This document shows positions 1-44,467 of a stretch of 44,467 nucleotides of DNA, in pieces. Below the pieces are notes generated by a model that was given only the letters and a program-made list of their open reading frames with translations, was not told where the DNA came from and did not search any database. Both the position numbers and the translations under genes were made by a program. The stretch covers positions 1-44,467 of the forward strand of contig JAKSVU010000014.1 in NCBI GenBank assembly GCA_024413465.1, read 5' to 3'. This DNA is from Alphaproteobacteria bacterium. GTDB taxonomy: Bacteria; Pseudomonadota; Alphaproteobacteria; CAAGCB01; CAG-977. Each line of letters opens with the position of its first letter. Position 1 is the stretch's first letter.

Positions 1-1
1 C

Positions 2-70
2 TTTGGTTTTAAAGGTATTGATAAATACGCCAATATCCCGACAGATTTGATTGATAATTTTGTTAAATAA
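2..70 (+). CDS. C-terminal end of an unrecognised protein (partial)
   Basis: An open frame enters from the left edge and ends at a TAA at 68-70. Only 22 residues are visible, ending in TDLIDNFVK. This is too short to recognise. It is called coding because the frame is open to the edge, the residues are ordinary protein-like, and the sequence becomes repeat-rich and non-coding straight after the stop. Confidence 0.4.
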   Translation, partial: FGFKGIDKYANIPTDLIDNFVK

Positions 71-95
71 CGTATTGTAATCATTAGTAAATATT

Positions 96-128
96 ATTTT
101 ATTCCCCCTAGCATGTGGGAATAATAAT
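96..128. other. Hairpin after the partial gene
   Basis: The arms TTTATTCCC and GGGAATAATAA pair around a 10-base loop, with about 8 clean pairs. It lies just after the stop of the left-edge gene and past the 3' end of holA. Neither strand has a good T run after it, so it is only a weak terminator candidate. It may equally be part of the repeat-rich spacer. Confidence 0.3.
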
Positions 129-168
129 AGCCTGTCGGCGTCCCTTGACATGGGGCAATAAAAATCAT

Positions 169-256
169 CTCCTCTTCCTACAGGGCGAGGGGAAGATATG
201 GATGAAGATGCCCAATATGTGTTTGATATTACCCCGACAGAACTGTGGCTGATGCC
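169..256 (+). repeat. Dispersed intergenic repeat, copy 1
   Basis: Two blocks recur near the right end of the window. Block B (169-205) has the core CCTACAGGGCGAGG. Block A (222-256) runs from TTTGATATTACC to GTGGCTGATGCC. The copy at 43,234-43,356 has block A nearly identical over 35 bases (a C/T change at one internal position) and block B more diverged. The blocks are in the opposite order there. Block A can be read in both copies as DIT-x-TELWLMP, so a coding origin is possible but unproven. The rest of 71-279 shows no gene. Confidence 0.6.
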
Positions 257-279
257 TTCATTTTGTTGATTATATTAAT

Positions 280-1296
280 TTACTTCTTTCCGTAAAGGGC
301 GGTGATTTTTATCAAAGCACGGCTGACAAGTAGTTGTGTCGGAACGTTTTTTTGTTTACATTGAATTTCTGTTTTGACCAAAGTATCCAAAGCAGAAGCA
401 ATGTTTTCAGGGGACCATTTTCGTATTTGTTCTTTAAAAACAGGTGCTTTTTTGTAGAAGATGTGAAGAGCTGCAACAGCGGTGTCTGCAGGAATTCCAC
501 TTGAAATTTTAGCGAGCGTTATTTGAAATTTTTTTAAATGAGCAGCAATCATTCTTAAAATGCTGATAGCTGTTTCTCCACTGGCAAACAATTTATCTAA
601 AGTTTCTTGAACGATTTTTTGTTGTCCACCTGTAATTGCATATTGTAATTGATCAATTGATAAAGCAGAGGCGTCAATCAAACAAGCGGTGACATCATCT
701 GTTGTAATTTGGGATGAACTTCCAACATATGTTACCAATTTTGTTAATTCTGATTTTGATAACATTCTGTCTGCCCCTAAATTTTCAGCAATATATTGAA
801 TGACTTGATTGCTTGCTGTTTTTTTATTTTCCATTAAAAATTTTGAAATCATTTTTAGCAGAGCTTCACCTTCGTCTGCGTAGCAAGGAAATACAGCTAA
901 GTCTGTTTCTTTTTCAAAAAAAGCCGGAAGAGAGTCTTTTGTTTTTAATTCTCCTGCGGTTACGACAATAAGTGCATCACTTTTATATTCGGAGAGAATA
1001 TTTTTAAACGTATTAGTGAACGTATTATTCGCCTCTTTGATAAAAACTACGCGTCTGCCACCTAAAAATGAAATGGCATTTATTTCATCAACAACGATGG
1101 CGGGATCTTCTATGGCGCTTGCTGAAAAAGAAGCCACTCTGAAAGCGTCTTTTAAATCAGGACAAACAGCTTTTCCAACGCGTTGACGATATTCATCAAT
1201 CAAACCGTTATCAGACCCATAAAACAGAACAGCTTTATATCCGGTTGCCCCATTTTTAATAAAACTTTCTAGAGAAGGTTCCTTAAATCTTGTCAT
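280..1296 (-). CDS. holA: DNA polymerase III delta subunit
   Basis: This is the clamp-loader delta subunit, which opens the beta sliding clamp during loading onto primed DNA. The 338-residue length fits the family. The N-terminal YGSDNGL stretch (residues 26-32) corresponds to the conserved start of the AAA-like fold, which in delta subunits does not bind ATP. The C-terminal third is helical, as in the clamp-loader collar domain. The ATG overlaps the lptE stop in an ATGA arrangement, so the two are translationally coupled. The order DUF3576-leuS-lptE-holA is typical of alphaproteobacteria and supports the call. Confidence 0.9.
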   Translation of the reverse strand: MTRFKEPSLESFIKNGATGYKAVLFYGSDNGLIDEYRQRVGKAVCPDLKDAFRVASFSASAIEDPAIVVDEINAISFLGGRRVVFIKEANNTFTNTFKNILSEYKSDALIVVTAGELKTKDSLPAFFEKETDLAVFPCYADEGEALLKMISKFLMENKKTASNQVIQYIAENLGADRMLSKSELTKLVTYVGSSSQITTDDVTACLIDASALSIDQLQYAITGGQQKIVQETLDKLFASGETAISILRMIAAHLKKFQITLAKISSGIPADTAVAALHIFYKKAPVFKEQIRKWSPENIASALDTLVKTEIQCKQKNVPTQLLVSRALIKITALYGKK

Positions 1297-1805
1297 TTTT
1301 CTTCGTTAACTATGCGTTTGAGATAAGCTGAAACACGAATGGAAATATCTGTTCCCAACGTTTGCATTAACCGAGCAGACATAACTTCTTGGGATTCATT
1401 AGAAGAATAGGGGGATTGCAAAACGTCATAACTTGAAAATGATGATAATTTATCTTGCAATAAAATTTGTCCTTCTGGGTATAAAAAGAGTTTAAAATCT
1501 AACTGATAAGTGACTCTATACCGAGTTGCCAATCCATCTTTGACAGTACCTAATTCCGTTATAATTACAGGATGTAAGTTTACAGATAATCTGTATTTAG
1601 GATTTTTGACTTCACCTTCAGGATTCAAAGCACTGAGAAGGTGACGACGCAAAATTTGCCCTTGACGAGTTTGAATTTCATCAATGAAAATCTTCTGCTG
1701 TTCTTTTTGCACAGAAGTTGGCTCACTTCCCGTATAATACAGAGGACGAAAACCACATCCTGTGACAAAAATTACAACAAAAAGGGCAAAAAGTTGTTTC
1801 ATCAT
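1293..1805 (-). CDS. lptE: LPS-assembly lipoprotein LptE
   Basis: LptE is the outer-membrane lipoprotein that plugs and stabilises the LptD translocon delivering LPS to the cell surface. The sequence has a hydrophobic signal ending in the lipobox VTGC, with the acylated Cys at residue 17, followed directly by GFRPLY, which is characteristic of LptE. The length is about 170 residues. I use the ATG at 1805, four bases after the leuS stop; an in-frame TTG at 1817 inside leuS is less likely. It overlaps holA by four bases. Its presence implies an LPS- or LOS-containing outer membrane. Confidence 0.85.
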   Translation of the reverse strand: MMKQLFALFVVIFVTGCGFRPLYYTGSEPTSVQKEQQKIFIDEIQTRQGQILRRHLLSALNPEGEVKNPKYRLSVNLHPVIITELGTVKDGLATRYRVTYQLDFKLFLYPEGQILLQDKLSSFSSYDVLQSPYSSNESQEVMSARLMQTLGTDISIRVSAYLKRIVNEEK

Positions 1806-1809
1806 TTTT

Positions 1810-4392
1810 TTACACAACGATATTTACAATCTTATTTTTTACAACAATTACCTTACGAATTTCTTTTCCAGTAATTTGTGCTTGAACTGTTGGTAAAGCA
1901 AGAGCTAATTTTTTCAATTCCTCTTCATCACCATCTTTTTTGAAATCGATAGTTCCGCGCAATTTACCTTGAACTTGGACTGCTATTTTTATGCTGTCAT
2001 CTTCCAATACGGACTTGTCTGCAACAGGCCATTGTGAAAGAGCTAGCAATGAATCATATTTGAAAATAGTATGCCAAATTTCTTCGCAGATGTGTGGAGT
2101 TGCTGGAGAAATAAGTTTTATTAAGTTTTCAAAAGCAAATCTGTAAGCGTATTTATTGTCATCAGACGTCAATTTTACATCAGAAATTGAATTTGTAAAT
2201 TCACGCAATTTTGCTAAGGCAACGTTAAACTGTAAAGCTTCTAAACTTTCCGTAACAGAAACAATAACTTTATGAGTTAAACGAATTAAGTCCATTGCTT
2301 CTTTTCCAAGTTCAGTTGGCTTGTTCATCTGATCTGGGCAAGCAAGAGCTAAACGCCACAAACGATTGATATAACGCCATGCTCCATCAATTCCAGCAGT
2401 TGTCCATTCAAAGTCACGATCTGGAGGCGTATCTGATAAAACAAATATACGAGCAGCATCACATCCATAGTTTTTCAAAATGTCTTCTGGATCAATGACG
2501 TTGTATTTTGATTTACTCATTTTTTCAGAACGACCTACTGTGACAGGAGTTCCATCACTGATTTTAATTGCGGTACCGTCTGCTTTTTTCTCGACTTCCT
2601 TAGGGAACAACCAGTTTCCGTTTACGTCTTTGTAGGTTTCGTGTCCAACCATTCCTTGTGTAAATAATCCTTTGAATGGTTCAGACGCTGATAAATATCC
2701 ACAATCGCGTAAAGCTTTTGTGAAGAAACGAGCATATAATAAGTGCATGACTGCATGTTCAATCCCACCAATGTATTGATCTACTGGTAAGAAATGGTCA
2801 ACGGCATCACGCGTAAATGGTAATTTTTCATCAAATGGATAGCAGAAACGAGCAAAATACCAAGATGATTCAAAGAAAGTATCAAAAGTATCTGTTTCTC
2901 TTAATGCTGGTTTTCCACAAATTGGGCAAACTGTATATTTCCATGTTGGATGTTTTTCAAGTGGATTGCCGTTACCATCAAAAACAACGTCTTCTGGTAA
3001 TTTTACAGGCAATTCTGATTCTGGAACAGGAACAATACCACAATGTTCACAATGAACAACAGGAATTGGGCATCCCCAGTAACGTTGACGAGAAATTCCC
3101 CAATCGCGTAAACGGTATTGTGTTGTTGCTTTTCCACGACCAATTTTTTCTAGTCTTGAAATCATTTCTGGAATAGCTTGTTTTGTTGATAATCCATTTA
3201 AGAAAGCTGAATTAACGGCAATTCCATCTTCAATATCTGCAAAAGCAGTATCTGTGACTGTTGGTTCACCTTCTGTTTTATGAGCAACTACGACGCGAAC
3301 AGGTAAATTATATTTTCTGGCGAAATCTAAGTCACGTTGATCGTGTGCAGGACAAGCAAAAATAGCACCTGTGCCATATTCCATCAAAACAAAGTTTGCA
3401 ATGTAAACTGGCAATTCTGGATTTCCACCTAATGCCTTAAATTCTTCTGGGAATGGGTGCATTACGCGTAATCCGGTATCCATACCACTTTTTTCAGCTG
3501 TTTCAATATTTGCAACAGATGTACCTAATGCTTCACATTCTTTAATAAATTTAGCAATTTCTGGATTTGTTTTTGCCAATTCAAGAGCTAATGGATGTTG
3601 TGCAGAAATAGCACAGAAAGAGGCACCAAATAGGGTATCGGCACGAGTTGTGAATACTGTTAACGTATCCGTTCTGCCAATAATTGGGAAATAAAGATAA
3701 GCCCCTTGAGATTTTCCAATCCAGTTTTCCTGCATTGTACGAACTTTTTCAGGCCACCCCGTTAACGTTTTTAAATCTTGAAGTAATTCTTCAGCATAGT
3801 CGGTAATTTTTAATGACCATTGGGATAATTTCCGTTTTTCAACTGGTACACCAGAACGCCAACCTTTTCCATCTACAACTTGTTCGTTTGCAAGAACCGT
3901 TTGTTCAACAGGATCCCAGTTTACCCATGAATCTTTTTTATAGGCTAAACCTTTTTTAAACATATCCAAAAACATTTTTTGTTCATGTTTGTAGTATTCA
4001 GGTTCACAAGTTGCAACTTCACGATCCCAATCAATAGACAAACCTAAACGCTTCATTTGATTGCGCATGTTTGCAATATTTTCATGAGTCCATTTAGAAG
4101 GATGAACTTTGTGCTTTATTGCAGCATTTTCAGCAGGAAGTCCGAATGCATCCCAACCCATTGGATGTAAAACGTTAAAACCTTGCATTCTTTTAAAACG
4201 AGAAACTAAATCGCCCATTGCATAGTTACGAACGTGTCCCATATGCAAGTTGCCTGATGGATATGGAAACATTTCTAGCGTATAGTATTTTTCTTTTTCA
4301 GAATTTTCTTCTGTTTTAAAGGCTTTCTTATCAGCCCATTCTTTTTGCCATTTTTCTTCTGTTGTACGAAAATTATATCTTTCTTCGGTCAT
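1810..4392 (-). CDS. leuS: Leucyl-tRNA synthetase
   Basis: This class I synthetase charges tRNA-Leu. It is 860 residues, full length for bacterial LeuS. Visible signatures are the HIGH motif as HMGH (residues 50-53, after PYPSGNL), the CP1 editing domain with TTRADTLFG near residue 250, a zinc ribbon with two CxxC pairs (CEHC and CPIC) around residues 450-495, and KMSKS near residue 624. The C-terminal anticodon-binding and tail domains are present. It starts the block that continues into lptE and holA, 27 bases after the DUF3576 lipoprotein. Confidence 0.97.
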
Positions 4393-4419
4393 TTTTGTTT
4401 GTCCATGTAAAATTAAAAA

Positions 4420-5046
4420 TTACTTTAAAATATCATTTTTTATCTGATCTGCAAGTGTTTGGTCATTTTTTTGATTGATCCAACCTAAATCGGTTTCGTA
4501 TGTCCGAACAAGAGTAGTTACACTCACAGTGTCTTTTGCTACAAGAACGTTATGTTTTATTTGCTTTTTAGGTTCTATATTAAACCATTCTGTGCTGATA
4601 AAACCGTCTTGTTTATTAGATTTTTCAAGTGGATATTCAACCAAAACAGACATTGCTTTTTCCCATAAATCGACTGATTTTTCATTTTTTTGATCTGAAA
4701 TAATCGGTGCTGATGAAAGTTCTTGTTTTTGGTTGATTTGTTGTATTTGTTCCTTTAATTCAGAAATTTGAGTATTCAATTGATTGATTTCTTGAGTTGA
4801 TACTGTTTTTTCGGATAGTACGGCGTTTTCTTGTTCGTCTGCTAAGGCAATTTCTTCGGGAGTTTCTGCCACCTTTTTTATAGTTGGACGAAATTTAAAG
4901 GTTAAAGTATCATCTCCGAATAATTTACTATTCACCACATCTCGGTCAGATCCATTTACGACAGGATAGTCATATTGAACGTCAACGTTGCTTGAACAAG
5001 CCGTTAAAAGGGTAATTATTCCAAAGGTGAATAAGTTTTTTTTCAT
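4420..5046 (-). CDS. DUF3576-type outer-membrane lipoprotein
   Basis: This 208-residue protein has a signal peptide with lipobox LTAC (Cys 17), a predicted coiled-coil middle rich in Gln and Glu (about residues 80-120), and a C-terminal domain beginning near WEKAMSVL and containing STEWF. That C-terminal pattern and the position just upstream of leuS match the uncharacterised alphaproteobacterial DUF3576 family. The family's function is unknown; its repeated association with lptE suggests an envelope role, which is inference. The coiled-coil insert looks longer than usual for the family. Confidence 0.7.
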   Translation of the reverse strand: MKKNLFTFGIITLLTACSSNVDVQYDYPVVNGSDRDVVNSKLFGDDTLTFKFRPTIKKVAETPEEIALADEQENAVLSEKTVSTQEINQLNTQISELKEQIQQINQKQELSSAPIISDQKNEKSVDLWEKAMSVLVEYPLEKSNKQDGFISTEWFNIEPKKQIKHNVLVAKDTVSVTTLVRTYETDLGWINQKNDQTLADQIKNDILK

Positions 5047-5131
5047 ATCAACAATCCTAAATTTTTTTGTAAAATAACATTCCTTTTTATGTCACGCAAA
5101 GAAATTTTTACTTTTTATACATAAATAGCTG

Positions 5132-5158
5132 TTGATTTTCAAATAAAAAGGGTATAAA
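5132..5158 (+). promoter_or_regulatory. Candidate promoter of rplY-pth-ychF
   Basis: TTGATT (5132-5137) and TATAAA (5153-5158) are separated by 15 bases, slightly short of the ideal. The site lies in the 173-base gap between the divergent lipoprotein and rplY genes, upstream of the leader hairpin. This is sequence inspection only. Confidence 0.35.
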
Positions 5159-5165
5159 AAAACGT

Positions 5166-5191
5166 CGTTCGGCACCCCTGGAGGCCGAATG
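5166..5191 (+). promoter_or_regulatory. GC-rich hairpin in the rplY leader
   Basis: CGTTCGGC pairs with GCCGAATG (8 pairs, one G-T) around the loop ACCCCTGGAG, followed by GTTTTAAATTT. It stands out sharply from its AT-rich surroundings and sits 28 bases before the rplY start. It could be an attenuator or a leader element for autogenous control of L25; neither is shown here. Confidence 0.4.
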
Positions 5192-5219
5192 TTTTAAATT
5201 TATTATAAGGATTAAAAAA

Positions 5220-5861
5220 ATGGCTAAAATTAGCTCTATTAAAGTAAATGAACGTAAAACGGCAGGTAAGGGGGCAGCTCGTGCCGAACGTCGCGCAGGT
5301 TTGATCCCAGGCGTTGTCTATGGGGAAAAGAAAGAACCAGTGATGTTTTCGATTTCTGCCTTGGATTTGGATGCTCAAATGCGTCAAAAAGGTTTCTGGA
5401 CCCGCCAATTTGAAATTGAAATCGGCAAAAACAAATACCATGCTATTTGTCAAGATGTTCAAACACATCCTATTACAGACCGTCCAATCCACGTAGATTT
5501 CTTGCGTGTTTCTGAAAATACTGAATTGCAAATCGAAGTTCCAGTATTGTATGAAAATGAATTGGCTTGCCCAGGTATCAAATTGGGTGGTTCATTAAAC
5601 GCTATTTATCGTACAATCGTTGTTGTATGTAAACCAAAAGACATTCCAGAAAATTTGGCTGTCGATTTAACAGGTTTAAAAATCAACGATGCTATTAAAA
5701 TGAGCGATATTAAATTCCCTGCAGGTGTAAAACCAGTTGAAGCTATGGAAACAACAATCGCTTCTATTACAGCTCCATCCTCTATGGAAGAAGCTATTCC
5801 TGCTGCTGCCGCTGCTGCAACAACAACCGAAGCTGCTGCTCCTGCTGCTGCAACAAAATAA
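5220..5861 (+). CDS. rplY: 50S ribosomal protein L25/general stress protein Ctc
   Basis: L25 binds 5S rRNA in the large subunit. At 213 residues this is the long TL5/CTC form: an N-terminal 5S-binding beta-barrel (about residues 5-95) followed by a CTC-type beta domain (about 100-185). The tail (about 190-213) is nearly all Ala and Thr and probably disordered. The start ATG follows AAGGATT. It is followed 13 bases later by pth, the classic rplY-pth pair, and then by ychF, so the three are likely one translation-related operon. Confidence 0.95.
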   Translation: MAKISSIKVNERKTAGKGAARAERRAGLIPGVVYGEKKEPVMFSISALDLDAQMRQKGFWTRQFEIEIGKNKYHAICQDVQTHPITDRPIHVDFLRVSENTELQIEVPVLYENELACPGIKLGGSLNAIYRTIVVVCKPKDIPENLAVDLTGLKINDAIKMSDIKFPAGVKPVEAMETTIASITAPSSMEEAIPAAAAAATTTEAAAPAAATK

Positions 5862-5874
5862 GGGATGATTATTG

Positions 5875-6444
5875 ATGTTGTTGCTTGTTGGCCTGGGAAA
5901 TCCAGGAAGTGAATACAAAAACAACAGACATAATACAGGATTTATGGCGGCGGACGAAATCGTCCGTCGCTATAATTTTTCTGGGTGGAAATCTGGATTT
6001 ACAGCACAATATTGTACAGGAAATATTGGAACGGAAAAGGTTATCGTTTTAAAACCAGAAACTTTTATGAATAATTCAGGTCAATCCGTTCGGGCTGTTA
6101 TGGATTTTTATAAAATACAGTTGTCTGATATTTACGTTTTGCATGATGACTTAGATTTACCTGTTGGAAAAATAAAGGCTAAAGTCGGTGGTGGAGCCGG
6201 TGGTCATAACGGATTAAAAAGTATTGATGCTCATTGTGGGGTAAATTATACAAGAATTAGAATAGGAATAGATCATCCTCCAGTAAAAGATCAAGTGGTT
6301 AATTGGGTTTTAGGTAATTTTTCCCCTTCCGATAAAGAAAAATTAGAAACAGAATTTATAGCAATTGCCGAGACCTTGCCTATTCTGTTCGAAAAGGGAA
6401 CAGGGGATTTTACATCTCAGTACGCATTGAAAGTGAAAGGATAA
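5875..6444 (+). CDS. pth: Peptidyl-tRNA hydrolase
   Basis: Pth releases peptides from peptidyl-tRNA that has dropped off ribosomes. The N-terminus has VGLGNPGxEYxxxRHNTGF, containing the catalytic His and substrate-binding Asn, then LKPETFMNNSG, HDDLDLPVGK and GGAGGHNGLKS, all hallmark Pth motifs. It is 189 residues from the ATG at 5875. A TTG directly before it is in frame, but the ATG is preferred, with AGGG about 10 bases upstream. It ends five bases before ychF. Confidence 0.95.
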   Translation: MLLLVGLGNPGSEYKNNRHNTGFMAADEIVRRYNFSGWKSGFTAQYCTGNIGTEKVIVLKPETFMNNSGQSVRAVMDFYKIQLSDIYVLHDDLDLPVGKIKAKVGGGAGGHNGLKSIDAHCGVNYTRIRIGIDHPPVKDQVVNWVLGNFSPSDKEKLETEFIAIAETLPILFEKGTGDFTSQYALKVKG

Positions 6445-6449
6445 AAAAA

Positions 6450-7553
6450 ATGGGTTTTAATTGTGGAATCGTTGGATTACCAAATGTTGGGAAGTCAACA
6501 TTGTTTAATGCTTTGACTGCAACTCAAGCAGCTCAAGCGGCAAATTATCCTTTCTGTACAATTGAACCGAATGTTGGAAGAGTTGCTGTTCCAGATTCTC
6601 GTTTGGCAGTTTTGTCAGAATTATCAAGTTCAAAACAAACAATTTATACTCAATTAGAATTTGTTGATATTGCTGGCTTAGTAAAAGGTGCTAGTAAAGG
6701 TGAAGGTTTAGGAAATCAATTTTTGGCATCTATTCGTGAAGTTGATGCGATTATTCACGTTCTTCGTTGTTTTGAAGATAGTGATATTACACACGTTGAA
6801 GGGTCTATTGATCCAGTGCGTGATGCAGAAACAATTGAAATGGAATTGATGTTAGCTGATTTAGACAGTTTGGAACGTCGTATTGTTCCATTTGAAAAAA
6901 AAGCTCGTGCTGGTGAAAAAGAAGGAAAAGAAATGGTTGCCGTTATGCAACCGGTTTTAGATGCTTTGCGTGCTGGAAAACCTGCAAGAACGGTTAAATT
7001 TTCAGATGAAGAACAACAAAAAATTTATAAGTCATTGTTTTTATTAACTTCAAAGCCTGTTTTATACGTATGTAACGTGGATGAGGGATCAGCAGCAACG
7101 GGAAATGAGTTTTCTAAAAAAGTTTTTGAAATGGCAAAAGAACAGGGAAATGAGGCTGTTGTTATTTCCGCTGCTATTGAAGCAGAGGTTGCCATGTTAG
7201 AAGATCCTGCTGAACAGGCTGAATTTTTAGAGACACTAGGATTAGCTGAAACAGGTTTGAATAGAGTTATCAAAGCTGGTTATAAGTTATTAAATTTAAA
7301 AACGTTTTTTACGACAGGTCCTAAAGAATCAAAAGCTTGGACAATTCGTGATGGAATGACAGCTCCAAATGCTGCAGGCGTTATCCATTCTGATTTTGAA
7401 CGAGGGTTTATTCGTGCAGAAATTATTTCATATAATGATTTTATCGAATGTAAATCAGAAGCTAGAGCTCGTGAATTAGGTAAATTGCGGGCTGAAGGTA
7501 AATCATACGTTATGCAAGATGGTGATATTTGCCATTTCTTGTTTAACGTTTAA
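6450..7553 (+). CDS. ychF: Ribosome-associated ATPase YchF (OBG family)
   Basis: YchF/Ola1 is an Obg-family P-loop NTPase that binds ribosomes. Motifs seen are the G1 loop GLPNVGKST (residues 9-17), the G3 region DIAG and the specificity motif NVDE (near residue 207). NVDE replaces the NKxD of true GTPases, as in YchF proteins that prefer ATP. A coiled-coil region and a C-terminal TGS domain follow. The length of 367 residues is normal. It is the third gene of the rplY-pth-ychF run and is followed by a strong hairpin at 7585-7622. Confidence 0.95.
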   Translation: MGFNCGIVGLPNVGKSTLFNALTATQAAQAANYPFCTIEPNVGRVAVPDSRLAVLSELSSSKQTIYTQLEFVDIAGLVKGASKGEGLGNQFLASIREVDAIIHVLRCFEDSDITHVEGSIDPVRDAETIEMELMLADLDSLERRIVPFEKKARAGEKEGKEMVAVMQPVLDALRAGKPARTVKFSDEEQQKIYKSLFLLTSKPVLYVCNVDEGSAATGNEFSKKVFEMAKEQGNEAVVISAAIEAEVAMLEDPAEQAEFLETLGLAETGLNRVIKAGYKLLNLKTFFTTGPKESKAWTIRDGMTAPNAAGVIHSDFERGFIRAEIISYNDFIECKSEARARELGKLRAEGKSYVMQDGDICHFLFNV

Positions 7554-7584
7554 AAACGAACTTAATTTTATTAGAGATTAATAT

Positions 7585-7622
7585 AAATAGAACATTAGAC
7601 GGCGAGGTTTAATGTTCTATTT
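7585..7622. terminator. Shared hairpin terminator between ychF and the HTH gene
   Basis: A perfect 13-base inverted repeat (AAATAGAACATTA with TAATGTTCTATTT) encloses a 12-base loop. On the plus strand it is followed by TGTTTG after the stem's own T run. The right arm contains the TAG of the minus-strand HTH gene. Its place between two convergent genes suggests bidirectional termination. Confidence 0.6.
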
Positions 7623-8003
7623 GTTTGCGGCTTCAATGACCCATTCGATTGTTTTTTTAGGGTTTTCTTCTGTCAAAACTACTTCATAAATAATAGGAAT
7701 AATGTGTGCAAGTTTTTCAGCAGAAAAATCTTTTTTATTTTCTTTTTTGTATTTTTCAATATAGCGCAAGGTTTCTGCAAGAATTTCTTCTTTTAGAAAC
7801 GCTTGAGCTACATTAAAATTAAATAAATAGTTTGGTGAAATATCAAACGTTTCACAAATTTTCATGATGAATTCGCAATTTGGTTCACGCTTGTCATTAA
7901 TATACAAATTCAAGCGACTTTGAGTTATACCTAACTTTTCAGCGGCTTCTGCTTGAGTTAAGTTTAATTCAGTAATGCGAGCTTGAATTTGTTCACCAAT
8001 CAT
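7617..8003 (-). CDS. XRE-family helix-turn-helix regulator
   Basis: This is a 128-residue protein. An N-terminal XRE/Cro-type HTH (about residues 5-60) is shown by LTQAEAAEKLGITQSRLNLYI and PNCEFIMKICETFDISPNYLF. The rest is a short helical tail of unknown function, with no peptidase or ligand domain. It starts four bases after the aspartate aminotransferase stop and is probably co-transcribed with it. Target genes cannot be read from the sequence. Confidence 0.8.
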   Translation of the reverse strand: MIGEQIQARITELNLTQAEAAEKLGITQSRLNLYINDKREPNCEFIMKICETFDISPNYLFNFNVAQAFLKEEILAETLRYIEKYKKENKKDFSAEKLAHIIPIIYEVVLTEENPKKTIEWVIEAANK

Positions 8004-8007
8004 CGTT

Positions 8008-9210
8008 TTATTTTAATCCTTTGCAGAATTCTTCAATACGATCGCATGCTTTGATTAATGCTTCTGTAGAAGTTGCATAAGATAGGCGCATGTAAGGACT
8101 TAATCCAAAAGCGGCTCCTGGAACGACAGCAACAGCAAAATCTTCAAGCAAAAACGTTGCAAAATCTGTATCAGAGGTTATTTTTTTGCCAGAAGCTGTT
8201 GTTTTCCCGATACATTTTTCAATGGATGGATATAAATAAAAAGCACCTTGTGGAGTACGGCAAGAAATACCAGGAATTTTATTTAATCTATCAATGACTA
8301 AATCACGGCGTTTTTTAAACGTGTCATTGCGTTCTGCTAAGAAATCCATAGAGGACGTTAATGCTGTAATTCCTGCAGCTTGGCAGAATGTTGTTGCATG
8401 AGAAACAGATTGAGATTGAACTTTGTTTGCAGCTTTGATTACATCAACTGGACCTGCAGCAAAACCAATTCTCCAACCTGTCATTGAAAATGATTTTGCC
8501 AAACCGTTAACAGTTACGCAACGATCAAAAATTTCAGGACATACAGAAGCTATACTATAATTTTTAAAACCATCATAAACGATATTTTCGTATATTTCAT
8601 CGCTCATTACCCAAACGTGAGGATGTTTCATTAAAACTTCACCTAAAGCACGCAATTCTTCTTTTGAATAAGCAGCACCAGAAGGATTTGAAGGGGAGTT
8701 AATAATGAACCATTTTGTTTTTGGTGTAATTGCTTTTTCTAAATTTTCAGCAGTTACTTTGAAACCATTTTCTTCTGGTCCTGTTACAAAAACAGGTGTA
8801 CCACCATTCATACGAACCATATCAGGATAAGACACCCAATAAGGAGAAGGAATGATAACTTCATCTTCTGGATCAACAGTAGCTGTAATTAAAGCATATA
8901 AAGCACCTTTTCCACCACAAGTAACAATAACTTGATCAGGTGTATAGGTTAAATTATTTTCACGTTTGAATTTTTCACAAATTGCTTTGCGAAATTCAAT
9001 TGTTCCAGGACCTGCGGTGTATTTTGTATCACCGTTATCAAGAGCTTTTTTACATGCATCTACAATGTGTTGTGGTGTTGAAAAGTCAGGTTCACCAATG
9101 CTTAAGCTGATAACGTCAACGCCAGCAGCTTTTAATTCTTTTGCTTTTGCAGTAATAGCCATAGTTGGAGAAGGTTTTACAGCACTTAATCTTTTTGCAA
9201 CAATTGACAT
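8008..9210 (-). CDS. aatA: Aspartate aminotransferase, class I PLP enzyme
   Basis: This cytosolic enzyme interconverts aspartate/2-oxoglutarate and oxaloacetate/glutamate. Relatives in alphaproteobacteria also transaminate prephenate. It is 400 residues, fold type I. The PLP-binding Lys lies in AKSFSMTGWRIG (about residue 238), the Asn-Pro-Ser-Gly loop is NSPSNPSGA, and the cofactor Asp/Tyr pair is in MSDEIYE. The ATG is preceded by AGGAAA at good spacing. It follows slyX and precedes the HTH gene in one minus-strand run. Prephenate activity cannot be decided from sequence alone. Confidence 0.9.
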   Translation of the reverse strand: MSIVAKRLSAVKPSPTMAITAKAKELKAAGVDVISLSIGEPDFSTPQHIVDACKKALDNGDTKYTAGPGTIEFRKAICEKFKRENNLTYTPDQVIVTCGGKGALYALITATVDPEDEVIIPSPYWVSYPDMVRMNGGTPVFVTGPEENGFKVTAENLEKAITPKTKWFIINSPSNPSGAAYSKEELRALGEVLMKHPHVWVMSDEIYENIVYDGFKNYSIASVCPEIFDRCVTVNGLAKSFSMTGWRIGFAAGPVDVIKAANKVQSQSVSHATTFCQAAGITALTSSMDFLAERNDTFKKRRDLVIDRLNKIPGISCRTPQGAFYLYPSIEKCIGKTTASGKKITSDTDFATFLLEDFAVAVVPGAAFGLSPYMRLSYATSTEALIKACDRIEEFCKGLK

Positions 9211-9234
9211 AAAATTTCCTTTCGTTGAATATAA

Positions 9235-9444
9235 TTAATAGTGAGGAGGGGGAACTTCTTCACTGAGAGGTTTAATTGAACCACTTGTATCAAAATTTTG
9301 TGCAAGATAAAATATCATTTTTTCCATCTTGTCAATTTTGAAAGATTGTTCTGCAACAATTTGATTTAAATCTTTTAGAGTTCGATCTAAATCTGCAACA
9401 GTTCTTTCTAGTTCAATAATTCGTTCTTCGGTATTTTCATTCAT
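9235..9444 (-). CDS. slyX: SlyX-family small coiled-coil protein
   Basis: This 69-residue protein is almost entirely one heptad-patterned coiled coil (about residues 5-50, ERIIELERTVADLDRTLKDL) with the family's characteristic C-terminal PPPHY. The molecular role of SlyX is not established. It sits between the pepT-like gene (14 bases upstream) and the aminotransferase (24 bases downstream), all on the minus strand. Confidence 0.85.
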   Translation of the reverse strand: MNENTEERIIELERTVADLDRTLKDLNQIVAEQSFKIDKMEKMIFYLAQNFDTSGSIKPLSEEVPPPHY

Positions 9445-9458
9445 TTTTTTATAAATAC

Positions 9459-10658
9459 CTATGCATTAAATAATTTAAAAATTTCTTGGAGAAGGTTGAA
9501 ACTTTTCTCCATACTGTCTTTTTCAACATATTCATTTGCACTATGCATATTGTATATGTTTCCAGCTCCCATTAATACGGGTTTAAATAAAGCTCCATTC
9601 TTATTTTTCTTGTTAGCATATAAATGGGTTTCTGCCCCAGCATGGAATGAGGTGATGTTCATTTTTATATTTAAATTTTCACCAGCTTTTTTTCCAACGT
9701 TAACAAGAGTTTTATCTGAAGATTCTTCAAAAGGAGGCATTTTTTCTGCGAACGTAACTACAATATCAGCAAGATTTGCATATTTTTGTTGATATTTAGA
9801 AACAATGTTTTTGATTTTATCTGTCAGTTCGTTTTCTTTCTTTTTATCAGAACTGCGAATAGAATAAGTCGCATAAGCATCTGTATTGATAATATTCGTC
9901 ATAGCCAATCCGGATAATTCTGACATAAAGGCATTTCCTTGTTTCTTTGAGTCAGGATTTTTAATTCCACCGCCAACGATTGAACCGACGTTGATAGATG
10001 TTACGACACCAGTTTCGTTTTCATAAAAAACTCCCTGAGGAATTTCAGAAACCATTTCACATAGAACTTTAACAGCATTTAAGCGAGTTTTGTCAGAAAT
10101 ATCAATGCCAGAATGTCCACCCTTTGTATTGGTAACCTTTAAAGACATATCTGTAAATCCGGCACCAGCAATTTGAAAATCACCTAAACGATCTGCATCT
10201 AAAACGATTACGTATTCAGAGTTTAATTGATTAAAATTAACGTTTTTTGCTCCAGACATGCCTTGTTCTTCATCACGAGTGAATAAAAGTTCTAGTCCAC
10301 CATGTTTTATCGTTGGATTTTGTTTTATCCACTTTGCAAGAGTTATTGCGCAGGCAATACCAGCCTTATCATCAGCTCCAAGAGTACGAGATTTATCTGT
10401 TTCAATAATCTCATCAGTTTCATGTAAGATAACAGGTGATTTATCTCCGACAACATCCATATGTGCGGTAAGAAGTAAAGGTTTTTTGCTAGAATCCGTT
10501 GCAGATATTTTCCCGTAAACGTTTCCGTATGAATCTGTAGATACATCTATATGATTTTGCTCCAATATGTCGCAAATTTTTTTAGCTACAGTTTCTTCTT
10601 TGAGGGAAGGAGATGGAATGAGAACAAGAGATCGAAATAAGTCTATTAAATCAGACAT
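9459..10658 (-). CDS. M20 metallopeptidase, PepT-like
   Basis: This is probably a cytosolic di-zinc aminopeptidase acting on short peptides, of the PepT/tripeptidase type. The 399 residues carry metal-site motifs in order: AHMDVVGD (His66, Asp68), GADDKAG (bridging Asp near 96-97), the catalytic Glu pair in TRDEEQG (130-131) and the final zinc His in MHSANEYV near the C-terminus. A dimerisation domain lies between, with GGHSGIDI. It has no signal peptide. It leads the minus-strand pepT-slyX-aatA-HTH run. The exact substrate is uncertain, so no symbol is given. Confidence 0.85.
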   Translation of the reverse strand: MSDLIDLFRSLVLIPSPSLKEETVAKKICDILEQNHIDVSTDSYGNVYGKISATDSSKKPLLLTAHMDVVGDKSPVILHETDEIIETDKSRTLGADDKAGIACAITLAKWIKQNPTIKHGGLELLFTRDEEQGMSGAKNVNFNQLNSEYVIVLDADRLGDFQIAGAGFTDMSLKVTNTKGGHSGIDISDKTRLNAVKVLCEMVSEIPQGVFYENETGVVTSINVGSIVGGGIKNPDSKKQGNAFMSELSGLAMTNIINTDAYATYSIRSSDKKKENELTDKIKNIVSKYQQKYANLADIVVTFAEKMPPFEESSDKTLVNVGKKAGENLNIKMNITSFHAGAETHLYANKKNKNGALFKPVLMGAGNIYNMHSANEYVEKDSMEKSFNLLQEIFKLFNA

Positions 10659-10766
10659 GTTATACTCCTAAAAAAATCTAGGAAATTATATCTTTTTTTT
10701 ATGGTTATGCAAATAAAGATTTGTTATATCTTGAATAGATGAATAATTTTTTTATTAAGGACAAAA

Positions 10767-12836
10767 ATGACATCTGCGTTATTTCCAATGTATCGACATC
10801 CAACAAATACAGATGATGCAAATTTTGATTTACAATCTGCTTATCAACCTGCTGGTGATCAACCAGAAGCAATAGCTGAATTAATTTCTGGATTAAAGCA
10901 AGGGAAAAAAGATCAAGTTTTGTTGGGTGTAACTGGTTCTGGAAAAACGTTTACAATGGCTTGTATTATTGAACAGATGCATCGTCCAGCATTAATTTTG
11001 GCACCAAATAAAATTTTAGCGGCTCAATTATATGGTGAAATGAAAAGTTTTTTTCCTAATAATGCCGTTGAATATTTTGTTTCTTATTATGATTATTACC
11101 AACCAGAAGCGTATATTCCAAGAACGGATACGTTTATTGAAAAAGATTCTGCAATTAATGAGCAAATTGATCGTATGAGACATGGGGCTACTAGAAACGT
11201 GTTAGAACGACGAGATGTGATTATTGTTGCTTCGGTTTCGTGTATATATGGTTTAGGAAGTGTAGAATCTTATTCTTCAATGGCTTTTTCTTTAAAATCT
11301 GGAACGTGTTGTGATATTCGAGATGTTGCTAAAAAGTTGGTGGAATTACAATATCAAAGAAACGAATTAGGATTTTGTCGTGGCCAATTTAGAATGAAGG
11401 GGGATACACTTGATATATTCCCATCACATTATGAAGATAGAGCTTGGCGAATTAATTTTTTTGATGATGAAATTGAAGAGATTTACGAGTTTGATCCTTT
11501 GACAGGTGAACGCAATATGAAATTAAATGAAATTGTTGTTTACCCTGCAAGTCATTATGTTACACCAAGGCCAGCATTGTCGCAAGCAATGACAACAATT
11601 CGAGAAGAACTGAAAGATAGATTAAAGTATTATACTTCTGAAAATAAACCTTTAGAAGCAGAGCGTTTAGAACAACGAACTCAATTTGATTTGGAAATGT
11701 TGGAAACGACAGGGCATTGTAAGGGAATTGAAAATTATTCAAGACATTTAACTGGAAGGTCCCCAGGGGAACCCCCTCCTACGTTATTTGAGTATCTCCC
11801 CAAAGATGCAATTTTATTTGTGGATGAAAGCCATGTCTCTGTTCCACAAATTGGTGGAATGTATAGGGGAGATAGTAATAGAAAGACAACTCTTTCTACA
11901 TATGGTTTCCGATTGCCAAGTTGTTTAGATAATAGGCCTTTAAAATTTGAAGAATGGGATAAAATGCGCCCACAAACAATTTTTGTTTCTGCAACACCAG
12001 GTCCTTTTGAATTAGAGCAAACGCAAAATCATTTTGTTGAACAGATTATTCGTCCAACAGGGTTGCTTGATCCTGAATGTGAAGTTCGTCCTGTTGCAAA
12101 TCAAGTTGATGATTTGTTAGAAGAATGTAGAAAGTGTGTAGAAAAGAAACAACGCGTGCTAGTAACTACTTTGACAAAGAAAATGGCTGAGCAGTTAACT
12201 GATTATTTAGCTGAGCATGGTGTTAAAGTTAGATATTTGCATTCTGATATAGATACTCTTGAACGTATTGAAATTGTACGAGATTTACGACTTGGTGTTT
12301 TTGATGTTTTAGTTGGAATTAATTTGCTAAGAGAAGGATTGGATATTCCAGAATGTGCTTTGGTGGCAATTCTCGATGCAGATAAAGAAGGCTTTTTACG
12401 ATCAGATCGTTCTTTGATTCAGACAATTGGTCGAGCTGCGAGAAATGAAAATGGGAGAGTTGTTTTATATGCGGATGTTATGACAGGTTCGATGAAACGT
12501 GCTTTGTCAGAAACGGAACGACGTCGCAAAAAACAGCAAAAATTTAACGAAGAACATCATATTGTTCCCAAAACAATTCAAAGAGGAATTGCTGATATTT
12601 TATCAGATTTGTGTGATCAAGATGAAATTGAAAGTAAAGTTGCAGAAAAACAACATGATTTTATCATGTCTGAAAAACAAGTTTCAGATACAATCAAAAA
12701 ATTGGAAAAACAAATGCATCAAGCTGCAAAGGATTTAGAATTTGAAACTGCGGCAAAATTAAGAGATGAAATTAAACGTATTAAAGCTTTATCTCTCGTT
12801 TATGGGGGTGATAAAATAAATGATAACTTTGAATAA
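10767..12836 (+). CDS. uvrB: Excinuclease ABC subunit B
   Basis: UvrB is the damage-verification helicase-like subunit of nucleotide excision repair. It has 689 residues. Features are Walker A GVTGSGKT (54-61), the beta-hairpin region with [16 protein letters not shown] (Walker B), [16 protein letters not shown] and [10 protein letters not shown] helicase motifs, and a C-terminal UVR domain (about 645-680, [14 protein letters not shown]) that contacts UvrC. The start follows AAGGAC. The last 17 bases overlap the next gene. Its partner uvrC is at 32 kb; uvrA is not in the window. Confidence 0.97.
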
Positions 12837-13530
12837 CGTCCTGATCAGCTTGGGAATAGTACTGTTTCTAGAAATAGTAATAATATGTAAAAAAAGAGAG
12901 AAACTTTTTAAATATCTTTTTTCAAAATTGTCCGCAGTTATGATAGCTTGGGGATTTTTGATTGTTTTTATGTATTTTTTTGACGAGTTTTCTCAAATAG
13001 TTAGCTGTAATAAGGATAGCTTTAAATGTTATTATTACTCCGCTACACTCCATAAACCGGAATTACGGTTAAAAAATGAATATGATTTTTCTGAAGTTAC
13101 TCAGGCATCAATTAAAAAACATACATACTATTCAAAACATAGATCTCGAACAAAATATAAAATATTAATGTCGTCAGGAGAAAATAATTTTGAACTTCCG
13201 ATTTCGTATAATTATGATTTTGATTATGAGAACGATTTAAAAAAAATAAGAAATTTTTTGATTAATCCTTCAATTAAAAAGGTTAATATTTCAAAAGTTG
13301 GTTCTGTAGAAAGTCAAATACTTATAATGAAAATAATGTGTATATTCTTTCTTGTAAGTATTATTATAACCCTTTTTGTTCTTTCAGTACGCGAAAGTCA
13401 AAAATTTACAGTTAATAGAGCTCGGAATAAAAGGGGAAGACGAAGAATAAAAAAGAGATATAATTATCCAATAGATAAAGATGATGGAATAGAACGATCA
13501 AATAAGATTGAAAGCGATCGGGATTTGTAA
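12820..13530 (+). CDS. Unknown membrane protein overlapping uvrB
   Basis: I do not recognise this 236-residue protein. Hydrophobic segments lie at about residues 5-23 and 38-56, with a third at about 165-187, followed by a very basic Arg/Lys-rich tail. The 75-150 region between segments two and three looks like a compact beta-rich domain, vaguely like bacterial PH-like domains; this is inference only. The start overlaps the uvrB end by 17 bases, behind GGGGGTG, so it is probably translated from the uvrB transcript. It is more AT-rich than uvrB, and with the next gene forms an apparent accessory insert. Confidence 0.7.
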
Positions 13531-13698
13531 GGAAATTTATTCTAGCCATTCCTATAAGATAATTTTTCCCTTAGATTATTTTTGTGTTTTTTTAATTTTT
13601 CTTATATGAAAGAAGATAGTTTTATTAACTAGGTTTTAATATAAATTGACTGTTAATTTAAGAAAATGTAACATGTGAAATAAGAACGGAAGGTTTAT

Positions 13699-14367
13699 AT
13701 GAAAAAATTTAAGAAATTAATGAAAAAAATGTTTTCTAGTAATGAAAATTTTACTTTTGAAAATTTTGATAAATACATAAAAGATCAACGGACAAATGAA
13801 ATAGGTATTTATGTGATAAAGAAAAAGACTAATGCGGTACTAGAAATAGTTGATGATTTAAATGTACCTGAAGGTCCAGTATCCTATATGAATAAACCTC
13901 TAGGAAAATTTAAAAATAAACTTGATACAAAAGAAGTTTTTGCAGATATAATAAGCAACAATGTAGATGATGAATTTTTATATATAGGGGTAGCTTCAGG
14001 AAAAGATACAATCAATAAAAGATTAACGTTGTATAGAAACTTTGGAAAGGCAATAGGAAAAAATACTAAAATTCGCCATAGTGGTGGGAAAAGAATTTGG
14101 TTTATTAAAAATAATAAAAATATTTTGTTAATTGATTATATTACCGAAAGTGAAATCAAAAGAAATTTTAGGCAAATATGGAATAAAGCATCTCAATTAA
14201 ACAAAAATAATAAGAGTATTGTAGAAAATATAGAAGCAGGTTTGATATATTTACATAAATCTGATTATAGCACTGCTAAAAAGCCATATCCTTTTGCAAA
14301 TGAGCAAAAAGAAATAAAAAAGTCGGAAGCTGATTGGGTGGAATTTTGGGAGTCATATAAATTTTAA
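13699..14367 (+). CDS. GIY-YIG-like nuclease-domain protein
   Basis: This 222-residue, very AT-rich gene has its own GGAAGG site 5' of the ATG. Residues line up with the GIY-YIG fold: GIY at 36-38, YIG at 95-97, Arg108 (INKRL), His127 (IRHSGGKRIW), Glu179 (ENIEAGLI) and Asn201 (YPFANE). The spacing between GIY and YIG is longer than usual, with an insert of about 50 residues. If the assignment is right it is a nuclease, but it could be an inactive relative. It is separate from uvrC, which carries its own GIY-YIG domain. No restriction partner is adjacent. Confidence 0.55.
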   Translation: MKKFKKLMKKMFSSNENFTFENFDKYIKDQRTNEIGIYVIKKKTNAVLEIVDDLNVPEGPVSYMNKPLGKFKNKLDTKEVFADIISNNVDDEFLYIGVASGKDTINKRLTLYRNFGKAIGKNTKIRHSGGKRIWFIKNNKNILLIDYITESEIKRNFRQIWNKASQLNKNNKSIVENIEAGLIYLHKSDYSTAKKPYPFANEQKEIKKSEADWVEFWESYKF

Positions 14368-14470
14368 TTTCAGACAAAAAATCTATAAAAATATAATAAT
14401 AAAAATCGGGAACAAATTATGTCAAAATTTTATTTTTTCCTACAGATTTTATAGAAAATTTTCATTAAAA

Positions 14471-14493
14471 AATCCCCTGATGAACAGGGGATT
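14471..14493 (-). terminator. Rho-independent terminator of thrS-infC
   Basis: On the minus strand AATCCCCTG pairs with CAGGGGATT around the loop TTCAT, followed by TTTTAATG. It begins four bases after the infC stop. Confidence 0.85.
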
Positions 14494-14497
14494 TTAG

Positions 14498-15034
14498 TTA
14501 TTTTGGAGAAATCATCAAAGTGATTTGTTTTCCTTCAAGTTTTGCAGTTTGATCGACATTTGCATAATCTGCACAATCTTCAAGTACTCGAGCAATAATC
14601 TCTTCACCTTGTTCCATATAGCTCATTTCACGACCACGGAAACGTAATGTAAACTTCACTTTGTTTCCATCTTTGATGAAACGTTGAGCACTTTTCATTT
14701 TAACTTCATAATCATGGTCTTCAATATTTGGACTTAACTTTATTTCCTTGATTTCCACAACCTTTTGATTTTTCTTCGCTTCTGCTTTGCGTTTTTGCAT
14801 TTCATAGCGATATTTTCCAAGGTCTAAAATCTTACATACTGGTGGTTCTGCATTTGGTGATATTTCAATCAAATCCAAACCAGCTTCTTCGGAAAGACGT
14901 AAAGCTTCACGAATAGCAACTATTCCAATATTTTCACCATTTACACCAATTAAACGAACTTGTTTAGCGGTGATGTCTTGATTTGCACGTGGGCCGTCTT
15001 TGGCAGGAAGTGCATGTGTTGTATCTGTAGTAAT
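14498..15034 (-). CDS. infC: Translation initiation factor IF-3, ATT start
   Basis: IF-3 binds the 30S subunit and enforces correct start-codon choice. No ATG gives a full-length protein. The frame opens after a TAA at 15047-15049, and GGAGG (15041-15045) is placed six bases before an ATT codon at 15032-15034. Starting there yields 178 residues: a short lead, the N-domain (VRLIGVNGENIGIVAIREAL) and the C-domain (KEIKLSPNIEDHDYEVK, RFRGREMSYMEQG). A start at the later TTG (14878) would remove most of the N-domain. AUU starts are known for infC and allow IF-3 to repress its own translation. No rpmI-rplT follows. Confidence 0.93.
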   Translation of the reverse strand: MTTDTTHALPAKDGPRANQDITAKQVRLIGVNGENIGIVAIREALRLSEEAGLDLIEISPNAEPPVCKILDLGKYRYEMQKRKAEAKKNQKVVEIKEIKLSPNIEDHDYEVKMKSAQRFIKDGNKVKFTLRFRGREMSYMEQGEEIIARVLEDCADYANVDQTAKLEGKQITLMISPK

Positions 15035-15068
15035 GAAAAGCCTCCATTAATTGTTAAGTTTATAAAAT

Positions 15069-16988
15069 TTAGTCGTCGATACGAGGCAATTTTGCTTCTT
15101 CAACGAGTTTGTCAATCATTTCTTGTAAACCAAGAAATTCTTGTTTTTCAGATCCTAATCTACGTAATGCAACTGTTTCTTCAGCAGCTTCACGCTTGCC
15201 TAGAGCAATGATGACAGGAACTTTTTTCAACGAATGTTCGCGAACTTTATAGCTAATTTTTTCGTTGCGTAAATCCATTTCAACACGCAAGCCTGCTTTT
15301 TTCATTAATTTGCAAACTTTTTGCGCGTATTCAGTACTTTCTTCTGTAATTGTAGCGATAACAGCTTGAACAGGAGCTAACCAAAGTGGGAATTTACCAG
15401 CACAGTTTTCAATCATAATACCAGTGAAACGTTCCAAAGAACCAAATAAGGCACGGTGTAACATAATTGGGCGATGTTTTTCACCGTCTTCACCAATATA
15501 AGAAACGTCAAAGCGCTCTGGTAAATTCATATCAACTTGAAGTGTTCCCAATTGCCATTCACGACCGATAGCGTCCTTTACTTTGAAGTCTAATTTTGGA
15601 CCATAGAAAGCCCCGTCACCAGGGTTTAATGTGTATTTATAGCCCATATCTTCTAAAGCTGTAGCTAATGCTTTTTCAGTTATATCCCATAATTCATCAG
15701 ATCCAATGCGTTCACTTGGACGGGTAGATAATTTAATGGAAACGTCATTCAAATCGAATGCTTTGTATATATCAAGCATCAAATTTACAACTTTTTGGCA
15801 TTCATCTTCCAATTGTTCTGGTGTACAGAAAATGTGAGCATCATCTTGTGTGAATGCTCTAACACGTAATAAACCATGTAATGCACCAGAAGCTTCATAT
15901 CTATGAACACGACCAAATTCAGCAATGTATTGTGGAAGATCACGATATGATTTGATGCCTTGTTTGAAAACTAATATACCACCTGGGCAGTTCATAGGTT
16001 TTACACAATATGTTTTGTCTTCAATTGTTGTCGTAAACATATTTTCGCGATACCAATCCCAGTGTCCTGACGTTTCCCATAAGACACGATCCATAATTTG
16101 AGGTGTGTTTATTTCAACATAACCAACATCGTTTTGACGTTTGCGTAAATAATTAATCAATGTTTGGAATAAAGTCCAACCATGTGGATGCCAGAAAATA
16201 TCACCAGGAGCAACATCTTCGAAATGGAACAAATCCATCTCACGACCAAGTTTTCTGTGATCGCGTTTTTCAGCTTCTTCTAATTGTGTTAAATAAGCAT
16301 CTAAAGCTTTTTTATCACCCCAAGCTGTTCCGTAAATACGTTGTAATTGTTCTTTTGTTGCATCACCACGCCAATAAGCTCCAGCAACTTTCATTAATTT
16401 AAAAGCTTTTCCAACTTTTCCTGTTGATGGAACGTGAGGACCACGACATAAGTCAATAAAATCACCTTGCTGATAAAAACTAATTACAGCATCAGTAGGT
16501 AAGTCGTTTATCAATTCAACTTTGTATTTTTCACCTTTTTCTGTAAAAAATTTTACAGCCTCTTCGCGGGATTTTTCTAAGCGAACTAATTTCTCATCAC
16601 GGTCAACGATTTCAGCCATTCTTTTTTCAATGGCAGCTAAATCTGCGACTGTAAAAGGTGTTTTACGTGCAAAATCATAATAGAAACCATTCTCAATTGA
16701 TGGTCCAATTGTAACTTGAGTTTCTGGGAAAAGTTCTTGAACAGCTTGAGCCATAATGTGAGAACAAGTATGTCTAATTAAAGATAATCCTTCATCTGAC
16801 TTTGCAGTAACAATATCAATAGTTGCATCCGTTGATATTGGGGTGGATAAATCTTGTAATTTCCCATTTACTTTTATCGCCAAAGCAGCTTTTGCCAAAC
16901 CTGCTCCAATTTTTGAAGCAATATCTGCACCTGAAACATTGGTATCAAAATTCAGGGTTGTTTGATCAGGTAAAGTAATTTTTATCAT
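15069..16988 (-). CDS. thrS: Threonyl-tRNA synthetase
   Basis: This class II synthetase charges tRNA-Thr. It has 639 residues and full domain order: an N-terminal TGS domain (about 1-60), the second editing domain with HTCSHIMAQA carrying the metal-type HxxxH, a catalytic core with MNCPGG (zinc Cys), YRDLPxxxAEFGxVHRYE and LHRALFGSLERF, and a C-terminal anticodon-binding domain (about 535-635). It is upstream of infC with a 34-base gap, so the two share a transcript. A good promoter candidate lies at 17,023-17,051. Confidence 0.97.
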   Translation of the reverse strand: MIKITLPDQTTLNFDTNVSGADIASKIGAGLAKAALAIKVNGKLQDLSTPISTDATIDIVTAKSDEGLSLIRHTCSHIMAQAVQELFPETQVTIGPSIENGFYYDFARKTPFTVADLAAIEKRMAEIVDRDEKLVRLEKSREEAVKFFTEKGEKYKVELINDLPTDAVISFYQQGDFIDLCRGPHVPSTGKVGKAFKLMKVAGAYWRGDATKEQLQRIYGTAWGDKKALDAYLTQLEEAEKRDHRKLGREMDLFHFEDVAPGDIFWHPHGWTLFQTLINYLRKRQNDVGYVEINTPQIMDRVLWETSGHWDWYRENMFTTTIEDKTYCVKPMNCPGGILVFKQGIKSYRDLPQYIAEFGRVHRYEASGALHGLLRVRAFTQDDAHIFCTPEQLEDECQKVVNLMLDIYKAFDLNDVSIKLSTRPSERIGSDELWDITEKALATALEDMGYKYTLNPGDGAFYGPKLDFKVKDAIGREWQLGTLQVDMNLPERFDVSYIGEDGEKHRPIMLHRALFGSLERFTGIMIENCAGKFPLWLAPVQAVIATITEESTEYAQKVCKLMKKAGLRVEMDLRNEKISYKVREHSLKKVPVIIALGKREAAEETVALRRLGSEKQEFLGLQEMIDKLVEEAKLPRIDD

Positions 16989-17022
16989 TCTCTTCGTCCT
17001 ATATTAAATAACATTTGCGCGC

Positions 17023-17051
17023 ATTTTAAACGCCTTATTGAGTGTTTGCAA
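17023..17051 (-). promoter_or_regulatory. Candidate thrS-infC promoter
   Basis: Reading the minus strand, TTGCAA (17,046-17,051) and TAAAAT (17,023-17,028) are separated by exactly 17 bases, close to the sigma-70 consensus. The site is about 35 bases upstream of the thrS ATG. Confidence 0.5.
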
Positions 17052-17131
17052 GTTTAATATAAAAAATATATACAATTTGTTTAAATTTCGTTATAATTTT
17101 GACCTAGAAAAATCTTTATGGTAGGTGCTTA

Positions 17132-17743
17132 ATGAAAAAATCAGTTTTTTTTACAGTTTTGGGGATATCTACTTTACTTTTTAATCCAGTTTTTGCAGGT
17201 GAAAAAGCAGAATCTTCATTGGCAAGTGTTGCAAGTCGAGCTGTAAAAAATCATAACGATATCAAGAATCTCGAAAAGTATGATTTGCAAGATGGTGAAA
17301 GTGTTCATTTTTTGAACAATCTAAATGGGCTATCTTTGGAAGATTTTTTGTTATTGGATGAAGTTCCTGCAGGATTGGATGTTGTGGCAACAAAGTCATA
17401 TCTTAATCAAGAGAAAAATTTGCAAATTCCTGTAAATTCGGCTGTAAATACCTTAAAAGCAATGAGAAAAGGTGGTACAAATTTACCGAAAGGAATCGAA
17501 AAGGATATTGAAAAAAATCCTAAAGATGTTGCAAGTATCTTAAAGAATAGTTTTGAAAAAATAGAAACGTTAAAATTTGACAAAGATAAAATTCAACAGG
17601 ATGTTGAAGGCGAAAAAAAGAAAGTTCAAGATATGATTAAAACCGTTTCTGGTGATGCCAAAATGAAAATTCAGAATAGGACAGGTATTCCCTTTAAAAA
17701 AATTACAAAAAATTATAAAAATTTAATGACGGAGAAAAAATGA
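17132..17743 (+). CDS. Unknown exported protein
   Basis: I do not recognise this 203-residue protein. It begins with a clear Sec signal peptide (about residues 1-22, cleavage after PVFA). The mature part is hydrophilic, rich in Lys and Asp/Glu, and largely helical, with no cysteines. Its stop overlaps the trmJ ATG in an ATGA arrangement, so the two are translationally coupled, though an exported protein and a tRNA methylase share no obvious task. A periplasmic location is likely. Confidence 0.75.
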   Translation: MKKSVFFTVLGISTLLFNPVFAGEKAESSLASVASRAVKNHNDIKNLEKYDLQDGESVHFLNNLNGLSLEDFLLLDEVPAGLDVVATKSYLNQEKNLQIPVNSAVNTLKAMRKGGTNLPKGIEKDIEKNPKDVASILKNSFEKIETLKFDKDKIQQDVEGEKKKVQDMIKTVSGDAKMKIQNRTGIPFKKITKNYKNLMTEKK

Positions 17744-18453
17744 AACCTGTTTTTATTCTCGTACGTCCCCAGTTAGCTGAAAATGTTGGAACTGCAGCAC
17801 GGGCGATGATGAATTGTGCAATTGATGAAATGAGATTAGTTGATCCAGATGAGGATCATTTATGTTCGCGAGCAATATGTGCCTCATCAGGTGCAGAAGA
17901 AATCTTAAAAAATGCAAAAGTTTTTAAAACTGTTCATGAGGCTATTGCTGATTTACAAAAAGTTTATGCAACAACTGGTCGTCCTCGGGATATGGTAAAA
18001 CCTATTTTTACAGGTGTCGGTATGGCACAAGACCTGAATTTGTGTTTAAAAAAAGACATAAAATGTGGGGTGCTTTTTGGTCCAGAAAGAACAGGACTAG
18101 AAAATCAAGATATGGATGAGGCCGATGCTATCGTCAAAATACCGTTAAATCCGGAACATACTTCTTTAAATTTAGCTCAAGCGATTTTATTAGTAGGATA
18201 TGAAATATTTCGTTTGTCAGATAGTACAAAAGAATATCAATTTTCTGTTAGTGAAGATAATTTTGCAGATAAAACGGAATTAAAGTACTTCTTTAATCAC
18301 CTTGATAGAGTGTTGGAGGAAAGAGGATATTATCCTGATTTAGATAAAAAACCAAGAATGGTTAGAAATTTACAAAATATTTTTTTGCGTGCACAATTAA
18401 CGAGTCAAGAAATCAGAACTTTACACGGTGTAATCGATCATTTATCTAAATAA
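17740..18453 (+). CDS. trmJ: tRNA (cytidine/uridine-2'-O-)-methyltransferase TrmJ
   Basis: This SPOUT-class enzyme 2'-O-methylates position 32 of certain tRNAs using SAM. It has 237 residues. SpoU motifs are visible: NVGTAARAMMN (motif 1, about 15-25), LFGPERTGLEN (motif 2, about 108-118) and IPLNPEHTSLNLAQA (motif 3, forming the knotted SAM site), then a short helical C-terminal extension typical of TrmJ rather than TrmL. It overlaps the preceding exported-protein gene by four bases and the convergent Cys-rich gene by 12 bases at its 3' end. Confidence 0.85.
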   Translation: MKPVFILVRPQLAENVGTAARAMMNCAIDEMRLVDPDEDHLCSRAICASSGAEEILKNAKVFKTVHEAIADLQKVYATTGRPRDMVKPIFTGVGMAQDLNLCLKKDIKCGVLFGPERTGLENQDMDEADAIVKIPLNPEHTSLNLAQAILLVGYEIFRLSDSTKEYQFSVSEDNFADKTELKYFFNHLDRVLEERGYYPDLDKKPRMVRNLQNIFLRAQLTSQEIRTLHGVIDHLSK

Positions 18454-19197
18454 TCGTTTTTTTTGAGATTTTCTTTGAGGGACTTTTCTTTCTGGTTTAG
18501 GAGCAAGAGAAGCACAAATGGATTCCCCGTTACTAGTTACGATAGTTTCTTCACCGTAAGGACAAGTGAAACATTCTCCTTGTTTGTTTTTATACGGAGC
18601 ATTTTTTGGACAAGCCTTGCAATGCCATGTATCCTTATAATTTTTTTCGACATACGGACATAGAAAGTCATTTTGACTTGCTATGCGTTTGCATTTTTCT
18701 ACTTCATTTTGAGCTTCAGGATCATCAGGAAAATTAAGAGAACATACATTTTCAAGAGGAGCAATATTGCGAAAATCAGAAACTTTTTTTACTTCATAAA
18801 TAATTTTTGGAGTTTTGTAGGAAGCATTTAAAGTTTCTTTTATTTTTTCAGCTTCGTCCTCCTTATTTTCAGCAATAATAGATCCTTCTTGAACTGGATA
18901 ATTTGATAGGCACATAGGATAGCCATCTTTTTTTGTTAGGAGGGTGCCTGTTGGACAACGATAACAATAAGCTTGTTTTTTTATGTCATCAATAAGGTAA
19001 ATATAGTTTTCCGGACAGGATATGCAGACACCAGATTTTGAAGTAGGTGAACTTTCTTTATTTCCTTCAGTACATTTTTCCTTTTTTGAAGAAAGTATTT
19101 TATATAACTTAGGATCTTGTGTTTTGGGTACGTAAGAAAAAGAGTAAGCAAGTACTTGATGAGTAATAAATATAAATAAAAATAGATACTTGATCAT
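18442..19197 (-). CDS. Unknown exported Cys-rich repeat protein
   Basis: This 251-residue protein has an N-terminal signal peptide (about 1-17, ending VLA). The mature protein has two Cys-rich blocks, about residues 38-95 (CISCPENY, CYRCPTGTLL) and about 195-235 (CKACPKNAPY, CFTCPYGEE). The CxxCP-x(2-4)-Y/T spacing resembles extracellular disulphide-rich repeats of the growth-factor-receptor type. The C-terminus is strongly basic. It is separated by only two bases from the Sel1-type gene, which with mtnN forms a tight minus-strand run. Function unknown; disulphide bonds in the periplasm are likely. Confidence 0.75.
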   Translation of the reverse strand: MIKYLFLFIFITHQVLAYSFSYVPKTQDPKLYKILSSKKEKCTEGNKESSPTSKSGVCISCPENYIYLIDDIKKQAYCYRCPTGTLLTKKDGYPMCLSNYPVQEGSIIAENKEDEAEKIKETLNASYKTPKIIYEVKKVSDFRNIAPLENVCSLNFPDDPEAQNEVEKCKRIASQNDFLCPYVEKNYKDTWHCKACPKNAPYKNKQGECFTCPYGEETIVTSNGESICASLAPKPERKVPQRKSQKKRLFR

Positions 19198-19199
19198 GT

Positions 19200-20252
19200 C
19201 TATTCCTCATCTTCCCAAGGCAAATTAATTGCACAGATTTCAGTAATTTCTGGAGTGGTACAATAATTTATATATTTTGAAATTTTAATGATAGACTGAT
19301 TATATAATGATTTTTTAATAATTCTGTAGTTTTCACTTGTTGTGTAAAATGTTTTGTTACATAATTCAAAAGAGACGTATCCGGTTCCTTGTTTCTCTGC
19401 ATGTGTATCCGTTATATCAAAGTTTCGGTGATATTTTTCATTAAAGATTTTTATAACATATTTATTTGTTTTTTTATAAGAAGCAAGTTTGGATGGTAAA
19501 ATACATCCAAAAGTATAAAATTCGTCTCTACGTATTATTTTGTCAGATTTGTCAGAACCTTTCATTGTAAAATCATCCCAATCTGACAAAGCTTCAGACA
19601 AATTATTTTCTTGTAATATCTTGTAAGCGTCGTCTTTTTTTTGATCATAGAACTTTTGTAAAAATCTAATGAATGAATTATCGCACTGACTTAGCCAATA
19701 ATTTGTATCACGCATACTAGGACGCATTCCTATCCCATAGTAAGACATTTCTGCTAATCGACATTGCGCGTCTTTTTGAGGATTTTTTTTATTATGTGCA
19801 GATTTTCGTAGCCATTTTAAAGCTTTTTCATAATTTGGATGGGTTCCTAAACCATAATAATTCATTAAGCCAAGAGAATATTCACCAATAGAATTTTTTT
19901 TAGATGCGGAGAATGTATAAAGATCTAATGCTTCAGGGTACAAACCTCGCATTAAGTATATTTTTGCGAGCTCATTTTTACATGATAAATCCTTTTCAAT
20001 ATCAGCGCATCGTTTATACCACAGAATTCCACTGGCTTCATTTACAGGAATGTTGTATCTGCCATTAACATAACTAAATCCTAAAAGTTTACAGGCATCT
20101 GTATTGCTATTATCACAAAGTGTTGATAGATGCCTAATTGCTTCAATAGTTTTCCCCTCATATAACATCTTTTCCGCATTTGAAAAACCCGAATCTGTAT
20201 CACAAAATGCGATTTTTGGTAAAAGAGTAAATATTAAGAGAAATAAAAACAC
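19200..20252 (-). CDS. Exported Sel1-like repeat protein
   Basis: This 350-residue protein has a signal peptide (cleavage near AFC). Sel1/TPR-like helical repeats cover about residues 25-190, seen in LLGFSYVNGRY, LGLMNYYGLGTHPNYEKALKWL and LAEMSYYGIGMRPS. The C-terminal 150 residues are unlike Sel1 and contain several Cys. The start is a GTG overlapping the mtnN TAG in TAGTG, implying coupling. Sel1 proteins usually act as binding scaffolds; the partner may be the Cys-rich protein encoded next, which is inference. Confidence 0.75.
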   Translation of the reverse strand: MFLFLLIFTLLPKIAFCDTDSGFSNAEKMLYEGKTIEAIRHLSTLCDNSNTDACKLLGFSYVNGRYNIPVNEASGILWYKRCADIEKDLSCKNELAKIYLMRGLYPEALDLYTFSASKKNSIGEYSLGLMNYYGLGTHPNYEKALKWLRKSAHNKKNPQKDAQCRLAEMSYYGIGMRPSMRDTNYWLSQCDNSFIRFLQKFYDQKKDDAYKILQENNLSEALSDWDDFTMKGSDKSDKIIRRDEFYTFGCILPSKLASYKKTNKYVIKIFNEKYHRNFDITDTHAEKQGTGYVSFELCNKTFYTTSENYRIIKKSLYNQSIIKISKYINYCTTPEITEICAINLPWEDEE

Positions 20253-20938
20253 TAGGCTAATTTATTCAATAAATGGATTAATTCTTTTGCAGCACATTCA
20301 CACGCTTTTGGACAATTTTTTTCAAAGTCATGTTCTGTATCAGTACGGGAATCAGAAAATGAACGAATAACAGTAACAGGAATATCGTACATCGTTGCAA
20401 TTTGTGCAATTGGGGCACTTTCCATATCAATTGCAATAGCTCCACATTTTTGTTCGAGCATTACTTTTATTTCTTCATCAGCAAATTGATCAAGTGTAGC
20501 GATGATGCCTGTTAACTTGTCAGAATCTAATCTGTCCATGATATATCCTGTTGATGAAAATCCTGGTTTTCCTTGGAAAAATGGAACCGTAGAATCAACA
20601 AGAGCAACGTTTTTATATGGACCGAAATTAAAATCTCCATGAATTACTTTCGAGGCAACAAGTACGTCAAATACTTTTAAATTGTCAGCAATTGCCCCAG
20701 CAACGCCACAAACAAAAATGTGTTGAGGTTCGTATGTCATGATAATTTTTTGTGCTTTTGCAGCAGCCATTGTTTTACCAATACCACAACGAGCCAAAAT
20801 AAGGTCATAACTAGGTAAATGAAAAATTTTTTCTTCTAAATTTTCGTGATCGGTATATTCTCCAAGTATTCCTAATTCTCGTTCTACACTTTCGAATTCA
20901 ATAGGCATTGGGCATAAAACGGCGACAATTTTCTTCAT
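20252..20938 (-). CDS. mtnN: 5'-methylthioadenosine/S-adenosylhomocysteine nucleosidase
   Basis: The enzyme hydrolyses adenine from SAM by-products (MTA, SAH) in the activated methyl cycle and methionine salvage. It has 228 residues. The phosphorylase/nucleosidase fold is shown by CGVAGAI, the MTAN-typical IHGDFNFGP region, AIDMESAPIAQIA (substrate-binding Met-Glu) and RSFSDSRTD with the catalytic Asp. It may be more divergent than the usual MtnN, so a related 6-oxo-purine or futalosine nucleosidase cannot be fully excluded. It heads the run with two exported orphans. Confidence 0.75.
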   Translation of the reverse strand: MKKIVAVLCPMPIEFESVERELGILGEYTDHENLEEKIFHLPSYDLILARCGIGKTMAAAKAQKIIMTYEPQHIFVCGVAGAIADNLKVFDVLVASKVIHGDFNFGPYKNVALVDSTVPFFQGKPGFSSTGYIMDRLDSDKLTGIIATLDQFADEEIKVMLEQKCGAIAIDMESAPIAQIATMYDIPVTVIRSFSDSRTDTEHDFEKNCPKACECAAKELIHLLNKLA

Positions 20939-21056
20939 GTTTTACTCCGTAAGTTGTTTGTTGAAAAAAAAGTTTAATCAATAGGGGGTGTTTTGTAAAG
21001 TATTTTTAAAGTAATTACGGATATGATGAAAACAATTTTGAACAAGGAGTTATTAC

Positions 21057-21491
21057 ATGAATAAGTGGGATAAACGTTTTTTTGAATTAGCAAAATTAGT
21101 ATCAAGTTGGTCAAAGGATCCTTCTAGTCAAGTTGGGGCTGTCGTTGTTGATGATAAACGTCGAATTGTTTCGGTTGGTTTTAATGGTTTTCCAATGGGG
21201 GTGGAGGATTCTTCGGAAAGATTAAATGTTCGTGAAGTTAAGTACGAACTAATAGTTCACGCTGAAGCAAATGCAATTTTAACAGCTCCTCGTTCTGTTG
21301 TTGGATGTTCAATTTATGTTTATCCATATTTGCCTTGTTCTAGATGTGCTGGAGCGATTATTCAATCTGGAATAAAACGAGTTGTAGTAGAAAATAGACC
21401 AATCCCAGATAGGTGGCTCGAAAATTTTAATTTGGCTAAGACAATACTGAATGAGGCTGGTGTTCAGGTCGAAATTCTAGATATTGATTGA
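21057..21491 (+). CDS. dCMP/cytidine deaminase-family zinc enzyme
   Basis: This 144-residue protein has the complete cytidine deaminase zinc site: HAE (His68, catalytic Glu70) and PCSRC (Cys94, Cys97). The N-terminal FxxLAxLVSSWSKDPSSQVGAVVV fits the dCMP deaminase (ComEB) branch, which makes dUMP for thymidylate synthesis. Assignment to dCMP rather than another nucleotide is by family resemblance. AAGGAG precedes the ATG. It is convergent with infA and shares its terminator. Confidence 0.8.
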   Translation: MNKWDKRFFELAKLVSSWSKDPSSQVGAVVVDDKRRIVSVGFNGFPMGVEDSSERLNVREVKYELIVHAEANAILTAPRSVVGCSIYVYPYLPCSRCAGAIIQSGIKRVVVENRPIPDRWLENFNLAKTILNEAGVQVEILDID

Positions 21492-21494
21492 AAT

Positions 21495-21528
21495 AAAAAA
21501 AGCCTTTCGAAGAGAAAGGCTTTTTTTT
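21495..21528. terminator. Bidirectional terminator, deaminase/infA
   Basis: AGCCTTTC pairs with GAAAGGCT around the loop GAAGA, flanked by runs of A on one side and T on the other, so it reads as a strong intrinsic terminator on both strands. It overlaps the last bases of infA. Confidence 0.9.
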
Positions 21529-21778
21529 ATTCTTGATCTTGTGTTTCTGCAGAAGTTGGAGATTTATGTCGAAAAGTAATACGTCCTTTTGTTAAGTCGT
21601 AAGGTGTCATTTCGATATCAACTTTATCACCAACCATCACGCGAATGCGGAATTTACGCATTTTTCCAGCTGTGTGTGCTAAAATTTCATGGTCATTTTC
21701 CAGTTTTACACGAAACATTGCATTTGGTAACTTTTCAATAACCGTGCCACTAAATTCCAATAATTCTTCTTTTGCCAT
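21527..21778 (-). CDS. infA: Translation initiation factor IF-1
   Basis: IF-1 binds the ribosomal A site during initiation. It is an 83-residue S1/OB-fold protein with the standard pattern: [32 protein letters not shown], then [31 protein letters not shown] and TFRH. An acidic tail of about ten residues extends beyond the usual end. It lies 11 bases after the TerB-like gene on the same strand. Confidence 0.95.
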
Positions 21779-21789
21779 AAGTTTTTTCC

Positions 21790-22257
21790 TTAAAAATCGT
21801 AATCGTCTAATTCTTGTTCAGACATGTCACCAGGTTGGTAATCAGAAAAGATTTCAGATCCTTCTTCTTCCCATTCAATTCCTCGAATAACCCAATTCGA
21901 AATTTGTTCCATCTTTTCCAAAGGAATGTTCAAAGCCATTCCAACTTTAGAGATGAATAAAATTTCAGGATCGGATAAATCTCCATCTTCGTAACCTAAG
22001 TAGAACATTTCACGAATAAGTACGAGGGCAAAACCACGATCTGTAATCGTTTTTGCTAAAGCTATAGCTTCAGCTTCAGAACGAGGACGAATAGCTTCTT
22101 TAGCTTCATCTTTACTTAAGTTATACAATTTAGCTAAATCTACAAAAAACTGCTTTTCATTCCCGTCAAAATTTCCATCGACACGAGCTAAGTGTGCAAT
22201 GGTCCCTAAGAATGCAATGCGTTGTTCTAGTTCAGCATCTTCATAAAATTCCATCAT
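21790..22257 (-). CDS. TerB-like helical domain protein
   Basis: This 155-residue acidic protein resembles the TerB/DjlA-like all-helical fold: [28 protein letters not shown] is the typical first half, followed by [24 protein letters not shown]. TerB domains occur in metal-stress and membrane-associated scaffolds, but no tellurite genes are nearby, so no resistance role is inferred. I use the ATG at 22,257, preceded by GGAG nine bases upstream; an in-frame TTG at 22,272 overlaps that site. It is directly upstream of infA. Confidence 0.65.
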
Positions 22258-22323
22258 TGATGTTTGCTCCAAACTTCTAATATATTGACATATATACCTG
22301 ATTTTTCCAAAAATACAAGGATA

Positions 22324-23319
22324 TTATTTCCATTCAACAATAGCATTTTTAGTTAACTTGTCCATTTTTTCCATATTTAAGCTATCAAGAATAGAAACAA
22401 TAGAATTTGTATGTTCTGAAATTTTGTGGGCAAGTATTTTTGTTTTTCGGTATTCTTCTTCATTTCGAGGTTTTTCAATTTGATTTTCAAAAACAAGACC
22501 GGATAATTGAATTGGTGTTTCACTTTGTTCGTTTTTTAATAAATTGAAACCATAATCTAACAATCTGAATATATGTCTGTCTCTTTCGCGAACTGAATTT
22601 CTACCCATAATTACGCCAATTAAACGTTTGTTGTTTCTTACTGCTGATCCAACGACGTGATATCCAGAAGCATCAACGTATCCGGTCTTTAAACCATCTC
22701 CTCCTCTGTAAAAACGGGCAACTAGATTGTGATTTCCATAATATCTTTTCCCAAAGCGAAATCCACGAATGGAAAACATTTTATAGTATTGTGGAAAATG
22801 TTTTATGATAGCTGATGAGAGAATAGCCATATCTCTCGCGGTAGAAACTTGATCTTTATTGTGTAATCCAGATGCATTTTTAAAAGTCGTATCTTTCATT
22901 CCTAAATCTCGAGCAACTGTTGTCATTTTTTCTGCAAATTGAGATTCTGTTCCTCCTAAAGCTTCAGCGATGACAACTGCAGCATCATTTGCGGAACGTG
23001 AAATAAGTGAAAAAATAACATTTTCAACTGAAATTTGAGAGCCAGCTTTTAGTCCCATTCGAGATTTTGGCATTTTTGATGCTTTTAGTGAAACAGGAAG
23101 AAGTTGATCCATTGTAATTTCTTTTTTTTCCAAAGCATCAAAAGTCATGTAGAGAGTCATCATTTTTGTTAAAGATGCAGGATAGCGTGATAAAGTTGCA
23201 TTTTCTGATTGCAAAACCTTTCCTGTTTCGAATTCAATTAAAAAAGAAGATTGACGACTTTGAGCAAAAGCAGTGGAGGATATAATTAAAAAAAATAAAA
23301 AAAATCGAAAAATTATCAC
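22324..23319 (-). CDS. dacA: D-alanyl-D-alanine carboxypeptidase (S11, PBP5/6 type)
   Basis: This periplasmic enzyme trims the terminal D-Ala from peptidoglycan pentapeptides. The 331 residues start with a signal peptide (cleavage near AFA-Q, about residue 20). The catalytic triad motifs are SLTK (Ser49-Lys52), SAN (109-111) and KTG (211-213). The usual C-terminal PBP5 beta domain and amphipathic anchor are short or absent. The start is GTG, as no suitable ATG exists in frame. It is divergent from clpS-clpA, an arrangement reported in other alphaproteobacteria. Confidence 0.9.
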   Translation of the reverse strand: MIIFRFFLFFLIISSTAFAQSRQSSFLIEFETGKVLQSENATLSRYPASLTKMMTLYMTFDALEKKEITMDQLLPVSLKASKMPKSRMGLKAGSQISVENVIFSLISRSANDAAVVIAEALGGTESQFAEKMTTVARDLGMKDTTFKNASGLHNKDQVSTARDMAILSSAIIKHFPQYYKMFSIRGFRFGKRYYGNHNLVARFYRGGDGLKTGYVDASGYHVVGSAVRNNKRLIGVIMGRNSVRERDRHIFRLLDYGFNLLKNEQSETPIQLSGLVFENQIEKPRNEEEYRKTKILAHKISEHTNSIVSILDSLNMEKMDKLTKNAIVEWK

Positions 23320-23390
23320 GCGATTTTATACTCTTTTAAACATTTTATGATTTAAATTATACTTGGCTTATCATAGATGAAAGGGGTAAT

Positions 23391-23714
23391 ATGTCAAGGG
23401 TTTCAAAAAAAACAACTCAAACATTAGATCAAGAACAGGTTAATGTTAAAACAAGAGCTAAAACACCATCAATGTATAAAGTGGTGATACTAAATGATGA
23501 TTTTACCCCAATGGATTTCGTTGTTTCTGTCCTGATCAGTCTGTTTAATAAGGGAGAAGTGGAAGCAAAGGAATTAATGTTGAAAATTCATCGACAGGGA
23601 TCTGCTGTTGCTGGAGTTTATACTTTTGAAATAGCTGAAACAAAAGCTGCAATGTTGATGGAATTATCTAAAAGATCGCAACATCCCTTGCGTTGTCGTG
23701 TAGAAAAGGAATAA
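23391..23714 (+). CDS. clpS: ATP-dependent Clp protease adaptor ClpS
   Basis: ClpS delivers N-degron substrates to ClpAP. It has 107 residues with a flexible N-terminus and the ClpS core: YKVVILNDDFTPMDFVV (substrate-pocket Asn-Asp-Asp), then MLKIHRQGSAVAGVY and ETKAAMLMELSKRSQHPLRC. A GGGG stretch precedes the ATG. It is followed five bases later by clpA, the expected partner. Confidence 0.95.
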   Translation: MSRVSKKTTQTLDQEQVNVKTRAKTPSMYKVVILNDDFTPMDFVVSVLISLFNKGEVEAKELMLKIHRQGSAVAGVYTFEIAETKAAMLMELSKRSQHPLRCRVEKE

Positions 23715-23719
23715 AAGAA

Positions 23720-25981
23720 ATGTTATCTCCCAACCTGGAACAAACCTTGCAACAATCTTTGATGTATGCAAGCGAATGTCATCATGAATTTGCAACCTTG
23801 GAACATTTGTTAGTAGCAATGTTAAATGATGATGACGTGGTTGAATGTTTGAAAAAAAATAAAATAAAAGTCGCAGATTTACAACAAGAAGTTTTGATTT
23901 ATATCAAAAATAACTTAACTTCTATTGTGTCAAGCTGTAGTAAAGAACCTCGACCTACAGTTGCTTTTCAACGGGTTTTGCAAAGAGCTGCTATTCAAGT
24001 TCAAGCCAGTGGAAGAGAGTTGGTTACATCATTAAATTTATTGATAGCTTTGTTTGCAGAAACAGAATCATATGCTGTTTATTACCTTCAGAAGTATAAT
24101 ATCGATAAGATGATGGTGATGACATATCTAAATTCCATTATGCCTGTTAGTGGTGTTGAAGGAAATTGTGAGGAAGATGGGCAGGAAGCAGATCCAATTG
24201 AAGATTATTGCTATAATTTGAATGAGCAAGTTCTTGAACACAAATTTAATCCACTTGTGGGAAGAGAAAAAGAGTTAAATAGAATTATACAAATATTATG
24301 CAGAAAAAATAAAAATAATCCACTGTTGTTGGGAGATGCTGGAGTTGGTAAAACAGCTTTGGCTATAGGCTTAGCAGAAAAAATAGTAAATGGAAAAGTT
24401 CCCGAATATTTAAAGAATATAACAATTTTGCAATTAGATTGTGGAGCGTTGGTTGCAGGAACTCGTTATCGGGGTGATTTTGAAGAACGTTTAAAACAAT
24501 TAATAGACGTTTTGGAACAGAAAAAAGATATAATTTTGTTTGTTGATGAAATTCATACGTTGATGGGAACTGGTGCTGTAAGCGGTGGTGGATTAGATGC
24601 TATGAATTTAATAAAGCCAGCGCTAAGTGCTGGGAGAATCAAATGTATGGGAGCTACAACGTATAAAGAATATCGTAATTATTTGGAAAAAGATCAAGCT
24701 TTTTTAAGACGTTTCCAAAGAGTAGATTTGGAAGAACCTTCATTTGATCAAACAATGAAAATTTTGCAAGGTGTAAAAGATGGATATGAACAACATCATC
24801 ATGTTGTCTATACAACAGATGCTTTAAGGTCTGCGATTGAGTTATCAAATAGATATATGAGTGGCAAAAAACTTCCAGATAAAGCCATTGATTTAATTGA
24901 TGAGGCTGGTGCTGCTTTTTCAATAAAAGGTGATAAAAAGAAAAAAACAATTACTCCAAAAGATATTGAGAAAACGGTTGAAAATCTTGTTAATATTCCA
25001 GTATCGTCAGCAACATCCGATGATAAAAAAGCTCTAATGACTTTGGACCTTGATTTGAAAAAAGTAATTTTCGGACAAAATACGGCAATTGAAAATCTAG
25101 TTTCTTCCATAAAAATGTCAAGAGCTGGATTAAGAGATGAACAGAAACCTATCGGTTGCTACTTGTTTTCAGGACCAACAGGTGTTGGGAAAACAGAGAC
25201 TGCGAAGCAATTGGCAAAATTGTTGAAAGTAGAGTTCTTACGTTTTGATATGTCTGAATACGCAGAAAAACACAGTATTTCAAGATTGATAGGAGCTCCT
25301 CCTGGCTACGTTGGTTTTGATCAGGGGGGATTGTTAACTGATGCGGTAGATCAACATCCATATTCTGTTTTATTACTTGATGAAGTTGAAAAGGCTCATC
25401 CGGATTTGTTCAATATTTTACTTCAAGTTATGGACTATGGTAAAATGACAGATTCAAATGGTAAAAAAATAGATTTTGCAAATGTCATTTTAATTATGAC
25501 TACAAATGCAGGTGCTGCAGATTTACAAAAGCCATCCATGGGTTTTATTCAGAATTTGAAAAATGATTCTGACGTGGAAGCTATAAAAAAATTCTTTGCT
25601 CCGGAATTTAGAAATAGATTAGATGCTGTTATTGCATTTAATCCGTTAGATATAGAGTTGATGAAAAAGGTTTGTGATAAATTTTTAAATCAACTAAGTG
25701 AGCTTTTGCTTAAAAAGAAGGTTGTTTTAGAAGTAGCTCATTCTGCAAAAGATTGGTTGATTAAAAATTCTTTTGATTCTGCAAATGGGGCAAGACCATT
25801 AGCTCGGTTAATAGATCAACAAATTAAAAAAGTTTTGGCTGATGAATTGTTGTTTGGAAAACTTGAAAAAGGTGGAAAAGTAAGAATATTAGCTAAAGAT
25901 AATAAAATTATGGTTGTTAGTAAAACAAAATTAAGTCCAGTTAGAAAAAATGCAGATGAAGAGGAATTAATGTTGTTCTAA
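23720..25981 (+). CDS. clpA: ATP-dependent Clp protease ATPase subunit ClpA
   Basis: ClpA is the AAA+ unfoldase that feeds substrates to ClpP. It has 753 residues from the ATG at 23,720, after a GGA-containing region; a TTG at 23,693 inside clpS is less likely. Domain order is a Clp-N repeat domain (about 1-140), D1 with Walker A GDAGVGKT (about 204) and DEIHTLMG, then D2 with GPTGVGKT (about 484), LLLDEVEKAHPD and a small C-terminal domain with the arginine-rich NGARPLARLI. clpP itself is not in the window. Confidence 0.95.
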   Translation: MLSPNLEQTLQQSLMYASECHHEFATLEHLLVAMLNDDDVVECLKKNKIKVADLQQEVLIYIKNNLTSIVSSCSKEPRPTVAFQRVLQRAAIQVQASGRELVTSLNLLIALFAETESYAVYYLQKYNIDKMMVMTYLNSIMPVSGVEGNCEEDGQEADPIEDYCYNLNEQVLEHKFNPLVGREKELNRIIQILCRKNKNNPLLLGDAGVGKTALAIGLAEKIVNGKVPEYLKNITILQLDCGALVAGTRYRGDFEERLKQLIDVLEQKKDIILFVDEIHTLMGTGAVSGGGLDAMNLIKPALSAGRIKCMGATTYKEYRNYLEKDQAFLRRFQRVDLEEPSFDQTMKILQGVKDGYEQHHHVVYTTDALRSAIELSNRYMSGKKLPDKAIDLIDEAGAAFSIKGDKKKKTITPKDIEKTVENLVNIPVSSATSDDKKALMTLDLDLKKVIFGQNTAIENLVSSIKMSRAGLRDEQKPIGCYLFSGPTGVGKTETAKQLAKLLKVEFLRFDMSEYAEKHSISRLIGAPPGYVGFDQGGLLTDAVDQHPYSVLLLDEVEKAHPDLFNILLQVMDYGKMTDSNGKKIDFANVILIMTTNAGAADLQKPSMGFIQNLKNDSDVEAIKKFFAPEFRNRLDAVIAFNPLDIELMKKVCDKFLNQLSELLLKKKVVLEVAHSAKDWLIKNSFDSANGARPLARLIDQQIKKVLADELLFGKLEKGGKVRILAKDNKIMVVSKTKLSPVRKNADEEELMLF

Positions 25982-25985
25982 TGAA

Positions 25986-26813
25986 ATGGTTATTAAAAGA
26001 TTTCAAAGAAAAATAAATTATACTCCAAAAAAGGTGAAGAAAAAAAACAAGCTGAAATTTTATTTTAGATTGTTTGTGTTTTTATTCGTTCTTTTTAATT
26101 TTATGCAACCGATTTTTTTTAAAAGGTTAATTTTTCCTAGGATATATGGAACTGATTACTTATACCAAGATATTTCTGAAAAAGAATATTTCGAAGATGT
26201 TAATTCTGGCGGTTTTATACTCGAACGAAATGGAAAAAAATATCAACTTGTTCCAAAAGTAAAATATTCTGTAACTGGAAGAGTTGGTATAATGGAACAT
26301 TATGATACGTGGTTCGGAAAGTTTTTTCGAGGTTACTTTCAAGGAGATTACATTAATTTAGCTCCGAGAGATGCACTTATTGTGACTGGGAATATGGCAA
26401 AAAATGATGTTTTTAAAAATTTTAATTTTAAGCATGAAGAAAGAGGTGGATATGTCTTGTGTAAAGGAGTTAAGTACAGAACACATTTTTATTCTGCTTA
26501 CAAAAATGAAGAAGAAGCTCTAAAAAGTGAAGAAAATTATAAAAAGTGTCAGCCTTTCTTAAAAATTGATGAATATAATAATTATCATTTAATTCCAGTA
26601 AATGATGTAATTAACAAAGCCTTAAGTATGTTAAGACATGGTGATGTTGTTTCCCTGTATGGTTTTTTGGTTGATGTTCCAGAAATGAATTTGTCTACAG
26701 GAACTCGAAAAGGGCAAAAACATAATAATTTGATTACGAATGGGATGAATCCTGGGAAATGCTTTATTCTGTACACGGATAAAGTAGTTATAAATAACAT
26801 AGTTTATGAGTAA
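25986..26813 (+). CDS. Unknown membrane-anchored protein after clpA
   Basis: This 275-residue protein begins with a very basic segment (about 1-28) and one hydrophobic anchor (about 29-47, FYFRLFVFLFVLFNF), so it is probably a type II inner-membrane protein with a periplasmic domain. The domain includes YSVTGRVGIMEHYDTWFGKFF and, later, NNYHLIPVNDVINKALSML then GDVVSLYGFLVDV. That last layout reminds me of an uncharacterised proteobacterial family with a HxIP...GDxVxLxGxLV core; this is a memory-based impression. It starts five bases after clpA and may share its transcript. Confidence 0.65.
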   Translation: MVIKRFQRKINYTPKKVKKKNKLKFYFRLFVFLFVLFNFMQPIFFKRLIFPRIYGTDYLYQDISEKEYFEDVNSGGFILERNGKKYQLVPKVKYSVTGRVGIMEHYDTWFGKFFRGYFQGDYINLAPRDALIVTGNMAKNDVFKNFNFKHEERGGYVLCKGVKYRTHFYSAYKNEEEALKSEENYKKCQPFLKIDEYNNYHLIPVNDVINKALSMLRHGDVVSLYGFLVDVPEMNLSTGTRKGQKHNNLITNGMNPGKCFILYTDKVVINNIVYE

Positions 26814-26908
26814 AAAATTAATTTTAATAAAATGTTAATTTTAACTAGTATTTTTTTAGAATAGTTGTATAAGGAAATCCCGATAACTTAGTTAAAGGAG
26901 TTTCTGCT

Positions 26909-27928
26909 GTGCCCCAATATGATGTTACTGCTATCGGTGTTGCTTTCGTTGATGTTGTTGCAAATGTAACAGTTGATTTTTTAGAAAAATATGATTTGAG
27001 TAAAGGTCAAGGAAATGTCTTACCTGTGGCCACTTTAAGAGATATTCGCAGAGAGTTAATGGATTCTCGAGTCATTCCTGGTGGTACGGCGGCAAATTCA
27101 ATGGCAAATTTAGCTTCTTTAGGTGGAAAAGCTGCTTTTATTGGAAAAGCTTGTAAGGATACAATGGGAGAGAGTTTCCAAGATGCTTTTGAAAAACTAG
27201 GCGTGAAAAATTGTGTTCCTTTGGTGGAATTTGACCGTGATGTAGATAAGGCTACGGCTCGTTGTTTGGTTCTTGTTACGCCAGACCATGATAGAACTTT
27301 TGTTTTCAATATGGGGGTTTGTGAGGAATTAGATGAAGCTGATATAGACGTTGAAACAATAAAAAATTCGAAGGTTTTATTTGTTGAAGGTCAAATGTTG
27401 GTTTCTCGTCGTGCTCGCGAGGCTGTTCGTTATGCAATTTCAGTTGCAAAAAAACATTGTGTAAAAGTTGCCTTTAATATGCATGATTTAAACTATCGTG
27501 CAGTTGCTGTTCAAGAGGTTGTTGATATCATTAGAACACAAAGTGATATTTTAATTGGAAATAAGCGTGAGATTTCTGGTGCATTTGAATTAGATCAAGA
27601 CACAGTTTTGGAAGATTTTGTTCAAGTGTTAAATTCAAAACATCAAGTTTTAGCAGTTACGCGTGGATCAAAAGGGGCTTGTATTTTCCATGATGGTGGA
27701 ATAGCAACAATTCCTTCTGAAAATAAATTATCAATTGTCGATTCAACAGGAGCGGGAGATGCTTTTGCTGCGGGATTTTTATTCGGATTGACTCATGATT
27801 TTAGTATAGAAGCTGCTGGTAAAATGGCTGCATTGACAGCTGCTGAAATTATCCAAATTTGGGGTGGTCGACCAGAAAAAAAATTATCAGAAGTTTTTAA
27901 AGATTATATTTCAGAAGCAACACCATAA
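26909..27928 (+). CDS. PfkB-family sugar/nucleoside kinase (adenosine kinase-like)
   Basis: This 339-residue ribokinase-fold enzyme has the PfkB N-terminal signature region GGTAANSMANLASLGGKAAFIGK (from about residue 57, Gly-rich) and the C-terminal anion-hole and catalytic-base motif DSTGAGDAFAAGF (about 275-287). Substrate is not fixed by sequence; its overall pattern is like the alphaproteobacterial proteins annotated as adenosine kinase. The start is GTG, chosen because AAAGGAG stands eight bases before it. It precedes the DprE-like genes with a 78-base gap, so a ribose-related role is plausible but unproven. Confidence 0.8.
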   Translation: MPQYDVTAIGVAFVDVVANVTVDFLEKYDLSKGQGNVLPVATLRDIRRELMDSRVIPGGTAANSMANLASLGGKAAFIGKACKDTMGESFQDAFEKLGVKNCVPLVEFDRDVDKATARCLVLVTPDHDRTFVFNMGVCEELDEADIDVETIKNSKVLFVEGQMLVSRRAREAVRYAISVAKKHCVKVAFNMHDLNYRAVAVQEVVDIIRTQSDILIGNKREISGAFELDQDTVLEDFVQVLNSKHQVLAVTRGSKGACIFHDGGIATIPSENKLSIVDSTGAGDAFAAGFLFGLTHDFSIEAAGKMAALTAAEIIQIWGGRPEKKLSEVFKDYISEATP

Positions 27929-27968
27929 TTTTTTTTATTGACTCACTTTTTATTTATATAAATTACTG

Positions 27969-27974
27969 TATAAT
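27969..27974 (+). promoter_or_regulatory. Candidate -10 box of the DprE-like operon
   Basis: A perfect TATAAT lies 33 bases before the ATG of the oxidase gene. TTGACT at 27,938-27,943 is too far upstream (25 bases) for a normal -35, so only the -10 is offered. Confidence 0.3.
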
Positions 27975-28006
27975 CTCTTAAGTATTTTTGTACAGGAGAT
28001 TGTTGT

Positions 28007-29314
28007 ATGCATTGGTATCAAGTTAAATTGACCAGCCGAGCTAGGACGCATAGTTGTGAAGCACAAATTTGTCGTCCAGAAAATATAGATGAGATTCCAA
28101 AAGTTTTAGAGCAAGTAGGGAAAAATGGAATTATAGCTCGAGGAATGGGAAATTCTTATGCAGATCAAACGTTAAATAATGGTGGGGCCGTAATGGTTTT
28201 TGACCACTTAGATCGAATAAGAAGTTTCGATGAAAATACAGGTGAATTAGTTTGTGAGCCAGGAATTACTATCGGTAAAATTTCGGAAATATTTTATAAG
28301 CGAGGTTTTATGTTCCCTGTTGTTGCAGGTTCTGGAAAAAGAACACTTGGAGCAGCAATTGCTGGTAATATTCTTGGAATGAATACAAAGTTTCAACATT
28401 CTTTGGTAGATTCAATCAATTGGGTAGACGTTGTTTTAGCAAATGGAAAAGTTGTCCGTGCAAGTTGGTCAGAAAATTCGGATTTGTTATCTGCAATTGT
28501 TGGTGGGCAAGGACTTGTTGGTTTTATTAGTTTGGTTTCTATTAATTTGCCAAAAATTCCTAGTAAAAATCTGCACGTTATTAAAAATAGATATAATAAT
28601 TTAGATAAATTATTGTTGGCAATGAAAGATGCTCGTAAAAATGCAGATTTTACAGTTGCCTGGTTGGATTCATCTGCGAAAGGAAATCAATTAGGACGTG
28701 GTATTTTAACTACAATGAATTTTACTGAAGAAAAGGAAAATAGTTTTTATCTTCCTAAATTTAAAGGAAAATGTCCAGATTTTATGTCTTTACTAGATTC
28801 TCTTCCAGTCATCAAAACATTGCGGTATCAAGTGATGGGACAATGTGACAAAATAGTGTCTTTTGACAAGTATATTTACCCATCAGATCGTTTTGGTGTA
28901 AGCAGTTGTAAGAACGTCTGTCAATTGCGTTTGTCTGTTCCTGAAGCAGAAGGGCCTCAGGCATTAAGGCGTATTTTAACAGAAATCTCTGCAACTGAAT
29001 TTCATGTAGGTCGTGCAGTGTTACAATTAGTAGAGAAAAATAATAAATCCCTTTTGGCATTCTCAACAAATGGATATTCTTTATCATTAGATTTTGTCAG
29101 GAAAAAAGGTTTAAATGAATTTTTACAACATCTAGAAATGATTGTTTTTGAATGGGGCGGAAAAATTGCTTTGTGTAATGATTCATTAATGACGTTATAT
29201 CAATTAGAAAGAATGTATCCGCGTCTAAAGGAATTTATTCAAACACGTAAGAAATATGATCCGAATGAGAAATTTGTTTCAGATTTTTCAAGGCGTATTT
29301 TTCAAGGAGAATAA
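28007..29314 (+). CDS. DprE1-like FAD-dependent oxidase
   Basis: Family members oxidise C2 of decaprenyl-phospho-ribose to a keto intermediate on the way to the arabinose donor. This 435-residue protein has a VAO/FAD_binding_4 domain: GIIARGMGNSYADQ (about 43-56), LVCEPGITIGKI, TLGAAIAGNILGMN and VGGQGLVGFI. The C-terminal half is the substrate domain with LYQLERMYPRLKEF, ending YDPNEKFVSDFSRR. Co-location with a reductase in the next gene is the usual DprE1-DprE2 arrangement. The polyprenyl substrate is inferred from this pairing. AGGAG precedes the ATG. Confidence 0.75.
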   Translation: MHWYQVKLTSRARTHSCEAQICRPENIDEIPKVLEQVGKNGIIARGMGNSYADQTLNNGGAVMVFDHLDRIRSFDENTGELVCEPGITIGKISEIFYKRGFMFPVVAGSGKRTLGAAIAGNILGMNTKFQHSLVDSINWVDVVLANGKVVRASWSENSDLLSAIVGGQGLVGFISLVSINLPKIPSKNLHVIKNRYNNLDKLLLAMKDARKNADFTVAWLDSSAKGNQLGRGILTTMNFTEEKENSFYLPKFKGKCPDFMSLLDSLPVIKTLRYQVMGQCDKIVSFDKYIYPSDRFGVSSCKNVCQLRLSVPEAEGPQALRRILTEISATEFHVGRAVLQLVEKNNKSLLAFSTNGYSLSLDFVRKKGLNEFLQHLEMIVFEWGGKIALCNDSLMTLYQLERMYPRLKEFIQTRKKYDPNEKFVSDFSRRIFQGE

Positions 29315-29316
29315 AA

Positions 29317-30057
29317 ATGATTTTTGGAAAGAGAACGTGGGTCATTTTAGGAGCTTCTTCCGTTATGGGAAGAGCTTTTGCTCGTCAAGTCGCAAAACAA
29401 GGATATGATTTGATTTTGCTCGATAAAAATAAGACCGATATAGATTTAACAAAAAATGATGTTTTGATACGTTATCCCGATATTGAGGTTCAGACAATTG
29501 AAATTGAACCTACAAATGTTGACAGCTTTTCAAAGGTTGCTAATGAATGCAAACAATTGGCAAAAACATCAATTAGTGTTTTTTGTGCAATGGAAACAGT
29601 TTATTCTCAAAAAGAATGCGGTAAGGATTTGGGAAAAATAAAAAATATGTTTCAAATCAATTATTTTTCACAAATTTATTTTTTGACAGCAATTTCTGAA
29701 ATTTTAATTAATCAACAATGTGGTGAAATTGTTGTGATGGGATCTTTACAAGGTGAATTTGCAAATAAAGATAATTTTGCTTATGGATCTACAAAAGCTG
29801 CTCTTCATATCTGGTTACAAGGATTTTATGAACAAATGTTGGAACATAATGTTTCTGTTTTAACAGTTATGAAAGCTGATTTTGATGAGATTAATGCCCA
29901 AAATATGTCAAAGACGTTTGTTAATCAGGTAAATGCTGAAGCATGTGCAGATTTTTGTTTAAAGTATGCAGGAAGCAAAGAAAAGGTAAAATGTTTTCCT
30001 AAAATTGCTTTTTGGCAGAATAAATTTCGACAAATTAAGAATAAGATTTTTAAGTAG
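29317..30057 (+). CDS. DprE2-like short-chain dehydrogenase
   Basis: This 246-residue SDR probably reduces the keto intermediate made by the preceding oxidase, giving a C2-epimerised (arabino) product. The Rossmann glycine motif is GASSVMGRAFA (about 13-23) and the catalytic Tyr-Lys is YGSTK (about 156-160), preceded by a Ser in MGSLQGE. It begins two bases after the oxidase stop, so coupling is likely. Assignment to the DprE2 role rests mainly on context. Confidence 0.7.
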   Translation: MIFGKRTWVILGASSVMGRAFARQVAKQGYDLILLDKNKTDIDLTKNDVLIRYPDIEVQTIEIEPTNVDSFSKVANECKQLAKTSISVFCAMETVYSQKECGKDLGKIKNMFQINYFSQIYFLTAISEILINQQCGEIVVMGSLQGEFANKDNFAYGSTKAALHIWLQGFYEQMLEHNVSVLTVMKADFDEINAQNMSKTFVNQVNAEACADFCLKYAGSKEKVKCFPKIAFWQNKFRQIKNKIFK

Positions 30058-30069
30058 AGATAATTAGAT

Positions 30070-31788
30070 ATGGAAAAACTTCCCTTTTATGATACGACAG
30101 AAATAAGTTTGAATGATACAACACCTTTGAAAATGACATTTCAAAGTGTTTCAGGGACAGAACAACATATTTTAGGATGTTATACATGTGATGAAAATAT
30201 GGTGTTTGATATCCGATTTTTATTTACGAATGTTTCAGTGAAAACTTTGATTCCAAATATTAGTTCAACCTTTTTGGCAAATCGGCTAGATAATCGTAAG
30301 TTTGTGTTCTTTTTAATTGAAAATGGTTATGCTTTAAATGGAAAAAAAGAGTGGTTTCCAGAGATAAATTCGGGGAAAACAGGTAATTTATTTGCATTTA
30401 AGCATTGCATTGAAAAAAAATGTCAATTGTCTATGCTTCATGGAGAATTTGTTTGGAAAAATGAACAAGGAATTGTTGTAGAACAAGCAAAAAAAATAAC
30501 TCCAAAAGATGAAGAATTTTTTTTAGTTTGGCAATCAGCAAATGGTCAAATTTATCCTATTCAAGGAAACATATTACAATCAATTCCTTGTAATCAAGAA
30601 CAGAAGGTAGCTTTTTTCCCAGAAGAAGAAACATATTCATTAAAGTTGTCATTTGCTAAAAGTAATGCTGAAATCTTTTCTCAACCAATGACTGTTTTTA
30701 AATTACAGATAGGTATGAAAAATTTTGAATTATTAATGAAAAATAGAATAGTTCAACATATTCAGACATTATCAGAAAGAGATAAAGAAATTTTAAGTTG
30801 TCGCATTGAAATACCAGCTGACTTTGAAGATACCTTATATGTCAAGGGTATCGATAAAAAGGCGAATGTTTTAGGATCTTTGTTTAATATTGATTGTAAA
30901 GAGAATATAGTTACTATTTCTAACCAAGCTCCGCTATGGAAATATGAATACCTATTATCGTTAATTTTTGTAAAAACAGATTCATCTACAGTCGCTAAAT
31001 GTCCTGTACATATTAGTTTTAAAACGTTAGATGGAGAAAAATTAATAGATAGTGAGATTTCAATGGTTAATGTTGTCGAAGAAGAATCAATACCAAAAGT
31101 TTTTCAGACACCGACATTTATTAAAACAGATTTGCCGACTTTTTCATTAAATAAAGATAGTATTTTTGATGATTATAAAAGTAAAGAAAGTGTTCCAAGT
31201 TTTTTAACGCAAAATCAATCTGTAAAAATATTGAAAAAAACGGCAGTTTTAATAGAAGTTGAAAAATATAAACAGTTCGCTGATTACCTTGCAAGTAAGG
31301 GATGGACACTGATATTACATTGTTCCGTAATGAATGGTGAAGTTCCTAAGTTGTGTGATGAATTGATGAAAAAATATGGAATAAAAGCTGGATATATTCA
31401 GTCTAATTTATCAATGGAATTAGAAGAATTTTGTACATCAATTGTTGATACTTATGGAGAGATTGATGCTATTGTCGATATTGCTAAGTATATTGATGAA
31501 AAATCAATTTTGACGAAAACAACAGAAGAATTATTGAGATTTTCTGCTTTATTGAGTCAAATGTCTGCTAAAAATAATCAGAAAAATATTTCTGTTTTAG
31601 AATTATTGACAGAGAGTTCGTCACTTGGAGCAGAAATGCTTCAATCATACATTAAACATGTTGCTATAAAAAATATGAGAGTAAATGCAGTCTTTACTGA
31701 ACATATGCAAGATGCTGTAGTTATTGATTTTATGGAACGAATTTTAGAAAACGAGTCTATATCTAATCAGTATCTATATCTATCGTAA
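30070..31788 (+). CDS. Unknown large protein with degenerate SDR-like C-terminus
   Basis: This 572-residue protein is the third gene of the DprE-like run, 12 bases after the reductase. There is no signal peptide or membrane segment. Residues 1-380 look beta-rich and match nothing I know. From about 384 the pattern follows an SDR or pteridine-reductase fold: ASKGWTLILHCS (strand 2), a helix, KAGYIQSNLS, IVDTYGEIDAIVD and VAIKNMRVNAV. The TGxxxGxG loop is missing (only KTAVLIEVEKYKQFA) and no clear YxxxK is seen, so it is probably not a working oxidoreductase. It may be a binding or scaffold subunit for the pathway. Confidence 0.7.
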   Translation: MEKLPFYDTTEISLNDTTPLKMTFQSVSGTEQHILGCYTCDENMVFDIRFLFTNVSVKTLIPNISSTFLANRLDNRKFVFFLIENGYALNGKKEWFPEINSGKTGNLFAFKHCIEKKCQLSMLHGEFVWKNEQGIVVEQAKKITPKDEEFFLVWQSANGQIYPIQGNILQSIPCNQEQKVAFFPEEETYSLKLSFAKSNAEIFSQPMTVFKLQIGMKNFELLMKNRIVQHIQTLSERDKEILSCRIEIPADFEDTLYVKGIDKKANVLGSLFNIDCKENIVTISNQAPLWKYEYLLSLIFVKTDSSTVAKCPVHISFKTLDGEKLIDSEISMVNVVEEESIPKVFQTPTFIKTDLPTFSLNKDSIFDDYKSKESVPSFLTQNQSVKILKKTAVLIEVEKYKQFADYLASKGWTLILHCSVMNGEVPKLCDELMKKYGIKAGYIQSNLSMELEEFCTSIVDTYGEIDAIVDIAKYIDEKSILTKTTEELLRFSALLSQMSAKNNQKNISVLELLTESSSLGAEMLQSYIKHVAIKNMRVNAVFTEHMQDAVVIDFMERILENESISNQYLYLS

Positions 31789-32092
31789 ATCTGAGGATTA
31801 ATGTAAAATATTTTTGGTTAACTGTTTTTTTTGTTGAAGGTGTTTTACATAAAAAATCAAGATAAAAAATAAGATAATGAAAAAAATAACTCTTGATAAA
31901 TAAAAAATAAATAAAATCAATAAGATAGTATATTGTATAACTAAGGTTACATTTTATAAAAACATTGAAATAATGCGTTGTTGAGTAAACAAAACATGAT
32001 AATTAAGATAAGTTATCCACAGGCTTGTGGAAAAGTTTAATAAAGTGTTAATTTTTAAAAAAAGATATATAAAACAATAGGATAATTTAAAA
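31789..32092. other. AT-rich spacer before uvrC
   Basis: These 304 bases have no gene and are extremely AT-rich, with long A/T tracts and repeated GATAA-like words. The only GC-richer part is the DnaA-box pair near the right end. No tRNA or clear terminator is seen. It probably carries the uvrC promoter. Confidence 0.5.
32013..32051. promoter_or_regulatory. Inverted DnaA boxes with a CtrA-like box
   Basis: TTATCCACA (32,013-32,021) is the exact consensus DnaA box. TTTTCCACA is present in the opposite direction at 32,026-32,034, four bases away. Two bases further is TTAA-N7-TTAA (32,037-32,051), the spacing of the alphaproteobacterial CtrA site. The uvrC ATG is 41 bases downstream. This is pattern-level evidence for replication- or cell-cycle-linked control; the TTAA pair alone is weak in such AT-rich DNA. 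Confidence 0.4.
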
Positions 32093-33946
32093 ATGGAAGA
32101 TTCTGAAAAGTTACTTGTTGAAGAAAAAGTATTCGAATCTGCAAAAAAATTGACGGGAGCTAATTATGTAAAAAGTAAACTTCCCTTCTTCCCAACATCA
32201 CCAGGTGTATATCGTATGATTTCAGAAACGGGGAAAGTATTATATGTTGGTAAGGCTAAAAATTTAAGAAATAGATTAGATTCATATGCACATCCTGAGC
32301 GAAAACCTGTTCGCATTCAACGCATGATTTTTCAAATAGATCATATTGAATTAATTGAAACAGCAACTGAAGCAGAGGCTTTTTTATTAGAAAATGACTT
32401 AATTAAGAAACTAAAACCATATTATAATATTTTACTGAAAGATGATAAAACGTTTCCACATTTGTTATTAACGACAAAAGATGAATGGCCTCAACTTATT
32501 AAACACAGAGGGGGACAAAATATAAAAGGAGAATATTTTGGTCCATACGCTTCTGCAACGGCAGTTAATGAAACTTTGGCAATTTTACAAAAGGCTTTTT
32601 TACTTAGATCTTGTGCAGATCACGTTTTTCAAAATAGATCTAGACCATGTTTGCTTCATCAAATTAAAAGATGTTGTGCTCCTTGTGCAAATAAAATTTC
32701 AAAAGAAGATTATCAAAAATTAGTTGATGACGTTTTGGATTTTATGCATGGAAAAAGTTCAAAAATTCAAGAAAATTTGATGATAGAAATGAATGAAGCA
32801 AGTGAACAACTTAATTATGAAAAAGCAGCTGTTCTAAGAGATCGTATTCGAGCTTTAAATCAAATTCAATCTCAAAGTATGGATTTGGGAGGTATAGAAA
32901 ATGGGGATGTTGTTGCCGTATATCAAGATGCTGGACAATGTTCGGTAGTTGTTTTCTTCTATAGAAATGGTCGAGGTTGTGGTAGTTATGCGAGTTTTCC
33001 TGAGCAAACAGAAGATCAAACAGATGGAGAAATTTTAAAAGCTTTTTTGGGTCAATTTTATATTCACCATCAAGTGCCTAAAGAAATTTTAGTAAATACA
33101 GAGTTTGATGAATTAGAATTGGTAGGACAAGCTTTTCGTACAAAAATTTCAGCACATGGACGTGGTGCTAAAAAAAGGTTGGTTGATAGGGCTGTTTTAA
33201 ATGCAAAAGAAGCATTGCTTCAAAAAAGAATGCAAGGAATGGTGAGAGCGGATCTGTTAGAACAATTGCGTCAATTAGTTGGGGCTTCTAATCCATTAAA
33301 AAGAATAGAAACGTACGATAATAGCCATATTCAAGGTACAAATGCTGTAGGTGCAATGATTGTAGCAACACCATCAGGATTTGATAAAAAATCTTATCGT
33401 AAATACAATATTGTAGGAATTGGATATACTCCGGGTGATGATTTCCAAATGATGGATGAAGTTCTTACACGAAGATTGAAAAGAGGTTTAGTCGAAGGAA
33501 ATTTACCAGATTTGATTTTGATTGATGGTGGGATGATCCAGCTTCAAATGGCTTTAAACGTGTTAGAGCGTTTACAAATTAAAAATATTATTGCTGTTGG
33601 TGTGGCTAAAGGTGAAGATAGAAATGCAGGTAAAGAAACGTTATATTTTAAGGATAAACTCCCTTTAAATTTGGAATTTGATAATCCAGTTTTGCATTAT
33701 ATTCAAAGATTAAGAGACGAGGCTCACCGTTTCGTTATTACGACTCACCGTGCTAAAAGAAATAAATCGACGTTGGTTTCTGCTTTGGATGAAATAAAGG
33801 GAATAGGTGGAAAACGCAAAAAAGCCTTATTGACTCATTTTGGATCAGTTCAAGCAATTAAATCTGTCAGTTGGGAAGAGATCTCGAAAGTTGCAGGAAT
33901 AAGTGAAGTTCTTGCAAAGCAAATTGAAACAGCTTTGAAATCTTAG
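32093..33946 (+). CDS. uvrC: Excinuclease ABC subunit C
   Basis: UvrC makes the dual incisions around DNA lesions with UvrB. It has 617 residues. In order: the N-terminal GIY-YIG nuclease (SPGVYRM, LYVGKAKNLRNRL, about residues 36-75), a Cys-rich linker with CCAPC, a UVR domain binding UvrB (about 235-270, LNYEKAAVLRDRI), the RNase H-like second nuclease with YDNSHIQGTNAVGAM and LILIDGG, and tandem HhH motifs at the C-terminus (IKGIGGKRKKALLTHFGS). It ends directly against the stop of the convergent alpha-E gene. Confidence 0.97.
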   Translation: MEDSEKLLVEEKVFESAKKLTGANYVKSKLPFFPTSPGVYRMISETGKVLYVGKAKNLRNRLDSYAHPERKPVRIQRMIFQIDHIELIETATEAEAFLLENDLIKKLKPYYNILLKDDKTFPHLLLTTKDEWPQLIKHRGGQNIKGEYFGPYASATAVNETLAILQKAFLLRSCADHVFQNRSRPCLLHQIKRCCAPCANKISKEDYQKLVDDVLDFMHGKSSKIQENLMIEMNEASEQLNYEKAAVLRDRIRALNQIQSQSMDLGGIENGDVVAVYQDAGQCSVVVFFYRNGRGCGSYASFPEQTEDQTDGEILKAFLGQFYIHHQVPKEILVNTEFDELELVGQAFRTKISAHGRGAKKRLVDRAVLNAKEALLQKRMQGMVRADLLEQLRQLVGASNPLKRIETYDNSHIQGTNAVGAMIVATPSGFDKKSYRKYNIVGIGYTPGDDFQMMDEVLTRRLKRGLVEGNLPDLILIDGGMIQLQMALNVLERLQIKNIIAVGVAKGEDRNAGKETLYFKDKLPLNLEFDNPVLHYIQRLRDEAHRFVITTHRAKRNKSTLVSALDEIKGIGGKRKKALLTHFGSVQAIKSVSWEEISKVAGISEVLAKQIETALKS

Positions 33947-34864
33947 TTATATTTGCATAAAATCGTGGCGTATTTGATCAGATAAATCTGCTGTAAATCC
34001 AATAAAATCAGTCAAAAATTTATGAAGTGTTCTTGTTTTTAAAACTTCTTCAAGGTTAGATGTTTCTAAGAAAGTTTGTTCTTGATATGCTAAATTTAAA
34101 GAAGTGGATTGTTTCTTTAATTCAGTTAAACTTGTGATAATTTCATTATAAGCAGATATCATGGATCGAGGAAATATAGGATTGAAGATTAACATTTCAG
34201 CTATTTTATCAGGGCGAATATCTTGCTTATACAACATTTTGTATGCGTGTAATCCGCCAACGGATCGTAAAACTTCTCCCCATTGATAATAATCAATCAA
34301 TTCTCTGTTAGCCCCCTTTGATTGAAGATGGTATTTTACGTCTAGTAGTCGAGCTGTAAAATCAGCACGCTCAATGTAAGTTCCTAATCTGGCAAATTGA
34401 AAAGCTGCATCATAAACCATCATTGATACTGTTAAACCGCGGAATAATTCAGTTCTGTCTTTAACCCAATCAAAAAATTCTGTAAATCCAGATTTGAGAA
34501 TGCCATCATAATACATGGATTGACTTTCAATCCACGTTGTATTGATACTTTCAAACATTTCTTCAGGTAAGATACTTCTTTCAGTTCGAGTATTTTCACG
34601 AGCTGATTTTAAACAAGAAAAAATACTTGAAGGATTTTCATGATCAAAAATCATAAATTTTAAAACATTTTGGGAAGAAAGTTCGTCATATTTTTTATAA
34701 TAACTTTCTTTTTGACCTGAAATAAATAAAATTGGCTCCCAAATGTTTTCAGATTCAGGGAGTTGTTCCATACGGTAAGCTGCTTCTAATAATCGAACGG
34801 TTCCCTGTGATCGTTCAACCTGCCTTGCCATCCAAAAAATATTATCAGCAGTTCTACTAAGCAT
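33947..34864 (-). CDS. Alpha-E domain (DUF403) protein
   Basis: Alpha-E proteins are all-helical partners of circularly permuted ATP-grasp enzymes, thought to take part in an uncharacterised peptide-bond-forming pathway. This one has 305 residues from ATG 34,864. MLSRTADNIFWMARQVER at the N-terminus and GTYIERADFTARLLDVKYH near residue 165 are family hallmarks. It overlaps the upstream ATP-grasp gene by eight bases, so the pair is coupled. The transglutaminase and proteasome-like peptidase often found with this pair are not present in the window. Confidence 0.85.
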   Translation of the reverse strand: MLSRTADNIFWMARQVERSQGTVRLLEAAYRMEQLPESENIWEPILFISGQKESYYKKYDELSSQNVLKFMIFDHENPSSIFSCLKSARENTRTERSILPEEMFESINTTWIESQSMYYDGILKSGFTEFFDWVKDRTELFRGLTVSMMVYDAAFQFARLGTYIERADFTARLLDVKYHLQSKGANRELIDYYQWGEVLRSVGGLHAYKMLYKQDIRPDKIAEMLIFNPIFPRSMISAYNEIITSLTELKKQSTSLNLAYQEQTFLETSNLEEVLKTRTLHKFLTDFIGFTADLSDQIRHDFMQI

Positions 34865-36350
34865 GGGTGTTCTCCTGATTTCCAACAATCCAAGTATCTT
34901 TTGTTCCACCACCTTGGGAAGAGTTTACAACAAGAGATCCTTGTTTCAAAGCAACCCTAGTTAAAGATCCTGGAACAACGGTAACTTTGTCTGGAGATTG
35001 CATAAGAGCATAGGGACGTAAATCAACGTGCCGAGGAGCTAATCCTTCTTCTTGTAGAGTTGGAGATGTTGATAATGATAAGGTTGGTTGTGCTATGTAG
35101 TTTGAAGGTTTCGCTTTGATTTTTGTGCGGAATTCTTCTAACTCAGCTTTTGTTGCTTTTGGTCCAATTAACATTCCGTAACCACCAGAGCCATGTGTTT
35201 CCTTGACAACTAATTCAGATAAATGTTCTAGAACGTAAGTACAATCATCCTTTTTTGATAACGTGTAGGTTTTTACGTTTTCCAAAATTGGCTTTTCTTC
35301 TAAATAAAACTCAATCATTTTTGGAACGTAAGGATATACAGCTTTGTCATCAGCAACACCATTTCCAATGGCATTACAAATTGTTACTTTTCCTTGCATT
35401 GCACTTCGATATAATCCTGGACATCCTAAAACAGAATTTGGATTAAAAGCTTCCGGATCTAAAAAATTATCATCAATTCTGCGATAGATAACGTCAACAC
35501 GTTCAGCACCGTCAATCGTTTGCATATAAACACAATTATCTTTTCCAACAAATAAATCAGCGCCAGTAACTAGATCTACGCCCATTTGAGCAGCAAGAAA
35601 AGCATGTTCGAAGTAGGCACTGTTATAGATGCCAGGCGTTAAAACAACAATTCGAGGATTATCCAGTTCATTTGGGGCAGAGGCCTTTAAAGTTTTCTTT
35701 AATTCATGTGGGTAATGATTAATTGGAAGTATATTGTATTTTTTAAACAATTCAGGAAATAAACGAGACATCACTTCTCTGTTTTCTAGCATGTATGAAA
35801 CGCCAGAAGGACAACGCAGATTATCTTCTAATACATAAAAAGTGTCAGGGGATGTTCGAATAATATCAATACCGGAAATGTGGGTATGTACGTTATTGGG
35901 AGGAATAAAATTTTCAACAGCTCGTGTGTATTCTGAATTTTGTAAAATAAGATCAGAAGGAATGATATTTTCTTTCAAGATTTTTTTTGATGTATAAATA
36001 TCATTTAGAAAAGCATTAAGAGCCTTGACACGTTGGCAAACGCCAGCATTTATCTTTTCCCATTCACTGCTCGATAAAATCCTAGGAATCGGATCAAAAG
36101 GGATAAGTCGTTCTACACCAGATTGTTCACCATATACGGCAAAAGTGATACCAATTCTACGAAAAATTAAATCAGCTAGTTTGTTTTTAGCATCAAAACT
36201 AGTTTGTTTGGATAGCCAGGCGTCGTATATCTTGTAAACTTCAGTAAGACATCCGTCACCTGTTCTTGTTTCATCATAAGAATAAGGTTTGTAGTTAGTT
36301 AAACTATATTTATATTCAGATTCCATAGATAATATCCAATCAAAATTCAT
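34857..36350 (-). CDS. Circularly permuted type 2 ATP-grasp protein
   Basis: This 497-residue protein matches the DUF404/DUF407 family of ATP-grasp ligases. Visible patterns are YDE near the start, GIDIIRTSPDTFYVLEDNLR (about residues 150-170), RPSGVSYM-like CPSGVSYMLENR, VIYRRIDDNFLDPEAF, NAIGNGVADDKAVYPYVP, KETHGSGGYGMLIGP and, at the end, RVALKQGSLVVNSSQGGGTKDTW. The family probably activates carboxylates on peptides, but substrates are unknown. The start could be ATG 36,350 or 36,326; neither has a good ribosome site. Confidence 0.85.
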   Translation of the reverse strand: MNFDWILSMESEYKYSLTNYKPYSYDETRTGDGCLTEVYKIYDAWLSKQTSFDAKNKLADLIFRRIGITFAVYGEQSGVERLIPFDPIPRILSSSEWEKINAGVCQRVKALNAFLNDIYTSKKILKENIIPSDLILQNSEYTRAVENFIPPNNVHTHISGIDIIRTSPDTFYVLEDNLRCPSGVSYMLENREVMSRLFPELFKKYNILPINHYPHELKKTLKASAPNELDNPRIVVLTPGIYNSAYFEHAFLAAQMGVDLVTGADLFVGKDNCVYMQTIDGAERVDVIYRRIDDNFLDPEAFNPNSVLGCPGLYRSAMQGKVTICNAIGNGVADDKAVYPYVPKMIEFYLEEKPILENVKTYTLSKKDDCTYVLEHLSELVVKETHGSGGYGMLIGPKATKAELEEFRTKIKAKPSNYIAQPTLSLSTSPTLQEEGLAPRHVDLRPYALMQSPDKVTVVPGSLTRVALKQGSLVVNSSQGGGTKDTWIVGNQENTHA

Positions 36351-36598
36351 CTGTAAAAATGATATATGTTAACCAAAATTTAATCAATTTTTTTCGCAAA
36401 AATTTATATTTAAGTGGAAATTTATTCAAGTTTTGAAAGGTTATATTTAGATAAATTTTAAAAAGCAAAATAGGATTATTTTTCTCGTCAATCTACTAAT
36501 AAATGAATCAGTTTGGAAGAAATGTAGAAAATTTATTTGTATAATCTTTTTGTGTGATATAACTTGTTACATAAGATGTATGTTAGGGTTTTTATGCA

Positions 36599-36892
36599 AT
36601 GAAAAAATATTTTTTGGGTTTTCTGTTAATATTTGCTTTTTGTGGATGTACACGTGTGATTGTTCCTAGAGATACAAGAGACGTGATTATGCAACATCCG
36701 ATTACGCGTGAAATTATTTATTGCGAATCGGGAAGTGGAGTTCCTGTAGATATTTGTGCTGCAGAGCTTGAACAAGAAGGATTTGTTCGCTTAACAGATA
36801 AGCCATCTTTTTCAGCTAGAGATGATGTTCCTCAGCGAGGATCATATCCAACTCGTAGGTATCGTGATAATCAAGATATTCCTCGTTGGTAA
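36599..36892 (+). CDS. Small predicted lipoprotein
   Basis: This 97-residue protein starts with a signal peptide and lipobox FCGC (Cys 17). The mature part contains DVIMQHPITREIIYCESGSG and CAAELEQEGFVRL, and a polar Arg-rich tail. The conserved look of this short core, with two Cys, suggests a family, but I cannot name it. It ends five bases before the comM start, so they may be co-transcribed, though a functional link is not evident. Confidence 0.7.
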   Translation: MKKYFLGFLLIFAFCGCTRVIVPRDTRDVIMQHPITREIIYCESGSGVPVDICAAELEQEGFVRLTDKPSFSARDDVPQRGSYPTRRYRDNQDIPRW

Positions 36893-36897
36893 ATATA

Positions 36898-38409
36898 ATG
36901 CTGACGAAAGTTGAAACAGTAGCTTTTCAAGGAATAGACGTTGTTCCTGTGACTGCTGAAGTCCATATTGCTTCAGGTGGATTGCCGAATTTTTCTATAG
37001 TAGGATTGGCTGATAAATCAGTTGCAGAGAGTAAAGATCGTTTACGGGCTGCTTTTAATTCCATTGGATTAGCTTTGCCAGCAAAAAGAATTACGGTCAA
37101 TTTAGCTCCAGCAGATGTCTTAAAAGAAGGGACTCATTATGATTTACCGTTAGCTCTTGGTTTGTTATCTTCTATGGGTATTTTTCCAGGACAAATGTTA
37201 GAAAAAACGATTGTAATGGGGGAACTTGGTCTTGATGGAAAAATTGCACCTGTGGCAGGAATTTTGCCAGCAGCTGTTTATGCTAATCAAAAAGATTGTG
37301 CTTTTATTTGTCCTGCAATTCAGGGAGGAGAAGCAGCTTGGTCTGGGAATAAAAATATTTTTGCAGCAAATTCATTAATTGAATTGATCCAGATGTTTAA
37401 GGGTGAATTTACTTTACCTGTTCCACATCCTGAAAAAATAGAAAATAGTTCAAATATGCCGGATATGAAAGATATCAAAGGGCAGGAAGGTGCAAAAAGA
37501 GCTGCAGAAGTTTGTGCTGCTGGCGGGCATAATATGCTAATGGTAGGTCCTCCTGGTGCTGGAAAATCAATGATGGCAGCAAGAATTCCATCATTATTAC
37601 CTCCATTGACAGCAAAGGAAATTTTAGAAATTAGTATGATTCATTCTGTTGCAGGATTGATTAAGGAGGGGAAATTGTTGGCGGAACGTCCTTTCCGAAG
37701 TCCGCATCATTCTGCTTCAATGCCAGCATTAGTTGGTGGAGGGCAAAAAGCAAAGCCTGGCGAAATTTCTCTAGCCCATAAAGGTGTTTTATTCTTGGAT
37801 GAATTACCTGAGTTTTCGCGTACTACTTTGGAGGCTTTACGGCAACCTATGGAAACGGGGACAGTTAGTGTTGCGAGAGTAAATTTACATGTGACATATC
37901 CTGCTCAGTTCCAATTGATTGCGGCAATGAATCCGTGTCGTTGTGGATATTTAGGACAGCAAGGTCATGAATGTTCAAGAGCTCCAAGATGTGGAGAAGA
38001 TTATCAAGCTCGAATATCAGGTCCATTATTAGACAGAATAGATATGCATATTTCTGTTTCTGCTGTAGCTCCATGGGATTTAGCAAATACTTCGGAGGGA
38101 GAATGTTCCGCTGTGATAGCAGAACGCGTGGCAGAAGCCTTAGATATTCAAAGAAAAAGATACATTGAATATGGTATTGATAATAATGCAAAAGCTTCAG
38201 GAGCTATTCTTGAAAAAACGGTAAAACTATCTGATAAAGCTCAGCAAATTCTTATTCAAGCTGCAGAAAAGATGAATTTATCAGCAAGGGGGTATCACCG
38301 TATACTGCGTGTGGCTAGAACTATTGCGGATTTGGCTCATAGTAATCAAGTGGAATTTGGACATATTGCTGAGGCTTTGTCATATCGTCAAATGTCTTAT
38401 AAACGATAA
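36898..38409 (+). CDS. comM: ComM/YifB-family Mg-chelatase-like AAA+ ATPase
   Basis: ComM is a hexameric helicase that promotes branch migration of incoming DNA during natural transformation; YifB homologues are widespread even without known competence. It has 503 residues from ATG 36,898. Parts are an N-terminal Lon/S5-like domain (about 1-165), the Mg-chelatase AAA+ core with Walker A GPPGAGKS (about 217), LFLDELPEF (Walker B), the zinc-type NPCRCGYLG and GPLLDRIDMHI, and a C-terminal helical domain with RGYHRILRVARTIADL. It follows the small lipoprotein with a five-base gap. Confidence 0.9.
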   Translation: MLTKVETVAFQGIDVVPVTAEVHIASGGLPNFSIVGLADKSVAESKDRLRAAFNSIGLALPAKRITVNLAPADVLKEGTHYDLPLALGLLSSMGIFPGQMLEKTIVMGELGLDGKIAPVAGILPAAVYANQKDCAFICPAIQGGEAAWSGNKNIFAANSLIELIQMFKGEFTLPVPHPEKIENSSNMPDMKDIKGQEGAKRAAEVCAAGGHNMLMVGPPGAGKSMMAARIPSLLPPLTAKEILEISMIHSVAGLIKEGKLLAERPFRSPHHSASMPALVGGGQKAKPGEISLAHKGVLFLDELPEFSRTTLEALRQPMETGTVSVARVNLHVTYPAQFQLIAAMNPCRCGYLGQQGHECSRAPRCGEDYQARISGPLLDRIDMHISVSAVAPWDLANTSEGECSAVIAERVAEALDIQRKRYIEYGIDNNAKASGAILEKTVKLSDKAQQILIQAAEKMNLSARGYHRILRVARTIADLAHSNQVEFGHIAEALSYRQMSYKR

Positions 38410-38414
38410 TTTTT

Positions 38415-38442
38415 TTGATTTTATAAAAAGTTATAATATAAT
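38415..38442 (+). promoter_or_regulatory. Candidate ompR-envZ promoter
   Basis: TTGATT (38,415-38,420) and a perfect TATAAT (38,437-38,442) are 16 bases apart, placing transcription start about 20 bases before the ompR ATG. A second TATAAT overlaps at 38,432. Confidence 0.45.
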
Positions 38443-38468
38443 TTCCTCAATAAAACAGGAAAAGTTCT

Positions 38469-39191
38469 ATGGTAAATCAAAGTGTTAGTTTTTTTGATGA
38501 TATTTATCAACCAATATTGTTAGTTGTTGATGATGATGCAAGATTGCGTAATTTATTAAAAAAATTTTTATCTCAAAATCAATTTCAAGTTTATACCGCA
38601 GCGGATACGATTCAGGCTGATGAATTAAAAAAAATGTTTCATTTTGATTTGATGATTTGTGATGTGATGATGCCAGGTGAGAACGGTTTTGAATATGTTC
38701 AGAGATTAAGAAAAAATCAAGATAAAATACCTGTTATTATGCTGACGGCAATGGGACAAGTTGATGATCGTATCATGGGATTAGAGATAGGAGCAGATGA
38801 TTATTTGCCTAAGCCATTTGAGCCTAGAGAATTATTGTTGAGAATAGGCAGTATTTTGCGGAGAATGCAGGAAGTTCCCGTTCAGAAAAAACAAAATATT
38901 GAAATAAAATTTGGAGCATTTTCATATAATTTAGAAAATCATTGCTTGATAAAAGATGATGAAAAATTTAAACTTTCACAAAGTGAAGAAAATTTGTTAG
39001 AATGCCTGTTGAAAAATATGGGGTGTGATATAAGTCGGGATGAATTAGCTAAGATTTGTAATTGCATAGAAAATCCGAGAACGGTTGATGTGCTGATTAC
39101 AAGATTGCGTCGTAGAATAGAAAATGATCCTGCTAAACCTCAATATATTTTAACAGTTCGTGGGTGTGGATATACTTTTGTATCGGAATAA
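38469..39191 (+). CDS. ompR: OmpR-family response regulator
   Basis: This 240-residue DNA-binding regulator has a receiver domain with the acidic pocket VVDDD (about 19-23), phospho-acceptor Asp65 in ICDVMMPGENG and Lys115 in YLPKPFEPREL. A winged-helix output domain (about 145-238) ends in VDVLITRLRRRIEND and YILTVRGCGYTFV. It is followed three bases later by the sensor kinase. The EnvZ/OmpR-type assignment is based on similarity of both partners; the signal and regulon are unknown. Confidence 0.9.
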   Translation: MVNQSVSFFDDIYQPILLVVDDDARLRNLLKKFLSQNQFQVYTAADTIQADELKKMFHFDLMICDVMMPGENGFEYVQRLRKNQDKIPVIMLTAMGQVDDRIMGLEIGADDYLPKPFEPRELLLRIGSILRRMQEVPVQKKQNIEIKFGAFSYNLENHCLIKDDEKFKLSQSEENLLECLLKNMGCDISRDELAKICNCIENPRTVDVLITRLRRRIENDPAKPQYILTVRGCGYTFVSE

Positions 39192-39194
39192 AAA

Positions 39195-40529
39195 ATGAGA
39201 ATATTATTACCAAATTGGGTTAAAAATTTGCGTCATAAAGTTTTGCCTCGTAGATTATGGGCAAGATCGTTAATGATTATGATAGTTCCAGTTATTTTGG
39301 TACAAACAATTGGTTGTTGGGTGTTTTTTGATACCCATTGGGATAATATTTCAAAAAGATTATCACAAGGAATTGTTTCTGAAATAAAAGTTGCTTTGTC
39401 TATGTACGAGACAATGAATACTCCTGCTCAAAAAAAGGAATATCAAGGAATTATATCTAAAAATTTACGGTTTGAGATTAAATTTTTGCCCCCAGCTTCT
39501 GTTCCTGAATATGCAAAAATAAAGAAAAAAACAAAAACTGCAGATTTAATTCCAGCATTGCATGATGTTGGGTTACCTTTTGTTATTTCCTATATGCAGG
39601 AAGAAAAACTTTTACAGGTAAAATTTTATCATCCTAAATATGTGGCTGAAGTTTTTCTGCCATACAAGTACTTTTTTTCGACAACGACGTATGTTGTTGC
39701 TGCTTGGGTGATTGGTTTAGGAATTCTCTTGATATTTGTGGCAATGTTATTTTTACGTAATCAAATTAAACCAATTTTAAAATTATCAGAAGCTGCTGAA
39801 AATTTTGGTTTGGGGCGTGAAGTTGAAAATTTTAAACCAGAAGGTGCTGTAGAAGTTCGTCAAGCAGCTTTTTCATTTATAAAAATGCGAGACAGAATTA
39901 CTCGGTATATTGAAGAACGCACAAGAATGTTAGCTGGTGTTTCACACGACTTAAGAACTCCTTTGACGAGGATGCGTTTGCAATTAAGTATGATGAAAAA
40001 TTGTGAAGATGCTACGGAATTATTAAGTGATGTCGATGAATTAGAACGGATGGTAAATGCTTATTTGGATTTTGCACGAGGGCAAGGTCAGGAAGATGCT
40101 GTTGAAACTGATATTCCATTATTGATTTCAGAAACGTTAGATTCTATGCATAAAGATGGAGTGTCTGTTCGTTTTATTTCAAATGCTCAATTGAAAATGA
40201 CCGTACGCAAAAATGATTTTAAACGGTGTATTTGGAATTTAGTTTCTAATGCTCAAAATTATGGAACGATTGTAAACGTTGGATTAAACGTAAAAGAACG
40301 CTTTTATGAAATTACGGTAGAAGATAATGGACCTGGGATACCTGTTGAAAAAAGAAATGACGTATTTAAAGCTTTTTATCGTATGGATGAATCTCGTAAT
40401 ACAAAAACGGGCGGAGTTGGTTTGGGATTAGCTATCACAAAAGATATTGTTTTATCACATGGTGGAAAGATTTATATGACTGACAGTTCATTAAGTGGAT
40501 TGAAGGTTGTTATGGTTTTTCCTATTTAA
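39195..40529 (+). CDS. envZ: EnvZ-like sensor histidine kinase
   Basis: This 444-residue inner-membrane kinase has transmembrane segments at about 26-46 and 168-190 flanking a periplasmic loop of about 120 residues, then a HAMP domain (to about 240). The H-box AGVSHDLRTPLTRMRLQL carries the phosphorylated His (about residue 250). The ATPase has the N box (NLVSNAQNYG), G1 (DNGPGIP) and G2 (GGVGLGLAI). It forms a two-gene operon with ompR and is 99 bases upstream of PEP carboxykinase. Confidence 0.9.
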   Translation: MRILLPNWVKNLRHKVLPRRLWARSLMIMIVPVILVQTIGCWVFFDTHWDNISKRLSQGIVSEIKVALSMYETMNTPAQKKEYQGIISKNLRFEIKFLPPASVPEYAKIKKKTKTADLIPALHDVGLPFVISYMQEEKLLQVKFYHPKYVAEVFLPYKYFFSTTTYVVAAWVIGLGILLIFVAMLFLRNQIKPILKLSEAAENFGLGREVENFKPEGAVEVRQAAFSFIKMRDRITRYIEERTRMLAGVSHDLRTPLTRMRLQLSMMKNCEDATELLSDVDELERMVNAYLDFARGQGQEDAVETDIPLLISETLDSMHKDGVSVRFISNAQLKMTVRKNDFKRCIWNLVSNAQNYGTIVNVGLNVKERFYEITVEDNGPGIPVEKRNDVFKAFYRMDESRNTKTGGVGLGLAITKDIVLSHGGKIYMTDSSLSGLKVVMVFPI

Positions 40530-40628
40530 AAAAGTTGAAAAAAAACTACCCGTCTTTGAAAAAAAAAGGTAGAATACCTCCGAATAATGAATCAGATTCG
40601 ATTCTGTTTATTTGAAAGAGGATAATTC

Positions 40629-42467
40629 ATGCAGACAAATTTTACAGCTGAAAAAACAAAAAATGCCAAGTTGATTGCTTGGGTTGAAAAAATGGCCAAT
40701 ATGTGTCAACCAGAAGCTATTCATTGGTGTGATGGTTCAAAGGAAGAAAATGCTGCTTTGTGCGACTTGCTCGTTAAAAAAGGCACATTTATCAAATTAA
40801 ATGAAAAGAAAAAACCAAATTCATTTTTGGCTAGATCAAATCCAAAAGACGTAGCTCGTGTTGAAGCTAGAACATTTATTTGTTCAGAACGCGAAATTGA
40901 TGCTGGTCCAACGAATAATTGGGCAAATCCAAAAGAAATGAAAGAAAAATTGACATCATTGTTTACAGGTTCAATGCGTGGTAGAACGATGTATGTTATT
41001 CCTTTTTCAATGGGACCTTTAGGTTCTCCAATTGCTAAAATTGGTGTGGAAATTACAGACTCTCCATACGTTGTCGTTAACATGGCAATTATGGCAAGAA
41101 CAGGCCAAAAAGTTTTGGATATCATGGGCGAAAATGGTGATTTCGTTCCATGTATGCACTCTGTTGGTCAACCTTTGGTTGATGGTAAACAAGATGTTGC
41201 ATGGCCTTGTGATCCAGAAAATACATATATTACACATTTCCCAGAAACACGTGAAATTTGGTCATTCGGATCTGGTTATGGTGGCAATGCATTGTTGGGT
41301 AAAAAATGTTTGGCTTTGCGTATTGCAACAGTTCAAGCTCGCGATGAAGGATGGTTAGCAGAACACATGTTGATTGCCGGAATTGAAAATCCACAAGGTG
41401 AAAAGACATACGTTGCTGCAGCATTCCCAAGTGCCTGTGGCAAAACAAACTTAGCAATGTTAATTCCACCTGCACACTTTAAAGGTTGGAAAGTTTGGAC
41501 GGTCGGTGATGATATTGCTTGGATTAAACCAGCATCTGATGGTCGTTTACATGCTATCAATCCAGAAGCAGGTTTCTTTGGTGTTGCTCCAGGAACAAGT
41601 GAAAAAACAAACTACAATGCTATTCAAGCTTGCCGTGCTAATACTATCTTTACAAACGTTGCATTGACAGATGATGGTGACGTGTGGTGGGAAGGTTTGA
41701 CAGATGAAAAACCAGCTCATTTGATCGATTGGCAAGGAAACGATTGGACACCAGATTGTGATCGTCCTGCAGCTCATCCAAATTCACGCTTTACAGCTCC
41801 AGCAGGTCAATGCCCAACGATAGATCCAGATTGGGAAAATCCTGCAGGTGTTCCAATTTCAGCTTTCATTTTCGGTGGTCGTTTGGCACACAATACACCA
41901 TTGGTATATCAATCATTCAGTTGGAGTCATGGTGTCTATTTAGCAGCAACAATGGGTTCCGAAAAAACAGCAGCTGCTGAAGGTGCTGGTGGTATTCGTC
42001 GTGATCCATTTGCTATGTTGCCATTCTGTGGGTATAATATGGCAGATTATTGGTCACATTGGTTAGAAATGAAACGTTTGGTACCAAATGAACCAAAAAT
42101 TTTCCGTGTAAACTGGTTCCGTAAAGATGATGAAGGTCATTTCATGTGGCCTGGATACGGTGATAATATGCGTGTTTTGAAGTGGATTATTGATCGTGTT
42201 CATAATCGCGCAAATGCAGTTGAAGGTCCAGTTGGTTTAATGCCAAAATATGAAGATTTAGACTTAGAAGGTTTGGACATGTCCAAAGAACATTTTGATG
42301 CTTTGATGTCTATCGATAAAGCAGAAGGTTTGAAGGATTGCACAAGTATTCAACAACATTTCCGTCCATTTGCAGAACAACAACGTTTACCAAAAGAATT
42401 TGTAAATGAATTGGATTTGTTATCTTTGCGTTTTGAACGCTCAGATGATGAATGGAAACCTGTCTAG
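40629..42467 (+). CDS. pckG: Phosphoenolpyruvate carboxykinase (GTP)
   Basis: The enzyme converts oxaloacetate plus GTP to PEP and CO2 at the entry to gluconeogenesis. The 612-residue length and [13 protein letters not shown] (P-loop with the reactive Cys, about 268-280), GDDIAWIK (metal site) and [13 protein letters not shown] mark the GTP-dependent class, not the ATP type usual in alphaproteobacteria. AGAGGAT precedes the ATG. Codon use looks more optimised than in neighbouring orphans, suggesting high expression. A short palindrome AGGTA-GAA-TACCT (40,567-40,579) upstream might be an operator. Placement after a two-component pair suggests metabolic control. Confidence 0.95.
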
Positions 42468-42490
42468 TAGGTTATTAAATTAAGCATAAA

Positions 42491-42522
42491 AATGGGGTTG
42501 AATATTTTAACCCCATTTTTTT
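42491..42522 (+). terminator. Terminator of pckG
   Basis: AATGGGGTT pairs with AACCCCATT around a nine-base AT loop, followed by a run of T. It begins 24 bases after the stop codon. Confidence 0.9.
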
Positions 42523-42608
42523 ATTTGTTTTTACTTATTTTTGTAAGGTGAACAACCGGAATAATCGCAGATTTCTGTGGGATAGAAGGTGAAATAATCG
42601 CGGGATGA

Positions 42609-42927
42609 ACTGGAAATATTGTAATTGCTAAAATGATGCCTGCTGGTAGATCCATAATTATTCCGAATATTGAAAAAAAATATGTTTTATCCTCAGATGC
42701 CGTAAAATTTGTTCCTAATGAGCATTTTGGTGTAAAATATTTTAAATATGGCAATTAATAGCACTTGTTTTAAAAAACAAGTATATTAAGATGTTACTGG
42801 TGTAACAAGGGTTAGAACAAGTCTTGAAAAATTGAAAACATATTTGTTGCCACTTCCCCCACTAGCAGAACAAGAACGGATTGTTGCTAAAATTGAAGAA
42901 TTAAATAAATATATTGAAAAGTTATAA
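42609..42927 (+). pseudogene. hsdS: C-terminal remnant of type I restriction specificity subunit
   Basis: Translated in pieces, the plus strand gives TGNIVIAKMMPAGRS, then IEKKYVLSSDAVKFVPNE and FGVKYFKY in one frame. After a one-base shift near 42,750 it gives AINSTCFKKQVY, a TAA (42,787-42,789), and DVTGVTRVRTSLEKLKTY followed by LLPLPPLAEQERIVAKIEEL up to a TAA at 42,925-42,927. This is the standard HsdS end: second target-recognition domain, then the conserved repeat with PLPPLAEQERIV. A TGA (42,606-42,608) interrupts the frame further upstream. HsdM, HsdR and the HsdS N-terminus are absent, so this is a dead fragment. Confidence 0.85.
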
Positions 42928-42937
42928 TCTTTTGGTC

Positions 42938-43198
42938 TCACTGAACTTTATGTGCAAGATTAAGTGTCTCTAAAAGTTTATGGTTTATCCATTTAGCAAC
43001 ACAGCTTTCAATGTCTTCGTCACACACATCTTTGGGTATCCTTGAACCAACTGTAATTGTAGATAAATCATCATCTTTTAATTCAATGATTTCAGTATCT
43101 TTTGTTTCTTCGATAGTATTTTTTTTCTGTTTTTCCCAAGGTGGTTCTCCTATGAAGATGTTCCTTATATTAAGAGTAACGGATGAAATGAAAAATGG
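42938..43198 (-). pseudogene. Possible decayed open frame
   Basis: One minus-strand frame is open for about 86 codons and reads like soluble protein: GEPPWEKQKKNTIEETKDTE, later VGSRIPKDVCDEDIESCVAK and WINHKLLETLNLAHKVQ before a TGA. It has no ATG, GTG or TTG in frame, so it is probably the tail of a lost gene. I do not recognise it. A plus-strand frame across the same bases is Ser-rich and less convincing. Confidence 0.35.
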
Positions 43199-43233
43199 TT
43201 ACGAGAAAAATGAAAAAAGATTCCCGATATATG

Positions 43234-43356
43234 CTTGATATTACCCTGACAGAACTGTGGCTGATGCCACCACTTTATGTCTATAAAGTGGGAATTATTT
43301 AGTGAATTCAATAGGATATTTTCTCTCCCTACAGGGTGAGGTGAAAAATGAGGTGA
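43234..43356 (+). repeat. Dispersed intergenic repeat, copy 2
   Basis: Block A (43,234-43,268) nearly matches 222-256. Block B (43,321-43,356, core CCTACAGGGTGAGG) resembles 169-205 and can fold on itself (TTTTCTCTCCCT with AGGGTGAGGTGAAAA). Between them is a unique AT-rich stretch with a TAAAGTGG-type inverted repeat (CCACTTTAT...ATAAAGTGG). It sits in the decayed region after the hsdS remnant. Confidence 0.6.
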
Positions 43357-43369
43357 TTTTGTAAAGATT

Positions 43370-43404
43370 GCTTTATAAAAAACTTATATCTTTTTCTATA
43401 AAGC
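43370..43404. other. Long AT hairpin
   Basis: GCTTTATAAAAAA pairs with TTTTTCTATAAAGC with one mismatch around an eight-base loop. The rest of 43,405-43,599 is AT-rich and shows no gene; it probably contains the promoter of the acidic repeat gene. Confidence 0.4.
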
Positions 43405-43599
43405 TATTGCACAGATGAATCATGTAATATATCCTGTTACCAGATTGATATCGAGGAATTTTTTTAGGAATATTTTAGATGTAAAGTAAAAATAAAAACA
43501 AAATTTTTTAAGTAGTTATTATTAATTTTCTTACTTTTAATATTTTGTTATTTTTTTAGTAGGATAATTGACTAAATATAATTTAGGAGTTTTATATCT

Positions 43600-44467
43600 A
43601 TGGCTGAAGAATTAGACCAATCTGTTGTCCCACCTTCAATGAATAATTCAGAATATGAATACGTAGAGGTTCCTGAGACAGACGCTATTCAGTATGAGTA
43701 TGTTGATGAAAATGGCAATCCAATTCCTCCAGAAATGGTAAATGGTGATAATATTCAATATGAATACGTTGATGAAAATGGTAATCCCATAGATGCCGAA
43801 AATGTTCAATATGAATATGTTGAACAGGAAGAAAATACTCCATCTCTTGAAACTCCTGTTGCAGATGAAGATGCTTTAGAAGGATATAACGTTTCTCAAC
43901 AAGCAGAAATGACAAATCAACAGGAAGAATTAACAGTTGATATGCTTGGCGATATAGAAAATTCTATACCAGAAGAAAGTAATGCAGAACAAGAGACAGC
44001 AGAAGTTTATGAATACGTTGATGAAAATGGTAATCCTGTCGATCCAAAGACCTTAGAAAATGTTGAATATACGTATGAGGAAGTAGAAGTTCCTTCTGCT
44101 GAAGTTGGTAATATGGAAGAAAGTTCGGAAATAGTGGGTGTTTCAGATTTGGAAACGCCAGTTGAAGAAGTTCCTGTTCCAGAAGTTGCCACAGAACCTG
44201 GAATTGCTTCAGAAGGTGCTAGTATTTCAGATTTAGAAACGCCTGTTGAAGAAGTTCCTGTTCCGGAAGTTGTCGCAGAACCTGAGATTGCTTCAGAAGG
44301 TGCAAGTATTTCAGATTTAGAAACGCCGGTTGAAGAAGTTCCTGTTCCAGAAGTTGCTGCAGAACCTGAAGTTGCTTCAGAAAGTACAAATATATCAGAT
44401 TTGGAAACACCAGTTGAAGAAGTTCCTGTTCCGGAAGTTGTCGCAGAACCTGAGATTGCTTCAGAAG
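43600..44467 (+). CDS. Acidic tandem-repeat protein, N-terminal part (cut by window end)
   Basis: The ATG at 43,600 has AGGAG ten bases upstream. At least 289 residues are open to the edge. There is no signal peptide. The region is extremely rich in Glu, Val and Pro with almost no basic residues. Two repeat types follow one another: YEYVDENGNP at residues 32-41, 54-63 and 137-146 (with shortened YEYV at 19 and 71), then a 28-residue unit of the form SDLETPVEEVPVPEV from residue 181. It is probably disordered. I do not recognise it; acidic Pro/Glu-rich regions occur in polar-organising and surface proteins, but nothing here decides between them. Confidence 0.8.
   Translation, partial: MAEELDQSVVPPSMNNSEYEYVEVPETDAIQYEYVDENGNPIPPEMVNGDNIQYEYVDENGNPIDAENVQYEYVEQEENTPSLETPVADEDALEGYNVSQQAEMTNQQEELTVDMLGDIENSIPEESNAEQETAEVYEYVDENGNPVDPKTLENVEYTYEEVEVPSAEVGNMEESSEIVGVSDLETPVEEVPVPEVATEPGIASEGASISDLETPVEEVPVPEVVAEPEIASEGASISDLETPVEEVPVPEVAAEPEVASESTNISDLETPVEEVPVPEVVAEPEIASE
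44140..44467 (+). repeat. 84-bp in-frame tandem repeat
   Basis: Units start at 44,140, 44,224, 44,308 and 44,392, the last being cut by the window edge. Each encodes 28 residues with the core SDLETPVEEVPVPEV. Units two and four share a stretch (CCGGAAGTTGTCGCAGAACC) that differs from units one and three, so the array may have grown by duplicating a two-unit block of 168 bp. Confidence 0.9.

Follow-up and report, generated by a model that had tools for sequence, protein, structure and literature searches.

We analyzed a locus in a 44,467-nucleotide stretch of an alphaproteobacterial genome (contig JAKSVU010000014.1), hereafter the window. Three open reading frames follow one another on its plus strand, at exactly the coordinates from which an earlier note on this DNA had described a three-gene run (Table 1). 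The gaps of 2 nt between the oxidase and SDR genes and of 12 nt between the SDR gene and the third gene suggest that the three are cotranscribed, and uvrC begins 304 nt after the third gene.

Table 1. Features of the three-gene locus and its neighbors, in window coordinates.
Feature	Position	Strand	Remark
PfkB-family sugar kinase, upstream neighbor of the dprE-like pair	26909..27928	+	
DprE1-like FAD oxidase, 435 aa	28007..29314	+	exact ORF coordinates
DprE2-like SDR, 246 aa	29317..30057	+	exact ORF coordinates
Third protein, 572 aa: DUF4114/cadherin-like module and degenerate FolM (PRK09134-type) SDR	30070..31788	+	
N-terminal beta-rich module, residues 1-335: DUF4114-like, then cadherin/calsyntenin-like unit	30070..31074	+	
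Linker of the third protein, residues ~336-388	31075..31233	+	low-confidence, poorly conserved
Degenerate FolM-type SDR domain, residues 389-572 of the third protein	31234..31785	+	
uvrC, downstream neighbor of the third gene	32093..33946	+	

The first gene product resembles DprE1 along its full length. The family model NF053785 aligned with residues 6 to 431 (E 1.9e-73), DprE1 in the PDB was matched with an E value of 1.8e-43, and the protein contains PF01565 (FAD_binding_4, 3e-23) and PF04030 (ALO-type) domains. Its NF053785 score of 248 bits lies below the cut-off of 500 bits, which taken alone is a weak criterion, since other alphaproteobacterial members miss it too (357 to 445 bits and one at 158, as compared to 215 to 304 bits in the window's family). 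In an alignment that included M. smegmatis DprE1 together with 12 DprE1-like proteins of other alphaproteobacterial families, the window oxidase retained the flavin domain and carried five substitutions: R58 to N, H132 to L, K134 to M, K367 to Q, and K418 to N (M. tuberculosis numbering). All five residues were kept in the 12 proteins from other families and in none of the 11 same-family oxidases. We take H132, K134, K367, and K418 to be required for DprE1 catalysis. The same four, with R58 unlisted, are active-site inhibitor contacts of DprE1 (PMC6128881). Judged by these substitutions, this protein cannot be called a canonical DprE1 and has lost the ancestral substrate-side residues.

Such a flavoprotein could be retuned rather than dead: It would still bind FAD and, together with the SDR, oxidize another sugar or lipid, which the third protein would bind or present. 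The FAD_binding_4 match points in this direction, as do Y60, W230, and the flavin-loop glycine after H132, which are mostly kept in the family oxidases, and an NG86 dN/dS of 0.08 to 0.12. However, an alternative catalytic residue was not identified, position 418 varies (Asn in some family oxidases, Asp in others), and the PfkB kinase is the sole substrate-linked neighbor. We therefore consider a retuned oxidase unlikely.

The second protein scored 71.9 bits against NF053786 (DprE2; cut-off, 250 bits), and DprE2 is one among several of its weak relatives. In the window, it has an intact Ser-Tyr-Lys set and an LGxxxxxG cofactor loop. The catalytic Ser and Lys are present in all 12 sequences (window and relatives), while the Tyr region (GS...YGSTKAA or FGSTKAA) reads YGSTK in the window and genomes G001 to G004 and FGSTK in G005 to G011. 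Because the Tyr is replaced by Phe in the genus of the latter (g3), its DprE2-like SDR may be altered too. By its residues, the DprE2-like SDR is the sole member of the window trio with a complete catalytic set. Of the pair named DprE1/DprE2-like in the earlier note, the oxidase is a full-length DprE1 homolog and the SDR is intact; both proteins fall below the family cut-offs, and the oxidase has lost the five residues.

The third protein had no Pfam match. Its 572-codon frame is open and homologous along its length, and we rejected the possibility of a frameshift pseudogene. Weak SDR matches were found at residues 401 to 490, the best of them to PRK09134 and to PRK09135, a pteridine reductase, and the PRK09134 score of the window protein was 17.4 bits against a cut-off of 281. 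The SDR domains of two homologs, from G004 (same family, genus g2) and G032 (another family, f22), exceeded this cut-off with 291.2 and 282.3 bits, and the window domain matched that of G004 with an E value of 3e-19. Among solved structures, Brucella FolM (5tgd/5bt9) matched the SDR profile best. As read through its relatives' sequences, the C terminus of the third protein is thus a FolM (PRK09134, pteridine/dihydrofolate reductase type). A duplicated DprE2 was also considered and rejected, the nearest family being PRK09134/FolM.

Structure prediction was consistent with this assignment. The AF2 model of the window protein, which is helped by an alignment including relatives with a better-preserved SDR, had a mean pLDDT of 69.6 (low at residues 336 to 385), a beta-rich N terminus, and an alpha/beta C terminus with an SDR fold at 384 to 572. 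The first Foldseek match of the model was T. brucei PTR1 (E 4.6e-6, probability 1.0; TM 0.44 normalized by target, rmsd 6.6). VIA alignment of residues 385 to 572 gave a Z of 13.5 over 165 residues; in the comparison of the G004 homolog, Z was about 27, with FolM at 26.7. The SDR-like C-terminal third proposed earlier does therefore have a Rossmann-like fold. The proposed absence of the glycine loop and Tyr-Lys was borne out as well, as the window reads IEV--EKY at the former and ---SS at the latter. The window domain thus retains the Rossmann fold, and its glycine loop, Asn, Tyr, and Lys are gone.

The N-terminal beta-rich domain had been regarded as new. Profile search and hhalign instead identified it as DUF4114/cadherin-like. 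Outside the fusion families, the profile of residues 1 to 335 produced nothing but weaker matches. Each of the seven scanned proteins that it hit at positions ~7 to 91 was a DUF4114 protein, and most of them also have RTX repeats or cadherin-like domains (for one of the seven, the DUF4114 match falls under Pfam's cut-off); two proteins matched at positions 242 to 335 were of the RTX/cadherin type. Alignment of the module with five matched proteins by hhalign gave a probability of 99.4% and an E value of 2.8e-21 over 236 columns. None of the 13 third-protein members had a direct Pfam DUF4114 match, and a sequence search of solved structures with the module returned no match. The acidic calcium-type signature ED..GGD.D(F/Y).D (FEDLxNGGDxDF), present in secreted DUF4114 proteins, is absent from the third-protein alignment. 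On these profile comparisons, the N-terminal module is of the DUF4114 plus cadherin-like type found on secreted RTX proteins. The third protein begins with MEKLPFYDTTEISLND, without an obvious signal peptide, and from this we infer a cytosolic role. A limited literature search found no paper on a DUF4114-FolM fusion.

Searches for the third protein detected it in each of the 11 same-family genomes, in G032 (first search, 60 relatives), and in two further f22 genomes, G163 and G260 (class search, 385 genomes); the extra matches of a phylum search (398 genomes) were all partial and lay in long frames of 1883 to 3742 aa. Because none of the 11 same-family genomes lacks the gene and 10 carry it next to the dprE pair, a chance ORF is ruled out, and the three-gene synteny in relatives that the earlier note had called for exists. 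In g1 (the window's genus) and g3, the order, as far as contigs reach, is PfkB, DprE1-like, DprE2-like, third gene, and uvrC, with one additional gene between PfkB and the oxidase at some loci; the PfkB position was judged on loci extending that far, and the G003 contig begins within the oxidase gene. Only in these two genera does the pair adjoin the third gene. In G004, third-uvrC and PfkB-DprE1-DprE2 lie on separate contigs, each with other neighbors, and G032 has the order uvrB, third gene, and uvrC, with no DprE1-like gene found in that genome.

The third gene precedes uvrC in all 13 loci read, the window included. As this arrangement is kept in both G004 and G032, uvrC rather than the dprE pair is the oldest and invariant neighbor of the third gene. 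The same adjacency is widespread for FolM in Alphaproteobacteria. Among 115 sampled members of the class, 72 had PRK09134 and 70 of those had a listed uvrC; PRK09134 was directly upstream of uvrC, on the same strand and within 2 kb, in 43 of the 70, and the two were on different contigs in 18 more. Thus, the third gene corresponds to the FolM-uvrC pair of the class with an added N-terminal module.

Across the relatives, the FolM active site is preserved to different degrees. The glycine loop and YxxxK are intact in G004 and G032; reading of the G163 and G260 sequences showed both intact there too. All seven g3 genomes retain the glycine loop and have lost the Lys. In g1, Tyr-Lys is gone and the glycine loop is eroded to a varying extent, most of all in the window, with G001 still reading TGATGKIG. 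A UvrC tree supported g1 as one clade (96/99) and g3 more weakly (78/93); since it left G004 unplaced relative to both, the order of losses was taken from the character states. Gain of the adjacency to the dprE pair and loss of catalysis coincide and were possibly one evolutionary event. FolA was present in 6 of 11 genomes with a broken SDR versus 0 of 4 with an intact one. The idea of a folate rescue, in which FolM was lost upon gain of FolA, is suggestive only and was set aside, as FolA, ThyX, and ThyA were all undetected in the window genome (G000).

The Lys-less SDR domain of g3 has an NG86 dN/dS of 0.11 to 0.17, close to that of the N-terminal module (0.13 to 0.20; UvrC, 0.04 to 0.06), indicating that it is maintained by purifying selection; these values cover g3, the g1 sequences being too divergent. 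In g1, the SDR part shares 25 to 26% identity as compared to 33 to 34% for the N-terminal module, and it also shrinks. The SDR remnant in the window itself may be drifting.

These observations bear on the main rival to a functional trio, namely, that the third gene is a FolM fusion linked to uvrC by descent, that rearrangement alone brought the pair in front of it, and that there is no functional link, with a relaxed, drifting SDR and a DUF4114-like module that keeps the remaining function. The stronger divergence and shrinkage of the g1 SDR part would fit such a history, as would the persistence of third-uvrC where the pair lies elsewhere (G004) or the oxidase was undetected (G032). However, the gene order is kept in 10 of the 11 relatives and in two genera, the window genes are tightly spaced, and the Lys-less g3 domain is under purifying selection. 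On this evidence, rearrangement without a functional link appears somewhat unlikely.

We also weighed the possibility of a working DprE1/DprE2-type epimerase, in which the third protein would be the scaffold of a three-part, arabinan-type envelope pathway. The full-length DprE1 similarity, the intact DprE2-like SDR, and the conserved synteny agree with it. In known systems, a UbiA-type phosphoribosyltransferase makes the ribose donor for DprE1/E2 (PMC11127046). Of five genomes searched for UbiA-family (polyprenyl-phosphate phosphoribosyltransferase) proteins, only G005 yielded a decaprenyl-phosphate phosphoribosyltransferase-like one, which favors an epimerase, at 191.8 bits against a cut-off of 207; G000, G002, G004, and G032 had no match, the absence from the window genome being that from one fragmented MAG, 97% complete. 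Against an epimerase further stand the loss of the five oxidase residues in all 11 family sequences examined and the fact that no glycosyltransferase or phosphatase gene was recognized next to the pair at any locus read. Moreover, FAD recycling in DprE1 requires O2 or menaquinone (PMC11841060), which fits poorly with a gut/rumen lineage lacking UbiA. A working epimerase is therefore very unlikely, and the trio is probably not an arabinose-making pathway. Of the earlier proposal, the catalytically dead SDR joined to a beta-rich domain stands, as does its place next to the pair; an arabinan-type reading of the three-part envelope sugar pathway lacks support, given the oxidase substitutions and the missing UbiA match in the window genome.

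The explanation that we find best overall, and somewhat better than even, is one active reductase with two noncatalytic or retuned partners that do not constitute a ribose-to-arabinose epimerase. The sequences show that a DUF4114/cadherin-like module, of the type found in secreted RTX proteins, was fused ahead of the uvrC-adjacent alphaproteobacterial FolM, whose active site was then lost in the window's family, Lys first and the glycine loop and Tyr afterward. The third protein would no longer reduce a pterin. SDR subunits commonly pair in tetramers, and the SDR remnant would most likely serve as a noncatalytic partner, for example, by pairing with the active DprE2-like SDR, while the beta-sandwich module would bind or dock a partner in the cytosol. 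Together, the three proteins possibly form a heteromeric, non-arabinan complex. A more specific version, a cytosolic complex of the active SDR and two pseudoenzymes of separate origin (the DprE1-derived flavoprotein and the DUF4114-FolM fusion) that were co-recruited to one operon while losing their activities, is tentative and, in our estimate, improbable.

BbsC is presumably the inactive subunit of BbsCD. This heterotetrameric SDR (PDB 7pcs) is a possible model for an active SDR joined to a pseudo-SDR; BbsCD differs in its chemistry and lacks a DUF4114 module. With FolM/PRK09134 (Brucella 5tgd/5bt9, PMC8725004), the third protein shares SDR homology, a PTR1-like fold, and the position directly upstream of uvrC. 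Unlike FolM, it carries the 335-aa DUF4114/cadherin-like module and, in the window's genus, stands without the glycine loop (to the varying extent described), Asn, Tyr, and Lys. Its module aligns with those of secreted RTX/cadherin-type DUF4114 (PF13448) proteins, including the start of the next beta unit, but it is devoid of RTX repeats, the acidic DxDxND-type signature, and a visible secretion signal, and its fusion partner is a cytosolic reductase. Finally, the pair order and full-length oxidase similarity recall the DprE1/DprE2 decaprenylphosphoryl-ribose 2'-epimerase and Gram-negative pentofuranose systems (PMC11127046), from which the window pair differs by its scores under the family cut-offs, its lost active-site residues, and the UbiA donor synthase undetected in the genome.

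Together, these data argue that DprE1/DprE2-like labels in gut Alphaproteobacteria are not to be taken as arabinan synthesis, and they suggest that a module of secreted adhesins has been reused inside the cell. The relatives in this gut/rumen lineage have kept a series of steps that lead from a functional reductase to a completely degenerate SDR, all at a single locus and beside a fixed neighbor. The order in which the active site was lost can thus be read and tested, and it includes a Lys-less stage that is still under purifying selection.

Alignment of the DprE2-like SDRs revealed that the catalytic motif reads FGSTK in genus g3 (loci L034-L040), versus YGSTK in the window, in the remainder of its genus g1, and in the relative G004. 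The g3 enzymes appear to carry phenylalanine at the position of the catalytic tyrosine, and active-site loss may extend to the DprE2-like SDR gene in this genus. For the oxidase, we found that alanine occupies the position of Mycobacterium tuberculosis Cys387, the residue covalently modified by benzothiazinones, in all 12 aligned DprE1-like proteins of other alphaproteobacterial families (L081-L092), each of which keeps the remaining active site.

The closest secreted-type relative found for the N-terminal module of the third protein is a DUF4114 protein of genome G122, which matches both halves of the module. Elsewhere in the window, the protein encoded between clpA and the PfkB gene had no significant family match, and tblastn found no match to it in the relatives' loci read.

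Features discussed in the text
Feature	Location	Strand	Remark
DprE2-like SDR of g3, example	L034:7410-8111		FGSTK
DUF4114 protein, 750 aa	L050:544-2793 (G122)		
FolA and ThyA	G002:C6:47047-48397		adjacent
Alpha-E protein and circularly permuted ATP-grasp protein	window 33947-36350	-	overlapping gene pair
275-aa protein	window 25986-26813		between clpA and PfkB gene

Whole-genome searches of G000, the window's genome, returned no matches to FolA, ThyX, ThyA, or UbiA; either the organism is auxotrophic for thymidylate/folate or the MAG has gaps. In genus g3, genomes G005-G007, G009, and G010 gave weak matches to DHFR_1 (25-33 bits), which perhaps represent divergent dihydrofolate reductases. ThyX, present in most relatives, is missing from the relative G002, where the FolA-ThyA pair is possibly a replacement of the ThyX/FolM route.
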